Assembly: GCA_016841905.1 (NCBI GenBank)
Contig: JAENYF010000011.1
Coordinates: 1 to 64,000, forward strand
Length of the DNA stretch: 64,000 bases
Reading direction: 5' to 3'
Origin: Desulfoscipio geothermicus
GTDB lineage: Bacteria; Bacillota; Desulfotomaculia; Desulfotomaculales; Desulfallaceae
Part shown: piece after piece, positions 1 to 64,000 of the stretch
How positions within the stretch are numbered: the first letter of the stretch is position 1
How the letters are laid out: each line of letters starts with the position of its first letter
Notes under the pieces: model-generated
Seen by the model: only the letters and a program-made list of their open reading frames with translations
The model's database searches: none
Told to the model about the DNA's origin: nothing
Translations under genes and position numbers: made by a program

Positions 1-93
1 AAGTTAGTCTTTACAACAATTACTATATTAGCACATTTTAGCTTAAGGGGGGAGATTACCATTTTCCCACAAACTCATGTCTTTTTTGCCGAA

Positions 94-798
94 ATGGTTC
101 TGGGACATACAACTGATGCTATTACCATGGGCAGCCTATTCCCCGACTTAATCATCAGTACCCAGGTGGAACACCTGACCGCACACAGTCTGGGCACGAA
201 ATTGCTGCATGTGATACAAGAAAACCACGCCCTGGCTGATTTTGCCCGCGCGATTATCACCCACGGTATAACCCCGCAGGGTCTAGATTATTTTGGTGAT
301 GAAAAATACCAGGACTGCGAGCGCGGTTACTGTTTTCTTAAAGGTCGCGCGCTAGTAGAGCAAACTATTGAAGCCTGCCAGATTCCCCCCGAGATGGGCT
401 GGTGGAAATCCCACAATATTGTCGAAATGGGCATCGAATTGCTCATTAGCAACCGCGGTAATTATGGAGCTTTAATTCGCCAAGCTTTTAATAACGAGGA
501 ATTAATCAATCAAATTACCAACTTGCTACCTGAGCAAACCAAATGCCTTAATCAGGGGCTGAAAAAAAGAATCGCTGGTTTTGGCGGTATTATTGAGATC
601 GATAAAGCTACCCCCGAATCCCTGGCTGACAAGTACCGCTTACAAATGCACTACCGTCACCATTGTAATATTAACACCACCAAGGTAGCCCGGTTGATTG
701 AACTGGCCGCCGAACAGGTTGAAGACGACCTGCCTGACTTTTTCCGCTTTTCCCATGCTAATGTACTCCAAGAACTTAACAAGCTGGCTAGCTATTAA
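94..798 (+). CDS. Alpha-helical metal-dependent protein, zinc phospholipase C-like
   Basis: About 234 residues, predicted helical and soluble. Scattered His and Asp residues (GSLFPD near residue 14, AHS, THG, then HNIVEMGIE near 108) match the spacing of helical zinc-phospholipase C/S1-P1-like folds, so a hydrolase role is a family-level guess. The ATG at 94 is probably not the true start: the frame is open to the window edge, and residues encoded just upstream (FPQTHVFFAE) look like the conserved N-terminal His segment. A GGGGGGAG ribosome site (47-54) lies seven bases before an ATT codon at 61, which could be the start; the gene could also begin outside the window. A rho-independent terminator follows at once, so this is the last gene of its unit. 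Confidence 0.6.
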   Translation: MVLGHTTDAITMGSLFPDLIISTQVEHLTAHSLGTKLLHVIQENHALADFARAIITHGITPQGLDYFGDEKYQDCERGYCFLKGRALVEQTIEACQIPPEMGWWKSHNIVEMGIELLISNRGNYGALIRQAFNNEELINQITNLLPEQTKCLNQGLKKRIAGFGGIIEIDKATPESLADKYRLQMHYRHHCNINTTKVARLIELAAEQVEDDLPDFFRFSHANVLQELNKLASY

Positions 799-810
799 GC
801 CCAAATGGCA

Positions 811-839
811 AACCCGGTCCTTATAGGCCGGGTTTTTTT
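811..839 (+). terminator. Rho-independent terminator
   Basis: AACCCGG pairs with CCGGGTT and is followed by a run of T. It closes the transcription unit of the helical metal-protein gene. Confidence 0.85.
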
Positions 840-940
840 AGTGTCATAATTGCATTTCCCAAGTAATATATTCCATCAAGGAAACATAGACATTTTACAC
901 TCAGCCAAATTTCCGGATATATTTATCAAGGATGGTAATT

Positions 941-3724
941 ATGCAAAATCAAAGCTTTGATTACTTTTTCTCGCAAGTTGATGAATTAACCCAAGCCCAC
1001 CTTACGCAAGATGAAGTGCCCACCGTGGTTGTGATGGGCCCATATAATACCGGTAAATCTACCCTGATTAATAACCTTTTAGGGCAGCACCTTTCACCCG
1101 TAGATATCATACCGACCACACCGGCCCCGGTCCGATTCAGTTACGGCGAACGTTTCCAGGCACTGGTCCATTATCCCGACCGGCAGATGCATATTTTAAC
1201 TACAGGGGAACTGACCCGACTTTTGACCCATAGGGAGCGGCTCGGTCATGAGATCACCCATGTTGAAATACGGTACAAGCACGAGCTGCTTAAAAAAATG
1301 CATATAGTTGATACCCCCGGCCTGGATGCCTTACATGAACCGTCCTCACTGCTCATCCGTTTTCCCGCTGCCGACCATATTGTTTATTTATTGCAGCAAC
1401 GGGGGCTTAACGAGGCAGACCGGCAGCACATCCAAAAGCTGCTCAGCAGCTACAACCCGAGCAGTATCTCCTTTTGGCTGAACTGCAACCTGGGTGACCA
1501 CGATGGCACAGCCCTGGAGGAATCCCGCCAGTCTTTGCGGCAAATCTGTGCCGGCGAAGTAAACGTTCACACGATCAACACCATGCATCCAGAAGATGTC
1601 AACAAATTTCTAGCATTTATGGAAAACCATGCGGCGCTGTGCAAGCTGCAACAGATAAGCGATAAGCTACACAAACTGGACTTGCAAATTAACGACCAGG
1701 TCACCACAGCCATGCGTGAAAATGATGATGCCAAATTCCTGGTTAAGCTCTGGCCTGCCTTTGAACAAGCCCGCTTAATCCTCGACGGGGGAAATAAGCT
1801 GAATACCCTGCCCCCAGTGACGCAGCAAATAGCTGCCTTACTAACCAAGCCGTCCAGCCAGATAGCTGACCAAAGCGGCATAGCAGTGGTCTATAAAACA
1901 GCCGGTCCCCAGTGGGACCCGACCGTGATCAGGGAAAAAATTATAGCTATAGTGCAGCAAGCCCTGACTGACCCCTCCCTGCTGCCCGATACAGAGTGCA
2001 TCAAACAGCTCAAGCAACTGCACGGCCAACTGCAAAGTGAGAATTATTTGGTCACCGCTGCAGGTGGGTTTTCCAGCGGCAAATCAACATTTTTTAATGC
2101 CTTAATGGGTGAAGCCATCCTGCCCGCCCAAAATCGCCCGACCACTGCTACGATTACCTTACTCAAACACGGCAGCCGTAAAAAAGCCACGATAAACTAT
2201 GCACAGCAAATAACTATCCCCACTCATTACCTAGAAGACAGGCAGGCCATACTCTGCCGGCATGAACTGGAAGCCCTGGAGCAGTGGATTACTGACCCGA
2301 CCCTGTCGGGGCAGATTATCGCCATCGAAAAAAGTAAGAACGACCATATTACTAAAATAACCGCGCAGGAACTTTTCCAGCAATTAGAGCTCTTGAAAAA
2401 ATTCTTCGCCCGGGTGAAACGAGATTTCCCCAATAAAAAAAGACGCCCCTGGAAATCGCTATTCAAAAAAATTGCTGCGCCTAAATTTTTAACCAGCGAC
2501 CTAGCCGATTACTTTGTTGTGCATTTTAACAAAGCGACCCAACAGGAACTGGATCTGGAAAGCCCATCCGGCCGAGCCGAGCTGAATAAGCTAACTGCCT
2601 CGCACCTAGCCCTGCGGGTAGCGGACATCGTGATCGAGCACCCGGCGGAACAACTGCGCCTGACCACGTTCGTGGATACACCGGGACTGGATTCTGTTTA
2701 CCACCACCACCGGGAAATAACCACTCGCTACCTGCCAGCATCAGATTGCTTCCTCTTTTTTTTAAATGGCAAACATATCCTCACCCAACCCGATATGGCT
2801 ATCTGGACCATGCTGCGAGCAACGATGCAAGACAAGAAACGACAGGGCAGCAAGCTATTTGTCATCGTGAACTTCGCCGACACCCTGTCCGGTAAGGAAC
2901 GTAATAAGGTATACCATTACTTGCAGGAAAACTTAATTAAACCCTCCCTGGGAGCGATGAACCAGGGCAATATACATTTTATTTCTGCCCTGCAGGCCTT
3001 AAACGGAACTGATCAAACTAATTTCTTTCGCTTGCTGGGAAGTTTAAAAGAACGCATCTGGGAATTGCGCTGTGCAGAGCACTATCGTGAATATATGCAA
3101 GCCTTTAAACAAGCCCTGCCCCGCGCCGTGCAGGCAACAGTCAAGCCGGAGGATACCCGGGCCGAGCAGCAGCTTGCTTTATTAAAAATTGAAACCGAGA
3201 CGCTGCTGGAGGCCATCAAGGATAGACTGAATTACTGGCAGGCCCATATAGCTGCCTTCAGCAGCCTGGATGACTTTTACGGACTCCGCGAAGGCCAAAA
3301 ATCAATGAAAGGTTTTCTCGGTTTATCTCACAAAACTGTAACAGCGCCCTCGTGCCGAGACTTAGCCGAGAGCGTCAATGCTTTGTTAAAGGACTATCAA
3401 CGCAAATGGGCAAGTCAGGCAAATTACCTGACGGTTACCGATTTAAACTTAGCGGATCTGCAAAAAGCCATCAATCAATTAATGGCGGATTTTAATTTAT
3501 CTCGTGCTCACACTGTATTAAATAAATATCTTAAAGCCCAAGAGGCACTCATCAGCTCATCCATTAAGGCTCTGGCCGGCCAAATTGAGCAGCATTTATC
3601 GCTAAATAAACCGAAAACGAAAAGTTATCATTTATCCCCCGCAGCACTAACAGCTGCCCAGTACTACCTTCAAGAGATTAACAAGTTGGAAGCAAGCATC
3701 TACGGCACCAGTCAGCAAGAATAA
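941..3724 (+). CDS. Bacterial dynamin-like protein with two GTPase domains
   Basis: About 927 residues holding two dynamin-type GTPase domains in tandem, as in the DynA class of bacterial dynamins that tether or fuse membranes. Domain 1 has G1 GPYNTGKST near residue 33, TTPAP as the switch threonines, and G3 DTPGLDAL near 125. Domain 2 has G1 GGFSSGKST near 375 and G3 DTPGLDSV near 578. The G4 position of domain 2 reads NFAD, not the usual N/TKxD, so nucleotide use may be relaxed. The parts between and after are helical stalk-like sequence. The start at 941 is preferred over ATG 932 because AAGGA sits eight bases upstream. Three small coiled-coil genes follow in the same direction and probably belong to the same system. 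The GTPase identity is firm; the cellular role is inferred. Confidence 0.9.
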   Translation: MQNQSFDYFFSQVDELTQAHLTQDEVPTVVVMGPYNTGKSTLINNLLGQHLSPVDIIPTTPAPVRFSYGERFQALVHYPDRQMHILTTGELTRLLTHRERLGHEITHVEIRYKHELLKKMHIVDTPGLDALHEPSSLLIRFPAADHIVYLLQQRGLNEADRQHIQKLLSSYNPSSISFWLNCNLGDHDGTALEESRQSLRQICAGEVNVHTINTMHPEDVNKFLAFMENHAALCKLQQISDKLHKLDLQINDQVTTAMRENDDAKFLVKLWPAFEQARLILDGGNKLNTLPPVTQQIAALLTKPSSQIADQSGIAVVYKTAGPQWDPTVIREKIIAIVQQALTDPSLLPDTECIKQLKQLHGQLQSENYLVTAAGGFSSGKSTFFNALMGEAILPAQNRPTTATITLLKHGSRKKATINYAQQITIPTHYLEDRQAILCRHELEALEQWITDPTLSGQIIAIEKSKNDHITKITAQELFQQLELLKKFFARVKRDFPNKKRRPWKSLFKKIAAPKFLTSDLADYFVVHFNKATQQELDLESPSGRAELNKLTASHLALRVADIVIEHPAEQLRLTTFVDTPGLDSVYHHHREITTRYLPASDCFLFFLNGKHILTQPDMAIWTMLRATMQDKKRQGSKLFVIVNFADTLSGKERNKVYHYLQENLIKPSLGAMNQGNIHFISALQALNGTDQTNFFRLLGSLKERIWELRCAEHYREYMQAFKQALPRAVQATVKPEDTRAEQQLALLKIETETLLEAIKDRLNYWQAHIAAFSSLDDFYGLREGQKSMKGFLGLSHKTVTAPSCRDLAESVNALLKDYQRKWASQANYLTVTDLNLADLQKAINQLMADFNLSRAHTVLNKYLKAQEALISSSIKALAGQIEQHLSLNKPKTKSYHLSPAALTAAQYYLQEINKLEASIYGTSQQE

Positions 3725-3776
3725 GCAACAACGCCGGCCTTTGTGGATTCAACTATTAACCCGGGAGGGAGCTACC

Positions 3777-3959
3777 ATGCAAAACGCTAGAGCACTAGAC
3801 GAAAGGCTGCGCAAAATAATCAGAGAAGTCAGTGATAGCACTGGTCAGGAAATTAAACGTGATTTAATTGAAGAACTGGCCAGTGTAATTAATGAAAACC
3901 GGACCAAGGAATTAAATAGTTTCCTGGAGTCATTTAACCGGGCCTTGAAAAAAATATAA
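3777..3959 (+). CDS. Small charged helical protein, dynamin cassette
   Basis: About 60 residues, highly charged and entirely helical (ALDERLRKIIREV at the start, ELNSFLESFNRALKK at the end). The start at 3777 is chosen because GGGAGGG lies just upstream; a TTG 36 bases earlier lacks such a site. It lies 52 bases after the dynamin gene and 14 before the next small gene, so the set is probably one operon. I do not recognise the family. Size and heptad-like pattern suggest a partner that binds the dynamin-like protein or its membrane-anchored neighbour. Confidence 0.7.
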   Translation: MQNARALDERLRKIIREVSDSTGQEIKRDLIEELASVINENRTKELNSFLESFNRALKKI

Positions 3960-3973
3960 AAGGAGGAACAGAT

Positions 3974-4234
3974 ATGTTCAAAGGTCAAGATAATGAAATG
4001 CAAGGGATCATCACGGATATTTTAGTTGGGTTAAAGGGTAAATTTGTTCAGCCTGTTTTAGACGAAAACGGAAGGCTGTTAAACATGCTGGAGGAACTTA
4101 AAAGGCAGGACCAGGAGGGCATGGCTGAGCTAAAGGAACGGGTGGCGCTGCTGGAACAAAAAATTGAAGAGATTCCCCTGCTGGTGCTGTCAGCTATCCG
4201 GGATGCCATTAACCAGGCCAGCGAGGATGAGTAA
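3974..4234 (+). CDS. Small coiled-coil protein, dynamin cassette
   Basis: Eighty-six residues with a long heptad-rich stretch from about residue 30 to 70 (LLNMLEELKRQDQEG, then LKERVALLEQKIEEI). There is no membrane helix. A strong AAAGGAGG site lies nine bases upstream of the ATG, and the stop is two bases before the next start. Family unknown. The tight coupling to a dynamin-like GTPase on one side and a tail-anchored coiled coil on the other suggests a scaffold or adaptor in one complex; that is inference. Confidence 0.8.
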   Translation: MFKGQDNEMQGIITDILVGLKGKFVQPVLDENGRLLNMLEELKRQDQEGMAELKERVALLEQKIEEIPLLVLSAIRDAINQASEDE

Positions 4235-4236
4235 AA

Positions 4237-4554
4237 ATGGCTAGGCTTTATGAAATTAACCCTGAGTCTACCTCCGGAGAAATAACCAGTTCCTTAGCTC
4301 AATCCCTGAAGAACGGGCTCTTCGCGCCCACGGAAAAGAAATTTAGTGCGTTAGAAACGGAAATTATGACCCTCACGCAGCTTATTGAGCTGGAAACGGA
4401 CAAACTTACTCTGGAAGCCAATGAAAAGTTTTATCATTTGGAAAAAGAATTTGTCCAGGCAAAAAAATGGTTTCTCATCAGCGCATTACTGTCTTTGGTT
4501 AGCCTCATAGGTATTATTGTTACTTTGATTATTCTGTTTAACTGGTACAGCTAA
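4237..4554 (+). CDS. Tail-anchored coiled-coil membrane protein, dynamin cassette
   Basis: One hundred and five residues: a polar N-terminal part, a coiled coil from about 35 to 75, then a single hydrophobic helix (about 78-102, ISALLSLVSLIGIIVTLIIL) ending three residues before the C-terminus. That layout is typical of a tail-anchored membrane protein with its coiled coil in the cytoplasm. The start is two bases after the stop of the preceding gene, pointing to coupled translation. It would be a natural membrane anchor for the soluble dynamin-like GTPase encoded upstream. Family not recognised. Confidence 0.8.
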   Translation: MARLYEINPESTSGEITSSLAQSLKNGLFAPTEKKFSALETEIMTLTQLIELETDKLTLEANEKFYHLEKEFVQAKKWFLISALLSLVSLIGIIVTLIILFNWYS

Positions 4555-4561
4555 TCCCAAC

Positions 4562-4610
4562 GGCGGCGCAACCCACCGGTTTATTATTACCGGGCAATTA
4601 CTGCGCCGCC
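4562..4610. other. Long two-tier stem-loop after the dynamin cassette
   Basis: GGCGGCGCA (4562-4570) pairs perfectly with TGCGCCGCC (4602-4610), and inside the loop CCGGT (4576-4580) pairs with ACCGG (4589-4593). No T-run follows, so it may end or protect the operon mRNA and not be a classical terminator. The rest of the gap to 4971 holds no gene; a TTGACA hexamer occurs at 4868-4873 with an AT-rich stretch after it, a possible promoter for the AAA ATPase gene. Confidence 0.6.
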
Positions 4611-4971
4611 AAACTAGCTGCCAACAGTCAACCCCAAGCCTGAGGTCTGCCCTTATTCTGCAGGCTCCTGCACCAGAACACACTACGGCAAAGCTATAGT
4701 TAGCCCGCTTCTTGCTTAAGCCTGAGCAAGCCTTAACCGGTTATATAATATCTTCTAACAATGCCGTTCAAGCTCTCCTGCATACTTTTCTCTCTCCGGC
4801 GCAGTTAACCCACCAAGCAGTCACAATTAACTATCCACACCCTTTTCCTAACTGGTTCATACAACTCTTGACAGGTGTATTTATAATATAATTAAAATAT
4901 GGTGTAATTAGACTGTGCCAAACGAGGTATAATTTATTTAATTTTCAGCATTGAGTGAAAAGAGGTTAACT

Positions 4972-6315
4972 ATGTCAAATTTCCTAACATCTATTAAAGC
5001 TTTACCCAGCCTGACCATTTACCGTAATATAATAGAAGATCCAATCATTAAAGCGATAACCAAACACTTAGAAGCAGTTTCCACACCCACTGGCGAGATT
5101 AACCCCATACAAAGTTACAGCGAAGTCTGCCATCTGCTGTCTAAGACCAGCAACCCTTTTACCACAGGCATTGATGCCTGGCAAAACCACCTGCTGGACC
5201 TCATTTTAAGGGACGTCAACCCGTTCAGCCAGGCGGCCTATACACCGGGAGCGGATTACTCTGTTTTCAATGAAGCCGTATGCTGGGATTTGACTATTTT
5301 ACGCAGTCTATTTGACCTCAGCGTAACGGATATGTACGAGTCCACGATGTCGGTGCTGCAATGCTTCTTCCACTTTACCGGGGACCCGGCGCTCCCGCCC
5401 TGGGTAGCAGCCCAGCCGGCGGCTAAGGAGCACTCTGTGATCGATGAAGGGTTCCGCCAAACCAAAGAGGAATTAGCCGCTGAACCACAATGGGACAAGC
5501 TAGTGGAAGAGCTGGCTCAGCATTATGCCTTCTTTGGCTGCGGGATCTTCAGCGGCCATATCGCCTTTAAATGGGAAAACGGCGCCTTGCACGGCATCAG
5601 CCAGCCAGACACCATCAAGCTCAGCGAGTTAATCGACTATGCGGATTTACGGGAACAGATTATTGATAATACACTGCAATTCTTACACGGTTACCCGGCC
5701 AACAATCTGCTGCTTTACGGTGACAGGGGCACCGGTAAATCATCTACGATCAAGGCACTGCTCAACGAATATTGGTCGCGGGGCTTGCGACTGGTGGAAG
5801 TGCCTAAAAACCAGCTGGCAGATTACCAGCTAATTATTCAGGCATTACGCCACCGCAAGCATTGCTTCATATTGTTTGTGGACGACTTATCCTTTGAGGA
5901 AAATGAAACGGATTTTAAAGACTTGAAAGCACTATTGGAAGGAGGCATTGAAGAAAAACCTGACAATGTGTTGATCTATGCCACTTCTAATCGCCGGCAC
6001 CTAATCAAGGAAACCTTCGCCGACCGTAAAACAAACGATGACAACCGTGAAATCCGGAGCATGGATTCAGTGCAGGAAAAGCTTTCCCTGGCCGACCGCT
6101 TCGGAATGACCATTATTTTCCCTACACCGGACCAGGAGACTTTTATTGAAATCGTCCTTGGTCTAGCTGACCAGCGACAGCTGCAGGTGGCGCCAGAGGA
6201 ACTGCGCCAGAGGGCGTTAAAATGGTCCGTCTGGTACAATGGCCGTTCACCCCGGTCGGCCCGCCAGTTTATCGATCACCTGGAGGGACAGCTCGCCCTA
6301 GGCAAGCTATCTTAA
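4972..6315 (+). CDS. DUF815 family AAA ATPase
   Basis: About 447 residues. A long N-terminal region precedes a AAA-type core with Walker A GDRGTGKSS (near residue 250), a VEVPKNQLADY segment, Walker B-like ILFVDDLSFEE, and an arginine-rich region with LADRFG and RSARQF near the end. This order is that of DUF815 proteins, P-loop ATPases of unknown substrate common in Firmicutes. The start at 4972 has AAGAGG upstream and is preferred to a TTG at 4951. Its last nine bases overlap the end of the convergent HAD gene. Family assignment is confident; the function is not known. Confidence 0.85.
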   Translation: MSNFLTSIKALPSLTIYRNIIEDPIIKAITKHLEAVSTPTGEINPIQSYSEVCHLLSKTSNPFTTGIDAWQNHLLDLILRDVNPFSQAAYTPGADYSVFNEAVCWDLTILRSLFDLSVTDMYESTMSVLQCFFHFTGDPALPPWVAAQPAAKEHSVIDEGFRQTKEELAAEPQWDKLVEELAQHYAFFGCGIFSGHIAFKWENGALHGISQPDTIKLSELIDYADLREQIIDNTLQFLHGYPANNLLLYGDRGTGKSSTIKALLNEYWSRGLRLVEVPKNQLADYQLIIQALRHRKHCFILFVDDLSFEENETDFKDLKALLEGGIEEKPDNVLIYATSNRRHLIKETFADRKTNDDNREIRSMDSVQEKLSLADRFGMTIIFPTPDQETFIEIVLGLADQRQLQVAPEELRQRALKWSVWYNGRSPRSARQFIDHLEGQLALGKLS

Positions 6316-7050
6316 CTCCGTCACTGCTTCAATAACCACGTCGGCACCGGCAGCATCCAGCTGTTCCCGCAGGCATACTCCGGACAGTACCCCAATGCCG
6401 CCGGCGCCCGCATTCTTAGCCATCAGGATGTCCCGGGGCGAGTCACCGATCACCACCGCCCGGCCCGGTTCTACATTTAGTAAACGGCAGACGAGTAGCG
6501 CCATATCCGGTGCTGGTTTACTCTTAGCTACTAAGTCTCCGCCGATAATAACATCAAAATAATTAACCAGCTCCAGGGAAAACAATGAAAGCTTAACCCT
6601 CTCCGTATCATCAGCGCTCACCACCGCCAATTTAAAATTATTAGCCCGCAGCCTGGCCAGCAACCCCTGTAGACCTGGCAGCGGTTTGGTCAACGCCTCC
6701 CAATTTACAGCTGTTTCGGAGGCTTTATATACTTCGGTGATTAGACTATGCGCCTGTGTTTCACCCATCCCGTATTCGCGCAAAACATGAACCAGGGATT
6801 TACGCAGACCACTCAGTGTCCCTCCGGCCAATGCACCGTGAGGATCCACATGCCAGGACGTTAAATCTATTCCCATCGCCTGTTCCAGTATCACCTGCTC
6901 AATAGCATTAGGTATGGCAGTCATAATGCCACCTATCACGTACCTGCACCATTCCAACCACATTATTTTAAAATCAAGCAAAGTACCGTCCTTGTCCAAT
7001 AATATGGCATCACACTCAAACTTCCTATCACCAGCCATAAGTAAAGGCAT
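6307..7050 (-). CDS. HAD family hydrolase, phosphoglycolate phosphatase-like
   Basis: Two hundred and forty-seven residues of the haloacid dehalogenase superfamily. Motif I is DAILLDKDGTLLDF, motif II is VVSADD, and motifs III and IV are K in SKPAPD and VIGDSPRDILMA. A helical cap lies between motifs I and II, as in phosphoglycolate phosphatase-like subclass IA enzymes; the true substrate cannot be read from sequence. A GGGGGAGAG ribosome site lies seven bases before the ATG. The gene converges on the DUF815 ATPase gene and overlaps its end. Confidence 0.9.
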   Translation of the reverse strand: MPLLMAGDRKFECDAILLDKDGTLLDFKIMWLEWCRYVIGGIMTAIPNAIEQVILEQAMGIDLTSWHVDPHGALAGGTLSGLRKSLVHVLREYGMGETQAHSLITEVYKASETAVNWEALTKPLPGLQGLLARLRANNFKLAVVSADDTERVKLSLFSLELVNYFDVIIGGDLVAKSKPAPDMALLVCRLLNVEPGRAVVIGDSPRDILMAKNAGAGGIGVLSGVCLREQLDAAGADVVIEAVTELR

Positions 7051-7280
7051 TTTACTCTCCCCCTCTTGGCGAACTTCAACATCTTAATCTTCTACAAGGC
7101 CCCGGTCATTCCTTTTGCTTCCAATAATTTTAGACTGTGCTGGCTAGCTATAAATATGCCCTGCTGCGTAAACAATAAACTTAAAAACAGAGGGCAAGAA
7201 TGAACTATCAAATTGAAACCTGGGTTAATAAGGATCTTTCCGTATATCCCAGCTATATTGTACACTACTAGGTGACCTAG

Positions 7281-7439
7281 AATGGAGCCTTCGTTGGTAA
7301 CGGCATTGTCGAGTATAACCGGCAGGCCGTCAGTAACGATCTGTACGTTAGCGACAACATACCACCCGAAGCCAGTAAACAGCTGCAGCAACAAATTGCC
7401 GCAGCTGCACAGCACTATATCAACCAGCTTAATCATTAA
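7281..7439 (+). pseudogene. Decayed 3-prime gene fragment
   Basis: One frame from 7281 to a TAA at 7437 reads as plausible protein (VEYNRQAVSNDLYVSDNIPP, then a Gln/Ala-rich helical tail ending INQLNH). It is entered by an in-frame TAG just upstream and has no start, so it looks like the tail of a lost gene. I cannot name the family. Confidence 0.35.
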
Positions 7440-7460
7440 CTTATGTTAATAGCATAAAAA

Positions 7461-7480
7461 GCCTCCCCAGCAAGGGAGGC
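7461..7480 (-). terminator. Hairpin terminator
   Basis: GCCTCCC pairs with GGGAGGC around a six-base loop. The T-run lies on the minus-strand side, so it stops leftward transcripts, perhaps those of the gene remnant at 7523-7594. Confidence 0.6.
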
Positions 7481-7522
7481 TTATAATATAAACGAGTTTA
7501 TTATCGAAAGAAAGTCTTAACT

Positions 7523-7594
7523 TTATGCTATTCTAACTGCTTCGCTGCCCGGCAGCACGGTACGGTTGTCCGCAATAACTTCGTCAAAAACCTA
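7523..7594 (-). pseudogene. Short C-terminal gene remnant downstream of ackA
   Basis: The minus strand reads VFDEVIADNRTVLPGSEAVR plus two residues and a TAA, with a TAG directly upstream in frame. It has the look of a conserved protein C-terminus followed by its own terminator (7461-7480). I do not recognise the source gene; it may be what remains of a third gene once following ackA. Confidence 0.3.
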
Positions 7595-7670
7595 TCTTTA
7601 GTGAGTACATTCAACCACAAGCGAACCATTCACCTGTCAGTTGTCTTTCGCATATGCGACTAAAATTAAA

Positions 7671-7691
7671 GAGGCGAGATTGGCCCGCCTC
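7671..7691 (-). terminator. Terminator of the pta-ackA unit
   Basis: GAGGCG and CGCCTC flank a short loop, and on the minus strand the stem is followed by TTTAATTTT. It lies 13 bases beyond the ackA stop. Confidence 0.7.
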
Positions 7692-7703
7692 CTTTTCAGA
7701 ATA

Positions 7704-8897
7704 CTATTTAGCCAGGCGATAAGTATCACGAGCGATAACAAGTTCTTCGTTGGTGGGGATGATAAATATGCGTACCTTGGAATCCTCGGTAGCAACATCA
7801 ACTTCTTTACCTCGCACTTTATTCTTCTCAACGTCCATCTTGATGCCTAATGCATCCAGATCTTCGCAGATGTGACGGCGAATGTCGATGCCGTTTTCAC
7901 CGACACCAGCAGTGAACACGATGCAATCGCAGCCATTCAACTTGGCGAAGTAGTTGCCGATGTAACCTTTTACGTGATTGTAATATACATCAAGAGCTAT
8001 CTGTGCTCTGTCATTTCCAGCCTTGGCAGCTTCTTCTATGTCGCGCATGTCGTTGGAAACTCCGGAGAGGCCTAGCAATCCGGACTTCTTATTGAAGTAG
8101 TTGTTAGCTTCAGCTGGAGCCATACCTAGTTTGTCCATTAAATAGAAAACGATACCGGGGTCAATATCACCGGAGCGGGTCCCCATTACCAAGCCTTCTA
8201 AAGGAGTGAAGCCCATGCTGGTGTCGACTACTTTACCATCTTTGATTGCAGCCATGCTGCCGCCATTGCCCAGATGCAGGGTTATGATCTTGCAGTCCTC
8301 GTATTTCTTGCCCAGCATATCAGCTGCCCGGTGGGAAACGTAGTAATGAGATGTGCCATGGAATCCATATCTTCTGACACGGTACTCCTCATATACCTCA
8401 TAAGGCAGGGCATACATGTAATTGGCAGGTTCCATAGTCTGATGGAAAGCAGTGTCAAATACCCCCACGTGTTTAACATTTGGCATCAGTTTTTGGCAAG
8501 CTTCAATGCCCATCAAGTTGGGGGGGTTGTGCAGCGGAGCGATGTCAATGCAATCTTTGATGACTTTGATAACCTCATCATCGATAACTACGGATTGGGC
8601 GAAAGCTTCACCGCCATGAACGGTACGGTGACCAACTGCCCCGATCTCATCCATGCTCTTAACTACGCCGTATTCGGGATTGACCAGAACTTCCAGAACT
8701 AACTCCATACCTGCAGTATGATCGGGGAGATCTTGCTTGAGGACAACAGCTTCTTTGCCTGCCGGCTCATGTTTCAGGGTGCTCCCCGAGATACCGACCC
8801 TGTCTACTAGGCCCACAGCTAGAACTGATTCGTCAGTCATATCAATTACTTGATATTTAATGGAAGAGCTGCCGGCATTAACGACCAAAACCTTCAT
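7704..8897 (-). CDS. ackA: Acetate kinase
   Basis: Three hundred and ninety-seven residues, the usual full length. It makes ATP and acetate from acetyl phosphate and ADP, or runs in reverse. Signatures include the N-terminal MKVLVVNAGSSSIKYQ phosphate loop, the catalytic-domain HLGNGGS segment, and FTAGVGEN near residue 330. The ATG has an AAGGAGG site upstream. It follows pta with 65 to 75 bases between them, forming the standard cytosolic acetyl-CoA to acetate pair, and ends at a hairpin terminator. No unusual residues seen. Confidence 0.98.
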   Translation of the reverse strand: MKVLVVNAGSSSIKYQVIDMTDESVLAVGLVDRVGISGSTLKHEPAGKEAVVLKQDLPDHTAGMELVLEVLVNPEYGVVKSMDEIGAVGHRTVHGGEAFAQSVVIDDEVIKVIKDCIDIAPLHNPPNLMGIEACQKLMPNVKHVGVFDTAFHQTMEPANYMYALPYEVYEEYRVRRYGFHGTSHYYVSHRAADMLGKKYEDCKIITLHLGNGGSMAAIKDGKVVDTSMGFTPLEGLVMGTRSGDIDPGIVFYLMDKLGMAPAEANNYFNKKSGLLGLSGVSNDMRDIEEAAKAGNDRAQIALDVYYNHVKGYIGNYFAKLNGCDCIVFTAGVGENGIDIRRHICEDLDALGIKMDVEKNKVRGKEVDVATEDSKVRIFIIPTNEELVIARDTYRLAK

Positions 8898-8970
8898 TCA
8901 AATCCAACCTCCTTGAATTCTACTCATTGATTCTTTTGACCCCTGTGGGATTCGAAATTAAATCTTAAGG

Positions 8971-9963
8971 CTAAGCCTTTAAGGCTGTCATGGCTACCAC
9001 GCTTACAATGTCCTCGACACTGCATCCTCTGGATAGGTCGTTAACGGGTTTATCCATGCCTTGCAGGACCGGCCCGATCGCTTCTGCTCCGGCCAGTCTC
9101 TGCACTAATTTGTAGCCGATATTAGCTGCCTGAAGATCAGGGAATACTAAGACGTTGCAGCTGCCGGCAATTTCACTGCCGGGAGCCTTGGATGCGCCTA
9201 CACTGGGAACAATAGCGGCATCCAACTGGAACTCGCCATCCACTTTAATTTCGGGGAATTTTTCTTTGGCAATCTGAACTGCCGATACAACCTTGTCTAC
9301 CAACTCGTGACTGGCACTACCTTTGGTGGAGAAGGACAGCATGCCAACTTTAGGATCTTTAAAGCCGCATACATCGACTGCGGTCTGTACGGTTGCTTTG
9401 GCAAATTCGGCCAGCTGCTGAGCAGACGGATCAATAGTGACGGCACAGTCAGCAAATACAAAGATACCATCGTCACCATAAGTCTTATCCGGGCAAATCA
9501 TAATAAAAGCTCCAGACACAGCAGACATGCCCGGAGCAGTCTTGATAATCTGCAGAGCTGGGCGCAATACGTTACCAGTAGTGTTTTGAGCTCCGGCTAC
9601 CTCGCCGTCAGCCTTACCCATCTTAACCATCATGGAAGCAAAAAATAACGGATCCAACATGGTAGCTTTAGCTTTGTCCAGGGTTACACCCTTTTCTTTG
9701 CGCATTTCATAAAATGCCTGTACAAAATCATCCAGCAATGGTGTAGTAGCTGGATTAATAATTTCGGCGCCAGATAAGTCGGCACCAATGCTGCTTGCTG
9801 CCCCCTTGACGGCACTCTCGTCACCCAACAGAATTATTTGGGCAATCTTTTGATCTACAATTGCCTTGACCGCTTTTAGGGTTCTTTCTTCGGTGCCTTC
9901 TGGAAGTACTATGGTTTTACCTTTTGCAGCTGCTTTCTCTCTGATTTGCGCTATTAAGCTCAT
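8971..9963 (-). CDS. pta: Phosphate acetyltransferase
   Basis: About 330 residues, the short single-domain form. It interconverts acetyl-CoA plus phosphate with acetyl phosphate plus CoA. The family C-terminal signature is clear (AAIVPSVGASKAPGSEIAG, VLVFPDLQAANIGYKLVQ, PVNDLSRGC). Two ATG codons in a row (9966, 9963) and upstream GTG/TTG codons are possible starts; 9963 lies best behind GGGAG. It is the first gene of the pta-ackA unit and supplies acetyl phosphate to acetate kinase. Confidence 0.97.
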   Translation of the reverse strand: MSLIAQIREKAAAKGKTIVLPEGTEERTLKAVKAIVDQKIAQIILLGDESAVKGAASSIGADLSGAEIINPATTPLLDDFVQAFYEMRKEKGVTLDKAKATMLDPLFFASMMVKMGKADGEVAGAQNTTGNVLRPALQIIKTAPGMSAVSGAFIMICPDKTYGDDGIFVFADCAVTIDPSAQQLAEFAKATVQTAVDVCGFKDPKVGMLSFSTKGSASHELVDKVVSAVQIAKEKFPEIKVDGEFQLDAAIVPSVGASKAPGSEIAGSCNVLVFPDLQAANIGYKLVQRLAGAEAIGPVLQGMDKPVNDLSRGCSVEDIVSVVAMTALKA

Positions 9964-10063
9964 CATTTTCACTCCCAATTTTTAATGTTTTTAGATTGTT
10001 TCAAAGTTCACATTCTGTGTTAATTATTGGCATTATTGACCACAGTTCAAGGAGTCAGGAAAC

Positions 10064-10949
10064 ATGTGTGTTGTCGGTATTGTTACTGGAGTTCAACCCC
10101 TTTCACAAGGGCCACCAATAACCATTCGTGCAGCGTGGCGGCATGCCCTATGTGATAAGTGGTCACGAACCAAGATAGCTCTGGCTGGTGGAGTTGATGT
10201 GGTATTTGAGCTGCCTTTTTGTTTTACTGTTCGCAGTGCCTATTACTTTGCCCGAGGTGCCCTGCTCTCACTGCATTAAGCTGGAACAACTAACCTTATT
10301 TTTGGTAGTGAAAGTGGTGAGTTGACAGCTTTAAACTCAGTGGTGGCGCTGCTTGCTGATGAAACCTCCTATACTTCCGGATTTGCTCAGTGTTCCTAAC
10401 ATATATAGGCCCTGGAATACCTGTGCGTCATCCATGAACTTTAATTGCCCTTGCGTCCGGTAACCTTCAAACGATTTGGTGTCAGCTATCATGATAATGA
10501 ACTTAAAACCTTAAGCCAATGCCACTGCCATTTGTCAGGCTGTTTTTGAAGGCAATTTGGAGCGAATCCCAACAGCCTTGCTGTCCACAAGTCAAACTAT
10601 TCTTGAAGAAGAAATGCTGGCGGGGAGAGTTCCCATCCCGACAGATGGTCTGAAAATGCCTATTCTGCATTGAGGGCCTGGAAAATCGCTTCATATCTTC
10701 TGCAAAACAGTTTGGCACACTGTCAGCAGTTCGCTAAGCAATTAAAAGCAAGCGCTATAACCTAACCAGTATTAACTTCCTGCTCCTGTACTCTCTATCG
10801 CTGTATCAAAGAACCAAATAAATGATTTCGATCGGGTTAGTCCCCGGTATCTTCGTCTCTTAGGTTTTTCGTCACAAGGTCGTGAAATCCTGCTTTGCAT
10901 TACATTTTTCCTTAAAGGTAATTTAATAGAAACCATCTATACGAAATGA
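10064..10949 (+). pseudogene. tmcAL: Decayed tRNA(Met) cytidine acetate ligase gene (tmcAL)
   Basis: Pieces of TmcAL (YlbM family), which makes N4-acetylcytidine at the wobble base of elongator tRNA-Met, appear in order but in shifting frames. Seen are CVVGIVTGVQPLSQGPP (normally VGLITEYNPFHNGH), DKWSRTKIALAGGVDVVFEL, IFGSESGEL, KRFGVSYHDNEL, ICQAVFEGNLERIPTALL, KRYNLTSINFLLLYSL and RLLGFSSQGREI, ending at a TGA at 10947. Stops and frameshifts separate them, and about 300 bases of the normal 1.2 kb are missing. The HxGH nucleotidyl-transfer motif is destroyed (SQGPP). The gene is divergent from pta, a common position in Clostridia. It is clearly non-functional. Confidence 0.88.
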
Positions 10950-10963
10950 ACACAAGGCAAGGA

Positions 10964-11164
10964 TTATAAATCTCTGGGGATAACCAGCCAGGCAATTAAA
11001 TAAATAAGAATACCAGGGAAGGCTGCGGAAACTATGGAAAGTAAAACGTATACTATACGTACCAGGGTGGCATCAACACCCAAATACTCCGCCAACCCGC
11101 CGCAAACACCACCCAGCATTCTATTACGGCTGGAACGAAATATGCGTTTAATTTGTCTAGCCAT
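10964..11164 (-). CDS. PspC domain membrane protein
   Basis: Sixty-six residues with the classic PspC core: a basic start (RSSRNRMLGGVCGGLAEYLG), then VDATLVRIVYVLLSI and a hydrophobic helix ending in LIAWLVIP. PspC-like proteins sit in the inner membrane and take part in envelope stress responses; this stand-alone form lacks any extra domain. The gene is 64 bases after the rhomboid protease gene in the same direction and probably co-transcribed with it. A pspA homologue lies far away at 26.6-27.3 kb. Confidence 0.92.
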   Translation of the reverse strand: MARQIKRIFRSSRNRMLGGVCGGLAEYLGVDATLVRIVYVLLSIVSAAFPGILIYLIAWLVIPRDL

Positions 11165-11228
11165 AAACTCATCTCCTTTGCCTGCAAAACTTCAAGGTAC
11201 CTCTTAAAGATGGCTCGTATTTAAGTTG

Positions 11229-11915
11229 CTAAGGAAGATAGTAGCCCCTGTTTACTCGCGGGGCCATTATTTTGATTAATAGCGCCCCCATAATAAAACC
11301 ACCCACGTGAGCCCAGTAAGCCACGGTTAGAGCATCACCACCCAAAGAAGCCACACCGTTAAACAACTGCAACACAAACCAGAGGGCAATGAAAACAACC
11401 GCCGGTATTTCCATTAAGGTAAAGATTATGAATATAGGCACCAGGGCCAGGACACGTGAACGCGGGAAAAGGATAATATATGCGCCCAGTACTCCGGCTA
11501 CCGCCCCGCTGGCTCCCACCACCGGCACAGTGGAAAAGGGGTTACTCAAAATATGCGCCAGGCTCGCTACAGTCCCGACAACCAGATAAAACAATAGGTA
11601 TTTGAAATGCCCGAGGCGGCCTTCCACATTATCGCCAAACACCCACAAAAAAAGCATATTACCGATCACATGAAACCAGCCACCATGAATAAAGATAGCG
11701 GTGACAAAATTGACCAGCAACGGGGTAAAGGGTGCCCCGGTGTAAATAGCATTGAGCACCTCAGCTGGGACCACGCCAAACGCATAATAAACCTGGTTGA
11801 GGAGGTATGGTTCAATGCTGATTTCCCAAAAATAAATCAAAATGTTTAAAACTATGAGCGTCACATTAACAATCGGAAAAATTGGCGACTTAGTACTATC
11901 CCTAAGTGGAATCAA
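11229..11915 (-). CDS. Rhomboid family intramembrane serine protease
   Basis: Two hundred and twenty-eight residues with about six membrane helices. The catalytic serine lies in VVGASGAVAGVLGAY (near residue 132) and the catalytic histidine in AHVGGFIMG (near 205); the conserved HGGWFHVIGNMLFLWVFG segment lies between helices 1 and 2. It would cut transmembrane substrates within the bilayer. The ATG is preceded by GGAGAGG. Its partner downstream is a PspC protein, suggesting an envelope-maintenance pair; the substrate is unknown. Confidence 0.95.
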   Translation of the reverse strand: MIPLRDSTKSPIFPIVNVTLIVLNILIYFWEISIEPYLLNQVYYAFGVVPAEVLNAIYTGAPFTPLLVNFVTAIFIHGGWFHVIGNMLFLWVFGDNVEGRLGHFKYLLFYLVVGTVASLAHILSNPFSTVPVVGASGAVAGVLGAYIILFPRSRVLALVPIFIIFTLMEIPAVVFIALWFVLQLFNGVASLGGDALTVAYWAHVGGFIMGALLIKIMAPRVNRGYYLP

Positions 11916-12100
11916 TAACTTCTCTCCTCTCCGGCTGGGGAGTGTAACGTTATAAGAATAATATACTATTTAAACATATTTTGTGCACTATTTGGTTAGA
12001 CTTTTATAACCGCTGCTAAAATTGCTATAATTTAGACCGGCAATACCTTCTTATTGTTTGCAACCAGTGGCTATTTTAGTATACTTAAATTTACAAAAAA

Positions 12101-12134
12101 AGAGGCAGGCAATCTGTAAGCATCGCCTTCCTCT
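12101..12134 (-). terminator. Terminator of hisG
   Basis: AGAGGAAGGC pairs with GCCTGCCTCT (one mismatch) and is followed on the minus strand by a T7 run, about 40 bases after the hisG stop. Confidence 0.8.
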
Positions 12135-12172
12135 GGTAATTTAACTAATCTAACCCGGTTTACTGCGGGGGC

Positions 12173-13048
12173 TTAGGGAATAACCTTGTTCAGTGGGTAC
12201 TCAATTATATCCTGAGCTCCCCCCTGGAGCAGCGCCGGAATTAGATCCCGCACCTGTTTTTCGTCCAGTACAGCCTCAAGTGCCACCCAATCGCTGTTAA
12301 TCAGCTGCGACACCGTGGGGTGCTTCATGGCCGGCAAGATAGCCAGTATATTATCCAGTTTATCCTTAGGCAGGTTCATTTTAAGACCCACCTTGGAGTC
12401 AGCGCGCAGCGCACCCTGCAATAGTACCGCCAGGTTCTGTAATTTCTCCTTTTTAAATGGATCTTCCCAGGCTCTTGGATTAGCATGCAATCGGGTGGTA
12501 GACACCAAAATAGTGTCAATTACCGTAAGCTTGTTCGCCCGCAATGAGCTGCCCGTTTCAGTAATATCCACAATAGCGTCTACCAGGTTTGGTACCTTCA
12601 CTTCTGTGGCTCCGTAACTAAATTCAACAGAGGCGGTAACACCGTTTTTCTCTAAATATTTACGGGTCAAGAGCACCAGTTCGGTAGCGATGCGTTTGCC
12701 CACCAGGTCTTTAACTGTCTTTATGCCGCTGTCTTCCGCCACGGCCAGCACCACCCGGATGGGATTAGTGGTCTGCTTGGAATAAGCGAGGTCGGCCACT
12801 TCCACCACATCGGCCTCATTTTCCGTAATCCAGTCCAGCCCGCTTAAGCCGGCATCCAAAACCCCTTCGTTTACATAGCGGGGTATTTCCTGAGCCCGCA
12901 TCAGCACAACTTCAATTTCCGGATCATCTATCGATGGAAAGTAAGAGCGGCTGCTTACGGAAATATTGAAGCCCGCTTTTTTAAACAGCGCAAAAGTTGA
13001 TTCCTGTAAGCTGCCCTTCGGCAAGCCCAATCTCAAAATATTGCCCAT
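12173..13048 (-). CDS. hisG: ATP phosphoribosyltransferase (long form)
   Basis: Two hundred and ninety-one residues. It condenses ATP and PRPP in the first step of histidine synthesis. The N-terminal [11 protein letters not shown], the [16 protein letters not shown] segment, and [16 protein letters not shown] are typical, and the length with the extra C-terminal domain indicates the long HisG form that binds histidine as feedback inhibitor and needs no HisZ. It stands alone with its own strong promoter (13111-13139) and terminator, away from other his genes in this window. Confidence 0.97.
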
Positions 13049-13110
13049 TAAAATATAACCCCCTTTGCTTTATCTCGTTATCTATTTAGCATATTAAAGT
13101 ATCTTTGCCT

Positions 13111-13139
13111 AGTATATACTGGGGTACAACAACTGTCAA
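13111..13139 (-). promoter_or_regulatory. Sigma-A type promoter for hisG
   Basis: TTGACA (13139-13134) and TATACT (13116-13111) are 17 bases apart on the minus strand, a near-perfect vegetative promoter about 55 bases before the hisG start. No T-box or leader hairpin is visible between it and the gene. The remaining gap to the leuS end at 13244 holds no gene. Confidence 0.8.
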
Positions 13140-13243
13140 GGGTATTTAAGGTATGAATTTGTAATTAAAGCGAATTTACTCCGGTAAACAAACGGGACAG
13201 AGCCACTAATGTGAGAACAGCAGATCTGCCCCTATTCCCGTGG

Positions 13244-15730
13244 TTATTTAACCACAATATTCACTAACTTCCCGGGCACCGGGATCACTTTAACCACCTT
13301 TTTATCACCGATCAGTTCCAGTACTTTTTCCTGCTGCATCACCAGCTCGCGCATGGCGTCTGGCTTGATGTCGGCAGGCACTAGCATGCGGTCGCGCACC
13401 TTCCCGTTTATCTGTACAACGATGGTTATTTCATCCTCAACGATAGCCTGGGGATCATATTCAGGCCACGGCCGGGCATGGATACTGCCCTCATGCCCGG
13501 TTAACTCCCAAAGTTCCTCAGTGATGTGGGGGGCAAAGGGGGCAAGCATCAGCAGCAGAGCCTTCACTGCCTCGCGCAAAACCCCGGGATCACGGTCAAA
13601 CTCGGGCACTTCCCGGTACTGGTACATAGCATTGACCAGTTCCATTATGGCGCTCACCGCGGTATTAAAATTAAACCGATTGCCCACGTCTTCAGTAACC
13701 TTTTTAATAGCCAGGTGGGTCATCCGGCGCATGTCCTTGTTGACCCCCACCAAATTATCTGCCGGGCTTATATCCCCACCTGCCGCCAGCGTATCGCCCA
13801 GCGGCGCCACCAAGCGCCATACCCGGTTCAGAAAGCGGTAACTGCCCTCCACTCCCTGGTCGCTCCATTCCAGGTCACGTTCGGGGGGTGAAGCAAATAA
13901 AATAAACAGACGTGCAGTGTCAGCGCCATAAGTGGCCACGATATCCTCCGGGCTGACCACGTTACCCTTGGATTTACTCATTTTAGCCCCGTCTTTAAGC
14001 ACCATGCCCTGGGTAAGCAGGTTGGTAAAAGGTTCATCATTAAAGACCAGTTTTAAGTCATAAAGCACCTTGGTGATAAACCGGCTGTACAGCAGATGCA
14101 AAATAGCGTGTTCCACACCGCCGATATACTGATCAACCGGCAGCCATTGCTTTACTTTATCCAGATCCCAGGCATTGTCCGCATTGCGGGAGCTAGTATA
14201 ACGGTAATAGTAAAAGGATGAACACATAAAAGTATCCATGGTATCGGTTTCCCGGCAGGCCGGGCCGCCGCAAGTCGGACAAGTTGTATGCACAAAGTCT
14301 GCGTGATCCGCCAGCGGGGAACGGCCGGTGGGTTTAAAGGCCACATCCATGGGCAGCATCACCGGCAAATCTGCATCAGGCACCGGCACGGCGCCGCACT
14401 TATTGCAATAAACTATGGGAATAGGCGCACCCCAGTAACGCTGCCGGGAAATAAGCCAGTCCCGCAAACGGTAGTTAACCCTTCCTTCACCCCACCCCTG
14501 TTCCTGCAAAAATTTTATCACATTGGTAATACCCTGCCGGTTAGGAGTGCCGCTAAAGGGCCCTGAATTAACCATCAGCCCTTCGTCCTCGAAGGCCTCG
14601 GTCATAGCAACGGGATCCAGGGTAACTCCCTCGGGCTGAATGACCACCCGGACTGGCAGGTTATACTTCCGTGCAAACTCAAAGTCCCGCTGGTCATGGG
14701 CCGGTACCGCCATAACGGCACCGGTACCGTATTCCACCAGAACGTAATTGGCCACCATAATAGGCACTTTATCGCCGTTTACCGGGTTAATGCAGTAAGC
14801 TCCGGTAAACAACCCGATTTTTTCCGCCTCGGTGGAAGTACGGGCCAGTTCACTTAAATTGCGCACCTTTTGCACAAACTCCTTGATTTCACCGGCTTGC
14901 GATTTACCTTCAATTAATTTTTCCACCAGGGGATGTTCGGGCGCCAGCACCATATAGGTAACGCCGTAAATAGTATCCGGGCGGGTAGTGTATATAGCAA
15001 CGGTTTCACCCATGCCATCGACCGGGAAACTAACCTCGGCGCCTTCACTGCGCCCAATCCAGTTGTCCTGCATAATTTTAACTTTATCCGGCCAGCCGCT
15101 AAGCTTTTCCAGGTCGGTCAGCAACCGGTCGGCATAGTCAGTGATCTTTAAAAACCACTGTTCCAGCTCCCTTTTTTCCACCACACTGTCGCAGCGCTCA
15201 CAGGAGCCTTCCTTGACCTGCTCGTTGGCCAAAACGGTGGCACAGGAGGGGCACCAGTTTACGGCAGATTTCTTTTTGTAGGCCAATCCATGGTGATAGA
15301 GCTGTAAAAACAGCCACTGGGTCCATTTATAATAACCCGGGTGACACGTGGCCACCTCCCGGTTCCAGTCGTAGCTGAGACCCAATTGTTTAAGCTGAGC
15401 CCGCATGGCATCAATATTATCCGTCGTCCACCGGGCCGGGTGCATTGCACCGTGCTTAATGGCGGCATTCTCCGCCGGCAGGCCAAAGGCGTCCCAGCCC
15501 ATCGGATGCAGCACATTATAGCCCTGCATCGTCTTAAACCGGGCAACCACATCGCCAATGGAATAGTTACGCACATGTCCCATATGTAACTTACCTGAAG
15601 GATAAGGGAACATTTCCAGACAATAATATTTGGGCCGATCACTAAAATCGGGCACAGTATAGCTATCCTGTTCAGCCCATTTTTCCTGCCACTTCGCTTC
15701 TATTTCCTTAAATTCATAGCGATCCTTCAT
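13244..15730 (-). CDS. leuS: Leucyl-tRNA synthetase
   Basis: About 828 residues, full length for a bacterial LeuRS. It charges tRNA-Leu with leucine in the cytosol. The class I HIGH motif is seen as [15 protein letters not shown], the zinc-ribbon cysteines as CPSCATVL with CERC, the editing CP1 domain spans roughly residues 220-420 with [15 protein letters not shown], and [10 protein letters not shown] lies near 582. The ATG at 15730 follows GGGAGGAAGTC and is preferred to an upstream TTG. Expression is governed by the T-box leader just upstream, which contains a tRNA-Ala gene. Confidence 0.98.
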
Positions 15731-15804
15731 GACTTCCTCCCGTACGTTCAATAATTAACATTGTTGCTACCCGAATCCAATATTATCACATTTTAGCTGA
15801 TTAT

Positions 15805-16085
15805 GAAAACAAACAAAAACCCCTCATCCCATAAGGGACGAGAGGTTGATCTCGCGATACCACCCTAATTGATAAAGTCTTTTGGTGGAGATGAGGGGGC
15901 TCGAACCCCTGACCTCCTGAATGCCATTCAGGCGCTCTCCCAGCTGAGCTACACCCCCATGACTTTACCCACTTGGTGCGTTAACGGCACAGGCCGTCCC
16001 GGTTTACTTACTTCAACCAGGCAACTCCGGGGCGAGTTCATTCGCCATACCCACCGCCTCGCACCAACCGGCGGCTCTCTTTAAG
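15805..16085 (-). promoter_or_regulatory. Leucine T-box riboswitch leader of leuS, interrupted by a tRNA gene
   Basis: On the minus strand all T-box parts are present in order. Stem I begins near 16085 with AGAGAGCC and GGTTGGTG; the specifier segment GAACTCGCCCCGG gives codon CTC (16036-16034), leucine, as expected for leuS. A small hairpin ACGGC/GCCGT follows. The T-box motif AGGGTGGTATCGCG is at 15866-15853, and its UGGU bulge would pair with an acceptor end carrying A73. The terminator is the stem CTCGTCCC/GGGATGAG with a T-rich tail (to about 15805). Stem III is GGTAAAGTC (15969-15961) paired with GACTTTATC (15879-15871), nine pairs with one G-U; its loop is a whole tRNA-Ala gene. When uncharged tRNA-Leu binds, the antiterminator should form and leuS is read. 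Confidence 0.93.
15883..15958 (-). tRNA. tRNA-Ala (anticodon GGC), nested in the leuS T-box leader
   Basis: Seventy-six bases fold as a complete cloverleaf. The acceptor stem GGGGGTG/CATCTCC carries G3-U70, the alanine identity pair. The D arm is GCTC/GAGC, the anticodon arm CCTGA/TCAGG with GGC at 15925-15923, and the T arm has GGTTCGA. A73 and an encoded CCA end it at 15883. Two bases separate its 5-prime end from one arm of T-box stem III and three bases separate CCA from the other arm. It can be made only from the leuS leader promoter, upstream of the attenuator, so its supply should not depend on whether leuS is read through. Nothing in the cloverleaf looks decayed. Confidence 0.97.
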
Positions 16086-16142
16086 AGTATACGGCAATTT
16101 ACTATTCCCCTTCATAATTATTACTTTATTGTACTGAAGCTA

Positions 16143-16171
16143 ACTATAAAATAATAGATTATTAAAGTCAA
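16143..16171 (-). promoter_or_regulatory. Promoter for tRNA-Ala, T-box leader and leuS
   Basis: TTGACT (16171-16166) and TATAGT (16148-16143) are separated by 17 bases on the minus strand, in the gap between rsfS and the T-box. Transcription should begin near 16136, about 50 bases before stem I. Confidence 0.75.
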
Positions 16172-16183
16172 CGCTAAAGATTT

Positions 16184-16540
16184 TTACATACTTGCTGAAA
16201 TTTTAACTATTTCGGCGTCTCCCCACAAGTGTTCCAAATTATAAAAATGACGTTGCTCTTCCTGGAAAATGTGGATCACCACAGAACTGTAGTCCAGTAA
16301 TAACCATTGCGCCGTTTTGAACCCTTCCCTGCGTGGATGACCGGCACCGTGCTCATGCAATTTCTCCTCAATTGCATCGGCAATAGCCCGGGCATGCACC
16401 GTTGATCTGCTGCTGCAAATAATAAAGTAGTCGGCCACCACGGAAACCTCGCCTATATTAAGCACGGTGATATCCATAGCCTTTTTCCCTTCCGCCGCTT
16501 CAACAGCCAACCGCACAAGAACATCAGGTTCATTTATCAA
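16184..16540 (-). CDS. rsfS: Ribosome silencing factor
   Basis: One hundred and eighteen residues of the RsfS/Iojap family. RsfS binds ribosomal protein L14 on the large subunit and blocks joining with the small subunit when nutrients are short. Seen are the family segments DITVLNIGEVSVVADYFII, SSRSTVHARAIADAIEEKL and the C-terminal WLLLDYSSVVIHIF. The start is a TTG behind AGGGGG. It follows yqeK by 51 bases, the usual Firmicutes order, and the leuS promoter lies just beyond its end. Confidence 0.96.
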   Translation of the reverse strand: MINEPDVLVRLAVEAAEGKKAMDITVLNIGEVSVVADYFIICSSRSTVHARAIADAIEEKLHEHGAGHPRREGFKTAQWLLLDYSSVVIHIFQEEQRHFYNLEHLWGDAEIVKISASM

Positions 16541-16591
16541 CAGGCAATCCCCCTATTAGTTTTATATTATTATATTATTGTTCGTATTCTC

Positions 16592-17179
16592 CTAAGGTTT
16601 ACAATTTCCTGCTGGACGGTTAAAAATATTGACCCCGTTACGGGCCTGCACAGCTCTGGGATGAATTAAATCCCCCCTGCGCACGGATAAAATGATAGCA
16701 GCGTCAAAACAGCATAGCAACGCTCGGTCCAGATTCTGTCGCGCTATTTGACGCAGTTCCGCCACACCCGGAAACTTACGCCCCGGCTCCGCTTTGTCCG
16801 CAACAAATACTATTTTATCCAGCAAAGTCATTGTTTCGTCACCCAGGGTATGCACCTCAATAGCATGCAGCACCACCTGGTCCAACACGCCAAACTGCTG
16901 CCTGGCCAGCAGTGCTCCCACCGGAGCATGCAACAGCACCGGCATAATTTTCTCTATGCCATCGACAGGAACACTGTTTTCCCGGGCCAAGACCAGCAGT
17001 TGCTCACCCGGCAGGTCCCTGGCGCAATCGTGCAGCAAACCTGCCACTGCAGCCTGCTGACGATCGGCGCCGTATAACTCGGCCAGACCGGCCGCAGTTT
17101 CGCTTACCGCTAATGAATGCTCAAGCCTTTTGTTACCAAGCATACCCTGCAAGGTCTTTATGTAATACTTATGCTGCAT
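16592..17179 (-). CDS. yqeK: YqeK-type HD domain hydrolase
   Basis: One hundred and ninety-five residues with an HD-superfamily core: H in LEHSLAVSETAA, HD in GLLHDCARDL, then HAPVGALLA and VLHAIEVHTLG, and D in VFVADKAEPGR. YqeK proteins are symmetrical diadenosine tetraphosphate hydrolases that use iron and form two ADP. The start has a GGAGAAAA site. It pairs with rsfS as in many Firmicutes, where nadD often precedes; nadD is not here, and the next gene upstream is a ger operon. Confidence 0.93.
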   Translation of the reverse strand: MQHKYYIKTLQGMLGNKRLEHSLAVSETAAGLAELYGADRQQAAVAGLLHDCARDLPGEQLLVLARENSVPVDGIEKIMPVLLHAPVGALLARQQFGVLDQVVLHAIEVHTLGDETMTLLDKIVFVADKAEPGRKFPGVAELRQIARQNLDRALLCCFDAAIILSVRRGDLIHPRAVQARNGVNIFNRPAGNCKP

Positions 17180-17302
17180 TTTTCTCCTCCATGAAAAATT
17201 ATATCATAAGTGCAGAATAAGCCAAATTGTGAAGTTGGTTAGTTGGTTAGGGGTTAAATCATATTAAGGTTCAATAAACTTGTCTTTACAGTGGTTTGCC
17301 AG

Positions 17303-17485
17303 CTAGCCTATCCAATATGCATAATACAACATTAGCAGTACCGGCGCCCCAAACGTAGCGCCGGCTACCGCAAACGCGCCTACTGTACCGTATAGATTAT
17401 TTTCCTGGCGCAGTGCATACCAGCCGTAACTGGCTACATGCACCGTAATTAGTGTTACAAGTAGCATTATTAAAACGTTAAACAT
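17303..17485 (-). CDS. Small two-helix membrane protein, ger operon 1 (D-like)
   Basis: Sixty residues with two membrane helices (about 3-20 and 35-55) joined by a short loop SYGWYALRQENNLYG. The start at 17485 is preceded by GAGGTGG; a longer frame would run into gerC. It is the last gene of ger operon 1. A protein of the same size and loop pattern (YG-x3-RQ-x-N-x2-G) follows gerC in the second ger operon (38676-38855). Such small two-helix proteins are known as D subunits in some gerA-type operons, where they modulate the nutrient receptor; assignment here rests on position, size and the shared loop. Confidence 0.75.
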   Translation of the reverse strand: MFNVLIMLLVTLITVHVASYGWYALRQENNLYGTVGAFAVAGATFGAPVLLMLYYAYWIG

Positions 17486-17522
17486 TTTACCACCTCGGAA
17501 TAATAATTGAAAAATTTTGTTG

Positions 17523-18788
17523 CTACCTAAGCTGCACCATTTCATGGACTAGACCTGTACGGCGCACTTTATAATCAACGTTGACTGTAATGTCGGCATC
17601 TTTATATTTTTCCTCCCAATTATAGGCAGACCACTGCGGCCAGGTAGGAAATAATTTCTGAGCGTGCAGACCAAAACCCAAAAAATCAGCATCCAACTGC
17701 TTACTTTTTGCAATAGTATCGTTAATATCCTCAAAAATTAACTCTTGCACGGCATCTTCCACAATATACAACCGGTCCGGCCTCTCGTAATTCTCCCCCG
17801 ACTGTATAGACAATATTTGCCCTTCCAGTTTCACATTCGCTGTAATCTTCGGCCGCCCCCCGGTAATGTTAATATCAACCCGGGGCTTTTGCCGGGGAAG
17901 CACATCAACAATTATATACTTATCGGGATGATAAGGGTCAGGTACATTCAAAAGAGTACGTTTCATAGCACCGAAGAATATTTTTTGCACCCCTACCTGA
18001 TCACCGTTTAGCGTACCCACCATCCTATCTTTTTTAAATACTGCGCCACCCATAATCTCAATTTCGCTGCCCCCCTTACGCGGTATACGCCCGGCCTGGT
18101 AATACCCCTTGGGTTTAAAGGAATTATCTGTGTAAATAGTCTCTTTAGCACCCCGTGCAGCCAGTGGGGCTACAGGGTTTACCCCCGGGTTCTCCGATTT
18201 ATAATAAAATTGATGAAAGGAGTCAAAGGGTATAAACTCTGTGTACCGCCAGCCCTGCTGCATCAGTTCGTAATATTTACCCACATTGTCTTCCAGCTGG
18301 GGCACACCTTTGGTCAGAAAATCTTCAGCTCGCCCTTCGCAAATGAGCAATTGAGAAGAACGGCGAAACTGTTGGAAACGTACCAGCGGGGCCACATACG
18401 CACCGATACCTTCTTCGGCCAACTCCCGGGAGAAGACAAACCACTTGGTGTGGCTGAGACTAACCCGCCTGTCCACCACGGTATTAATCAGCTCCAGGGT
18501 GCTTAGTAAAGTTGGTACATCAAACGTAATAGTGAAGAAACCACCTTGACCGCTACCACCCTCGGATCCGGACTGCCCCCCACCGCCTGCAATAGCCTTG
18601 GGTACCGCAACCACCGACGTAACAGTAAGTACATTTTGCCGGCCTTTGTCAACACCGATGGCCATTACCCAGGCCCTTTCATCAGGCTCGGTGTAATCGT
18701 AGCAGCCGGCCAGAGGTAGCAGCAAGGCTCCGGTCATCACCACCATCAGGGCTTTGCGCAGCACCTTCGACAAGTGAGCATTATACAC
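17523..18788 (-). CDS. Ger(x)C family spore germination lipoprotein, operon 1
   Basis: About 421 residues. The N-terminus is a lipoprotein signal with lipobox LAGC, followed by WVMAIGVDKG and the three-domain GerAC body; late conserved segments include LDADFLGFG and VDYKVRRTGLV. GerC is the lipid-anchored outer subunit of a nutrient germinant receptor in the spore inner membrane. A GTG at 18788 with GGGGAGG eight bases upstream is a better start than GTG 18797; it overlaps the gerB stop by eight bases, so translation is probably coupled. A glycine/serine-rich insert (GGGGQSGSEGG) lies near residue 70. Confidence 0.93.
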   Translation of the reverse strand: MYNAHLSKVLRKALMVVMTGALLLPLAGCYDYTEPDERAWVMAIGVDKGRQNVLTVTSVVAVPKAIAGGGGQSGSEGGSGQGGFFTITFDVPTLLSTLELINTVVDRRVSLSHTKWFVFSRELAEEGIGAYVAPLVRFQQFRRSSQLLICEGRAEDFLTKGVPQLEDNVGKYYELMQQGWRYTEFIPFDSFHQFYYKSENPGVNPVAPLAARGAKETIYTDNSFKPKGYYQAGRIPRKGGSEIEIMGGAVFKKDRMVGTLNGDQVGVQKIFFGAMKRTLLNVPDPYHPDKYIIVDVLPRQKPRVDINITGGRPKITANVKLEGQILSIQSGENYERPDRLYIVEDAVQELIFEDINDTIAKSKQLDADFLGFGLHAQKLFPTWPQWSAYNWEEKYKDADITVNVDYKVRRTGLVHEMVQLR

Positions 18789-19878
18789 CTTCGTCACCTC
18801 CCCGTGCCTTAAAGGCTGCTACCAGCAGCAAAAATAACAATACCCCGATCAGCATCACAAAACTATAACGGGTTACATAATTAAAGTACCAGTAAGCCGT
18901 CTGGGTGACGTTTTGAGGGATAAATGCAACCACCGTGACAAACACGGCCATAGACAATACAAAGGGCCGGTAGTCATCCAACCTGCACAGCCGGGTAAGC
19001 ACCGCAGCGCCGGCGTAAAATGAGGCAGCCAAGTAAATCATATTGCTCAAAGACCAGATGGGCAGAAAAAGCACTTCCAGCCGCTGGCCAAAACGACCGA
19101 AATAAATATTTCTGGCCATCTCGAAGGAGGGTACAGAAAGCTCACTAACCGTAGGGTAAGTAAAAATCAAAATAGGTGCCAGCACATAAAGAAACATAAC
19201 AATTCCGGAAATACTTACCGCCATTACACCAACCTTTTTGCCATTACCACCGGGCAAAAAAGGGTAGATAATCCCCAGTAAAAGTATTTGCACATAATCA
19301 CCGGTGTTCTCCAGGGCACCCCAAAGCAGCTGCGGGATGCCGGGACCCCAAAAAGGGAACAGCGCGGAATAGTTCCATAATGGAATAGTCAGCGCTATCA
19401 ACCCCAACCCGGTAACTACCAATAAACTCGCCAGAAACCTGGCAGTACGGGCCACCGTCTCCAAACCCAGGTAGCTCACTACCACAATACTGATGATAAA
19501 GGAAAAGGTCACCAGGCTTATAGGCGTATCCGGCAAAAAACCTACCACCATGCGCTCGCTGACTCCCCGCAGGGTTGCTCCAGCGCTGACCACAAACACA
19601 GCCAGATAAAACAGGGCAAATAATGCGTTAATATAAGGCCCGACTAACTCTTCCCCAACTTGCACTAAATCCCGGCCCGGAAACCGGTTGAGCAAAAAAA
19701 CCAAAAGCAGCACACCGGAAAGGCCAATAAATATCAGTACCAGGAAGATAATCCAGGTTGCATTCATACCCAAGTGGATACTAAATATTAATTGGGTTAA
19801 AAATATTTTTGCTGAAATAAAAATAAATAAGAGACTAACGGCCTCAGACACCCCAACTACCGGCTTTTGCTGGCTCAA
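18781..19878 (-). CDS. GerB-type germination permease, operon 1
   Basis: Three hundred and sixty-five residues with about ten membrane helices, a member of the APC-like endospore germination permease family (GerAB/GerKB). This subunit is where small nutrient germinants bind. Seen are the family start SEAVSLLFIFISAKIF, the LLNRFPGRDLVQVGEEL loop and the conserved LPIWSLSNMIYLAA late helix. The start is a TTG behind GGGGAGG. It lies between gerA (17 bases upstream) and gerC (overlapping). The germinant cannot be read from sequence. Confidence 0.94.
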   Translation of the reverse strand: MSQQKPVVGVSEAVSLLFIFISAKIFLTQLIFSIHLGMNATWIIFLVLIFIGLSGVLLLVFLLNRFPGRDLVQVGEELVGPYINALFALFYLAVFVVSAGATLRGVSERMVVGFLPDTPISLVTFSFIISIVVVSYLGLETVARTARFLASLLVVTGLGLIALTIPLWNYSALFPFWGPGIPQLLWGALENTGDYVQILLLGIIYPFLPGGNGKKVGVMAVSISGIVMFLYVLAPILIFTYPTVSELSVPSFEMARNIYFGRFGQRLEVLFLPIWSLSNMIYLAASFYAGAAVLTRLCRLDDYRPFVLSMAVFVTVVAFIPQNVTQTAYWYFNYVTRYSFVMLIGVLLFLLLVAAFKARGGDEGV

Positions 19879-19895
19879 ATTAACCGACCTCCCCT

Positions 19896-21839
19896 TTACC
19901 CTTTCCTACGCCTCCATGAGCGGCTTACTTCCGACTGGCGCCGCACCTGCAAAGGATCAAGGTAATCCGGCCGGGTTTCTTGACGCCACTGGGGACCGCG
20001 CAACAAATAATCGGACCCTTTGCGTGTCACCGGAGCCACCGGAGCCAACAAAGGCACACCAAAAGATTTAAGGTTGGCCATAACCCCCACATGGATAAAA
20101 AAGCCTACCATAATCCCATGCAGGCCGGCCAGGGCAGCCAAAATAATATAAAAAAACCGCAGCGCCCTAATAGTCAAAGAAAAAGAGTAGTTAGGTATAG
20201 CAAAAGAGCCCAGAGCGGTCACCGCCACCACTATAATCAAAATCGGACTAACAATATTGGCGGCTACCGCAGCCTGGCCTAAAATCAAGGCGCCCACAAT
20301 GCCCAGAGTGGTACCCACTGTACCGGGTATCCTGATCCCGGCCTCCCTAATTAGTTCAAAAGAAAACTCCATCACCAGCACCTCTACAATCGACGGGAAA
20401 GGCACCTTTTCCCTGGCACCCGTAATGGCCAGCAGCAGATCAGTAGGGATAAACTCCTGGTGATAGGCTATGATAGCCACGTAATTAGCCGGTAGCAACA
20501 GGGCCAAAAACAGCCCCACATAACGAATTACCCGCACAAAAGAGCCTATTGGCCACCTGATATAAGCATCTTCCGGAGCCTGCATCAGTGTAAAAAATGT
20601 GCAGGGCACCACCATAACAAATGGGTTGCCGTCTATTAGAACGGCTACCTGCCCTTCCAACAGGCTGGCGGCCACCCGGTCGGGGCGCTCGGTGCTCAGC
20701 ACTTGCGGCACCATGTGCTGGGGGTAGTCTTCGATCATTTCTTCGACTAGACCGGTTTCAAGCAAAAAATCACCGCGCACGGACTCCAGACGACGCTTTA
20801 CCTCCTGGACCAGGTCGGGGTTGACAAGGTCATCCAGATACATAACCGCACACTGCATAGGCGCAGAGTTACCTACCTTGATGAACTCAGTAAGCAGAGA
20901 AGGCCGGTGAATAATTTTCCGCACCAGTGAGGTATTCACTCTGATTTGCTCAGTAAAGGCTTCCTGGGGTCCCCTGATGACAGCCTCCACCTGGGGGGTG
21001 GAGACGCTGCGGTATGGCCAGCCCTTGGTTTCCAGCAGCAGGGCTTGGTTATAGCCGTCAATGAGGAGGGCAGTGTTGCCGTTCAGCACGTCTTCCACCA
21101 CCCGGCTGAAATTATGAGCTGTGGATACCTGGTTATTGGGCAGCAGCGCCTCCTTGACCCGGTCGAAGAGGTCCTTGTAACCGGCCCTGGTCGTATCGAA
21201 CATCTGACATTCAAAATCGCAGCGGTCAAAAATACCAGACAGCAGCATTAAGGGCTGCAGTATTGCCATGTTTTGCACCTGGGAATTGGTGATACCGTCG
21301 ATAAAAACCAGCAATGCCTTAACGGGAGGGTTAGTACCGATGGTTAAACTGCGGAACACCGTGTCCTTGTTCTTGGGTACTCGAAATACTTTTTCCATCA
21401 TTTTCCTATTTTCTACCAGGTCGTAAAACATCTCAACTCTATCCTTAATAATGGCGTCAATATTTTGGTTTGCCGCCAACTGTTCAGCAAATTTTTCCTT
21501 TACCGCAGTATTTTCACGGACTCGTTTGCGCCTGGCTGCTCGACCAGCGGATACATGGCTGCGCTGGTGACCCGAACCGACCTCCCCCGCAGGTTCACTC
21601 GGCTTTAGACTGCCGCCGGCCCCTCCCCCCTGACCCTGTTGTCCCGCTGACTTATCACCTGCAGCTATGATATCTTCACCTGGTTGCTCTTTTCCCGGGC
21701 TGCCTTTCCTCTGGCTATTTTTTTTCTGTACTGGCCTGACCGGTTCCGTCCTTCTCGTTCCGTCTGTCATCCCCGGGTTGGTCCTCAAGACCTGCCTCAA
21801 AAAGGGACACATAAGGCCGGGGTGGTTGGTATAAAACAT
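19896..21839 (-). CDS. GerA-type spore germination protein, operon 1 (5-prime end out of frame)
   Basis: The main frame gives a GerA-family protein: a Pro/Gly/Ser-rich hydrophilic N-terminal part, the first conserved core from about residue 125 (NQNIDAIIKDRVEMFYDL), the FIDGITNSQ segment, then about five membrane helices from residue 420 including FPSIVEVLVMEFSFELIREAG. GerA subunits form the channel part of the germinant receptor. The ATG at 21839 has no ribosome site. A good start at 21867 with GGAGG seven bases upstream opens a different frame that ends at TAG right after an A8 run (21725-21718); one base lost in that run would join it to gerA. So the gene is frameshifted or uses slippage; the first 42 residues in the listed frame are probably not the natural N-terminus. 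Confidence 0.88.
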   Translation of the reverse strand: MFYTNHPGLMCPFLRQVLRTNPGMTDGTRRTEPVRPVQKKNSQRKGSPGKEQPGEDIIAAGDKSAGQQGQGGGAGGSLKPSEPAGEVGSGHQRSHVSAGRAARRKRVRENTAVKEKFAEQLAANQNIDAIIKDRVEMFYDLVENRKMMEKVFRVPKNKDTVFRSLTIGTNPPVKALLVFIDGITNSQVQNMAILQPLMLLSGIFDRCDFECQMFDTTRAGYKDLFDRVKEALLPNNQVSTAHNFSRVVEDVLNGNTALLIDGYNQALLLETKGWPYRSVSTPQVEAVIRGPQEAFTEQIRVNTSLVRKIIHRPSLLTEFIKVGNSAPMQCAVMYLDDLVNPDLVQEVKRRLESVRGDFLLETGLVEEMIEDYPQHMVPQVLSTERPDRVAASLLEGQVAVLIDGNPFVMVVPCTFFTLMQAPEDAYIRWPIGSFVRVIRYVGLFLALLLPANYVAIIAYHQEFIPTDLLLAITGAREKVPFPSIVEVLVMEFSFELIREAGIRIPGTVGTTLGIVGALILGQAAVAANIVSPILIIVVAVTALGSFAIPNYSFSLTIRALRFFYIILAALAGLHGIMVGFFIHVGVMANLKSFGVPLLAPVAPVTRKGSDYLLRGPQWRQETRPDYLDPLQVRRQSEVSRSWRRRKG

Positions 21840-21867
21840 AACTGACCAGTTTTTTCACCGAAAACAT
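21715..21867 (-). CDS. Out-of-frame natural 5-prime end of gerA, operon 1
   Basis: A 50-codon frame starts at ATG 21867 behind GGAGG and encodes MFSVKKLVSYVLYQPPRP and an acidic stretch, ending EKK-stop at an eight-A run. The start resembles that of the paralogue in operon 2 (MQLKHWANKILGY). It is in the wrong frame relative to gerA; deletion of one A, or polymerase slippage on the A8 tract, would fuse the two. Confidence 0.65.
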   Translation of the reverse strand: MFSVKKLVSYVLYQPPRPYVSLFEAGLEDQPGDDRRNEKDGTGQASTEKK

Positions 21868-21949
21868 AGGACAACCTCCGCAAATATTGTAAGCGCACCA
21901 TATAGCAGTAAAAGATACAATCTAAGTGTGCCCTGGCAGTTAGTGGTTT

Positions 21950-22147
21950 ATGTGGCTAATTCTACGGAGCATTGTTTTGCTTTCAAAGGGTTTGCTTTGC
22001 ACAAAGAAAATATCTTCTGGAAACGCAGCAGTTAAAGGTATCCGCGATTTACATGATGTTATTTTAGCTTTATTAAATACAGACGGTACTTTGTATGTGG
22101 ACTTGAAGAAAGACCGGATGGAGTATGTGCAGAAGATTGAGGATTAG
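21950..22147 (+). pseudogene. Probable remnant of a DUF421 (YetF-like) protein C-terminus
   Basis: The last 35 codons read DLHDVILALLNTDGTLYVDL followed by KKDRMEYVQKIED, much like the C-terminal end of DUF421/YetF membrane proteins. The membrane part and a credible ribosome site are missing, and the codons before GKGL-like sequence are of poor quality. Treated as a remnant, partly from memory of the family; weak evidence. The stretch on to 22330 holds no other clear gene apart from a 25-codon frame at 22149. Confidence 0.4.
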
Positions 22148-22330
22148 CATGAAGAAAATATTGCCACCAGTGAATAATGAAGGTGCTTGTATATTTGTCA
22201 TTAACGCGAAGGAAAATATCCATTAGAATTCTCCGAAAAGCACCCTGACTAACATCTGGATTTTAACATGGGGGCATGTGGAGAATTTCGTGGAAGGTGT
22301 TCACAAATATTTTAAGGAGGAGATTTTCTT

Positions 22331-22942
22331 ATGCATATGCAACACGATTTTGGTGCTCACGAAATTGTGGAAGCCCATGAGGTTTTAACTAGCACCATTG
22401 ATGGCATCAATACTTTCTCACTGCTGCGCCGGCACGTATCCGACCAGCAGCTGGGTGAAATAATGGACAGGCAGCTTAGCTTTGCTGAAAAGGAATATAA
22501 CGATATGGTTTCCTTTTTGTCCAACCGCCACGGAATTAGTGCGGAAAACTACCACGCCCAGAGAACTCCCTCGATTAATTATGGGCTGCGCAGCCCATCA
22601 CCGGTTGCCCCGCATGAAACAGCCGGCAGATTAACCAACCGGGATGTGGCCTCCATTATGCTGAATATGCACAAATGCAGCTCTTCCCGTAAAATGATGG
22701 CCGCCCTGGAATGTGCAGATTCACAGCTCCGGCATATGATGATGCAAGGTGCCATGTCCTGCTGTGAAAAAGCTTACGAAATATTCACCTACATGAACCA
22801 AAAGGGCATGTACCAGGTGCCTACCATGCAGGACAGAACTCAGATGAACTATATGAATACCTTTCAGCCCATGGGCTCCACTGGGACACCAAGCATGATG
22901 AGGTCTGCAGGTACCTTGGAAAACCGGGGTTTTATTAGCTAA
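22331..22942 (+). CDS. CotF family spore coat protein
   Basis: Two hundred and three residues. The N-terminal part (EIVEAHEVLTSTIDGINTFS) and the middle (LTNRDVASIMLNMHKCSSSR) match the ferritin-like helical coat proteins of the CotF group; the C-terminus is Met/Gln/Thr-rich (YMNQKGMYQVPTMQDRTQ). AAGGAGGAG lies upstream of the ATG at 22331, with a second ATG two codons later. A long GC-rich hairpin follows the stop. It stands alone, transcribed away from the neighbouring gerA, and is probably expressed in the mother cell; no sporulation promoter was assigned with confidence. Confidence 0.9.
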   Translation: MHMQHDFGAHEIVEAHEVLTSTIDGINTFSLLRRHVSDQQLGEIMDRQLSFAEKEYNDMVSFLSNRHGISAENYHAQRTPSINYGLRSPSPVAPHETAGRLTNRDVASIMLNMHKCSSSRKMMAALECADSQLRHMMMQGAMSCCEKAYEIFTYMNQKGMYQVPTMQDRTQMNYMNTFQPMGSTGTPSMMRSAGTLENRGFIS

Positions 22943-22949
22943 ATTAAAA

Positions 22950-22982
22950 CCGGGGGCGGTTAGTTTATTAACCAGCCCCCGG
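22950..22982 (+). terminator. GC-rich hairpin after the coat gene
   Basis: CCGGGGGC pairs with GCCCCCGG and an inner GGTTA pairs with TAACC. The T-run is missing, so termination is likely but not certain. Confidence 0.6.
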
Positions 22983-23023
22983 CTATATACCCCCGAAAAA
23001 CACATTAGTCCCCCCCAATAATG

Positions 23024-23140
23024 CTATTTACTGATGACCTCTTTTTCGACCATGGATTCACGCATGATTTCCTCAGGATCTGTGTTTATCTTCTCCAAGC
23101 CAATTTCCCTTAAAATTTGATCAATTAACTCCTTTGACAT
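23024..23140 (-). CDS. Small acidic helical peptide of 38 residues
   Basis: The minus strand has GGAGG nine bases before an ATG at 23140 and a 38-codon frame (MSKELIDQILREIGLEKI at the start, VEKEVISK at the end). Composition is polar and helical, with seven glutamates and no cysteines or membrane segment. It converges on the coat gene hairpin. No family is recognised; good ribosome site and protein-like composition support it as real. Confidence 0.55.
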   Translation of the reverse strand: MSKELIDQILREIGLEKINTDPEEIMRESMVEKEVISK

Positions 23141-23718
23141 ATATATCAGCCTCCTTATATTTAGCGTCATTTAATAAACATATGCATTTTCAATTTATTA
23201 TATTACTAATTATAAAATACAAGAGCAAAAATTCAAATAATTTTTTTTAAAAACTCAATTATTTATTTTTGTTATATTTCGGCAATATGACTACCAGTTC
23301 CATACCATATTATTAGGAGCATTTCCAACCCAGATAGTATCCGGGTGCTTGCAGTATATTATTCACTGTCTTCGACAGGCTTACCTCCAGCCAAGCAACT
23401 AACTCTAGTTTTATATATTTATGCAGAGGTAACATTTGTTGTGCCTGGACCACTCGATCCAATATTTCACTTCCCCTTTTACTACCGCAAATGGCTTTTG
23501 TATTATTTTAACGTTATACTATACATAATATAATATTATAATAATTATAAACAACAAGTTGCCAAATCAACTAATATGTGAAAAATGCGCATATAGAAAC
23601 AACCGTATATGAAAAAATTATAAATGACCCTGACGACTTGTAGTGCTGACTCATACAGTTATGCAACAGACACACAATAATATAAGCCTTGACTTCTCAA
23701 GGCTTGACTATCCACACA
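23141..23718. other. Gene-free AT-rich stretch
   Basis: No frame here has both a ribosome site and protein-like composition on either strand. Only low-complexity AT runs and no clear hairpin were seen. Confidence 0.5.
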
Positions 23719-25314
23719 TCAATATTTTTTACGAATAATTTTTTTAATTACCCAACCAGCCAACAGCATAGCCAGCAAATATCCGATCCAGGCCAATACA
23801 GGAACCCCATACCAATGGGGGGGTATACCCGAAGCACAAATGATACTGGCGCCAATGATGCAGGCGGCACTGAGCAGGCAAACCAGCAACTTGTTGAGCA
23901 TCAGGTCAAGCCGGCGCGCCGGTTCATCCGCAGTTAAATCAATATTTATTCTAGTTTGTCCTTTAATGGCCATTTGCAGAACATTGGAATATTGTTCCGG
24001 TAAAGCAAGGGTATGTTTGCCAAAGCTATGGAGCAACAGCACCGTCGTTAGTAATTCTTTCTTAAAATCAATTTCCTTAAATATATTGCCTGAAGCATGA
24101 TTGGCCATAATTTGCACAAAATTAACCTGCGGGCTGCAGACCGCCAAAACACCTTCAATAGTAACGACGCCCCGAGCAAGCATAGAGAGGCCCGAGGGCA
24201 AAGATATTTGGTGAAAGTTTAAGATATCCTTAACCTCTTGCATGATAGGACCCAGGCGTATATTAGCTAATTCCATATCACCATAGCGGGTCACCATGCT
24301 TTCAATATCTTCATAAAGCTTGGTAAAGTTGACCTTGCCTTTAATCGTATCCGCAGCTAAGAATACTTCAACCAAACCCTGAATATCCTGCTGCACAACG
24401 GATAAGATGGTCTTTTTTAAAAGCCTGCGGTCCCGGCTGTTAATACGCCCCATCATACCTAAATCCAGCCAGACAATTTGGCCATCCCGGATATAGATAT
24501 TCCCCGGGTGAGGATCAGCATGAAATAAGCCATCATCGACAATTTGTTTAACATAGTTCTCGGCCAACTTAATACCGATTTCATTAATGTCATAGCCCAG
24601 TGAGGCTAGTTTTTCCAGAGCGTCTATCTGTACGCCATCGATATACTCCATAACCAGTACCCTTGATGTCGTTAAATTACGCTCCACTCGGGGGAAAGCT
24701 ACGTACTTAATATCGACGTTTAAATCGGTAATTTCCTGGATATAGTTGGATTCTATAATAAAATCCATTTCCTGTTGAGCAGCCGCCCACATTTCATCCA
24801 CAATTAATTTAAAGTCAATATTTCCTACATTAATATTAAATACTTTAATGAAGGAAATCGCTTTTTTTAGTAATTGAATATCCCGCTCCATCATTTGATA
24901 TATGCCTGGACGCTGTACCTTAATCACTACGGTTTGCCCATTGAGCAAGACTGCTTTATGCACCTGAGCAATCGAGGCTGAGCCAAGGGATTCCCGGGAA
25001 ATCTCCTGGAACACCTCGTCAGCCCGCTGGCCGTACTCTGCTTCAATTACCCCGATGATCTCTTCATACGAGATCGGCTTGACATCGGTGCGCAGTTGAA
25101 CCAGCACATCGCAGTACTCTTTCGGGAGTATATCACTGCGCATAGACATCACCTGGCCAAACTTGACATAAGTCGGGCCCAAGTCTTCCAAAATTAATTT
25201 CAATTTATCAGGAGAAACGCCGTGGATTACTCCATGGCGTTTAAGTACACTGATCATTTCCCTTAGCCTGGCAGCTGATAATTTATTATCAATCGATAGC
25301 CCTAGATGCTTCAT
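23719..25314 (-). CDS. AarF/UbiB (ABC1) family atypical kinase
   Basis: Five hundred and thirty-one residues. The UbiB kinase-like fold is marked by the KxGQ helix (YVKFGQVMSMRSD), the Ala-rich loop SLGSASIAQVHKA, the lysine in VVIKVQRPG, the catalytic ADPHPGNI and the metal-binding WLDLGMMG. Two hydrophobic helices end the protein (about 480-525), so it is membrane-tethered. Members are ATPases linked to lipid or quinone metabolism; no quinone genes lie nearby. It overlaps the upstream phasin-like gene by 26 bases, a common pairing that suggests coupled translation. Confidence 0.94.
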   Translation of the reverse strand: MKHLGLSIDNKLSAARLREMISVLKRHGVIHGVSPDKLKLILEDLGPTYVKFGQVMSMRSDILPKEYCDVLVQLRTDVKPISYEEIIGVIEAEYGQRADEVFQEISRESLGSASIAQVHKAVLLNGQTVVIKVQRPGIYQMMERDIQLLKKAISFIKVFNINVGNIDFKLIVDEMWAAAQQEMDFIIESNYIQEITDLNVDIKYVAFPRVERNLTTSRVLVMEYIDGVQIDALEKLASLGYDINEIGIKLAENYVKQIVDDGLFHADPHPGNIYIRDGQIVWLDLGMMGRINSRDRRLLKKTILSVVQQDIQGLVEVFLAADTIKGKVNFTKLYEDIESMVTRYGDMELANIRLGPIMQEVKDILNFHQISLPSGLSMLARGVVTIEGVLAVCSPQVNFVQIMANHASGNIFKEIDFKKELLTTVLLLHSFGKHTLALPEQYSNVLQMAIKGQTRINIDLTADEPARRLDLMLNKLLVCLLSAACIIGASIICASGIPPHWYGVPVLAWIGYLLAMLLAGWVIKKIIRKKY

Positions 25315-25600
25315 CTTTTTTCTCCATCTCTGTGAGCTTCTCTTTTAAGGCAGCCAAATCTTCTTTGCTAAGAGTGGCAAGTTTGTTCAGGAGATCTTCC
25401 ATGCTTTCGGCAACAGTTTCTTTTTTCTTGCTCTCAGCACGACTGCGTTTCAATTCTTCATTAATGATTTTGCCCTGTTCCACAGTCAGCTCGCCTTTTT
25501 CAATCAGCGAATCAATAAACTCCCTGGTTCTTTCCGCGGTGGTGGCCATCGCCCCTATCCCAGCTAAAATAACCTTTTTCATGTCATCCCCTAAATTCAT
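25289..25600 (-). CDS. Phasin-like small helical protein
   Basis: About 103 residues: an N-terminal helix (KKVILAGIGAMATTAERT), a REFIDSLIEKGELTVEQGK segment typical of the polyhydroxyalkanoate-synthesis regulator/phasin-like group, and a coiled-coil tail. The start at 25600 is behind GGGGG; 25582 is an alternative. Its 3-prime end overlaps the AarF/UbiB gene, with which it likely acts at the membrane. No PHA genes are in the window, so a role in storage granules is not supported here. Confidence 0.85.
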   Translation of the reverse strand: MNLGDDMKKVILAGIGAMATTAERTREFIDSLIEKGELTVEQGKIINEELKRSRAESKKKETVAESMEDLLNKLATLSKEDLAALKEKLTEMEKKDEASRAID

Positions 25601-25812
25601 CTGCAAAACCCCCTTTGTATTTATAGTATACCTAAGAATAGCAACCAAAGTATATACTATTCTTACCCAAAACCATCAATCCCATTATCCATAAAATCAA
25701 TTGGCTCTTTTATTATACCCCTGACAATGAATAAGGGCAGGCTTCATATTCCTAATCGGAATGCTCCTACCCTTACCCCGAGGTGTACCGCAATGGGTGT
25801 AGTGACTTACTC

Positions 25813-26070
25813 TCATCCGGCGCACGCGGCCTTCACAAAGTCAACTGGATACTGGGTGCGCTGGGCTGTTTCCTCAATGGATAGACCCTCATCAACAAAC
25901 CTTCTGGCTACACTAACAAAAACCATCAAATTCTTCCTCTTCAAAGTACAATTCAAAGCTATTGGCTTGCTCAATAATTTCTGCTTCGCTTTTATTAATA
26001 AAACCTGCCCAGGAAGCTTTTGATTGGATATAAAAGCCTCCATTAAAGGCAATATTAGCCCCAAAGTCAA
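25813..26070 (-). pseudogene. Frameshifted gene remnant
   Basis: Two overlapping minus-strand frames look protein-like and join by a frameshift near 25925: one reads KASWAGFINKSEAEIIEQAN and YFEEEEFDGF before a TAG, the next reads ARRFVDEGLSIEETAQRTQY with a final helical segment. The tail resembles the C-termini of PD-(D/E)XK nuclease-type transposases (Rpn/YhgA-like), an uncertain guess. There is no start or ribosome site. Confidence 0.4.
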
Positions 26071-26202
26071 ACAATACCTTCTACTCTAAAACATTTTTGT
26101 CTTATTATACAAGGAAATCCACTCAATTTAACTTTTACTGCATTTCAACCAAAAATCTTCTACCCCGATGCCACCCCTGTCTACCCAGGAAAATAAATCA
26201 AA

Positions 26203-26236
26203 AAAGCCCGAAGCAGTAACTGCTTGCCAGGGCTTT
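26203..26236 (-). terminator. Terminator of the PspA cluster
   Basis: AAAGCCC pairs with GGGCTTT, an inner GCAG pairs with CTGC, and a T6 run follows on the minus strand. It ends the unit of three genes from 28330 to 26293. Confidence 0.85.
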
Positions 26237-26292
26237 CCTGAGTTTCTCTTCTAAGTATGATCGAAAACAAAGGAGGTTCTGCTAAACAGCAG

Positions 26293-26523
26293 TCAATGGT
26301 ATTCCTGCAGGGGTTTTTTATAGATTTGGTAGAGCTCCACTGCCTGCTCTTGATAGGCCACAGGGATTTCCAAATACCCCCACCCCATCGTCATTTGAAA
26401 CAAACCGTCGTAGGCATGGCTGCCGTTCTCGACGATAGCGTAAGGAATTGCCTCCGTATCAAGCATATCAGTGAAAAAGACTGCATCTAATACATTATCC
26501 AGCTCGAGCCGAAAAGTTTTCAC
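26293..26523 (-). CDS. Small DUF2007-like protein
   Basis: Seventy-six residues. An alpha/beta pattern with FFTDMLDTEAIPYAIVENGS then YLEIPVAYQEQAVELYQIYK resembles the DUF2007 putative signal-transducing fold, which binds small ligands or partners in other proteins. No metal site or membrane helix is seen. It follows pspA by 61 bases and ends before the cluster terminator, so it is probably the last gene of the pspA unit. Family call is tentative. Confidence 0.75.
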   Translation of the reverse strand: MKTFRLELDNVLDAVFFTDMLDTEAIPYAIVENGSHAYDGLFQMTMGWGYLEIPVAYQEQAVELYQIYKKPLQEYH

Positions 26524-26584
26524 GGCTTACCACCCTCCCGTCACTTAGTTTCCAACAGAGTATTACCGCAATGATTACAATTGC

Positions 26585-27262
26585 TTAAATACCCAGCTCT
26601 CCCTTGAGTTTGTCAAGTTCCGCATCTACAGCAGCACTGTCCTTTGAGGTATACTTTTCTTCCAACGCCTTAGCCTCGTCAACCGGTGCCTTATGGAGTT
26701 CGGCCATAGCATTCGCTTCGTCGAGCATTTTATTGGCCTTCTCCTCCATGCGGTCGAAAGAGCTGATGGCACCCTGGGTTTTCTCCACCGCAGAGCCGAA
26801 TTCATTTAGTGTTTTCTGAGTTTTAGCCACCGTGACTTTAGCCTTGATCATCTCGCGGCGAGTTTTTAAAGCCTCAATGTCAGATACAAGCTTATCGTGC
26901 ATCTGCCGCATTTTGACGGCGTTTTCATGAGCGGCATTATAAGCTACCATCAGCCCGGTACCGACGTTTTCCACTTCCTGTTTTTTAGCGATGAAGATAC
27001 GGGCATCACCTTCGTTACCGGCCACCAGTGCCTTTTTCGCCAGATCCGTGTATTTCGCAACCTCAGCCTGGTTTTCATCAACTAAACGCTTGGTGCGTGT
27101 TTCCTCCGCCATCACCCCGGCGGTACTGCGTTTTACCTCAGCCAGATTTTCAAGCATATCATTTAAATACTGGTCAATCATCTTGGCCGGATCTTCCATT
27201 TTATCCAGCAGGACGTTAATGTTGGCCTTAATAATGTCTCCAAATCTATCCAATATTGACAT
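26585..27262 (-). CDS. pspA: PspA/IM30 family protein
   Basis: Two hundred and twenty-five residues, almost wholly coiled coil. The start SILDRFGDIIKANINVLLDK forms the amphipathic membrane-binding helix, followed by EDPAKMIDQYLNDM, the ESCRT-III-like hairpin helices and a GAISSFDRMEEKANKMLDEA segment. PspA assembles on damaged membranes and preserves the proton gradient. It sits 39 bases after the TPM-domain protein gene, an association seen in other Firmicutes. A PspC-domain gene is also present at 10.9 kb. Confidence 0.95.
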   Translation of the reverse strand: MSILDRFGDIIKANINVLLDKMEDPAKMIDQYLNDMLENLAEVKRSTAGVMAEETRTKRLVDENQAEVAKYTDLAKKALVAGNEGDARIFIAKKQEVENVGTGLMVAYNAAHENAVKMRQMHDKLVSDIEALKTRREMIKAKVTVAKTQKTLNEFGSAVEKTQGAISSFDRMEEKANKMLDEANAMAELHKAPVDEAKALEEKYTSKDSAAVDAELDKLKGELGI

Positions 27263-27301
27263 GTGACTTCCTCCCCATAATTATTTTCAGCCGACACCCT
27301 A

Positions 27302-28330
27302 TTATCGCCCGGGTCCAGGATCTTCATATTTTTTGGCCAGTTCTTCCGCTTCCGCATCTTTAAATTTTTCCAACGGCTTACTGAGCATTTCCTCGGTCCG
27401 CTGTGCCTCCAGGTTTTTCTGTTTCTTGGCATAGCTCCACCAGATAAACAATAACGTTACGAAGGCTACCAAACCGAAGATAAGCATGACCACAAGCCAT
27501 GGCGAACGCGTAACCGCCATAATGCGATCCGCCGCATCGCTGAAGGACTTGCTGAAAAAGACCTCATCCGTCAGGCTATCGTCGTAATAATATCGATCTA
27601 TATAATCAAGCAAAATATCGCCTGCTTCTGTGTCAATGACAGTTTTGGCCTGCGTACCGCATACATACCGGTCCATATAATTGTTATTATACTCTAAGAA
27701 AACTAACAGTAAATGTGCCTCATCGGTAAACAACTGGTCATATAGGTTACGGGCATAAGCATCAAGCTCGCCGGCCGAGGGGGAATGCGAGCCATTGACT
27801 GTATCCGTAATATATAAATGGGGCTGCACACCGGTTTTTTGATAGAAGTATTTTAGACCGCTGACCAGCTGGGTCTGATTCTTAATCCAGCCCAGTTCGT
27901 CGGTATAGTAGTCTGTTTCATTGACTGAACCGACCGGCAACGCTTCACGCTGCACAGTGGATTTAGTTATATCTGAACTGCCACCGGAACCGCCGAGCAT
28001 GGAAATTCCGCTAGAAGCACTAAATAGGATAAGGATGACGAAAATGACAATTAAACACATAATAACTGTGAAGCAGCCGGAACCACCCGCTCCGCCGCCT
28101 GACCCGCCGCCACCAAAACCTCCGCCGCCGTAGTTACCTCCATCGCTAAACGGACCCGGGAACGGCCTGCCCATACCACCACCCAAAAAACCGCCGCCGC
28201 TTCTGCCACCACCATAAGAGCCTCTACTCGGCCCGCCGCCAAAAATACCGCCGCTGCGGCCACCACTGCTGCGGCTGCCGCCAAAGGACCCACCGCCGCT
28301 TCTGCCTCCGGAACCACCGCCTCTACCCAA
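27302..28330 (-). CDS. TPM domain membrane protein with Gly/Ser-rich N-terminus
   Basis: Three hundred and forty-two residues. The first 85 residues are mostly Gly, Ser and Arg with repeated GGGS/GRSGG patterns; a membrane helix follows (about 86-106, VIMCLIVIFVILILF), then a TPM-like domain (LKYFYQKTGVQPHLYI, EAHLLLVFLEYNNNY), a second helix near 285-305 and a charged tail. TPM proteins are often encoded beside PspA and may act in membrane or photosystem-type repair. The Gly-rich region makes codon use strongly GC-biased compared with neighbours. Role beyond partnership with PspA is not known. Confidence 0.85.
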   Translation of the reverse strand: MGRGGGSGGRSGGGSFGGSRSSGGRSGGIFGGGPSRGSYGGGRSGGGFLGGGMGRPFPGPFSDGGNYGGGGFGGGGSGGGAGGSGCFTVIMCLIVIFVILILFSASSGISMLGGSGGSSDITKSTVQREALPVGSVNETDYYTDELGWIKNQTQLVSGLKYFYQKTGVQPHLYITDTVNGSHSPSAGELDAYARNLYDQLFTDEAHLLLVFLEYNNNYMDRYVCGTQAKTVIDTEAGDILLDYIDRYYYDDSLTDEVFFSKSFSDAADRIMAVTRSPWLVVMLIFGLVAFVTLLFIWWSYAKKQKNLEAQRTEEMLSKPLEKFKDAEAEELAKKYEDPGPGR

Positions 28331-28389
28331 TGTTCTCCCTCCAATAGCCTACTGCACTACGTACGTTAATTTAATAAATGTATGTGTAT

Positions 28390-28485
28390 TTAACTCCCGA
28401 GAAGCTCCACGGAAGTAACTTCTACTTCTATTAGCTTCATTTCATGAGACTAATCTATCCCTTCAATCATACTCAGCTTAGCCAT
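28390..28485 (-). other. Short frame with in-frame amber codon behind a strong ribosome site
   Basis: GAGGAGG lies eight bases upstream of an ATG at 28485, which opens MAKLSMIEGID, then TAG (28452-28450), then SHEMKLIEVEVTSVELLGS and TAA. Either an 11-residue peptide is made or this is a small gene broken by a stop. It is 55 bases upstream of the TPM gene in the same direction, so it could also be a leader for that unit. Confidence 0.4.
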
Positions 28486-28500
28486 AGTATAATCCTCCTC

Positions 28501-28900
28501 GCTTAATTAAATATTAAATTTATAACCCAATTATTTAGCTAAACCTCTTTCAATGGTTGCCAATTAATTACTATTGCATCCTAATGATAACCAAGTTCAG
28601 GCACCGTAGCCATCAGCCCAATTGCTGCCGGCTTGTCCCCACTATACCGCTTAAACAACTCGGCGATTCCTGATGCATTCTAAGGTTTATCCAGTTTAGC
28701 ACAAACCCTAAACCTCTGTAAACTCCTCCCGTTTTTCCATCCGCTGAATTATTGCTGTCCCTTTAAATATACGTATAATTCTGACTAAAATCAATAATAG
28801 TTAACAATTAGTTATAAAAATACCCAATACCCTTAAGCAAATTGTCACCGTCAAAGGTGGCGATACCTAAGTAAAAGAATTAAGCAACCTCATGGTCCCC
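28501..28900. other. Stretch without recognisable gene
   Basis: No supported frame on either strand. A run of about eleven C followed by seven A lies at 28897-28914, the kind of homopolymer prone to slippage or sequencing error. Confidence 0.5.
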
Positions 28901-28916
28901 CCCCCCCAAAAAAACA

Positions 28917-28947
28917 GCCAGGCACCCCCGTAAAGAGAGTGCTTGGC
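28917..28947 (-). terminator. Terminator of the YjcZ-like gene
   Basis: GCCAAGCAC pairs with GTGCCTGGC (one mismatch) and is followed on the minus strand by TGTTTTTTT. Confidence 0.75.
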
Positions 28948-28994
28948 GTGCTATCTAAAACAAAGGAGGAATTAAATGCTAGCCAATTGATTGA

Positions 28995-29126
28995 CTAGTT
29001 AACGGCATATCCGCCACCACAAAATCCCATACTAAATACTAAGAGTATCAGAATGAGAAAAAGGATAAAACTACCGTCAAAGTAAGGAGTACAACCACCA
29101 CCGCCACCAGATACTCCGTAGCCCAT
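28995..29126 (-). CDS. YjcZ-like small sporulation membrane peptide
   Basis: Forty-three residues: MGYGVSGGGGGCTPYFDG, then one hydrophobic helix (FILFLILILLVFSMG) and a short FCGGGYAVN tail. The Gly/Tyr-rich start and single helix match the YjcZ/YtzR-type peptides found in spore-formers. GGGGGTAAG lies upstream of the ATG and a proper terminator follows, so it is a complete single-gene unit. The two cysteines flanking the helix are unusual for the group and might form a disulfide. Confidence 0.75.
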   Translation of the reverse strand: MGYGVSGGGGGCTPYFDGSFILFLILILLVFSMGFCGGGYAVN

Positions 29127-29233
29127 GTGCTTACCCCCTTTCCCGGTAAGGTAAGGTTATTAACCTTCCGCTGTTTATAATATGGGGGCAGTTGTCATTA
29201 TGTTACAAACGTAACATAATTTTCTGTATAATC

Positions 29234-29270
29234 AAAAGCTCCCCACCTTGATGACAAGATAGGGAGCTTT
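29234..29270 (-). terminator. Terminator of pckA
   Basis: AAAGCTCCC pairs with GGGAGCTTT, with an inner CTTG/CAAG pair, followed on the minus strand by TTTGATT. It lies 22 bases after the pckA stop. Confidence 0.8.
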
Positions 29271-29291
29271 CATACTCAGCTGCAGGTTAAA

Positions 29292-30872
29292 TTATTCGAA
29301 ATCAGGACCGGCTGCCAGTACAGTCTCTGACATATCATTAAATTTACTAAAGTTCTCTTTAAACAGCAGGGCCAGTTTCCGAGCCTGCATGTCATATTCA
29401 ATGGGATTGGACCAGGTGTTTCTCGGATTCAGCAACTCAGCCGGCACTCCAGGGCAGCTTTGCGGAATCTCGATATTAAAAATGGGATCTGGCTGGAATA
29501 CAACGTTATCAAAACCGCCGTGCAAAGCGGCGCTGACCATCGCTCGGGTATATTTGAGGTTCATCCTTTGGCCGACTCCGTAAGGACCGCCGGTCCAGCC
29601 GGTGTTGACCAAGTAAACCTGAGCATTATACTTTTCAATCTTTTCCCGAAGAATTTCAGCATAAACCAGGGGGCGACGGGGCAGAAACGGCCCGCCAAAG
29701 CCCGTGGAAAAGGTAGCCTTGGGTTCAGTAATGCCACGCTCTGTTCCGGCCAGTTTGCTGGTATAACCAGAAAGGAAATGATACATCGCCTGCTCAGGCG
29801 TCAAGCGGGCAATAGGAGGCATGACACCAAATGCATCAGCAGTCAGGAAAATAATCGTTTTCGGGTGTCCGCCAACACCGGGAATTACCGCATTGGGTAT
29901 AAAGTCTACCGGATAAGCAGCCCGGGTGTTTTCTGTAATAGCATTACTATCATAATCGGGCTGCCTGGTTTCCGGCTCAAGTATCACGTTTTCCACAACG
30001 CTGCCAAAACGAATGGCATTCCAAATTTGCGGTTCATATTCCTGGGACAGGTTGATGCATTTGGCATAGCAACCGCCTTCAAAGTTAAATACGCCCTGGT
30101 CAGTCCAGCCGTGTTCATCGTCCCCAATGAGGAAACGCTCGGGGTCGGCAGAAAGAGTAGTTTTGCCGGTGCCGGAAAGGCCGAAGAAAATTGCGCTTTC
30201 GCCTCCGGAACCAACATTGGCCGAGCAGTGCATAGGACAAATGCCCTGTTCCGGTAACAGATAATTCATGGCCGTAAAGATTGATTTTTTGATTTCACCG
30301 GCGTAAGAAGAACCACCAATGAGGATCACTCTTTTATCAAAGTTAAGGATAATAAATGCTTCCGAATAGGTTCCATCCAATTCCGGGATGGCCCTAAAAC
30401 CAGGCGCACAAAGCACGGTAAATTTAGGTTCATGATTGATTAACTCATCGGCCTGAGGCCGGACAAAAAGCTGGTAGGAAAAAAGATTCTGCCAAGCATA
30501 TTCGTTGATGACGGTAATTGGCATCCGATATTGCGGATCAGCGCCGCAGAACCCGTCAAAAACAAAAAGATCTTTTCCCTGCAGGTAAGCGGTAAGACGC
30601 AGGTAAAGATGATTAAACCCCTCCTCGCTAATTGGCTGATTAACACTTCCCCATTCAATGTTGTCATGAGTTAATGCACTGTCCACAATAAATCTATCTT
30701 CAGGAGAACGGCCGGTATATTTGCCTGTTTCCACACGCAAGGCACCATTGGCGGCGAGGATCCCTTCACCTTTGGCTAAAGCCATCTCCACCAGTTTGGC
30801 CGGAGAGAGATTTCGATACTCATTTTTAATATTTATGATACCCAATTGCTTAAGGTAATCTTTTACGCTCAT
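29292..30872 (-). CDS. pckA: Phosphoenolpyruvate carboxykinase (ATP)
   Basis: About 526 residues, full length for the ATP-dependent enzyme. It interconverts oxaloacetate plus ATP with PEP, CO2 and ADP. The kinase-1 loop is [11 protein letters not shown] near residue 235, the kinase-2 segment is LIGDDEHGW, and the substrate loop includes TGRSPEDRF and the [12 protein letters not shown] metal-site segment. The ATG at 30872 has AAGGAAGG upstream. It is a single-gene unit with its own terminator. Confidence 0.97.
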
Positions 30873-31096
30873 CAAATCAGCCTTCCTTCTCGTTAATTAG
30901 TTATACTATTATTGTAATAAAGTTACCATATTAGAGTCAATGATTAAACAGTAAATACACGCTACTCCTCAAAATGTTATAATTTTGTTAATAATTTTTA
31001 TTTTCCCTTAAACTATGTATTAACTTGGGGCTAGTCTATCTGTGTTGCAGGAAATGTTAGACCCATCGCCGGCAACCAAAGGCCTCACCACCCGGT

Positions 31097-32092
31097 TTAC
31101 TCCTCCTGCACTTTGGGGCAGGGGAACTCGTCACATTCATAGCAAGACCGGATATTTTTCTCCATTAGACAGCCCAAGGTTTGGCAAAGATAAAACCGCA
31201 GTCTCCCCTTCCCCTGGACGCCGCCGACTTGGGGAGCCACCAGGTCTTCAGCCATTTCCGCTTTCACGATATGCATTATCGACTTAATACTGCCCAAAAA
31301 ACTGCCATCTCGGCAAGTTAAGTAACGCCTACCCAATTCCTCGGCATCTAGTTGCTCCAAAACTGCATACCCCAAGCCCTGCAAGTATTCGCCTGTTTTT
31401 CCGGCTTCGATGCCAAATTGAATTATTTCTTCCTTTAAACCGGTATCAACCAACCCTTTAATTTGATCAACAGTTTGGTAATCAAAACATAAAAGGCTGT
31501 GCAAGGCGGAATTAGCCCTTAATGCCTGCAATACAGCTCTTACTGTATCAGGCTGCAGGTAAAAGGTAACCCCTTCCCAGGTGAACAAGGTTTTCTGAGC
31601 CGGATTGAAACCTTCAGCGCAAAGTTTACTAATTAAGTCATCATGTTCAAAATCAAGCGCTACATACCTGACGTTGTCATGGCTGGTTATGCCGTTGTTC
31701 TGTAAAATTGACTTCTTGAGCTTCTGAGTGGCTAAAGCGTCTATTTCATAAATTATGGTATCGGCAATGAATTTCTCAAACCGGTAAGGACGGCTATCAT
31801 AACCTGCGCCTAAAATAACTATTTGGGGTAGCCCTGCTTGCAGGGAAGTAACAAATAAATCATCAAAATACGCAGTCCTGGCAGTCACAAATTCATACAG
31901 GCCTTCCGGAATCATTTTTTTAATGTTTTGACGAAAATCAGCGTCCTTTAATGGCTCACTTTTCTCCTCCGGTAAGAATAATGCTGCAAGCTCATCTTTA
32001 CCACGTACATCGGCATCGTCTTCATAACAGGCCAAAGCCCTTAGCGAAGCTATAACCACAGCTGTTTCAGAAGCCTTTCTTGTGTGTTTCAT
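31097..32092 (-). CDS. LCMT/PPM1-like SAM-dependent methyltransferase with Cys-rich tail
   Basis: About 331 residues. The SAM site is IVILGAGYDSRPYRF (near residue 95), with DFEHDDL and an FTWEGVTFYLQPDTV segment, the marks of the leucine-carboxyl-methyltransferase-like family whose bacterial members often act on polyketides or unknown acceptors. The last 40 residues carry a cysteine cluster (CYECDEFPC) not usual for the family, resembling DUF3795-type zinc modules. The ATG at 32092 follows AGAAGGTG. The gene begins 19 bases after the MBL hydrolase gene, so they are probably co-expressed. Confidence 0.88.
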   Translation of the reverse strand: MKHTRKASETAVVIASLRALACYEDDADVRGKDELAALFLPEEKSEPLKDADFRQNIKKMIPEGLYEFVTARTAYFDDLFVTSLQAGLPQIVILGAGYDSRPYRFEKFIADTIIYEIDALATQKLKKSILQNNGITSHDNVRYVALDFEHDDLISKLCAEGFNPAQKTLFTWEGVTFYLQPDTVRAVLQALRANSALHSLLCFDYQTVDQIKGLVDTGLKEEIIQFGIEAGKTGEYLQGLGYAVLEQLDAEELGRRYLTCRDGSFLGSIKSIMHIVKAEMAEDLVAPQVGGVQGKGRLRFYLCQTLGCLMEKNIRSCYECDEFPCPKVQEE

Positions 32093-32111
32093 ATTTTCAC
32101 CTTCTATTCTC

Positions 32112-32792
32112 TCAGGAGTGCTGAGACAGGTAATACTCAATGTAGCTCCGAACCTTGCCAGCGGGTTGATAAATCCCAAAGTGGCCTTCGCAAAGGATGT
32201 CTGCCTTTAAGGCAATTAACTTGCCCATTGATTCCCGCCAATGTTTCATATTCGAACCCCAGGAGGAGTCAAAGGGACCATGGATGTCCTGGCCAAATAA
32301 AATTCTGGTTCCCTTGACATCCAGGTAGGGGCTGATGCCGCCTGGTGTGTGGCCAGGGGTATGCAGGCAATGCAAGACCGTATTGCCCACCACCACATCC
32401 TGCAGTTCGCCGGTTAACAATATATCCACCGACACGCCACGGTAATTGACCCGATAGTACGAGGCTGCAGTAAGATTAGAATTATCCCCGGCAACAGCGT
32501 CGCTCTCTAGTTCATGACATACTACCTGAGCTCCCCGCTCCTGAAAATAACGCACCCCCCCGATGTGATCAATATGCCCGTGGGTAACAATGACATATTT
32601 CAACAGGGCAATATCCAGGCCAAGTTTTTTCAAGTTTGCTAAAATAGTCCGGGTAGAATAGCCCAGCCCTGTGTCCACCAGTGCCAGCTCAGTGCCGCCA
32701 TCGACCAGGTAGACACAGCAATCACGCCCTTCCGTTATCTGAGGTCCCCCAACAATATACACGCCTTCAGCAACCCGCTCAGGTTTACCCAT
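32112..32792 (-). CDS. MBL-fold metallo-hydrolase
   Basis: About 226 residues of the metallo-beta-lactamase superfamily. Metal ligands are seen in VTHGHIDHIGG (near residue 70), H in LHTPGHTPGG (near 155), D in LFGQDIHG, and H in CEGHFG near 212. The motif set fits glyoxalase II-like or general hydrolases; the substrate is unknown. The ATG at 32792 has AAAGGATGG upstream. It shares a probable operon with the methyltransferase that follows. Confidence 0.92.
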   Translation of the reverse strand: MGKPERVAEGVYIVGGPQITEGRDCCVYLVDGGTELALVDTGLGYSTRTILANLKKLGLDIALLKYVIVTHGHIDHIGGVRYFQERGAQVVCHELESDAVAGDNSNLTAASYYRVNYRGVSVDILLTGELQDVVVGNTVLHCLHTPGHTPGGISPYLDVKGTRILFGQDIHGPFDSSWGSNMKHWRESMGKLIALKADILCEGHFGIYQPAGKVRSYIEYYLSQHS

Positions 32793-33059
32793 GCAAATGC
32801 CATCCTTTCTTTTCATTGATAACTATCCGATATATAAATTATATCTGAAACATCACCATCCGGCTACGTAAGTCAAGGCGATTTTCCACCATAGCTTGGC
32901 TATATCTCGGTGGCAATAGTCAATATTTGGAATTGATGTCTAACTACAAATTTGTCGTAATTGTTTGTTAAGTGACTAAAAAACATACACATTTGTCATA
33001 ATACAACTTATTGTCTATAAAATTAGCGAATTTTTGTTGTGTTTAGAATTAATTTAATC

Positions 33060-33075
33060 TGGCATGAAAATTGCT
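33060..33075 (+). promoter_or_regulatory. Sigma-54 type promoter, copy A
   Basis: TGGCATG, four bases, TTGCT: GG at 33061-33062 and GC at 33073-33074 have the -24/-12 spacing of sigma-54 promoters. The predicted start is near 33086. A near-perfect ACAAATTTGT palindrome lies about 110 bases upstream (near 32948) and could be an activator site. The same element with flanking similarity recurs at 44894. Confidence 0.7.
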
Positions 33076-33085
33076 TTTAGTTAGT

Positions 33086-33192
33086 AATAGTGAATGTAAT
33101 ATGGTAAGAAGGATACCCCCTGAGTATACTCAATAAACCCCTCTCTTTATCTATACTTAGTTTTGTTCCCTCTCATCGAGGGAATTTTTTTT
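33086..33192 (+). ncRNA. Putative sigma-54-dependent small RNA, copy A
   Basis: The unit runs from the predicted -24/-12 start to a strong terminator (TTCCCTC 33166-33172 paired with GAGGGAA 33178-33184, then T8), about 107 bases. It has no credible coding frame with a ribosome site. A single-stranded pyrimidine tract ACCCCTCTC (33137-33145) is complementary to Shine-Dalgarno sequences, as in known C-rich regulatory RNAs. GAGTATACTC (33122-33131) is palindromic. Order, C-tract and terminator match copy B at 44920-45004. Role as a trans-acting RNA is inference. Confidence 0.6.
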
Positions 33193-33330
33193 GCCTTGCT
33201 TACCGGGAAAAAACCTGCACTTATGGCCGGCTTCATCACCTCTTGGCTAATTTGACGTTTACAATTCACTTTAAAAGCCATTATATAAATGGAAGTACTG
33301 TTTAAAATAATAACCAGGAGCGTAACATTG

Positions 33331-33960
33331 ATGGATAAACACCGGCTATTCAGCGAGTTTGATACTAACTTACTCAACGATGACCAGCCCTCCCTCTATT
33401 TCAGAAAGCTGGCTGAGGCAGGCTTGCTTAATACTGCTTATCCCTTTATCATGCTGGATATCCTGCAAAAGGTCGAACAACCACCTGAATTCCATCCGGA
33501 AGGCAGCGTTTGGGAACATACCCTGCTGGTAGTCGACCTAGCCGCGGCAAGGAGAAAGATTAGCGCCAATCCACGTGTTTTTATGTGGACAGCTCTGCTG
33601 CACGATCTTGGTAAAGCCAACACCACCAAGATTCGCCGAGGTAAAATTACCGCTTACGATCATGACAAGCAAGGCGCTAAATTAGCGGCAAAATTTTTAA
33701 GGGAATTTACTGCTGACGAGGAATTTATTAACCAGGTAACGCGTTTGGTCAGATGGCACATGCAGATACTTTACGTAACTAAAAAACTGCCCTTTGCGGA
33801 TATTCAAAAAATGCTCAGTGAAGTACCGCTGGAAGAAATCGCCCTTTTCTGCGAGTGTGATCGCCTAGGCAGGGGCAATATGAATGATAAGATACTGCAA
33901 GCAGAACTTGCTAATGTAGATTATTTTATGCAGCAATGTCGACCATACCTGGACACGTAA
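33331..33960 (+). CDS. HD domain phosphohydrolase, tRNA nucleotidyltransferase-like
   Basis: About 209 residues. HD-domain ligands are seen in SVWEHTLLVVDLA, ALLHDLGKANTT, DHDKQGAKLAAKFL and RLVRWHMQILY, the order found in the HD part of CCA-adding enzymes and of stand-alone metal-dependent phosphohydrolases. No nucleotidyltransferase domain is attached. The ATG at 33331 follows CAGGAGCG; a TTG one codon earlier is possible. It lies 140 bases after the sigma-54 small RNA terminator, so it probably needs its own promoter. Substrate unknown. Confidence 0.88.
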   Translation: MDKHRLFSEFDTNLLNDDQPSLYFRKLAEAGLLNTAYPFIMLDILQKVEQPPEFHPEGSVWEHTLLVVDLAAARRKISANPRVFMWTALLHDLGKANTTKIRRGKITAYDHDKQGAKLAAKFLREFTADEEFINQVTRLVRWHMQILYVTKKLPFADIQKMLSEVPLEEIALFCECDRLGRGNMNDKILQAELANVDYFMQQCRPYLDT

Positions 33961-34103
33961 CTGTAACTACATAAATTATCGCCATAATCAGCTGTTTTTC
34001 AGAAGAAATAAAAATAAGGTTAAGCACAACAACAAAATTATATACTTTGGCTGTCCACCGCACCGCAACTGGTATTGTCAAGTACATATTGTTTTATACT
34101 GCT

Positions 34104-34700
34104 TTACACTTCAGCAAAGCAGTAATTCATATCCAGGCCACGGGTAGCTATTCCGTCCATACTTCCCTGATCAGTGTACTGCCACATATGGTAACGACCG
34201 TTATAGGTCGGCCTGGTATTATATTCAGCCAGCCAAACGGTGACATCCTCAGGTAATTTACCAGCCTCAAGTTGATTGGACAGCCAGTGTTTATTGGCGT
34301 AGATGCCGGGTTTAAAGCCGGCCTGTCGAATACATTTCAGTGCTTCTAGCGCGTAGACTGTGATTTTTTCACGGGGCAGAGCTCCCAGGGGAGGGTTATA
34401 TTTTGGATCGGCTTCTTCAAAATCAATAAAAGCCGGGTAGACTAGCTCCTTGCCGGCCAGTTGGGCTAAAAAGTTATCCACCTCTTTCCGGTGTTTGACC
34501 TTATCGCCGTAGTAAAAATAGTGGTAAGCGCCAATTGGAACACCGACTCGTTTAGCTTCGTTATAATTTCGTTCCCACATTTCATCAGTATCATGCATTC
34601 CATGACTTGCTCTAATGATGACAAAATCAACCTTACCCCTGAGCTTATCCCAATCAATTAGGCCCTGGTATTTGGAAACATCTATACCTTTTAAGAGCAT
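34104..34700 (-). CDS. GH25 family lysozyme
   Basis: One hundred and ninety-eight residues of glycoside hydrolase family 25. Catalytic-site segments are KGIDVSKYQGLIDW at the start, FVIIRASHG, FIDFEEAD (near residue 95) and WQYTDQGSMDGI near the end. The family cleaves the muramic acid-glucosamine bond of peptidoglycan. There is no signal peptide or wall-binding domain, so it may act inside during sporulation, in a holin-like context, or be released by lysis. Single gene. Confidence 0.94.
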   Translation of the reverse strand: MLLKGIDVSKYQGLIDWDKLRGKVDFVIIRASHGMHDTDEMWERNYNEAKRVGVPIGAYHYFYYGDKVKHRKEVDNFLAQLAGKELVYPAFIDFEEADPKYNPPLGALPREKITVYALEALKCIRQAGFKPGIYANKHWLSNQLEAGKLPEDVTVWLAEYNTRPTYNGRYHMWQYTDQGSMDGIATRGLDMNYCFAEV

Positions 34701-34820
34701 GCGAATTCACCTTCTTCATTTACGTCTTTGGCTTGAGGAAACATTCTTATGTTAATCTATTCAATAACTAATGATTCTGCTTTTAACGATATTCCAAGGT
34801 GCGGATGCAACATCAAGCAA

Positions 34821-34849
34821 GAAGAGCAGGCTAGCAGGGCCTGCTCTTC
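34821..34849. terminator. Perfect 11-bp hairpin
   Basis: GAAGAGCAGGC pairs with GCCTGCTCTTC around a seven-base loop. It lies between the GH25 gene start and the Ig-repeat gene end, and could terminate the Ig-repeat/dinB unit on the minus strand. Confidence 0.65.
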
Positions 34850-34964
34850 TTTGGCGTCTATTTAACTCAGGTTAGGGTCAACTAACTTGCTGCCCTGGTC
34901 TTACAATAAGTACCGGTAATCAGACCCCGCTTACTTCAATCAAAGCTGCAGCAGCTAATTTTAG

Positions 34965-35900
34965 CTACCGCGGCTTGACAGACACCAGATGTACCGATGC
35001 TTTCACCTGGCCGTTATAATCGGTTACTTTCACTTTTAAGGCATGATTCCCCAGACTTGTACCACTCGTATCCCAGATATAGCTCTTGTCTGTGGTAGCC
35101 TTCTTTATAGTGCTGTCCACATAATACTCGATAGTACTTATGCCCGCATTGGATATGATAGCTGCTGTAATGGGAACCTTATCGCCAACTTTAATAGGTT
35201 TACCGTTATTGACGGTGAAATCCACCGAAATTTTCGATGGACCATGAACGGTGATGGTTTGTGTAGATGCTTTCTCCTGGCCATTTTTGTCTACTACCTT
35301 AACTTTTAAGGCATGATTCCCCTGTGCTGTACCACCGGTATCCCAGGTGTAGCTCCTGGCGGTGGAAGAATGCTTAACCACGCCATCAACGTAATACACT
35401 ATCTTATTTATGTCCGCCTCAGGTGCTGCAACCACTGCTATGGGAACCTTATCGCCAACGGTAATACTTTTACAGTTATTAACGGTGAATTGCCTGTTTA
35501 CGGTGACGGCCTTGGTGGCTAATTTCGCCAGGCCATTATTATTTATTACCTTAACTTTTATATAATGACTCCCAGGTGCTGTGCCACTGGTATCCCAGAT
35601 ATAGCTCTTAGCAGTGGAAGAATGCTTAACTACACCATCAACATAATACACTATCTTACTTATACCCGACTCAGGTGCTGCGTCCACTGCTATGGGAACC
35701 TTATCGCCAACGGCAACAGACTGGCCGTTATTGATGGTAAATTCCACTGCAGATGTCGAGCCGGTGGGCTCCAGAAATTTGAGCGAGACGGCGAGTCTGG
35801 TCCAGTCCCCACGCTCATGAGCAAAGACATAAGTAGGCATAATTAGCGTGAATAAAAAATACAATGGTAATAAAACCCAGTTAGTTAGCTTTTTGGTCAA
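34965..35900 (-). CDS. Secreted protein with three Ig-like repeats
   Basis: About 311 residues. The preferred start is the TTG at 35900, because GAGGTG lies upstream and it yields a clean signal peptide (MTKKLTNWVLLPLYFLF, cleavage near YVFA-HE); the ATG at 35933 would bury it. The mature part holds three repeats of about 88 residues, each with VNNGxxxxVGDKVPI, SxIxYYVDGxxKxSSTxKSY and WDTSGTxxGxHxxKVKV, an Ig-like beta-sandwich seen in surface proteins. It follows dinB by about 30 bases or overlaps it with ATGA if the longer start is used. Confidence 0.85.
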   Translation of the reverse strand: MTKKLTNWVLLPLYFLFTLIMPTYVFAHERGDWTRLAVSLKFLEPTGSTSAVEFTINNGQSVAVGDKVPIAVDAAPESGISKIVYYVDGVVKHSSTAKSYIWDTSGTAPGSHYIKVKVINNNGLAKLATKAVTVNRQFTVNNCKSITVGDKVPIAVVAAPEADINKIVYYVDGVVKHSSTARSYTWDTGGTAQGNHALKVKVVDKNGQEKASTQTITVHGPSKISVDFTVNNGKPIKVGDKVPITAAIISNAGISTIEYYVDSTIKKATTDKSYIWDTSGTSLGNHALKVKVTDYNGQVKASVHLVSVKPR

Positions 35901-35929
35901 TACTAACACCTCATCAACATCAGGAGTGT

Positions 35930-37081
35930 TCATTTAGGTTTTTTTAACAGACTGGCCACCAAAATCACATCTTCGCCATAACGGTCTCTAAGCTTGTCCA
36001 AAGCAGCAGTAACTTTTTCCTCTTTAACTAACTGCTCATCCCGAAACAGAGTAATTTGCCGCTCCCCGGTCAGCTTACCACAGGTCACGCCAAGCAACCT
36101 GACCGGCGGCTTGCAGTGTTTAGTCAGCAGTTGGCCGGCTGCCCGGTAGATAGGTCCGGGCAGGTTAGTGGGTTCCGGCAAGTTTTCCGTGCGGGTGACC
36201 AGCTGGAAATCAGGATATTTAATTTTCAGCGTCACCGACCCGGTTTTCAGGTTGGCTCGGCGCAAACGGCGGGCTACTTTTTCCGCCAGTTCCTGCAAAG
36301 TGCGGCGCAGCACCTCCATATCGCAAATATCCTCAGCAAAGGTGACCTCCTTACCCAGCGACTTTACCTCACGCACCGGCTCCACCGGCCGGTTATCCAC
36401 ACCCCGGGCGAATTCATACAAAATTCTGCCGTGCTTGCCGAATTTACCTTCCAATAATTCAAGTGGCAGCTCCCTAAGCTGGCCAATTGTTTTAATCCCC
36501 AGGTGATTTAAGCTGACCGCCGTCTTATCGCCGATACCCCACATTTTATTAATACGCAACGGAGCTAAAAATTTCAGCACCTTTTCCTGAGAAATCACCG
36601 TAAAACCATTAGGTTTTTGGTAATCAGAAGCTAGTTTTGCGATAAATTTATTGGGCCCAACCCCTACCGAGGCGGATAATTGCAGCTCTTCTTGAATGCG
36701 CTTTTGGATGACGGCACCAATTACCTCTGCCGGGCCAAACAATTTCTCGCTGCCCCGTACATCTAAAAACGCTTCATCCAGCGAAACAGGTTCGATGATG
36801 GGGGTATAAGCGTAAAAAATTTCCATCACCGCTGCGGATACCAAACGGTATTTATGATGGTTAACCGGCAGCACCGTCAAACCGGGGCACAGCTTGAGGG
36901 CAGTGGCCATGGGCATGGCTGACTTTATGCCATACCGGCGCGCCTCATATGACGCGGTAGCCACCACACCTCTGTCCTCCGGTCTGCCACCCACCGCAAC
37001 CGGCTTGCCCTGCAGCTCTGGATTATCTCTTTGTTCAACGGACGCGTAAAAGGCATCCATGTCGATATGAAGGATATACAT
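35930..37081 (-). CDS. dinB: DNA polymerase IV (Y family)
   Basis: Three hundred and eighty-three residues. The catalytic carboxylates lie in LHIDMDAFYASVEQRDNP (N-terminus) and SLDEAFLDV near residue 103; the little-finger region and IAKLASDYQKPNG follow. It copies past lesions with low fidelity. It starts two bases after the stop of the ZIP transporter gene, so the two are probably transcribed together. The C-terminal beta-clamp peptide is not obvious beyond the RQITLF segment, which is a good candidate. Confidence 0.97.
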   Translation of the reverse strand: MYILHIDMDAFYASVEQRDNPELQGKPVAVGGRPEDRGVVATASYEARRYGIKSAMPMATALKLCPGLTVLPVNHHKYRLVSAAVMEIFYAYTPIIEPVSLDEAFLDVRGSEKLFGPAEVIGAVIQKRIQEELQLSASVGVGPNKFIAKLASDYQKPNGFTVISQEKVLKFLAPLRINKMWGIGDKTAVSLNHLGIKTIGQLRELPLELLEGKFGKHGRILYEFARGVDNRPVEPVREVKSLGKEVTFAEDICDMEVLRRTLQELAEKVARRLRRANLKTGSVTLKIKYPDFQLVTRTENLPEPTNLPGPIYRAAGQLLTKHCKPPVRLLGVTCGKLTGERQITLFRDEQLVKEEKVTAALDKLRDRYGEDVILVASLLKKPK

Positions 37082-37083
37082 AG

Positions 37084-37899
37084 CTATTCACCCAGCAGCA
37101 ACAGGCTTAAGGACATTACCATCATACCGCCGATCAGCCCGAAAATGGACAAATGATGATGACCATATTCCTCAGCAGACGGCAGCAGTTCATCAAATGA
37201 GATGAAAACCATAATTCCTGCCACAGCCGCAAACAATATGCCCAGCACAGCATCGCTGAAAAACAGGGAAAATAGCATAAAACCTATTAAGGCGCCAAAG
37301 GGTTCCGCAAGACCCGAAATAATGGACATTAAACAAGCCTTCTTTTTATTGCCGGTTGCCGCGTAAACCGGAACAGCTACGGCAATCCCTTCAGGAATAT
37401 TATGGATAGCAATGGCAGCCGCTATAACAATGCCCAGTGAAGGATTGGTTACTACAGCAATAAAAGATGCAACGCCCTCGGGAAAATTATGAATGGTGAC
37501 GGCAATAGCAATAAGTACACCTGTCCTTAACAGCTTTTTTTCTTTACTGTTCACAACAATACCGTTCATTTCTTCAACTTTATGAATTTCATGCGGGTTT
37601 TCCGGAGAAGGCACCAGCCTGTCGATGAGCAAAATTAGGAAAACACCGCTAAAAAATGCTACCGTGGTAAGCCATGCCCCCGTATGCCCACCAAACTCCT
37701 GGGTTAGGCAGTGTTTAGCCTGGGGAAACAATTCGATAAAGGATAAAAATATCATTACCCCTGCCGAGAAACCAAGGACAAACGAAAGAAATTTAGTATT
37801 GGTCTCTTTCCAAAACAGAGTAAGCAGTCCACCGATACCTGTACACAAACCCGCAAACAAGGTCAGTCCAAAGGCCAGTAGAACATTCTGAGTATCCAT
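37084..37899 (-). CDS. ZIP family metal transporter (ZupT-like)
   Basis: About 271 residues with eight membrane helices. The metal path is marked by HNFPEGVASFIAV (helix 4) and HNIPEGIAVAVPV (helix 5), and a charged loop with HEIHKVEEMNG lies between helices 3 and 4. It should import zinc or other divalent metals. The ATG at 37899 is the most natural N-terminus, though GTG 37905 lies closer to the AAGGAA site. It leads the unit with dinB and the Ig-repeat gene. Confidence 0.93.
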   Translation of the reverse strand: MDTQNVLLAFGLTLFAGLCTGIGGLLTLFWKETNTKFLSFVLGFSAGVMIFLSFIELFPQAKHCLTQEFGGHTGAWLTTVAFFSGVFLILLIDRLVPSPENPHEIHKVEEMNGIVVNSKEKKLLRTGVLIAIAVTIHNFPEGVASFIAVVTNPSLGIVIAAAIAIHNIPEGIAVAVPVYAATGNKKKACLMSIISGLAEPFGALIGFMLFSLFFSDAVLGILFAAVAGIMVFISFDELLPSAEEYGHHHLSIFGLIGGMMVMSLSLLLLGE

Positions 37900-37908
37900 A
37901 GGCACCAA

Positions 37909-38675
37909 ATTCCTTCCTAAATTCCATCCATTTTTACCTCAGCCATGACACAAAAAAATATTCTAAAAATAATTATGTTATATGCTTTCCAAGCAATAAA
38001 TAATCACACAGTCATCAAAAAATTGACGTAAAAGAGTATTAGAGCTCAGGTGTATTGTTTTTCGGAACAATGGATAAAAGTCCAAAGGATTTATCCCCCA
38101 CCACAGAAAGCATCTGAGCCGAATATAAACCGGCCACCACCCGGTATAATTTTTCATCCGCAATTTCCTCCAGCTAGCCATCCGGTCGCTGCAGGGCAGT
38201 GTCGATAACCTTATTGAACATTATGCGCCGAGAATTAAAGGTAAAAACAGCCCGGACATATACAGTTGCGCGTTAAAGGGTGCTACGCTTCGGCAGATGT
38301 GTTTGGAATATTACCGGTAACCATAAAGATGAAGCTGAGCAATATATAGAATACGATGCGCTTAAATGTTTGCTTCATATAATAACCTCATAAGCGGACA
38401 TAACGCAATCCCGCCAACCCGAATATTGACAGGTGATTGTCATATATACACGTATTTCCTTTCTTTCTACTATCTAATATCTAAATAAATAATTAATAAA
38501 TATAATTATATTCACAATATTTTTCCATTTATAGTAATACATGAATTATCGGTGCATTTACTGACATAAACTGACAAATCTTCCTTACCTTCATAAAGAA
38601 ACAGAACGGCCGCTTTTTGAAGAGTTTATCACTGAAGAATACCCCCTGCTTACCGGATGTAATATTATTTTGTAC
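37909..38675. other. Gene-poor stretch with a coding relic
   Basis: No intact gene. From about 38146 to a TAA at 38318 the plus strand has a protein-like frame (LQGSVDNLIEHYAPRIKG, then DIYSCALKGATLRQMCLEYY) with no start, probably a decayed gene. The family is not recognised. The rest is AT-rich. Confidence 0.4.
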
Positions 38676-38855
38676 TTATACCACCTGGTTATAAATATAC
38701 ACGCCGGCAGACAGCGCAAGCAGCAGCAGGGCTATCACATACAACCCAATGGCCCCGCGCCAGTTACCCTGTCTGGCAGACCAGCGACCATAATTGATGG
38801 TTTTAAAGGTCACCGCCAACACGAAAACAATGGTCAATACAATAATCATAATCAT
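38676..38855 (-). CDS. Small two-helix membrane protein, ger operon 2 (D-like)
   Basis: Fifty-nine residues, two membrane helices (about 2-18 and 37-55) with loop INYGRWSARQGNWRG between them. AAGGAG lies upstream of the ATG at 38855. It follows gerC of operon 2 by 27 bases. The loop pattern YG-x3-RQ-x-N-x2-G is shared with the 60-residue protein at the end of operon 1, so both operons encode the same fourth component. Known D subunits of gerA-type receptors have this size and topology; the match here is by position and pattern only. Confidence 0.75.
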   Translation of the reverse strand: MIMIIVLTIVFVLAVTFKTINYGRWSARQGNWRGAIGLYVIALLLLALSAGVYIYNQVV

Positions 38856-38882
38856 GACTTGCCACGCTCCTTATTGTAAACT

Positions 38883-40163
38883 TTAGTCGCTGCTTCTGGC
38901 AACGGGCATAAGCCGCAATAAAGTCCCTGTACGCCTGATTTTGTATTCCACGTCCACGCTAACCTGGGCCTCCTCGAACAGAGCAGGCCAGTTAAGCTGC
39001 TCCCAGTCCTTTTGAGTCAGTACCAGGCGGCGGGCTTTGTTGCCAAAGCCGATTATATCGGATCGGTACTCTTGCTGGGTTTTTTCTACCAGGTCTCGGG
39101 CCTGCTGTTCTATAAGCTCTTCGAAGGCTTGCTCCAAAAGCGAACGATACCGGGGCAGGCTGTAATCAATTAAACTGTTTACCCCCAACACATTACCCTC
39201 CAGAGATAACCGGGCTTCAATAATAGGACCCTCCCCGGTTAGCTTGATTTTTATCCGGGGCTTGTCTGCCTGGGATACATCCATAATCACGAGGTTGCCG
39301 GGCTTCAAGGGATCTTTGATCGTATAAATTCTTCTGTCATACTGCCCTCTGAACATGGAGTAAATTGAAGTTTCATCACCGTTCAAGGTACCCACCATTT
39401 TCCCTTCCCGAAAAACCGCCGCCCCCATTGCTTCCAGAAATACGCCCCCCTTTTTAACCATCTCACCGGCTATATAGTCCCCTTCCGACCGGTAACTGCT
39501 TTGGCCGTTATGGGGCGGCAAATTTTCATCAGATACCGCAAATAATAAAGATACGGGGTTAATACCTCCTATTTTTAAATCGTTGTAAAAATCCTGCAAC
39601 TTCTCGCCTGGTATATAGCCGGTAAACGACTGGTTGCCGGCCAGAAGTTCAATGTATTTAGCCGGATTCGATTCTAAAAAAGGGGTCATTTTGGTCAGTA
39701 TTTCCTCAGGTTTTTGGCGAGCAACAGCGATAAAAGCAGTACCTCTGGTTTCCCGGAACTGAGTTAAACCGGGGACAATTACGCTCATCGAACCATCTTT
39801 AGCCATCGCTTCAGAAAAAATGATGCCCTTAGCATGCATTAGTGAAATTTTGCGGCCCACAAATGAATTGACCATATTCATCGAAGCGTATATACTGGGG
39901 GCTTCCACCGTAATTACCTCGGCGCTCCGCTGACCCTCTCCCCCTCCTCCACCTCCACCTCCTTGTCCTCCCCCGGCAATGACCTTGGGCACAGCGATTA
40001 AATAGGATACGCGGAGCAAGTTTTGGGCGCCGTTGTCGATGCCAATGAGCAATACATAAGATAGCGCATCTGGTTCAAAATTGCTGCCGCAACCCGCGGC
40101 AAACAGTAACACCAGCAAAGTCAGCAGAGCAGCAGTAAGGCGTAGCCGGCTATTTTTCTGCAT
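38883..40163 (-). CDS. Ger(x)C family spore germination lipoprotein, operon 2
   Basis: About 426 residues. Lipoprotein signal with lipobox FAAGC, then YVLLIGIDNGAQN, a Gly-rich insert (GGGQGGGGGGGGEG), and the GerAC body with GFGNKARRL and DVEYKIRRTGTL near the end. The start at 40163 has AAGGGGGC upstream; a longer frame would extend into gerB. It is the lipid-anchored subunit of the second germinant receptor. The gene overlaps the end of gerB by 14 bases. Confidence 0.93.
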   Translation of the reverse strand: MQKNSRLRLTAALLTLLVLLFAAGCGSNFEPDALSYVLLIGIDNGAQNLLRVSYLIAVPKVIAGGGQGGGGGGGGEGQRSAEVITVEAPSIYASMNMVNSFVGRKISLMHAKGIIFSEAMAKDGSMSVIVPGLTQFRETRGTAFIAVARQKPEEILTKMTPFLESNPAKYIELLAGNQSFTGYIPGEKLQDFYNDLKIGGINPVSLLFAVSDENLPPHNGQSSYRSEGDYIAGEMVKKGGVFLEAMGAAVFREGKMVGTLNGDETSIYSMFRGQYDRRIYTIKDPLKPGNLVIMDVSQADKPRIKIKLTGEGPIIEARLSLEGNVLGVNSLIDYSLPRYRSLLEQAFEELIEQQARDLVEKTQQEYRSDIIGFGNKARRLVLTQKDWEQLNWPALFEEAQVSVDVEYKIRRTGTLLRLMPVARSSD

Positions 40164-41250
40164 TATTCTTGCCCCCTTTGCCAAGTAATACCGCCAGCAA
40201 TAGCAGCAACAGCGGCAGCCCAAAAATCGGGATAAACGCTATATTATTAAAATATTCACCGGTTTTTAATACGGCGTCGGGCAGGCTTTGTGGTATAAAG
40301 GCCAGTGCAAAAACTATAATTAGCGCAGGTAAAACCAGGGGTCGGTGGTCGGGCAGCTTTAGCCAGTCCTTTAATATGTGACAGAGACCGTAAACACCAA
40401 CTGAAACCCACAGGTACCCGCTGATTACCCAGAAGAGGAGAAATATAGCCTCGATACGTTGTATAAATCGCCCCAGGTAAACACTGCGGGCCATATTATA
40501 CAGCGGCAAATAGGGTTCCTCCCCCACTACGGCCGGAAACGCCAGCAGGTAGGCCAATACCATCGTAGTTAAGATAACCGTGGTGACAATAATACTGGTA
40601 TAGCCAATTTTTTTTATCTGGTGAGCATAAAAGACCAGGGGCAGCGCATAAATAAAGCTTAATTCATAAAAAGCCGAGCTTTGTATAACGCCTTCTTTTA
40701 TGGTTATCCAGGGGCCATTGCCAAATATGGGAAACAACCAGTCCGTGTCCCAATTGGAGTAACTGAACGCAACAATTAAAAGAGCGGCCCCCAGGGTAAA
40801 GGGAAACACAAGGTGGCAAGCTCTGGCGATAGTGGACAAACCAAGATAGGCAGCTAATCCCGCGCCGCAGAAAAATATTAGCATAATCAAGCCGATGCTT
40901 GTTTCCGGCAGGGCGATAATGACGATCATTTCTCCGAACCTGCGGAAGGTCATTGTCAATTCAAACAGCCAGGGCAGCAGTAAAACCATGACTAGCAGCC
41001 CGCCAAAATACGGCCCGCTAATATATTCCGCGGTCTCGGGAAATGAACGGTCCGGAAAACGCTCGATATATTTTAGGATCAACCAGAAAAAAACCAGGGT
41101 AACCAGCCCTGAAATTATCACTATTTGCCAGGCGGCACTACCGCCCCGACTAACAATAATGAGAGGGTAAGTTAAAAATAATTTAGTGGCCATTGTGATG
41201 ACCAGCAGGGTGATCGCTTCGGCCAGGCCGATTTTTACCTGGTTAATCAT
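40150..41250 (-). CDS. GerB-type germination permease, operon 2
   Basis: About 366 residues, ten membrane helices, APC-like germination permease family. Family segments include GLAEAITLLVITMATKLF at the start, IERFPDRSFPETAEYISG and ESIFLLFWVISGYLWVSV-like late helix (AIFLLFWVISGYLW). The ATG at 41250 follows AAGGCGG. Compared with operon 1 GerB the helices diverge strongly, so the two receptors probably sense different nutrients. Confidence 0.93.
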   Translation of the reverse strand: MINQVKIGLAEAITLLVITMATKLFLTYPLIIVSRGGSAAWQIVIISGLVTLVFFWLILKYIERFPDRSFPETAEYISGPYFGGLLVMVLLLPWLFELTMTFRRFGEMIVIIALPETSIGLIMLIFFCGAGLAAYLGLSTIARACHLVFPFTLGAALLIVAFSYSNWDTDWLFPIFGNGPWITIKEGVIQSSAFYELSFIYALPLVFYAHQIKKIGYTSIIVTTVILTTMVLAYLLAFPAVVGEEPYLPLYNMARSVYLGRFIQRIEAIFLLFWVISGYLWVSVGVYGLCHILKDWLKLPDHRPLVLPALIIVFALAFIPQSLPDAVLKTGEYFNNIAFIPIFGLPLLLLLLAVLLGKGGKNNAEK

Positions 41251-41289
41251 CACCACCGCCTTTTAGGTGCTCTTCGCATCATTGGTACC

Positions 41290-43125
41290 TTAATCCCCCT
41301 CTTTATTGGCCTTGTTGCCCGGAGGCTTTGCGGACTGCCTGGTAGCCCAGCCCCGGCTTAGCTCCGGCTGGCGCCGGGTGTCCAAGGTCTGCTGGTAATC
41401 AGGCCGGTTCTCCTGCTGCCAGGCGGGGAAGCGTAAGATTAAATCATGGCTGGAGGCAGTTTTTGGGGACACCGGCGCTAAATAGGGCACCCCGAAGGAT
41501 TTCATGTTTAGTAACAGGCAAAGCATCATAAACAGCCCGCTGGAAATGCCGAAAAAGCCCAAGACAGCCGCCAGGAAAATGAAAATAAACCGCATAAATC
41601 TGAAGCCAAAAGCAGCGGCATAGTTGGGTATGGCATAAGAGGACAAGCCGGTTACTGCAACGATAATAATGAGAATGGGGCTGACAATACTGGCCGCCAC
41701 CGCAGCCTGGCCTAGAATCAGTGTACCCACAATACCCAGGGTTGGACCGATAATGCCCGGTACACGCACCCCGGCCTCCCGTACCAGTTCAAAGGATAAT
41801 TCCATGAGCAGTATTTCTACAATGGTGGGAAATGGCACCATTTCCCTGGCCGCAGCTATGGACAACAGCAGATCAGTGGGAATCATCTCCTGGTGAAAGG
41901 TGGCTATAGCCACGTAAAAAGCAGGCAGCAGAATGGTTAAAAATACAGCAAACAGCCGAATAACCCTGAGCCATATACCATTTGAAAAGCGCACATAGTG
42001 ATCCTCGGAGCTGTGCAGAAAATCAAACAGCAGGCCGGGCACCAGCATAACAAAGGGTGTGTTATCCACTATTATGGCCACCTTGCCCTCCAGCAGCATG
42101 GAGGATACCCGGTCAGGCCGCTCTGTTTTGATGATCTGGGGCATCAAAGACAGGGGGTGGTCTTCAATAAATTCCTCAAGTACGCCGCTTTCGGCCAAAT
42201 AGTCGGTTTTAATACCCCTAATACGCCTTTTGACCTCCTGTACCAGAGCAGGGTTGGTCAGGTCCGCCATATACATGATGGCCACATTGTTGTTATTGCG
42301 CATTCCCACCTCTAAATACTCGGTAATCAGCTGTTCCGAGTGGATAATTCTACGGACTAATGCAGTATTGGAGCGCAGGTTTTCCACAAAGCCCTCCTGG
42401 GGACCCTGAACGACCTGCTCGGTTTTGGCCGTATCCACCTCCCGGAACGGGAAACCTTTGGTCTCAGCGGATATGGCGCAAGAACAGTCATCAAAAAATA
42501 TTGCAGTTGCTCCCGACAGTACCTGGGTAACCACGTCTTCAAATAAAGTTAACTTTTTTACCTGGTTGCTGGGCAGGTGTTTTTGCAGCACATTAGTGCA
42601 GGTATCAGGCCAGATGCCCAGCCCTGGCTCTAGGTTGGTTAACAACATCAAGGGTTGTAGGATGGAGTCATTAATCAGCCTGGTATCCGCCATGCCGTCT
42701 ATAAAGATTAAGAAAGCAGGCACCGGCGGCTCCGTGGACAGGGTGAATTCCCGCACTATCACATCCTTGTTGATGGGCAGGTTAAACAGTTGGGCGATAA
42801 TTTTTCTATTCGTCTCCAGAGCAACCTGGATTTCCTGCGGGGCTGATCCGGGTTTTGACCGCTCCGGGTTATCGCCGGCACCGGTTCCGCCGGGCTGAAT
42901 GACTGTATCGTCGGTGCTGCTCGCGTTACCGTTATCTCCACCCGGCCCGGTTTTTCTTGGTTTTCTAATTTTATGCTGTCTGGATTTGCTCGCCGGTACA
43001 TTCTCTTCTTGCCCGGCCTGGGAGGCGCTTTGCTGCTCCTCCTTCGTTTCCGCCAGTTCAAAATCCATGGAAGCAGGCGGTCCGTTGTAGCCAAGAATTT
43101 TATTAGCCCAGTGTTTAAGCTGCAT
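41290..43125 (-). CDS. GerA-type spore germination protein, operon 2
   Basis: About 611 residues, intact: a hydrophilic Gln/Pro/Gly-rich N-terminal region of about 100 residues, the soluble GerA core (FIDGMADTRLINDSIL, PEDLTNPALVQEVKR-like segment), then five membrane helices with FPTIVEILLMELSFELVREAG. Two ATG codons, 43131 and 43125, are possible; the second lies better behind GGAG. It heads the A-B-C-D order of operon 2. Its in-frame N-terminus (MQLKHWANKILGY) shows what the frameshifted operon 1 gerA should look like. Confidence 0.94.
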   Translation of the reverse strand: MQLKHWANKILGYNGPPASMDFELAETKEEQQSASQAGQEENVPASKSRQHKIRKPRKTGPGGDNGNASSTDDTVIQPGGTGAGDNPERSKPGSAPQEIQVALETNRKIIAQLFNLPINKDVIVREFTLSTEPPVPAFLIFIDGMADTRLINDSILQPLMLLTNLEPGLGIWPDTCTNVLQKHLPSNQVKKLTLFEDVVTQVLSGATAIFFDDCSCAISAETKGFPFREVDTAKTEQVVQGPQEGFVENLRSNTALVRRIIHSEQLITEYLEVGMRNNNNVAIMYMADLTNPALVQEVKRRIRGIKTDYLAESGVLEEFIEDHPLSLMPQIIKTERPDRVSSMLLEGKVAIIVDNTPFVMLVPGLLFDFLHSSEDHYVRFSNGIWLRVIRLFAVFLTILLPAFYVAIATFHQEMIPTDLLLSIAAAREMVPFPTIVEILLMELSFELVREAGVRVPGIIGPTLGIVGTLILGQAAVAASIVSPILIIIVAVTGLSSYAIPNYAAAFGFRFMRFIFIFLAAVLGFFGISSGLFMMLCLLLNMKSFGVPYLAPVSPKTASSHDLILRFPAWQQENRPDYQQTLDTRRQPELSRGWATRQSAKPPGNKANKEGD

Positions 43126-43391
43126 TAACATACACTCCGTAAAAACCTTGTCCCGAGCTCTTTGGCTACGGTTATACCGGCAGATTTGTTATTAGTATAT
43201 TTACCAAAGCAGGAAAATTTATTACCACTGCATTTAACTTCCTGATAATTAATAACGGGAGAGGAGACAACATGCATGTGCTTATTATGAATTGTTAAGA
43301 ATTACTGTATTTAATCGGATATAAAAAAACAGCTGGTGGCAGAATACGTTTAAACCTTATGCTTACCTTAACTGGTTAGGGGATGTTTATA

Positions 43392-44477
43392 ATGAAAGTT
43401 GCCATAATGGGAGCAGGTTTAGCCGGCCTTGCTTGTTCCGTGGTACTAGAACAATATGGCATTGTGCCGGATATCTATGAAGCCCAGTATAAAATTGGCG
43501 CTAGATTTACCAATGGTGAAGCCATCATGAATATTTTAGATTTTCCTATTGAAGACTGTTTTAGCTACCTGGCTCATCAATATAAGGTTAAGCTTGAACC
43601 GATTAATGCTCTAAAAAGTCTTGTTATTCACGGCCCCGATGACTCAGCGCTTGTTACAGGAGAACTGGGCTATATTACGGCGAGAGGTAACCACCCCAAG
43701 GCTCTTGAGGTGCAGCTAGGTGATATCTCTAAGGCACCGGTGTTTACCAATAATTATTTTACATTAGATGATTTAAAAGAAAAATATGATGTCGTGGTAG
43801 TAGCTACCGGCAATAGCAATGAACCCAAAAGGCAGCAAACTTGGGAAACCGATATTGTTGCTAATATAATCGGTGCCAGCATTAGGGGGCACTTTAATCC
43901 CCACCAGGCCGAGGTATGGTTCAACGACTGCTATGCCCCACAGGGGTATTGTTTTTTGTTACCTTACCATAGCCATGTAGCCAGCCTGTGTCTTGCTGTA
44001 CCTGGGACTGAAGGAGTTGATCTGGAAGTTTTATGGCAGAAATTTTTAGCCGGCCTTGATTGGGAATTTAGTATTAAGGATACATTTACCCTGCATTCGT
44101 TTGAAATAGGCAGAAATAAATCTCTGGTTACCGAAAACCTCGTTTTTATAGGCCATGCGGGGGGCTTCGTGATGCCATTCCTGGGCTTCGGGCAGTTCAC
44201 CTCAATGCTTAGCGGTTTTGAGGCGGCTATTGCGATAGCAAACGGCAATTTACAAAGTTATATTGCTGCTATGCAGCCGTTAATAGACAGTTACTATCCT
44301 TCTTTAAAGATGAGAAGAGTGTTGGCAGGTATGGATAATCAAAAATATAACCTGGTCATTAAAATTCTACAAAATAAGTATGCTAACACTGTGTTTTCTA
44401 AATTTCCCCTACCTGTTTTAAAAGCAGCGGCTGCAGTTCTAGACACTTTTACAGCTAGAAACTCTGAGATGTCTTAA
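43392..44477 (+). CDS. FAD-dependent oxidoreductase, geranylgeranyl reductase-like
   Basis: About 361 residues. The dinucleotide fold opens MKVAIMGAGLAGLACSVVLEQ (GxGxxG), then KYDVVVVATGNSN, and ENLVFIGHAGGFVMPFLGFG carries the second FAD contact, GD replaced by GH. The layout fits group A flavoproteins such as geranylgeranyl reductase-like enzymes; substrate unknown. The start at 43392 has GGGGATG upstream. Single gene, transcribed away from ger operon 2. Confidence 0.85.
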   Translation: MKVAIMGAGLAGLACSVVLEQYGIVPDIYEAQYKIGARFTNGEAIMNILDFPIEDCFSYLAHQYKVKLEPINALKSLVIHGPDDSALVTGELGYITARGNHPKALEVQLGDISKAPVFTNNYFTLDDLKEKYDVVVVATGNSNEPKRQQTWETDIVANIIGASIRGHFNPHQAEVWFNDCYAPQGYCFLLPYHSHVASLCLAVPGTEGVDLEVLWQKFLAGLDWEFSIKDTFTLHSFEIGRNKSLVTENLVFIGHAGGFVMPFLGFGQFTSMLSGFEAAIAIANGNLQSYIAAMQPLIDSYYPSLKMRRVLAGMDNQKYNLVIKILQNKYANTVFSKFPLPVLKAAAAVLDTFTARNSEMS

Positions 44478-44893
44478 TTTCAGTCAACGTATGCGTCACT
44501 CAATGTTCTGTTTCCACAAGGACATAAGCCATTGTAGACATTCTAGTATCTTTTTCATAGTCTTGAAGCATGTCCATATTTGTGAATTTCATTTGTTTTA
44601 CTACATTAAGTTTATTGTAAATAACAAAAAAAAGCTCTCACCAAGAGTAACTTTCGCAGTTCGCTAACCCTAAATACTTGTCGATTTGTTTGTCTTTTAA
44701 TATGTCCGGTTTTTGGTCATACAGTCAATCGCTAACATTATACCGGTTGTGGCAATTGTTTCTCAAGCTACACCAGCAGTTTTATACGGTCAAGTGTAAA
44801 ATAAGCAAACAGTATTTTAGCACGCAGCGTTTTTGTCTCCAGCAACCTTTAATTTTTGTTAGAAATTTGGCGGCTAGAAAAATTAGTTTGAAC
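44478..44893. other. Non-coding stretch upstream of sigma-54 copy B
   Basis: No credible gene. It contains AATTTTTGTT (44851-44860), also found upstream of copy A (33029-33038), so similarity between the two elements starts before the promoter. An activator site may lie here but none was fixed. Confidence 0.4.
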
Positions 44894-44909
44894 TGGCATG
44901 ATTTTTGCT
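44894..44909 (+). promoter_or_regulatory. Sigma-54 type promoter, copy B
   Basis: TGGCATG, four bases, TTGCT: GG at 44895-44896 and GC at 44907-44908 keep exact -24/-12 spacing. The predicted start is near 44920. Confidence 0.7.
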
Positions 44910-44919
44910 ATTATATAGT

Positions 44920-45004
44920 GTTGAATGTGTTCATAAAACCCCTCCTCTTTTCAAACATAATTTTTCTTGTTCCCTCCAATTTAAGTGTGAGGGAATCTTT
45001 TTTT
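44920..45004 (+). ncRNA. Putative sigma-54-dependent small RNA, copy B
   Basis: About 85 bases from the predicted start to the terminator (TTCCCTC 44970-44976 paired with GAGGGAA 44989-44995, T-rich tail). It carries ACCCCTCCTC (44938-44947), which contains the anti-Shine-Dalgarno hexamer CCTCCT. Promoter, C-tract and terminator stem match copy A in the same order while spacer and loop differ, the pattern expected of conserved RNA function. No coding frame with a ribosome site was found. Downstream sequence to 45321 contains no gene but shares CCTGCACT-x-ATG with copy A. Confidence 0.6.
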
Positions 45005-45321
45005 GTCATAAACGCGATAAGTCGTTGCCGCCACCAAAACGCCTGCACTCATGCCCACACCGGCACCTACCGCCAAAGTTTATCAACACAGCTGGCAGAG
45101 CAATATAAAGAGGCCGGTCCAGTTCAGCAGGCCGGCCGTTATATATCACCTTTAAGCATCGCTACGTTTTGGCAGTCATAGAGTATGCCCCGGGCGCCAG
45201 TACGCATTCCTCCCTCGCAGCCTCAAGATTAAACCTTACTCGTCTGAGCAGCACCACAGATTGCTCGCCTGACTTTCCTGCTTTTACATACTTTCTACAC
45301 TATAGGTAATGCCCAGGCCTT

Positions 45322-46266
45322 TTAAATAAACTTAACCCTTTTAAAGCCCTCTGCTGCCCTGTCCAGTCTACCCATCTGGTCGGGGCTTAATTGCGCCAGC
45401 CATCGTTCAGGGATTATCTTATAACCCCAGTAAACACCAGCCAGGCCGCCGGTTATAGCCCCAATGGTGTCAGCATCACCCCCCAGGTTAACAGCACCGA
45501 CCAGAGCCTCTTCAAAAGTTTTATAGTGCAAAAAGCACCACACGGCACAGGCCAGGGAATCTACCGTATACCCGGTAGGCTTTAGGCGCTCTCTTGGCCA
45601 AAGCTCAACAGCGTTAAAAGCCAGCAAAATGAGGCTTTCTGCTTCTCCCGAGTACTGACGGGCAATGTGGCTTAGGAACTTATCCTTTGCGTTGTTCCAA
45701 GCCAGTAGTTTATCCCTGGTTCCACTAAGAATTTCCATCACTAACAGGCAATACAGGCAGCAAGTAAGACCTGCTTCCGGATTCCAGTGCGTCAGCCTAG
45801 CTAGAGCCATGCTCATCCTGTATATGTCCACAGGAGTCCTGTACATGAGGGCAACTGGAAGGGTCCGCATTAAAGCTCCATTTCCAGCTGTCAGCATACC
45901 TTTATCATGAACTAGCAGGGCTGCTTTATGCCAATCCTTGACCTTCTGGTATTCGATGTGGGCAGCGCTAATTGTATTGCCTACATCAGGAGGGTTCGTG
46001 TCCAGCCAGACAAGAAAACGCTCGCCCACGTGAGGTACCGGCTGATGTGGATCTGCCAAAATGCCTTCCGCCATAGCCAGCATCATCTCAGTGTCATCAG
46101 TCCATGCACCAGGCTCAAGGTTCAGCCAGCCACCGCCAACGATGTCCCTGAGCTGTCCATACTTTTGTTTGATTTGCTGTTGATCCATGAATTCTAACGT
46201 GGCGCCGAGGGCATCGCCAATGGCTACGCCATAGAGTCCACCTCTGATTTTATCCAGTTTGACCAA
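45322..46266 (-). CDS. ADP-ribosylglycohydrolase family protein
   Basis: Three hundred and fourteen residues. Metal-site segments GVAIGDALGATLEF (N-terminus), AWTDDTEMMLAMAEG (near residue 55) and GGDADTIGAITGGLAGVYWG (near 260) are those of the DraG/ARH fold, which uses two magnesium ions to remove ADP-ribose from proteins or nucleic acids. Target unknown; no ADP-ribosyltransferase or nif gene is seen in this window. Single gene. Confidence 0.95.
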   Translation of the reverse strand: MVKLDKIRGGLYGVAIGDALGATLEFMDQQQIKQKYGQLRDIVGGGWLNLEPGAWTDDTEMMLAMAEGILADPHQPVPHVGERFLVWLDTNPPDVGNTISAAHIEYQKVKDWHKAALLVHDKGMLTAGNGALMRTLPVALMYRTPVDIYRMSMALARLTHWNPEAGLTCCLYCLLVMEILSGTRDKLLAWNNAKDKFLSHIARQYSGEAESLILLAFNAVELWPRERLKPTGYTVDSLACAVWCFLHYKTFEEALVGAVNLGGDADTIGAITGGLAGVYWGYKIIPERWLAQLSPDQMGRLDRAAEGFKRVKFI

Positions 46267-46557
46267 CTCCTAAAATAAATAAAAGCAGCGCTAACATATT
46301 TGTCATGTTAACGTTGCTATAATACAATTATAACTCAAAGCAGCAACTCCTGCTTACCAGCATGCCACAAGCTAAAAAAAAGATTCCATGGGCTCTTGAT
46401 AAGGATACATTAATATGAGCATAATAAGATGGTTCAGATGGATTACTTTAACCTGCTAGCAGGAAAACCAGAATTTGGTGAGAATTGTATATTAGAGGTA
46501 CCGCCTTGGTCCCTTGCCTATATCGGCTGAAGAATAATTATGGGAGGTACGCCGTAC

Positions 46558-47502
46558 ATGTCATCCCGACAACAGCTGAAAATATTTACCGGCAACGCTA
46601 ACCCCGCCCTGGCGGAGGAAATTGCCCGCTACCTCGGTGTTTCCCTGGGGGCTGCAAAGGTTACTCATTTTAGTGACGGGGAAATACAGGTGAAAATAAA
46701 TGAAAGCGTGCGGGGTTCGGATGTCTTTATCATTCAACCCACCAGCGAACCTGTAAACGAGCACCTGATGGAGCTACTGGTCATGGTGGATGCCATTCGC
46801 CGGGCGTCAGCCATCAGGATCACCCCGGTGATGCCCTTTTACGGGTATGCTCGGCAGGACCGCAAGGCTCGGGCGCGTGACCCCATCACTGCTAAGCTGG
46901 TGGCTAATTTAATCACCGCCAGCGGGGCCAAACGGATCCTGACGATGGATTTACACGCAGCGCAGATTCAGGGTTTTTTTGATATACCGGTGGATCACCT
47001 GCGTGGTGTACCAATTCTGGCCCAGTATTTTATACAGCAGCAAGTGGACAATATCGTGGTGGTGAGTCCAGATATGGGCAGTGTGCAGCGGGCACGGGAA
47101 TTTGCGGAAAGAATTAGCGCCCCCCTCGCCATTATCGACAGGCGGCGCTCTGACCAAAATGAAGCTGAAATCAAGCATATCATCGGTGATATCCTCGGCA
47201 AGAACGTTATCATGCTTGATGACATCATTGACACGGCCGGTACGATAACCCAGGGAGCGGCAGCTCTCAAAGAACTGGGAGCGGAGAATATATATGCCTG
47301 CTGCACCCATCCTGTGCTCAGCGGTCCTGCCCTTGACCTGCTGACAGAGGCCCCCATACGGGAGATCATAGTTACCAATACCATTGCCCTTCCGGAAAGG
47401 AAAAGGATTGCTAAGATAAAAATACTATCTGTAGCACCCCTTATGGCAGAGGCGATTATGCGCATCCATAAGAATCTGTCGGTGAGTAAACTTTTTGACT
47501 AA
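46558..47502 (+). CDS. prs: Ribose-phosphate pyrophosphokinase
   Basis: About 314 residues, typical. It makes PRPP from ribose 5-phosphate and ATP. Signatures are [18 protein letters not shown], the [10 protein letters not shown] flexible ATP loop, [18 protein letters not shown] and the PRPP-binding [24 protein letters not shown] lies upstream of the ATG at 46558; the earlier ATG at 46540 overlaps that site. The gene is not next to glmU as is usual in Firmicutes, so it may be a second copy. Confidence 0.96.
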
Positions 47503-47658
47503 CGACACCGCCTGCCAACTTCATCAACCTTAATTCCATGAAATCACCCCAAAAATATATATAATATCAACAGTTGCGTAAAGTATAACGTAGTAGTTGT
47601 AAATAAAAATATTGAACAGTATAATAAAATAAACTCACCAAGAAAAGGAGGTAACACA

Positions 47659-48234
47659 TTGAATGAGGCATTAGAGTCAATTTATGCTTACACCCGGGCG
47701 GAAGCCATCGAAGCCGGCGAGCAGTTCGACGCGGGAAGCATAGCCGAGGAAATCGGGTTTAGATTCCCTGTATTTCTTACCCGGGCTGTTTGGCTAGGGT
47801 ACATAGTGCCACCTGAAGGACTAGAAGGCCAGGACATAGCAGGCCGCCTGAGGGACACCCTCCGCGCCTTGCAAACCGACATCAACAAAGGCGGCGCAGG
47901 TACTGACATGTTATACTTTTTGGTGAAGTATCAATTACCCAGTGAAACACGATTAAGAGGTTATGAGGCTATAAAATACGCTAAGCAGCACAACCTGACA
48001 TTAAGTAAATATAGTGACTCAGTAGCACCGGCACGCGAAGGTTTAACCGTGGAAGAGGCTGCAGACATCGAACCATACTTAATTTATATAGATAAGAAAC
48101 CGGCAGAGAAGCCGCAATTTGAAACCACAGAAATACAACTGGTGGCTGTGGTGGGGCCAGTCGACAATGATGACCCGCGCCCGGCATTAACAATCATGTT
48201 ACCCGGTGAGGAAAATACCGAACCGAGTTGTTAA
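47659..48234 (+). CDS. DUF6573-like protein
   Basis: One hundred and ninety-one residues starting at a TTG behind AAAAGGAGG. The N-terminal two thirds (IYAYTRAEAIEAGEQFD, EEIGFRFPVFLTRAVW, RDTLRALQTDINKGG) match DUF6573, small proteins more often found on plasmids and conjugative elements. A C-terminal region (KPQFETTEIQLVAVVGPVDN) has the look of an added beta domain. No mobile genes are nearby, so it may be a cargo or relic of transfer. Function unknown. Confidence 0.75.
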   Translation: MNEALESIYAYTRAEAIEAGEQFDAGSIAEEIGFRFPVFLTRAVWLGYIVPPEGLEGQDIAGRLRDTLRALQTDINKGGAGTDMLYFLVKYQLPSETRLRGYEAIKYAKQHNLTLSKYSDSVAPAREGLTVEEAADIEPYLIYIDKKPAEKPQFETTEIQLVAVVGPVDNDDPRPALTIMLPGEENTEPSC

Positions 48235-48267
48235 CTTGGTTAAGTTGGTGAAATTGAGTTAACAAAA

Positions 48268-48292
48268 AATAAGTCCCCGGACGGGGCTTATT
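48268..48292. terminator. Bidirectional terminator
   Basis: AATAAGTCCCC pairs with GGGGCTTATT, with T or A runs on both sides, between two convergent genes. Confidence 0.8.
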
Positions 48293-48318
48293 TTATATTG
48301 TGCGCCCACAGCCCCTCA

Positions 48319-49917
48319 TCACTTTTCTACTATTAGTGGCCTCATCATATCATTATCCTCGTGTTCCAGTATATGACAATGCCATACGTAATCCCCAGAG
48401 TGTTCTTTGAAGTGCATGATAATTGATGTTACTTGCCCGGGTTCCGTTCTCACCACATCTTTGGGACCCTTTTCAAAATCCAAGGGTGGAGTTAGGCTTG
48501 CCAAATTAAATTTATAGTTTCCATTTTCATCGAAATCATCCTCAGTAAACTCTTTTCTGCCTAATATCTCAAAGTGAACTAAATGAACATGGATTGGGTG
48601 TGGAAAATCAAAGTGATTAACTAAATGCCATATTTCAATAGTATCTAATTTAGGCTTTTCAGTAGCCGGTTCATCCCACATTTTATTATTAAGCAAATGC
48701 AGTACTCTGCCGTAATGGTCAGTAGTTTCATCTAAGTGTAAGGTTCTCTCTTGCGCAGCTAAAGCGGGGTCAATTTTGTGAAAAGGCATCAGTTCCTCTG
48801 GAATGGTACTTTTATCCGGGCAGGTTAGTTCATTACCTACTTTAAATTTCAATATAAGCTCAGTGCCAGAGCTAGGGGGAGCGGGTGACTCATTTAACAA
48901 GGTTATTTCCTGTCCTTGATACGCTGAAAAATCAATTATTAAATCAATTCTTTCAGCAGGTTCCAGAATAAAAGAGCTAATCTCCACAGGGTGTTGTAAT
49001 AGCCCTAATTCAGTGCCAATCTGATGGAATACGCCGCTATTACTTAATTTAAGGTCGTAAGCTCGAAGATTTGAGGCGTTTAATATTCTAAATCTATATT
49101 TACGAGGCTCAACCTCCAGGTAAGGCCAAACTTTTCCATTCACCACTATGGTATTGCCAAAGAAAAATGAAGGTGTAGAAGGAACAGGATTATCAACAGG
49201 CGGAGTGGCGTTATCAGGATAAAATAATGTTCCGTCCTTATTAAATGATTTGTCCTGTATCATGATTGGTATTTCATAGGGACCTCTTGGCAGATTAAGT
49301 CTCTTTTCTAAAAAATCTCTTATCAGATAGAACCCAGCCAGCCCTGAGTATACATTTAATCTGGTTATTCCCAAGGCATGATCGTGATACCATAAGGTAC
49401 CTCCGGCCTGATGATTAGTATATTCATATACTTCCCTAGTATATTTTTGTCCAACAAATTTATTATCGCTGGAATACCATGCTTCAGGATGTCCGTCGCT
49501 ATCTGCTTCTACATTAGCGCCATGGAGGTGAACTACCGTTCTTACATCCGGGGTATCCATTGTTCCATGAAGAGTATGATCTATAGGGAGAAAATGCGTG
49601 TTCGGTAATTTGTTTTCCCATTTAACTTTAACAGGAATATCTTTAGAAACCTGAATAGTTGGGCCAGGATAGGTTCCATTATATCCAAAAATAGTAGTGA
49701 GAGGAAAGTCTTTATGAAATCTGTGTTTTGCTTTCCTCATTTCAATATGATAAAGTAGAGTTTTTTCCTCTGAGTGTTCATATTGCTTAACTGGCCTCGC
49801 TATAGCCGGTATCGGCATTGGATCCACAAATTTAGGAATAGTAGCAGGATCGGATGGATCTACAAAAATTTCCGGTTCTTTGGGTTTTGGGGGCCAATAT
49901 TCTGAATCAATACCCAT
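48319..49917 (-). CDS. Multicopper oxidase, CotA/bilirubin oxidase-like
   Basis: About 532 residues with three cupredoxin domains. All four copper motifs are intact: HLHGANVEADSDG, WYHDHALGI, HPIHVHLVHF and the C-terminal HCHILEHEDNDMM, which holds the type 1 ligands. There is no signal peptide. This is the layout of CotA, a heat-stable laccase of the spore coat, and a coat location fits the spore genes around it. The ATG at 49917 follows AAAGGAG. Single gene. Confidence 0.94.
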   Translation of the reverse strand: MGIDSEYWPPKPKEPEIFVDPSDPATIPKFVDPMPIPAIARPVKQYEHSEEKTLLYHIEMRKAKHRFHKDFPLTTIFGYNGTYPGPTIQVSKDIPVKVKWENKLPNTHFLPIDHTLHGTMDTPDVRTVVHLHGANVEADSDGHPEAWYSSDNKFVGQKYTREVYEYTNHQAGGTLWYHDHALGITRLNVYSGLAGFYLIRDFLEKRLNLPRGPYEIPIMIQDKSFNKDGTLFYPDNATPPVDNPVPSTPSFFFGNTIVVNGKVWPYLEVEPRKYRFRILNASNLRAYDLKLSNSGVFHQIGTELGLLQHPVEISSFILEPAERIDLIIDFSAYQGQEITLLNESPAPPSSGTELILKFKVGNELTCPDKSTIPEELMPFHKIDPALAAQERTLHLDETTDHYGRVLHLLNNKMWDEPATEKPKLDTIEIWHLVNHFDFPHPIHVHLVHFEILGRKEFTEDDFDENGNYKFNLASLTPPLDFEKGPKDVVRTEPGQVTSIIMHFKEHSGDYVWHCHILEHEDNDMMRPLIVEK

Positions 49918-50039
49918 TGTCACGGCTCCTTTCATAAATTAACTTTTAACAAAAAGAACATCTTTTAAATATCATATGTTTTATTTACAATTTTGTGTTT
50001 AGTAACGACATGGGGATTTTCCGCAAAGAACCTCCTCGT

Positions 50040-50879
50040 TTACACCTTTTTCTGGTTTTTAAAGGCTTCAATCATTTCACTTGTCAGGGAAATATTAGAA
50101 TCCGCCTCCGGAATCTCATCCCTGGGCAGCCAAACTCCGATAGCCAGCTCATCCTCATCAAGACGAATCGAATCATCACCATCAAGCTCGCAATAAAAAC
50201 CCGCCAGGATGGTGTCGGTAAACGGCCAGGGCTGGCTTTTATAATAACGGATATTTTTAACCTTCAGCCCCACTTCCTCCATGACCTCTCTGCGCACTGT
50301 CTGCTCAAGGCTTTCCCCAATTTCTGCAAAACCGGCTATAAGTGCATAATTACGGTACTCGCGATTGGCATATTTGGTCAAAAGCAGCCTGTCCCCATCA
50401 TGCACAGCAACGATGACACAGGGAGAAATGGTGGGATAGGCTGTCATACCACAGCTTTCGCAATGAAGCAGACGTTCTTTTTCTGATCGTTTAAGGGGTT
50501 TAGTGCACCGGCTGCAGAACCGGTGATTGCCGTACCAGCGATTTAGCTGCCAGCCGATCGCCCCGGCAAAAGATCGCCAGTATTTTTTCTCCGACCGAAA
50601 TCGGCTCGTGCTTACATAGTTCCAGCCTGAGACATCATCAAGCCCAGCTTCTTCAACCAGATAATAATTTAGCTCATCAATGGTAAATAAAAACTGGGCC
50701 TCCCGCATCAGATGCGGATGACTAACTGAAAAATCAGCAAAGGACGGATACCAAAGCTTATCCTTATCCTCCCGGATCAGAACGGTATCTCCCTGATAAG
50801 CTAGGAACAAGTCCTCCGGACCCGCCTTTTTATTTTTAAATTCATTATTGAATACTCTTGGTTCAATATCCTGGATCAT
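50040..50879 (-). CDS. nudC: NAD+ diphosphatase / NAD-RNA decapping Nudix hydrolase
   Basis: About 279 residues. A zinc ribbon (CSRCTKPL and CESCGMTA) precedes the Nudix box GFAEIGESLEQTVRREVMEEVG, followed by SQPWPFTD, the motif that marks NudC. The enzyme splits NAD(H) to NMN(H) and AMP and removes NAD caps from RNA. GGGAGG lies before the ATG at 50879. Single gene. Confidence 0.96.
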   Translation of the reverse strand: MIQDIEPRVFNNEFKNKKAGPEDLFLAYQGDTVLIREDKDKLWYPSFADFSVSHPHLMREAQFLFTIDELNYYLVEEAGLDDVSGWNYVSTSRFRSEKKYWRSFAGAIGWQLNRWYGNHRFCSRCTKPLKRSEKERLLHCESCGMTAYPTISPCVIVAVHDGDRLLLTKYANREYRNYALIAGFAEIGESLEQTVRREVMEEVGLKVKNIRYYKSQPWPFTDTILAGFYCELDGDDSIRLDEDELAIGVWLPRDEIPEADSNISLTSEMIEAFKNQKKV

Positions 50880-51005
50880 CAGCTTAACCTCCCTTTCACT
50901 TCCAGTATAGCGCACATCTTCAATCCTGTGTCTCACCTTACATGTATTAATAATTTTAATTAACTTGCAAACAATACATTTATCGCTGGGAGATATCCAT
51001 ATATA

Positions 51006-51185
51006 ATGCCGGATAAACCATTATGTATTAAAAAGAATGTTGGCCCGATAGATCAAGCCGTTCGTTTAACACTAGGTTCTGCACTGGTGGTATTGCCTGC
51101 TCTTTACCATTGGCCGCCATGGGCTATTGCAGTTCTAGCGGCAGTCGGCGGGGCGCAAATTTTAGAAAGCATCATTGACTATTGA
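51006..51185 (+). CDS. DUF2892 (YgaP-like) small membrane protein
   Basis: Fifty-nine residues. KKNVGPIDQAVRLTLGSALV followed by two short hydrophobic helices and a final QILESIIDY is the DUF2892 inner-membrane module, elsewhere fused to rhodanese domains in YgaP. Here it stands alone. A GGGAG site lies ten bases upstream of the ATG. Function unknown. Confidence 0.8.
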   Translation: MPDKPLCIKKNVGPIDQAVRLTLGSALVVLPALYHWPPWAIAVLAAVGGAQILESIIDY

Positions 51186-51250
51186 CCTCTATTAGACATT
51201 CTTGGGTGGTCTACCCTTGATAAAGTTGAAACCAAGAGCTGAGCGAACAA

Positions 51251-51276
51251 CAAGAGACAGCCAAGGCTGTCTCTTG
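51251..51276. terminator. Perfect 12-bp terminator hairpin
   Basis: CAAGAGACAGCC pairs with GGCTGTCTCTTG around two bases, between convergent genes. Confidence 0.75.
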
Positions 51277-51290
51277 AAACCAGTTTGCTG

Positions 51291-51665
51291 TTAATCATCC
51301 TCAGAACAATCGCCAATTAAACAAACTGCCGAATCACTGCAATTATCGCAATTAACGGCTAAATCCACAACAATAGAAGCAGCCCCGGGCGGACATGCAT
51401 TAACCGTAACAGTTGCAGTTACCGGTATTAAGCCATCACTTGGCGGGATGGGTAATGTTCCATCCGGGTTCGGTGTCAAACCAGGAGAGCTTAACACGCA
51501 TGTAGCAGCGCCCGGTCCTTGTCCCGGGACTACCACGAGACATCTGGCCAGGCAATTCTCGCAAATATCCGTGACAACTACCTGAAAAACCACATCAAAA
51601 GGTACTCCGACAACTACAGCTTCCGGGCAGTTATCCAAATCAACTACGCAGCAATTAATTCCCAT
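51291..51665 (-). CDS. Cys-rich beta-type protein
   Basis: One hundred and twenty-four residues with eleven or more cysteines in pairs (NCCVVDLDNC, ICENCLARC, NCDNCSDSAVC) and valine-rich beta-like stretches; the tail is acidic (GDCSEDD). No signal peptide or membrane helix. The pattern resembles disulfide-crosslinked spore surface or exosporium proteins, but no family is recognised. Good ribosome site (AAAGGGG) and single-gene unit with a terminator. Confidence 0.75.
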   Translation of the reverse strand: MGINCCVVDLDNCPEAVVVGVPFDVVFQVVVTDICENCLARCLVVVPGQGPGAATCVLSSPGLTPNPDGTLPIPPSDGLIPVTATVTVNACPPGAASIVVDLAVNCDNCSDSAVCLIGDCSEDD

Positions 51666-51977
51666 TTTTAATCACCCCTTTGGTAAAATTTGTTCTAACG
51701 CAATATATTATGTTTAACGCGGCAGGAACGTTAACCTAAAAAAAAATGCTTTCCTCAATATCTACTTACTTTGCAGGGAGTATAGCACATTGTAACGGTC
51801 TAACTTTAAATGATCTCTATTTTCCCGCCCGAAGGTTCTTTTCTCGAATTTATATCCAACCCGGAAACACCGGAGCCTGCGGCTGCCGGCAGAATTGCTT
51901 TCGGCTGGTGAGTTGAGCCTATCCCGCTGCAAAATGTCTATAGTTATTCGCTTACTCCCTTTCTGATTTCTAAAAGC
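51666..51977. other. Intergenic stretch without recognisable gene
   Basis: No supported frame, hairpin terminator or repeat was identified here. Confidence 0.4.
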
Positions 51978-52298
51978 TTAATGAGAAGTAACAAGTTTTA
52001 ATCCTACAATTCCTATTATTATAAACCCAATGCACATTAGTCTGATTATATCAACAGGCTCTTTAAACAATATTATTCCTAAAATCACAGTACCAATAGT
52101 ACCAATTCCTGTCCAAATTGCATAGGCAGTACCTAACGGTAGATTCTTTAAGGCCAATGATAAAAAATAGAAGCTTGCTATCATTCCTGATATGGTAAAT
52201 ATACTTGGTACAAGTACTGTAAATCCCTGCGAATACTTTAACCCTACAGCCCACCACACTTCAAACATCCCTGCAATAACCAGGTATAACCATTTCAT
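51978..52298 (-). CDS. gdx: SMR family guanidinium exporter
   Basis: About 106 residues and four membrane helices. The coupling glutamate is in AGMFEVWWAVGLKYSQGF, and WWAVGLKY plus GTAYAIWTGIGTIG mark the Gdx/SugE branch that swaps guanidinium for protons, not the drug-type EmrE branch. The ATG at 52298 has AAGGAGAG upstream. A guanidine-I riboswitch and terminator precede it, which confirms the substrate by context. Works as an antiparallel dimer in the membrane. Confidence 0.95.
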   Translation of the reverse strand: MKWLYLVIAGMFEVWWAVGLKYSQGFTVLVPSIFTISGMIASFYFLSLALKNLPLGTAYAIWTGIGTIGTVILGIILFKEPVDIIRLMCIGFIIIGIVGLKLVTSH

Positions 52299-52329
52299 AT
52301 TTTCACTCTCCTTGTAAAGTATAAAAAAT

Positions 52330-52452
52330 AAAAAAGCCACGGTTGATATTTTAAAAATATCTCCCAGGCTTTTATCCTTCCGTGTACACAGTAGACTGTG
52401 CGTTTTATCTTGGACCAGACCAGTCAGGAATTCAAACTGCGGAACCCTATAA
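52330..52452 (-). promoter_or_regulatory. Guanidine-I (ykkC) riboswitch with terminator
   Basis: On the minus strand the conserved blocks occur in order: AGGGTTCCGC (52448-52439), CTGGTCTGGTCCAAGA, ACGCAC, ACACGGAAGGATAAAAGCC and TGGGAGA. The 3-prime AAAGCC of the aptamer can instead pair with GGCTTTTTT around an inner GATATTTTTAAAATATC hairpin, forming a terminator (about 52372-52331). Guanidine should stabilise the aptamer and let the exporter gene be read. Confidence 0.93.
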
Positions 52453-52529
52453 AACTTTAAGATATTAAGTTTTTTTCTACGTTAAATCATAGCAAAAGAC
52501 TTATGGTTAGTCAATGATTTCGGCAGGGC

Positions 52530-53573
52530 TCATATTGTTGTCATAGCAATGCGCATCGAGAACCTTACCGGAAGCGCAGCGTTGGCCATTTGGTTTAGAT
52601 CTCCTACAAAATATAAATCCTTAACTGGATAATAAAAAGCAAACGATCCTGTCGAACCGGAATGCCCCTTTATCTCACCTTTCCCCATAAAGAGTGTGGC
52701 TAATCCATTTAAAGGAATCCGCATATATCCCCCACCATAGCAAATCGGCCACATTGAAGCTTGCAACTTGTTGTATGATGACAGCTTATCGAAAATTGAT
52801 TGATCAAACAGTGCACCGCCAAAGAAAGCCTTAATAAACAACATCAACTCACGAGCAGTAGACACGCAACCGCCGCTTGCCCGGCTGCTCATGACAAATT
52901 TTGGACGATGAATAGCTTTGTCCTTATAATATATTTTTGGCACAAAGTCATTTTCACTTTCAGGAAGATATGTGTTCTTTAGTCCTACCGGTTCAAATAT
53001 AAACTTTCTATATACCTCTCTTAATGGCAAATCCATAGCCTTTTCTAGTATTTCGCCGAGCATATCAAAGTTTATATCCGCATAATAAGCTCTTTTCATA
53101 GTGCGGGGCGCAAAGTGAGGGGTTAATTTTTTTACCAATTCCATAGATTCATTAAAGGTCAAATAAAAATCTTCGTTAATAACGCGATTTTTTGCACTAT
53201 TATTCCCTTCTTCGTAAACATCGGGCAAACCGCTTACTTGAAACAGCAAATCGGATATGGTCAGCGAAAAAGAATATTCCTTGCCTTTATAGCTATGCAA
53301 CCCCTCCAGGACAGCCTTATCAAAATATTTTGTAATACTGTCGTCAAGTGACAGCTTACCCTGCTCCCGCAAAGCCAAAATGCACGAGGTGGTGAAGAGT
53401 TTTGTAATGCTGGCCATAAGTAGTGGAGAATCTAAATCCCTGGCACCGTGCCCTTTGCTATATGAAATATCCCCCCTAGTGTTTTGGACAAATAGCACAG
53501 CCTCGTGGATTTGATTTGAGCCAACAGTTTTGTTAAAAATTCTTTCGAGCTTTTGCATTAGATTTGTTTCCAT
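52530..53573 (-). CDS. Serine hydrolase of the class C beta-lactamase family
   Basis: About 347 residues. The nucleophile serine and general base lie in ASITKLFTTS (SxxK, near residue 64), the second motif is YADIN (YxN, near 165), and a GHSGSTG segment near 305 takes the place of KTG. This set fits DD-peptidase/esterase-like hydrolases; no signal peptide is seen, so a cytoplasmic esterase or peptidase is more likely than a true beta-lactamase. AAAGGA precedes the ATG. Single gene. Confidence 0.9.
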   Translation of the reverse strand: METNLMQKLERIFNKTVGSNQIHEAVLFVQNTRGDISYSKGHGARDLDSPLLMASITKLFTTSCILALREQGKLSLDDSITKYFDKAVLEGLHSYKGKEYSFSLTISDLLFQVSGLPDVYEEGNNSAKNRVINEDFYLTFNESMELVKKLTPHFAPRTMKRAYYADINFDMLGEILEKAMDLPLREVYRKFIFEPVGLKNTYLPESENDFVPKIYYKDKAIHRPKFVMSSRASGGCVSTARELMLFIKAFFGGALFDQSIFDKLSSYNKLQASMWPICYGGGYMRIPLNGLATLFMGKGEIKGHSGSTGSFAFYYPVKDLYFVGDLNQMANAALPVRFSMRIAMTTI

Positions 53574-53687
53574 AAGCTTTCCTTTCACTAGTGGAGAAAT
53601 ATAACCTTAAGGGAGGGAAAGAATTTTATGTCGTGGAATACAGCTATGGTATAACTAGTTTAATTTCATCTGTTAGGGGTGAAAACT

Positions 53688-54239
53688 TTGAACCTGGATA
53701 AATTTACTTTAACTAGGGAAGACGCAGTATTAATGATCATCGATATCCAAGAGCGCTTGGTACCGGCAATGAACTACCGCGATCAGGTTATTCGCAACAC
53801 TAATATTTTAATCACCACAGCCACAAAATTAGCCATTCCGGTTATAGTAACTGAACAGAATCCCAAAGGCCTGGGAAAGACAGTCCCCGAATTAAATACC
53901 GGGACAGCCATGGTATTTGAAAAAATTATTTTTTGTGGATGTACAACAGAAGTGCTATCAACATTAAACCGGCTAGCCGGAAGGAAAATCATTGTAGTCG
54001 GGATGGAAACCCATGTCTGCATTTTGCAAACGGTAAGGAGTCTCCTTGAACACGGGTACCAGGTATTTGTGGTGGGCAACGCGGTATGTTCTCGCACCAA
54101 AGAAAATTACAAAAACGGATTATCCCAGATGATGCAGATGGGGTCCGTTGTTACCAATACCGAGACAGTATTTTTCGATTTATTAAAACAGGCCAACACC
54201 CCTGAATTCAGGGAGTTATTACCGCTGGTGAAAGGCTGA
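53688..54239 (+). CDS. Isochorismatase-like cysteine hydrolase
   Basis: About 183 residues. Catalytic triad positions of the isochorismatase-like fold are seen: D in LMIIDIQERLVP, K in VFEKIIF region and C in VGMETHVCILQT (near residue 110), preceded by the typical cis-peptide segment. Family members hydrolyse nicotinamide, carbamoyl or other small amides; the substrate cannot be set. Start is probably the TTG at 53688 behind AGGGG, with GTG 53679 as alternative. Confidence 0.93.
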   Translation: MNLDKFTLTREDAVLMIIDIQERLVPAMNYRDQVIRNTNILITTATKLAIPVIVTEQNPKGLGKTVPELNTGTAMVFEKIIFCGCTTEVLSTLNRLAGRKIIVVGMETHVCILQTVRSLLEHGYQVFVVGNAVCSRTKENYKNGLSQMMQMGSVVTNTETVFFDLLKQANTPEFRELLPLVKG

Positions 54240-54284
54240 CCCGTCACATCCATCTCGAATGAAGGCTGGTTTCTCATTTCTAAT

Positions 54285-54620
54285 TTACCTTGGATACCGG
54301 GAGACCAGTTTGCCGTCTACATCATAAAGAGCGCCGGGCTCACTATCGTTATTCCACATATTTTCCGTTGTTCAAACAACCACACCTGGACCTGACAAGG
54401 CATTAGGCCGCTGACTACTCTAAAGGCCGCACCTGCCGCCAAAGACATCCCAAAAGGGAAGATAAATACCTGATTGCCTTTCTCGCTGATCAGTTTCCAC
54501 CCGGAAAGGTGTCCTGTATTTTCATTCTTCTGCTGGTGCCGCGTTAGCAGCATGGTGGACAACCCTTACTCCTGTACCAGCTGCTGCTTTACCCTGCCAC
54601 TCTGGCTTCGAGCGCCATCA
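54285..54620 (-). pseudogene. Decayed lamin-tail domain protein
   Basis: The minus strand reads KNENTGHLSGWKLISEKGNQ and FPFGMSLAAGAAFRVVSG in one frame, then continues in another as ENMWNNDSEPGALYDVDGKL followed by VSRYPR and a TAA. Together these make the typical lamin-tail (LTD) beta-sandwich, with a frameshift and stop between them; upstream sequence is also broken. In related proteins this domain is attached to nucleases or surface proteins. Confidence 0.75.
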
Positions 54621-54638
54621 AACGCCAGCAAACAGGCG

Positions 54639-55829
54639 CTAAATATGCGTCCCAAAACTTTTGGGCACAAAAAAGTTTTGAAAATAATCGGTCAGATAGC
54701 TATCTGTCATACCGGCCATATAATCGACAACAATCCTAGCCGGTTTCGTTCTAGCCGCATAATTGGCAGGCATGTTGTTGATATGGTCCTTATAAATAAG
54801 CGCTTCTGTTCTCTCTTCCTGTAAATGCTGCAGGCACTGCTTAAAGGTCAGCGCAAACATATTCTTTATTTTATTATTCTGGCTTATTTTCCTGGCATCT
54901 TGATAGATCTTTTCCCTGCTAAATTTTTGTAATTCACACAGAGCAGTCAGAATGTCTTTAGAAAAACTTAAATAATTCTTACCGTAACTGTTTTTTAATA
55001 AATTTTTAATCAGCGTATTAATAATATCTCGATTGTTATCACCGATGATTTTGGCAATCGATTCCGGAATATCCTCTCTCTTGATCAGCATAACTGTGAT
55101 CGCATCTTCAATATCCCGCCCGATATAGGCAATAACATCTGAAACCCGAACCACACAGCCCTCCATCGTAAAAGGTTTAAATTTTTTAACTTCACGAGTT
55201 GCCCAACAGTGCTCATATTCAGCCAAAAAATCGTCCCAGGTTTTCTTGGGGCTAGGATAATACTCCTCAGAGATATCTTCTCCATTATGACAGAGGATCC
55301 CGTCCAGCACCTGTAGAGTAAGATTTAACGGCTTGGGGGTTGGCTTTGGCCGTGTTTCCAACTCCATTAAACAACGTACACTCTGGGCGTTGTGCGGGAA
55401 GCGTCCGATGCCCTCACTGATGCAGATTTTATCTAAAATTTCTTCTCCATCGTGGCCAAAAGGAGCGTGTCCTAAATCATGCCCCAGGGCGATGGCCTCG
55501 ATCAGATCTTCATTTAACTTTAAACACCGGCCAATGGAACGTCCAATCTTGGATACCAGCTGCACATGCAGGACCCGATGGGTGATGTGGTCATTCTTAA
55601 ACAGGAAAAAGACCTGTGTCTTATCAATATATCTTGAATATACTTTGGAGTGGATGATCCGATCGGTATCATGAAAAAACGGCGGCCTGATATTTAAGGC
55701 ATCAGCCTCGTCTTCTGCATATCTGCGCGAGGCCTGTGCACTAAAAGTCGCCAATGGGCCTAAAATATTTTTTTCTCTCAGATGGTTATTCTTGATTACT
55801 TCATCTTCCCAGTTATGCATCATGCTCAC
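54639..55829 (-). CDS. dGTPase-like HD domain phosphohydrolase
   Basis: Three hundred and ninety-six residues of the deoxyguanosine triphosphate triphosphohydrolase-like group. HD ligands: THRVLHVQLVSKIGRSI (H), IALGHDLGHAPFGHDGEEIL (HD plus following H), and D in VRVSDVIAYIGRD near residue 240. The family releases tripolyphosphate from dNTPs, controlling pools or resisting phage. The N-terminal RYAEDEADALNIRPPFFHD matches the usual start. Single gene. Confidence 0.92.
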   Translation of the reverse strand: MSMMHNWEDEVIKNNHLREKNILGPLATFSAQASRRYAEDEADALNIRPPFFHDTDRIIHSKVYSRYIDKTQVFFLFKNDHITHRVLHVQLVSKIGRSIGRCLKLNEDLIEAIALGHDLGHAPFGHDGEEILDKICISEGIGRFPHNAQSVRCLMELETRPKPTPKPLNLTLQVLDGILCHNGEDISEEYYPSPKKTWDDFLAEYEHCWATREVKKFKPFTMEGCVVRVSDVIAYIGRDIEDAITVMLIKREDIPESIAKIIGDNNRDIINTLIKNLLKNSYGKNYLSFSKDILTALCELQKFSREKIYQDARKISQNNKIKNMFALTFKQCLQHLQEERTEALIYKDHINNMPANYAARTKPARIVVDYMAGMTDSYLTDYFQNFFVPKSFGTHI

Positions 55830-56740
55830 CTATTTTTATAATATTTTAGCCGCATTACCGGCATACTAACTAACAATAAGCTTATCAGACTGGAGGCATA
55901 CCTCATGATATTGTTTAAGCAGCTCATTCAGGGTAATCGATAAATTACCTGTAAATGTGCATAGACCTTTATGATCACAGCAAGGTCCCTTAGGTAGTCC
56001 AAGCGAGCAGGGATTCCAATCACGTGTTTTAGATGGTTGACTGTTATGGAAGTATCATCGTAGTTGCCTGCATTAATGAGCATATTCTGGCCTGAAGGCA
56101 GTTAGATTAAAATAGCGTCTGCCATTGAGGGTGCCCTTAACTACCGCCCCCTTCCCCGGCGAAACGACTATTTGCGCTTGTAATCGTCAGCGGTGCCCAG
56201 TCGGGCATTGATTTCACCTCTATGTCATTGCTCCAACTCAGACCGAATTGTATATGATTGAAAGCTATGCTGTCATCGTTCTTGCCATATTTTATCATGT
56301 AATATCACTTTCTTGTGACAATTTAAGTTAAAATATAAATTTTATAAGTGGGTGTTGGATGTTATTCTAAACATATAAAAAAGCATCTGTTTTACGACAG
56401 ATGCTGGTTCTTTCCCTTGGCCCGATGCAATTAATACGGCTTAAATATGCGATAACTACCCTTGCCTAATGGTCATAAGGCCGGCGTTAGAGGTGGTGAA
56501 GTGTCCACATGATGAGCAGCTCCGCCCACAGCTTCGAGAGGCAACGTCCACGATTTCACGCACTCCGACTACAACCGCCTACACCATTAACCTACAGCTT
56601 AGCATTTAGTCCAGCTAAAATAGTTGGTCAAGTCTAGCAGCCAGATCACTTTTCCCCCCATTGCTTCAGCTTTCCTGCTAAACATATTCAAATAATTCCG
56701 ATTTAATATAATAAATAATATTTGGCATCCATATGAATAA
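55830..56740. other. Gene-poor stretch with a Cys-rich coding relic and a hairpin
   Basis: No intact gene. On the minus strand from about 56050 to a TAG at 55865 a start-less frame reads TRDWNPCSLGLPKGPCCDHK, LCTFTGNLSITLNELLKQYH and a short tail, probably the end of a lost gene with a cysteine site. A terminator-type hairpin, AGCATCTGT paired with ACAGATGCT, lies at about 56385-56404 with a T-run on the minus strand. Confidence 0.4.
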
Positions 56741-56768
56741 GCACCTGCCGTGTGGCAGATGCTTGTAT
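56741..56768 (-). terminator. Hairpin after the TPR gene
   Basis: AAGCATCTGCC and GGCAGGTGCTT pair around four bases on the minus strand. It resembles the hairpin near 56395, suggesting a local duplication. Confidence 0.5.
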
Positions 56769-56818
56769 AATTCTATTGTGATTTTATACGTTTATACGTT
56801 CTTTTTTCATAGCTTCTT

Positions 56819-57679
56819 TTATCCTTCTTTCCTCTGCCGCTCTGTTTCTTCTGCTTCAGCAATTTGTGCCTGCTTGATCAGCCCTGCCGGGTCTAATTCT
56901 TTGATTTTACTGTAACAATCCACCACTTTTTGATTCAGTTTAATCCATAATTCTCTTGACGCAAATTTTAATTCTGCTTGTGTAGTTGGATAATAATATC
57001 TGAGAGCCATTATAAATGTATTGATACCGGCTATCGTTTGGTAGCGCAGCACATTATCATGATCATCGTTAGGTGCAAGTTCCTGAATTATTGTATCGAG
57101 GACCAAACAACAACACGCACCTGCCATAGCCAATTGACCGGCATCTTCTTTATTTGGATGCTTCGTAGATTTATATGCTTTTTTCTTGCTATTAAAAACG
57201 TCCTCCGCTTGATCGTTTAACAGCGAAACTACAGACGATATAATATCTGAAGTGTCAATGCCAAGAGCTGAAGCCGAGTTAGCGAGTGTGTCCCTGAGCA
57301 TAAAAATATCATCAAACAGTTCCTCAGTCTCATCTGCGTCTGTGAACCTGGCAAACAGGTCACAACGCATTTGAGTCAATTCTAATGCCAATTGCTTTAG
57401 CTCTTGTCTGATTTGTTCCTTAACCGTCTCGATTTCTTTTTCCGGTGCGTTTGCGACCGCAGCTACAAAACAATCTACCGTTTCAGAAAATCTATTGTAA
57501 TCAGGATTTATTTGCCGTCCCACTGCCTTTCCCTTATAGAGCCAGGCTTCGTGATTGTTCTGATCAAGAGCAATGATTTTATTGGCGTTGGATTCTGTTT
57601 CACCATAGTTTTTCCATTCATATGATACTCGCATAAGATTTAAATTGTCTTCAGCAGAAGAAGCATTATCAAACAACAT
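56819..57679 (-). CDS. TPR-type helical protein
   Basis: Two hundred and eighty-six residues, all helical. One or two TPR-like repeats open the protein (YEWKNYGETESNANKIIALD, then NHEAWLYKGKAVGRQI); the rest is a long helical region with no catalytic motif and an acidic, charged C-terminus. GAGGGGG lies upstream of the ATG. It is the first gene reached by transcription through the tandem Moco-type leaders, but nothing ties it to molybdenum. Function unknown. Confidence 0.75.
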   Translation of the reverse strand: MLFDNASSAEDNLNLMRVSYEWKNYGETESNANKIIALDQNNHEAWLYKGKAVGRQINPDYNRFSETVDCFVAAVANAPEKEIETVKEQIRQELKQLALELTQMRCDLFARFTDADETEELFDDIFMLRDTLANSASALGIDTSDIISSVVSLLNDQAEDVFNSKKKAYKSTKHPNKEDAGQLAMAGACCCLVLDTIIQELAPNDDHDNVLRYQTIAGINTFIMALRYYYPTTQAELKFASRELWIKLNQKVVDCYSKIKELDPAGLIKQAQIAEAEETERQRKEG

Positions 57680-57972
57680 TTTACCCCCTCAATCAAATTT
57701 TTTCTATTCTCAGTACCGTTTGTTGAGCCGTTGACCCTGTTAAACACTCCTCTCTATTAATTTTGCGTTTTTCTTTAAATAGCTTCCGACATCGCAATAT
57801 TTCACAAGATCCAAAAGAGCGGTATGTGAACAGAATCGGCATCAAATGCCGGATTCAGATAAAATGGGTATAGCAAACAAAGCGTCATGACAATTTGCTC
57901 TGTTGGCCGTTGGTAACCCATACATCTCATGGCAGCAAACCTCTCATGTCTAATTGCTTATATAAATAGATA

Positions 57973-58013
57973 ATGCCGGGCATACATTGCAAAAAGCAAA
58001 GCTAGCCCGGCAT
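57973..58013 (-). terminator. Terminator of Moco-type leader copy 1
   Basis: ATGCCGGGC (57973-57981) pairs perfectly with GCCCGGCAT (58005-58013), with an inner TTGC/GCAA stem. Sequence from here to 57680 has short frames (for example one reading MYGLPTANRANCHDALF) but no gene I can support. Confidence 0.6.
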
Positions 58014-58023
58014 AAATGCCGAA

Positions 58024-58124
58024 TCAAACTCTCCTTCTCGCAATGGAAGGTGCGACAGTTTCCCGTCGAACCCAATGGCCAATTAACCATGACTGAATAG
58101 CATTAGGTTATATGGCTCGAAGAG
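58024..58124 (-). promoter_or_regulatory. Moco-type RNA motif, copy 1
   Basis: Minus-strand RNA begins CTCTTCGAGCC, contains GGCCATTGGGT, CGACGGGAAACTGTCG and ends CACCTTCCATTGCGAGAAGG. The last part and the stem with a GAAA-type loop match the Moco RNA motif, which senses molybdenum or tungsten cofactor. It is followed by a terminator. Similar in block order to copy 2, but more diverged. Family call from memory of the E. coli moaA leader. Confidence 0.5.
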
Positions 58125-58142
58125 CACCGTATGAAATTATAA

Positions 58143-58175
58143 AAAGCTTTACCCCAGCAAAAAGGGTAAAGCTTT
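58143..58175 (-). terminator. Perfect 12-bp terminator after Moco-type copy 2
   Basis: AAAGCTTTACCC and GGGTAAAGCTTT pair completely, with a T-run following on the minus strand. Confidence 0.8.
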
Positions 58176-58187
58176 ACAACCACGATC

Positions 58188-58290
58188 AAGCTCTATTCCC
58201 CTTTCCACAATGGGAGGCACATCGGTTTCCCCATGTACCCATAGGCCGGGCAACCATACCTTTAAGTCAGGTTACCAGACTCGGAGACAT
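58188..58290 (-). promoter_or_regulatory. Moco-type RNA motif, copy 2
   Basis: Minus-strand RNA holds GTCTCCGAG, GGTTGCCCGGCCTATGGGT, ACATGGGGAAACCGATGT and GCCTCCCATTGTGGAAAGG. The last block is nearly identical to the GCCUCCC...UGGAAAGG part of the E. coli moaA leader, so this copy is the better match to the Moco motif. A terminator follows, then copy 1, giving a tandem arrangement. No molybdenum or tungsten gene follows within the window. A TTGACT/TATAAT pair with only 15 bases between lies upstream at 58364-58338. Confidence 0.6.
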
Positions 58291-58479
58291 ATTAACTTTT
58301 TTATTGAATTTGTGTTCATTGTAGACTATATTAACAGATTATAGTATTTACAAAATATAGTCAAGGTGTTTTAAAACAATCATCATAGTTTAAATGTTTT
58401 TAAATTTTAAAATAAGCTACGATGGGCGGGGTCTTAAAAGTACTAGCCAATTTCACCGTAATCACTTTATTCCAAATGA

Positions 58480-58509
58480 AAGCCACCCGTGCAAAAGAGG
58501 GTGGCTTTT
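58480..58509 (+). terminator. Hairpin with T-run
   Basis: AAGCCACCC pairs with GGGTGGCTT and TT follows. No gene precedes it on the plus strand; it may mark the end of a lost gene. The gap 58291-58656 holds no supported gene. Confidence 0.55.
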
Positions 58510-58656
58510 GTTCTAGCGTACAGTTTGATCAAAATAGATCTTGAAGATATGATTAAGTAGAAACATTTCTGATAAAATGAAACTAACCTCGATAATTTAG
58601 GAGATTATGGAACAAGCGGAATACAAATTTAGATTTTATTTGTTGAGGTAGTAGAA

Positions 58657-59424
58657 ATGACAAACTTATTAATTGGTCTTGCCGCCGGGTTCTTCGGAGG
58701 GCTTGTGGGTCTTGGCGGCGGAGTAATCATGATCCCCCTGATGGTAGGCATTCTAAAAATGAGCCAGCACAAGGCCGGCGCCACAAGTCTGGTAGCACTG
58801 GTGTTCACAGGCATATCAGGAGCCTTCACTTACACCTTAAATGGTTCTGTGGATTTACTTGCCTCTTTGCTTTTGGCCTCCACAGCCATATTTACAGCCG
58901 GCGCGGGCGCACGCTATGCCCATGCCCTACCGGAATGGAAGCTTAAGCAGACTTTCGGCGGATTCATAATCTTTACCTCCCTGCTCCTGCTTCTGAAGCC
59001 TTACCTGTACCAGTTTGACGAGCCCGCCACAGGATGGCTGAAAATATCGGCTCTTTTGTTAACCGGTATCTTAACCGGCTTCCTCTCCGGTATGATGGGG
59101 GTCGGAGGCGGTACAATCATGGTACCTTCAATGGTGCTGCTCACCGGCTTCACCCAATACACCGCCCAGGGCAGCTCCCTCCTGGCCATGGTCCCGGTGG
59201 GCATGGCAGGAGCTTATACCCACTGGCGCTTAGGGAATGTCAACACCGGCATATTGCCGGGATTAATCCCTGGCATTCTATTAGGCACGTACCTGGGTGG
59301 CTCCCTTGCTCATTTCATGCCTGAAGGGGCCTTACGTATTATTTTCGCCACCGTGCTGACCTGGACAGGAGTAAAATATTTAAGAACACCAAAACCTTTG
59401 CCTGATAAGGAAAAGAGCAGCTAA
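58657..59424 (+). CDS. TauE/SafE (TSUP) family anion exporter
   Basis: Two hundred and fifty-five residues with about eight membrane helices in two halves, each with the family signature: LAAGFFGGLVGLGGGVIMIP at the start and GFLSGMMGVGGGTIMVPSMV in the second half. Members move sulfite, sulfoacetate or other organosulfur anions. TTGAGG lies before the ATG. A partial copy of its gene sits at 62771-62846, downstream of the betaine operon. Confidence 0.94.
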   Translation: MTNLLIGLAAGFFGGLVGLGGGVIMIPLMVGILKMSQHKAGATSLVALVFTGISGAFTYTLNGSVDLLASLLLASTAIFTAGAGARYAHALPEWKLKQTFGGFIIFTSLLLLLKPYLYQFDEPATGWLKISALLLTGILTGFLSGMMGVGGGTIMVPSMVLLTGFTQYTAQGSSLLAMVPVGMAGAYTHWRLGNVNTGILPGLIPGILLGTYLGGSLAHFMPEGALRIIFATVLTWTGVKYLRTPKPLPDKEKSS

Positions 59425-59446
59425 GACTGCTCTTTTCCTTATCAGG
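59401..59446. terminator. Perfect 20-bp inverted repeat over the TSUP stop codon
   Basis: The last codons of the TSUP gene (59401-59420) pair without mismatch with 59427-59446 around a six-base loop holding the stop. It probably acts as a terminator on either strand. Confidence 0.75.
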
Positions 59447-59596
59447 TCAACAGTGCCTGGAAACTTCCTGAGCCTGCCGCCAGTTCTTTGGGAGCAACGG
59501 TTTAATCTAGGAAGGGCATGGTATGGTCTATGGGTGTTGATTGATTTTCCCCCTGTAAACTTGCTGTCTATCAAACCTAATAGGAGTATTTTCATA

Positions 59597-60445
59597 TTAA
59601 CGTGTATTTTTTTGTTCTTTTTGTTTTTTAGTTATGTTTTCTGTTATGCGATCAAGAAGTATGGCTAAAATAACTATACTTAATCCTCCAACAGCACCCA
59701 TTCCGATATCAAGAGTCTGCATGGAGCGTAGAACTACCATACCAAGACCACCTGCCCCAATCATTGAAGCAATAACAGTCATAGCCAGCGCCATCATAAT
59801 ACATTGATTTACTCCGGCCATGATTGTTGGCAGAGCTAAGGGAAGCTGAATGTCAATTAAAGTCTGCCACCTACTTGACCCAAAAGCTTGTGCTGCTTCT
59901 ACCATTTCTTTGGATACTTCACGGATTCCCAAATTTGTAAGTCGTACGGCAGGAGGCATTGCAAATATCATTGTTGCAACCAAAGCCGCAACTTTCCCCA
60001 TACCAAAGAACATGACTGCCGGTATCAGATAAACAAAGCTTGGTAAAGTTTGCATAAAATCAAGTACCGGTCTAATAATTCGCTCTGCAATATTACTTTG
60101 AGATGCTATAATACCTAAAGGTATTCCAAGCAATAATGAAACTGCAGTTCCCGAAAGCGCCAAAGCTATAGTTGCCATTGTTTCTTCCCAAACACCTATA
60201 CCATATGATATTAAAAACCCAAATACAGCAAAAATTGCCAGGCGGTAATTAGTTAATTTCCAGACTATAGCCCCTACGATGATCATAACTACAACTTCCG
60301 GTGGCCAAATTAAAATATTCTCAAATTGTTTAATTATAGACTCCATCAATACGCTTGAAGACCGTAATACCGGGCTAAGATAAAAGCTAACTACCTCAAA
60401 AATTGCATTAATCCAATCAGCCAGAGGTATTACAAAATCAATCAC
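59597..60445 (-). CDS. proW: Glycine betaine/proline ABC transporter permease
   Basis: Two hundred and eighty-two residues with about six or seven membrane helices. The N-terminal stretch up to 95 is typical of ProW/OpuAB, and the ATPase-contact EAA loop is EVSKEMVEAAQAFGSSRWQTL near residue 185. It forms the membrane channel for compatible solute uptake. It overlaps the end of the ATPase gene by eight bases and is last in the operon. Confidence 0.96.
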   Translation of the reverse strand: MIDFVIPLADWINAIFEVVSFYLSPVLRSSSVLMESIIKQFENILIWPPEVVVMIIVGAIVWKLTNYRLAIFAVFGFLISYGIGVWEETMATIALALSGTAVSLLLGIPLGIIASQSNIAERIIRPVLDFMQTLPSFVYLIPAVMFFGMGKVAALVATMIFAMPPAVRLTNLGIREVSKEMVEAAQAFGSSRWQTLIDIQLPLALPTIMAGVNQCIMMALAMTVIASMIGAGGLGMVVLRSMQTLDIGMGAVGGLSIVILAILLDRITENITKKQKEQKNTR

Positions 60446-61631
60446 TCGGAATCCCTCCCGCCAGCTTTGCCATTACAGTTCCACGCAAAACAATACCTTT
60501 AAATTTATGATTGTCATCCACAACTGCAAGAGGCAAACTTTTACCGGTTAATAGTGGAAACATATCTTTTAAAAGGGTTTCCAGAAAAACTGTTGGAATA
60601 TCTTTGCGTATTATGTTTTCAAGATTTTTTTCATTTTTTTCTATAGCTTGTAATGCATCTTCTGCCATTACCAGTCCCAATAAACAGTTCTGTTTATCTA
60701 TAACAAAAATACTGGAAATATTACTTTCTTCCATTCTATGCAAAGCTATGCGCGGACCGTCTTTAGGGTAAATTACTACTGTTGAAGGTTTTTTCATTAT
60801 CATTTCGGCAGTTAAAACTCGTGATCTGTCGACATCTTCCACAAATTTTTCCACATAATCTGTAGCAGGAGACATCATTATCTCTTCGGGTGTACCAACC
60901 TGAACTATTTCCCCTTCCTTCATAAGTGCAATACGGTCTCCTATTCTTAATGCCTCGTCAAGGTCATGTGTAATAAAAACAATAGTTTTTTTCATTCTTT
61001 CTTGTAATTCGAGTAATTCTGTTTGCATTTCTTTTCTTATAAGCGGGTCAAGTGCACTAAAAGCTTCATCCATTAAAAGAATATCGGGTTCTGTAGCCAG
61101 GGCGCGAGCTAGACCCACACGCTGCTGCATACCCCCACTTAAATTTGAAGGTAAAAAATCTTCCCAACCTTTTAACCCAACCATTTCTAAAGCTTCATAA
61201 GCCTTTTTTTCTCTTTCCACTTGAGAAATACCCATTATTTTTAGTCCATATGCCGCATTCTCCAGCACTGTTTTATGAGGGAAAACTGCAAAGCTTTGAA
61301 AAACCATACTTATTTTTTCACGGCGCAGCTCATTAAGTTCCTTTTTATGCATTTTAGTAATATCTTTGCCGTTAATAATTATCGAACCTGAAGTTGAATC
61401 GATTAAGCGGTTCAGACAGCGGATCAAGGTAGACTTGCCACTGCCTGAAAGCCCCATTACTACAAAAGCTTCTCCAGGTTCAACTTCAAAAGATATATTG
61501 TTTAAACCTACAGTTTGTCCAATATCGGAAAGTATTTTCTCTTTGGAATGACCTTCTTCCAACATTTTTAATGCCTTATCAGGATGCTTACCATAAATCT
61601 TATATAAATTTTTTACCTTAATAATAGCCAT
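60438..61631 (-). CDS. proV: Glycine betaine/proline ABC transporter ATPase with CBS domains
   Basis: Three hundred and ninety-seven residues. Walker A GLSGSGKST (near 59), signature LSGGMQQRVGLARAL (near 165), Walker B ILLMDEAFSALD, then two CBS domains (about 285-390), which in this family sense ionic strength or nucleotides. The N-terminal LYKIYGKHPDKALKML matches the ProV/OpuAA start. It is 12 bases after the binding-protein gene. Confidence 0.97.
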   Translation of the reverse strand: MAIIKVKNLYKIYGKHPDKALKMLEEGHSKEKILSDIGQTVGLNNISFEVEPGEAFVVMGLSGSGKSTLIRCLNRLIDSTSGSIIINGKDITKMHKKELNELRREKISMVFQSFAVFPHKTVLENAAYGLKIMGISQVEREKKAYEALEMVGLKGWEDFLPSNLSGGMQQRVGLARALATEPDILLMDEAFSALDPLIRKEMQTELLELQERMKKTIVFITHDLDEALRIGDRIALMKEGEIVQVGTPEEIMMSPATDYVEKFVEDVDRSRVLTAEMIMKKPSTVVIYPKDGPRIALHRMEESNISSIFVIDKQNCLLGLVMAEDALQAIEKNEKNLENIIRKDIPTVFLETLLKDMFPLLTGKSLPLAVVDDNHKFKGIVLRGTVMAKLAGGIPSD

Positions 61632-61643
61632 CTTTAATCATCC

Positions 61644-62507
61644 TTATTGTTCAAACCAAATATCGATTAATGAACGATTATTGTCTATCCAGTTCTTTGC
61701 CAATACCTTAACATCCTTATCTTCATTTTGGTATCCGTATAGGAAATCTTCATTATCTTCAATGCTCATTTTAAAATTCTTGAAAAAATTATACATTTCG
61801 GGAGATTTGTCCTTAAAATCCTTACTTAAGCCCCAATAATAATTGTCATACTCCCAGAAACCTTTAGGATCCTCCAGTACTTTAATATCATAATCTCTAA
61901 ACATTGTATGCGGGCGCCAACCTATGAATAATATAGGTTCATTGTGTTTTGTTGCATAATCCACTTCTGCCATCATGGAAGGTAAAGTACCTGGTAAAAG
62001 TTCTATATCCAAGTCATAACCTTCAATTATATCTTTGGAAACTAACATCATACCTGAACCAGGTTCAAAACCTATAAGTTTACCCTTTACTTTATCTTCA
62101 TTACCTTTAAGGTCAGCTATAGAGTCAACATCAAGATATTTTGGAACTATCCATCCTATAGGAGCGTTTTCGAATATTGCGCTTCCAAGTTCATATTTAT
62201 CACTGTATTTTTCCTGGTAGGATTTGTGAATGGATGGCAGCCAAACTCCGGGCCATGCATCTATATCACCTTGTGCCAATGACATAAACATAAAACCAAT
62301 ATCGCCTTCAACAACTTCAACCTTGTATCCCTTTTCTTCTGCAATTTGTTTGGCAACTTCTAATACAGGAACTTCATAATCGTAAGGCGCATTACCTAGC
62401 TTTATAACCTTATCCTTATTTTCAGATTCATTTTCATTTGCACAACCTGTCAACATCAATGTTCCGGTAAAAGCTATAAGCAACAAAAGTACAAATATTT
62501 TTTTCAC
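61644..62507 (-). CDS. Glycine betaine-type substrate-binding lipoprotein
   Basis: Two hundred and eighty-seven residues. Lipoprotein signal with lipobox MLTGC, then the OpuAC-like fold with two lobes. Aromatic residues for a quaternary ammonium cage are available (AWPGVWLPS near residue 88, IGWRPHTMF near 200, YYWGLSKDF). The start is a GTG behind AGGAGG. First gene of a three-gene operon with proV and proW; its uptake of betaine would protect against osmotic stress. The AT-rich upstream region holds no riboswitch I recognise. Confidence 0.95.
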   Translation of the reverse strand: MKKIFVLLLLIAFTGTLMLTGCANENESENKDKVIKLGNAPYDYEVPVLEVAKQIAEEKGYKVEVVEGDIGFMFMSLAQGDIDAWPGVWLPSIHKSYQEKYSDKYELGSAIFENAPIGWIVPKYLDVDSIADLKGNEDKVKGKLIGFEPGSGMMLVSKDIIEGYDLDIELLPGTLPSMMAEVDYATKHNEPILFIGWRPHTMFRDYDIKVLEDPKGFWEYDNYYWGLSKDFKDKSPEMYNFFKNFKMSIEDNEDFLYGYQNEDKDVKVLAKNWIDNNRSLIDIWFEQ

Positions 62508-62770
62508 TTAAACAAACCTCCTATGTTTTTTAGGCAACTCAACTTTCGAGTTTAAAATTTGCTAAAATTATATAAAATATTTACTTTATATAAAAAAAAC
62601 AAGGCTTTGCACCTCCTTCTTAGTATGTTTTATTTGTAAGGTTTTCAATCTCCTTCTACTTTAGATTTGGGCAAGGACAACCTATATCTATATATAATAA
62701 GGGTTTTTTCTTTGTAAGGACAGGTTTAATCTGCCAATTTCGACTATATACGATAAATTTTGTTTCGCTG

Positions 62771-62846
62771 GTGTTCACAGGAATATCGGAAGCATTCACT
62801 TACGCCCTAAACAGTTCGGTGTATTTACTTGCCTCTTTGCGATTGG
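62771..62846 (+). pseudogene. Partial duplicate of the TauE/SafE exporter gene
   Basis: These 76 bases align without gaps to 58801-58876 of the exporter gene, with about 12 differences (roughly 84% identity), and encode VFTGISEAFTYALNSSVYLL against VFTGISGAFTYTLNGSVDLL. The flanks do not align, so only this piece of a second exporter copy remains. It abuts the SLH gene end. Confidence 0.8.
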
Positions 62847-62849
62847 CAA

Positions 62850-64000
62850 TTATCTTGCCAATCGCGGTGTCACCCTGATCACCACACCGGCCAGTTCTCC
62901 CCATGTGACAGGGCTTTGGGGTCTGAAGTTGCCATTAGCATCTCCGTCGATAAGCTTGAGCCCTGTGGCTATGGCCACGTAATTTTTCTTGCCGCTGCTG
63001 ATTTGCGCGGCATCCTGGTAATCTATACTAATGTTTAAACCCTGTGTTTCTGCGACTTCCCGGTGTCCGAGCATGTTAACCAGCCAAACCGCCAGGTCCT
63101 CCCGGGTTAAAAACGCATCTGGCCGGAGTGTTCCCCCTGATGCAACGATATTGTACTGAACGGCTTTCATTATAGTCTCAATATCTTTGTCATTATCGGG
63201 GACATCGGAAAACGTTGACCTGTTGGAATGGTCGTAGTAGTAATCGTTGGGAATCGCGCTAAGTACCCGCAGGACTTCACGCCTGGTAACATTGCCGTTT
63301 GGCTCAAAATCTTTCGGTTCCGGCAGCAACCCGTTATCGGCTAACAGCGCCAGAGGCAGCCGGGCCCAGTGGTTATTTATCTTTTTATCATAGGCATCCG
63401 AGTCCGGATTCTCCCCGTACGTTCTGATTATTTCACCGGTCCGGGCATCAACGGCCATGTCATATACATTGGCGTATACCAACCTGACTTTTCCGGGTTC
63501 ATTTGAAGCGGTCTGATAGCTGTTGTAGATTAGTGTAAATGGCTGGGCCTTCAGATACGCTTGTAGTGCTTGATCCGGCGATATGATGTTCTTGGTGCCG
63601 GCAAATGAGTTCACTGTTCGCTGCATTTTGTTGTAGCTAGTAACTTTACCGGTATATCGGTCCACAGTTACGTGTACCAAGTCATCCATTAAAGGCACTC
63701 CGTTTACCAGACTTACCCAAATGAAACGAAAAACGGGTTCACCCGGATAATATTCGGAATTATCTCTTAACATCATGTTATTAATGTTCTCCAGGTTAAC
63801 CGTTGACAAGAATTCGGTTGCCGTAGCCAGCGCTTTATCCCTCGTTATACTTTCTCCAACAGTGTCCCGGCTTCCAGCCCGGCGGTTACTATAATTAGCT
63901 ATTTCACCGGTACGGATATCAATACCAACACTAATTTCACTTGACATGTATGTATTGTTGTCCTGCTCCACCGAGTAATTCCAGAACTCCATGCTGTAGC
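62850..64000 (-). CDS. YcdB-like and SLH domain surface protein (5-prime end beyond window)
   Basis: At least 383 residues, cut at the right window edge: the frame stays open above ATG 63992 (codons TAC AGC). The N-terminal part has two PepSY/YcdB-type repeats (VDRYTGKVTSYNKMQ, DMAVDARTGEIIRTYG). From about residue 205 come SLH repeats (ALLADNGLLPEPKDFEPNG, AVQYNIVASGGTLRP, ATGLKLIDGDANGNFRP), which bind secondary wall polymers. It ends at a hairpin GCGATTGGCAA/TTGCCAATCGC spanning the stop. Probably a secreted S-layer-attached protein; the signal peptide would lie outside the window. Confidence 0.9.
   Translation of the reverse strand, partial: YSMEFWNYSVEQDNNTYMSSEISVGIDIRTGEIANYSNRRAGSRDTVGESITRDKALATATEFLSTVNLENINNMMLRDNSEYYPGEPVFRFIWVSLVNGVPLMDDLVHVTVDRYTGKVTSYNKMQRTVNSFAGTKNIISPDQALQAYLKAQPFTLIYNSYQTASNEPGKVRLVYANVYDMAVDARTGEIIRTYGENPDSDAYDKKINNHWARLPLALLADNGLLPEPKDFEPNGNVTRREVLRVLSAIPNDYYYDHSNRSTFSDVPDNDKDIETIMKAVQYNIVASGGTLRPDAFLTREDLAVWLVNMLGHREVAETQGLNISIDYQDAAQISSGKKNYVAIATGLKLIDGDANGNFRPQSPVTWGELAGVVIRVTPRLAR

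Follow-up and report, generated by a model that had tools for sequence, protein, structure and literature searches.

The leader of the leucyl-tRNA synthetase gene leuS in the analysed window, a stretch of 64,000 nucleotides, is probably one RNA with two products, a leucine switch and the precursor of tRNA-Ala(GGC). The initial annotation had proposed that a complete 76-base tRNA-Ala(GGC) gene with G3-U70 and an encoded CCA lies within the T-box of this leader, which was confirmed by ARAGORN, by Rfam and by the sequence. The positions of all elements are listed in Table 1.

Table 1. Elements of the composite leuS leader, in the order of transcription.
Feature	Position	Strand	Basis and remarks
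Promoter-like TTGACT-17-TATAGT, upstream of the leader	16171-16143	minus	consensus scan, 10/12 matches
T-box leader (RF00230), stem I to antiterminator/terminator	16124-15831	minus	cmscan, 135.9 bits, E 4.2e-30
Specifier codon CTC (Leu), in GAA-CTC-GCC	16036-16034	minus	sequence and position in stem I
RRRxG motif AAGTG, 5' of stem III	15974-15970	minus	sequence; motif definition PMC7583486
Stem III, 5' arm GGTAAAGTC	15969-15961	minus	pairing, folds
tRNA-Ala(GGC) gene, 76 nt, apical loop of stem III	15958-15883	minus	ARAGORN; RF00005, 62.4 bits
Stem III, 3' arm GACTTTATC	15879-15871	minus	pairing, folds; AA next (15870-15869)
T-box motif AGGGTGGTATCGCG, UGGU for the tRNA NCCA end	15866-15853	minus	sequence, Rfam
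Intrinsic terminator, 13 pairs then T run	15847-15818	minus	sequence scan
leuS, leucyl-tRNA synthetase	ORF 15751-13244	minus	likely start ATG 15730 after GGAGG 15740-15736

The covariance search with Rfam, which had been suggested together with the proposal, aligned the leader over the full T-box model (1-219) and placed an insert of 81 nt in stem III, exactly between its arms; the score passes the curated cut-off of 93 bits for RF00230. The sequence features of a transcriptional T-box are in place: The specifier agrees with the downstream gene leuS, the discriminator AAGTG-stem III-AA is complete, the UGGU of the T-box bulge is able to pair with NCCA and a competing terminator is present. Stem III consists of nine pairs, one G-U among them, and clamps the tRNA with spacers of two (AT) and three (AAA) nucleotides as described initially, the nine pairs being found in the minimum-energy fold and the centroid fold alike. 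ARAGORN detects this tRNA as the only one in the whole window, and cloverleaf, anticodon GGC, G3-U70 and encoded CCA are all present. The N-terminal part of the encoded LeuS has relatives in 106 of 109 genomes sampled from Bacillota, the phylum of the window, and in the LeuS tree the protein groups with Desulfoscipio geothermicus. The upstream neighbour of the leader is an rsfS-like ORF (named by eye) on the same strand, which ends at 16184. Further riboswitches on the minus strand of the window are a tandem pair of Moco/tungsten riboswitches (RF01055, 58015-58298) and a Guanidine-I riboswitch (RF00442, 52359-52461).

For the search for further composites a pattern scan was established that combined a tRNA T-arm with the T-box motif, accepted any tRNA and any gene and covered about 85,000 species with one genome each. 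At least 119 stretches were obtained. Among the matches listed, the only recognised tRNA upstream of a T-box motif was tRNA-Ala(GGC), nearly always before leuS. Within the first 80 stretches 71 overlap an ARAGORN tRNA, in all 71 cases tRNA-Ala(GGC); LeuS is encoded downstream in 69 of these, and the contigs of the remaining two end shortly after the composite. The nine stretches without an ARAGORN tRNA include two cut or variant copies before leuS (L093, L095), the others being chance-like. LeuS was likewise found downstream of nearly all members of a second set of composites. Altogether the pooled loci comprise at least 199 matches, at least 162 of them distinct by sequence and all with tRNA-Ala(GGC), and most of the 162 come from searches blind to both tRNA and gene. 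A match with tRNA-Ala(UGC) and no stem III (L351) was excluded from the composites.

Composites belong to Bacillota and Chloroflexota/Thermomicrobiota. By their record titles, further ones derive from metagenome-assembled genomes labelled Armatimonadota, Actinomycetota, Coprothermobacterota and Caldisericota, of which single cases may be mis-binned; for one such locus (L084) LeuS groups with Peptococcaceae in the LeuS tree, so that mis-binning is possible. In an even sample of Bacillota 65 of 299 genomes harbored the composite (three false or doubtful matches excluded), and in a sample of Chloroflexota 15 of 151 (two matches excluded). The composite was also looked for in 100 relatives, and all 30 loci examined, which represent six families of the window's order, carry the same tRNA shortly before the T-box motif. 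The initial annotation had named a tRNA occurring in relatives as a random neighbour outside the T-box as the observation that would speak against it; in the leaders of the relatives the tRNA is kept inside stem III.

Among distant relatives 7 of 17 leaders scored above the RF00230 cut-off, and all eight that were re-examined proved to lie below it, at 43.6-91.5 bits. The T-boxes of seven composites (L097, L098, L112, L114, L116, L132 and L142) reach 46-91.5 bits, less than the required 93, and would be missed by family-based annotation. Standard family cut-offs miss many composite leaders, and the low Rfam scores of numerous distant copies may be one reason why composites have been overlooked. 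No description of a tRNA within a T-box was found in the open full-text literature, in agreement with the initial statement that none of the described riboswitches was known to contain a tRNA among its domains; most subscription journals lie outside this search and an earlier mention there is possible.

That the tRNA lies inside stem III and not beside it was verified by comparing each locus's own helix with helices whose 3' arms had been swapped between loci, in 200 rounds. The own helices reached a mean pairing score of 13.77, the swapped ones 8.55 (sd 0.23, maximum 9.22). Compensatory pair types occur at all nine positions of the stem; pair 2, for instance, can be G-C, A-U or U-A. The helix is preceded by RRRxG in 108 of 123 composites (chance expectation 7% per position), and 149 of 163 have AA after it at a constant distance from the T-box. 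Both motifs flank stem III in the discriminator that senses aminoacylation (PMC7583486). The claim that the tRNA replaces the loop and leaves the fold intact is therefore borne out, the helix being retained and covarying across loci, while the spacers on either side of the tRNA range in length between 0 and about 20 nt. In leuS T-boxes without tRNA the same helix carries a short loop of mostly 3-12 bases, as in gagtg-GGTAA-ttta-TTACC-aa (L244), and this short-loop stem III is the empty state of the tRNA site. The tRNA would be tolerated because stem III acts via its helix and the flanking purines, whereas its loop is variable.

Three more specific ideas on the leader were discarded. A longer stem III might have served as a clamp joining the leader halves after release of the tRNA, but the difference in length between tRNA-bearing and tRNA-free leuS T-boxes (median 7 vs 5.5, p = 0.09) is not significant. 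Sensing of alanine via the GCC directly 3' of the CTC specifier was rejected, because GCC is the commonest continuation in T-boxes without tRNA, too. Across the loci the leucine specifier is mostly CTC, with 37 loci left without an assigned codon in a search for Leu codons only. Finally, the idea that the embedded CCA pairs in cis with the T-box bulge was dropped, because in 27 of 163 cases, most of which come from outside Bacillota, the gene does not encode CCA.

The number of tRNA-Ala(GGC) genes per genome was determined by a pattern search over the same 299 genomes. Of the 65 genomes with the composite, 53 gave exactly one match, and in five further ones the second match is not tRNA-like, so that the embedded gene is the sole tRNA-Ala(GGC) found in at least 58 of the 65. 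A real second gene exists in four (G234, G311, G190 and G152), and the remaining three were left out of both counts. For the genomes behind the named loci the search gave a match in 19 of 22, each of the 19 having exactly one tRNA-like match. Within the window's genus the tRNA shows a mean pairwise identity of 96.7%, compared to 86.3% for the leader 5' of the tRNA and 81% for the 3' part. Sole-copy status and strong conservation support the view that the embedded tRNA-Ala(GGC) is a working gene whose product would be transcribed, matured and charged. RNase P favours T at position -1 of a tRNA; this base is present in 133 of the 162 distinct composites, and it is also frequent among the other tRNAs of the window's genome (22 of 39).

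According to the two-product reading, uncharged tRNA-Leu would bind the T-box in trans and cause leuS to be read, while the stem III loop would be a working tRNA-Ala(GGC) gene and usually the only one of the genome. RNase P and 3' trimming would then free the tRNA-Ala from the leader. Since the tRNA precedes the terminator, it should be part of every leader transcript that reaches the terminator, irrespective of whether leuS is read, as the initial annotation had argued; the same order implies that the supply of tRNA-Ala would depend on the leuS promoter rather than on the leucine switch. Several points stand against the two-product reading. A processed leader could not serve as an intact switch, the paired stem III beside the acceptor stem could slow RNase P, T at -1 is common in other tRNAs and some genomes possess a second tRNA-Ala(GGC). 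Most weight is placed on a transcript with two products, because spacers of varying size and a stem III that keeps its length lend no support to a finely tuned device.

From an unbiased sample, 105 leuS genes could be assessed and were classified by leader type. The composite was found in 25 (24 by an automatic rule and additionally G017, in which it lies about 1.9 kb upstream of leuS), a T-box without tRNA in 39 and tRNA-Ala(GGC) directly before leuS with no T-box in two (L235 2181-2252 and L294 719-791), for which Rfam finds the tRNA only. In the other 39 no T-box was detected near leuS, and Rfam found none in 20 leuS loci without a T-box motif. The T-boxes without tRNA and the two tRNAs without T-box argue against a strict mutual dependence. 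They are also in line with a passive passenger, an old insertion in a tolerant loop that was kept because, as the sole copy, it can hardly be lost, and that draws no benefit from its location. The sole-copy status of the tRNA in most genomes and the natural variability of stem III loops point in the same direction. A passenger is compatible with the two-product reading and denies only an advantage of the place; given the decay of gene order, however, the same tRNA in the same helix across phyla is beyond what would be expected of a mere neighbour, and we consider the passenger a serious possibility but not the one to be favored. In some loci a further gene, named by eye, is inserted between the composite leader and leuS. 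In Desulfofundulus, Pelotomaculum and L144 this is an acyl-CoA ligase-like ORF; in L101, L132 and L146 it is an ilvE-like aminotransferase ORF, in keeping with an operon that responds to leucine.

Rather unlikely, in our estimation, is a regulatory role of the tRNA, which as a stable domain in stem III would delay the antiterminator by about 80 extra bases; stem III, close to the acceptor stem, would hold back RNase P until the decision has been made, and the later cut would end sensing by detaching stem I from the leuS mRNA. The initial annotation had similarly suggested that sensing must be complete before processing or that processing might reset the switch. For RNase P of E. coli, cleavage is slower when the leader pairs so as to extend the acceptor stem, and less efficient with a leader of 2 nt (PMC9433436). 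Stem III could therefore delay the release until the switch has decided; the spacer in the window has 2 nt. The restriction of the tRNA, among the matches listed, to stem III and to one T-box class across phyla would also suit such a role. On the other hand, spacers between 0 and about 20 nt on either side and a stem III that is not clearly longer with the tRNA are hardly expected from a timing device, and 39 of the sampled leuS T-boxes manage without tRNA. Improbable to a similar degree is the fuller version, in which the tRNA is a structural and timing domain, its release by RNase P comes only once the leucine decision has been made and terminates sensing, and a single molecule couples tRNA-Ala output to leuS control.

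Regarding its history, the two-product leader would be an old arrangement that has been retained or lost many times, and it may have moved between phyla along with leuS. On the LeuS tree, a quick FastTree built from about 200 columns, the composite label has to change at least 19 times; neither origin nor transfer is settled by this tree. Two forms of tRNA-Ala(GGC) exist, one of 76 nt with GCTCAG and one of 75 nt with GCGCAG D-arms. Within one family both were observed at the same place in similar leaders (L058-L060 vs L062, L064, L069), as if they had been swapped in situ. These two forms and the number of changes could be taken as signs that the leuS leader contains a hot spot into which tRNA-Ala(GGC) genes inserted repeatedly and independently. 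Yet the leader is homologous around both forms, which fits replacement in place, many changes are explicable by loss, and only one tRNA and one T-box class are involved among the matches listed; we regard repeated insertion as very unlikely. An assembly error or a chance neighbour, the former already raised by the initial annotation, is refuted because at least 162 distinct loci carry the composite, including single-contig genomes (G063, G120, G146) and named isolates such as Desulfofundulus thermosubterraneus DSM 16057 and Syntrophomonas palmitatica JCM 14374.

The findings indicate that an RNA switch can hold a tRNA gene, often the cell's only one of its kind, within its own fold, and that stem III tolerates a structured insert of 76 nt. 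The supply of one tRNA would thereby be tied to the promoter of the synthetase for another amino acid. The composite offers a natural system in which processing by RNase P and co-transcriptional switching meet on one transcript.

With the leuS-type transcriptional T-box (RF00230) the composite shares the Leu specifier in stem I, RRRxG-stem III-AA, the T-box motif, the terminator and leuS downstream; it differs in that its stem III loop is a whole tRNA-Ala(GGC) gene, belonging to another amino acid. Cotranscription of tRNA genes with mRNAs, from which they are freed by RNase P, is known for example from the tRNA-tufB operon of E. coli. Here as there tRNA and mRNA have a common promoter, but in tRNA-tufB the tRNA is encoded by a gene of its own, arranged in tandem, whereas in the composite it lies within a folded regulatory domain and upstream of a conditional terminator. 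Related, too, are T-boxes with lineage-specific insertions, for example in stem III or helix A2 (PMC7583486), which likewise carry extra sequence in a discriminator helix. The structure and function of those insertions were described as unknown, whereas the insert of the composite is a recognisable tRNA.

Follow-up and report, generated by a model that had tools for sequence, protein, structure and literature searches.

Two sibling sigma-54-type transcription units in a Clostridia-type genome are probable genes for a small regulatory RNA

In Proteobacteria, the sigma-54-controlled sibling RNAs Qrr, GlmY/GlmZ and CrcZ/CrcY act as tightly activator-dependent switches. GlmY/GlmZ and CrcZ/CrcY are sigma-54-dependent regulatory RNAs of Proteobacteria, longer than the RNAs predicted here, with structures of their own and decoy functions. 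The Qrr RNAs end at rho-independent terminators, and their activation by LuxO depends on sigma-54. These short Vibrio RNAs are encoded as siblings at separate sites, share a common core and answer to a response regulator, LuxO, as activator (PMC4211561). Among Firmicutes, the RsaE/RoxS RNAs of Bacilli and Staphylococci and their C-rich relatives have single-stranded stretches rich in C, for which pairing with Shine-Dalgarno sequences has been proposed; RoxS is driven by the two-component regulators ResD/SrrA and not by sigma-54 (PMC4409812).

Clostridia have well-characterised sigma-54 regulons (PMC6615313, PMC7438776). The Clostridiales consensus is TTGGCATNNNNNTTGCT, with activator sites upstream (PMC6615313), and the SigL promoters of C. 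difficile have the same form, for example ATGGCATAATAATTGCTTA (PMC7438776). The described targets are metabolic operons, and PMC6615313 mentions no small RNA. In the literature that we searched, which covered few subscription journals, no sigma-54-controlled sibling small RNAs were found in Gram-positive bacteria. Here we describe two copies, A and B, of a sigma-54-type unit in a window of 64 kb, this being the whole stretch of DNA analysed, which belongs to the genome (3.08 Mb in 91 contigs) of a spore-forming bacterium of the desulfotomaculum type. That genome encodes RpoN and about nine full-length activators plus some partial activator-domain matches, none of them within the window. The first-pass annotation of this DNA had regarded such control as rare outside Proteobacteria, a view that these genes and the published Clostridia regulons contradict: sigma-54 itself is ordinary in Clostridia and the unusual part is the product.

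Copy A (33060-33192, +) is a compact predicted transcription unit consisting of a sigma-54 promoter (TGGCATGAAAATTGCT), a G-poor body of ~79 nt and a strong terminator with T8. The promoter (-24 GG/-12 GC), TGGCATGAAAATTGC at 33060-33074 (+), differs from the Clostridiales consensus at one position and has the spacing TGGCA-N6-TTGC, with 10 bases from GG to GC as in the canonical GG-N10-GC. Within the window, only copies A and B have a single mismatch to this consensus, and they are the top two sigma-54 matches; the exact pattern TGGCAT-N5-TTGCT is expected ~0.05 times per 64 kb by Markov simulation. The sigma-54-type promoter recognised in the first-pass annotation was thus confirmed, with a correction to the N7 spacing of its proposed search pattern, which has no match at copy A. 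Based on promoter geometry, the RNA body would start 12 nt past the -12 C and run to the terminator (33086-33164, +). It contains a CCCCC tract (33116-33120, +) and a CCCCTCTC tract (33138-33145, +), the latter partly single-stranded in the predicted fold, with its 5' part most accessible. The CU-rich tract is common to copies A and B as AAACCCCTC. The intrinsic terminator, GTTCCCTC-TCATC-GAGGGAAT plus T8 (33165-33192, +; stem 33165-33185, T8 33185-33192), has a stability of ~-11.5 kcal/mol, and a terminator scan returned two overlapping terminator-like sites compared with 0.2 in shuffles. The fold of the whole copy A transcript is not unusual relative to expectation (z -0.98).

A terminator-based pattern search revealed an orthologue of copy A in Sporotomaculum syntrophicum FB (NZ_LSRS01000005), flanked by the same metallo-beta-lactamase-fold and HD genes. 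The two promoters are identical at 17/17 aligned bases and the terminators at 27/27, while the bodies share 80% identity and differ by indels that shift the frame, in agreement with the earlier description of a terminated and probably non-coding transcript. Upstream of copy A, at about -70 to -135 (32950-33015, +), there are TTTGTC elements (ATTTGTCGTAAT, CATTTGTCATAAT, TTATTGTC) that may represent activator-binding sites. The region from -150 to -26 shows 77% identity with S. syntrophicum and keeps these elements in part. The entire intergenic region around copy A is conserved in S. syntrophicum and, therefore, the boundaries of the module are not visible there.

Such boundaries are evident in the case of copy B (44894-45005), the second copy that the first-pass annotation had announced, which is made up of TGGCATGATTTTTGC, CATAAAACCCCTCCTCTTTT and a terminator TTGTTCCCTCC-loop-GAGGGAA-T7. 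Its sigma-54 promoter TGGCATGATTTTTGC (44894-44908, +) also has one mismatch to the Clostridiales consensus; the predicted RNA body (44920-44968, +) has an accessible CCCCTCCTCTTTT (44939-44951) in its predicted fold; and the terminator, with GTTCCCTCC-loop-GAGGGAA and T7 (44969-45004, +), is identical to that of S. syntrophicum at 35/36 positions. None of 300 dinucleotide shuffles aligned as well as copies A and B do with each other, along the whole unit. Between copy B and its S. syntrophicum orthologue, identity reaches 94% in the promoter, 84% in the body, 97% in the terminator and 83% in an upstream block (44691-44770, +) that lies between diverged flanks and is a candidate enhancer. The flanks drop to ~20% on both sides, and past the terminator the similarity stops abruptly. 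Both copies are thus preceded by conserved blocks that are candidate activator sites. Used as a query for additional members of a regulon, the copy B block singled out only the known B-type copies.

Between the copy B block and the promoter there are ~100 bp (44766-44868) that are absent from S. syntrophicum. They were probably lost in that species, since the B-type copy of a third genome has them. Looping lets sigma-54 activators tolerate such distance changes.

Sporotomaculum syntrophicum has orthologues of both A and B with the gene order of the window, the B orthologue being flanked by a PRPP synthetase gene and an FAD-dependent-oxidoreductase-like gene (named by eye). A covariance model (R1) built from A, B and the S. 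syntrophicum A orthologue recovered this B orthologue with an E value of 8e-8, as well as a copy in D. geothermicus with an E value of 3e-7, neither of which had been used in building the model. We infer the latter genome to be the D. geothermicus MAG BL5_bin.4. There the B-type copy has a glycine-betaine-type ABC transporter on one side and a convergent NUDIX gene on the other (names by eye). Its upstream 250 bp align with those of copy B and include the upstream block; promoter, CU tract and terminator are kept, with the CU tract altered and its CCCCTC core lost. None of 300 shuffles aligned with copy A as well as this copy does. Judging from the sequences, the module seems to have moved intact in D. 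geothermicus and, as it is kept between different genes, it would be independent of its neighbours.

In all five homologues the 7-bp terminator stem is the same and the promoter comes first, then the CU-rich tract and then the terminator, so that the block order predicted to be conserved in relatives is indeed conserved in this small set, which comes from three genomes within a single genus. Beyond these three genomes, model searches detected no clear homologue, either in the four remaining genomes of the genus or among 113 genomes from the rest of the order and 398 sampled across the phylum; the order and phylum searches used stricter filters, with which weak homologues could be missed. They gave weak matches, whose number was close to the chance expectation; those with sigma-54 promoters and terminators were rejected as homologues and treated as analogues. 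Exact composite patterns with over-narrow gaps missed copy A, and the terminator-based pattern found A, B and the S. syntrophicum A orthologue; a terminator pattern run over all genomes returned 15 stretches, among which the element was identified in the records of S. syntrophicum and of D. geothermicus. Among Rfam covariance models, that of Qrr included, no family matched these units above its gathering threshold, the best score of copy A being 16.7 bits against 49.5 needed.

We consider it probable that A and B are sibling sigma-54-driven genes encoding a small regulatory RNA that acts in trans and likely pairs with mRNAs. The RNAs are predicted to be ~107 nt long for copy A and ~86 nt for copy B. 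Sigma-54 polymerase would start each copy only in response to a signal received by an enhancer-binding protein, which would be encoded at another locus and probably occupy the conserved upstream blocks; transcription would end at the terminator of the unit itself. Once released, the RNA would expose a G-poor, CU-rich and mostly single-stranded tract, which would most likely pair with G-rich mRNA stretches, often at or near ribosome sites, and thereby reduce translation or stability. By analogy, A and B appear closest to Qrr or GlmY/GlmZ in the type of promoter and the number of siblings, and closest to RsaE/RoxS in their C-rich open tract. They have no sequence relation to Qrr, which act with Hfq in Gammaproteobacteria and not in a Clostridia-type genome such as this one, and no sequence match to RoxS. 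If expression and function are as proposed, the sigma-54 regulons of Clostridia as currently drawn leave out an RNA layer, which could be sought directly with the search patterns used here.

By analogy with the known RNAs, base pairing with mRNA would be the likeliest way for these RNAs to act. G is scarce in the bodies (8-14%) and C more frequent (14-22%), a composition that should help to keep the RNA open and available for pairing with G-rich mRNA. In predicted folds the CU-rich tract is single-stranded in B and in the S. syntrophicum A orthologue, and partly so in A. The more specific proposal of the first-pass annotation, an anti-Shine-Dalgarno tract, was not supported. Pairing with the consensus Shine-Dalgarno sequence was no better than in dinucleotide shuffles for copy A (p = 0.66), for copy B (p = 0.20) or in combination (p = 0.08), and the canonical match, when compared with RsaE/RoxS, is weak in copy A. 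The loss of the CCCCTC core in D. geothermicus also speaks against that proposal. A search for targets of the form GAGGGGTTT...ATG gave 13 matches and 13 in the reversed control, with no enrichment. In the window genome, the ribosome site of rpoA, AAGGAGGGGUUUAAAUC, complements AAACCCCUC(C), and two further genomes have nearly the same site; we regard rpoA as a coincidence candidate only. The RNA of D. geothermicus has no matching sequence.

The terminator itself may have a further function. Its stem is invariant in the five homologues, which makes a covariation test uninformative, and the invariant 5' arm UUGUUCCCUC may have a role beyond termination. This invariance among siblings exceeds what a terminator needs and would also suit a sigma-54 small RNA that titrates a protein or another RNA, as a decoy or sponge, instead of pairing with mRNAs. 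Such a function has precedents in GlmY and CrcZ, sigma-54 decoys of Proteobacteria (PMC4211561, PMC6292655). It is nevertheless unlikely here, given that the copies contain no repeated protein-binding motif (GGA loops or A-rich repeats) and that no Firmicute decoy target of such sequence is known. At the other extreme, a sigma-54-like word might lie near an unrelated terminator by chance. TGGCA-N6-TTGC with at most one mismatch is indeed common in the window (36 occurrences vs ~23 by chance), but chance does not account for the recurrence of the whole combination as copy B, in two orthologues and in a relocated homologue. With the unit repeated five times, sharp boundaries and relocation, coincidence is strongly disfavoured and scarcely credible as an explanation.

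The position of copy A raises the question of whether the unit is an attenuator, a 5' leader whose conserved hairpin would act as a conditional terminator and switch off the HD-domain gene behind it. The HD gene lies on the same strand, 139 nt past the T-run, and in S. syntrophicum copy B is followed, again on the same strand, by the PRPP synthetase gene. An independent small RNA nonetheless appears to fit the sequences better, because the downstream genes differ and the neighbour of copy A has a conserved promoter-like element of its own. This element, a sigma-A-like TTTACA-N17-TTATAT read from the sequence (33258-33286, +), is situated past the terminator and before the HD start codon (33331); its region is conserved in S. 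syntrophicum (85%), although the consensus scan did not list it. The HD gene is thus separate, as first proposed. A cis-leader of the HD gene would precede the same gene family in all copies, and this was not observed: the genes downstream are unrelated, namely the HD gene for A, an inserted convergent ADP-ribosylglycohydrolase gene for B in the window, the PRPP synthetase gene for B in S. syntrophicum, and the NUDIX gene, also convergent, in D. geothermicus. Since no alternative antiterminator pairing is conserved either, we find a leader quite improbable.

The unit could also encode a very small protein on an mRNA transcribed from the sigma-54 promoter. The D. geothermicus copy (L009, about 1550-1650) has AAAAAGGA-N7-ATG followed by 31 codons, with a plausible ribosome site, a possible frame that the other copies do not have, and pyrimidine-rich frames run open through the terminator of copy B. 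However, A and its S. syntrophicum orthologue do not have this ATG and differ by single-base indels in their bodies, the S. syntrophicum B tract has a 1-base deletion relative to B, the B copies have no ribosome site, and the terminator arms are conserved at the nucleotide level, which together make a coding function very improbable. As would be expected of a small RNA, the copies have their own promoter, an intrinsic terminator and no conserved frame, apart from the possible frame in one relative.

Units of the same anatomy and unrelated sequence were found in seven other Clostridia, from different families of the order and phylum (L010, L012/L014, L016, L022, L128, L132, L138), in an analogue set biased by a model that rewards promoter and T-run. 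It is conceivable, although we hold this only tentatively, that Clostridia repeatedly use sigma-54 for short, G-poor, CU-rich, terminated small RNAs, and that A and B are one family of an unrecognised class. Conservation among the analogues is seen in the L014/L012 pair only, in which the body AAGCATAACTCCTTTCCTATAAG is conserved between two species. This unit (L014, 1503-1610; L012, reverse), from two species of one genus in another family, has a sigma-54 promoter, a AACTCCTTTCC tract and a terminator and lies beside a convergent gene, which makes it a separate candidate sigma-54 small RNA. L132, L138, L128, L016, L022 and L010 have a sigma-54 promoter, a CU- or C-rich body and a terminator, without an obvious downstream mRNA. 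Other matches, for example L079, L081 and L130, were rejected as small RNAs and are ordinary sigma-54 mRNAs.

The window contains other structured RNAs, all on the minus strand. The leucyl-tRNA synthetase gene (13244-15751, -) has a T-box leader (135.9 bits) at 15831-16124 (-), inside which there is a complete tRNA-Ala(GGC) with CCA (15883-15958, -). The tRNA occupies the loop of the stem that immediately precedes the T-box antiterminator, as GGGTAAAGTCAT-[tRNA]-AAAAGACTTTATC, and a tRNA gene nested in a T-box riboswitch looks very unusual. Two tandem molybdenum-cofactor riboswitch aptamers are located at 58015-58134 and 58182-58298 (-), and a Guanidine-I riboswitch aptamer at 52359-52461 (-).
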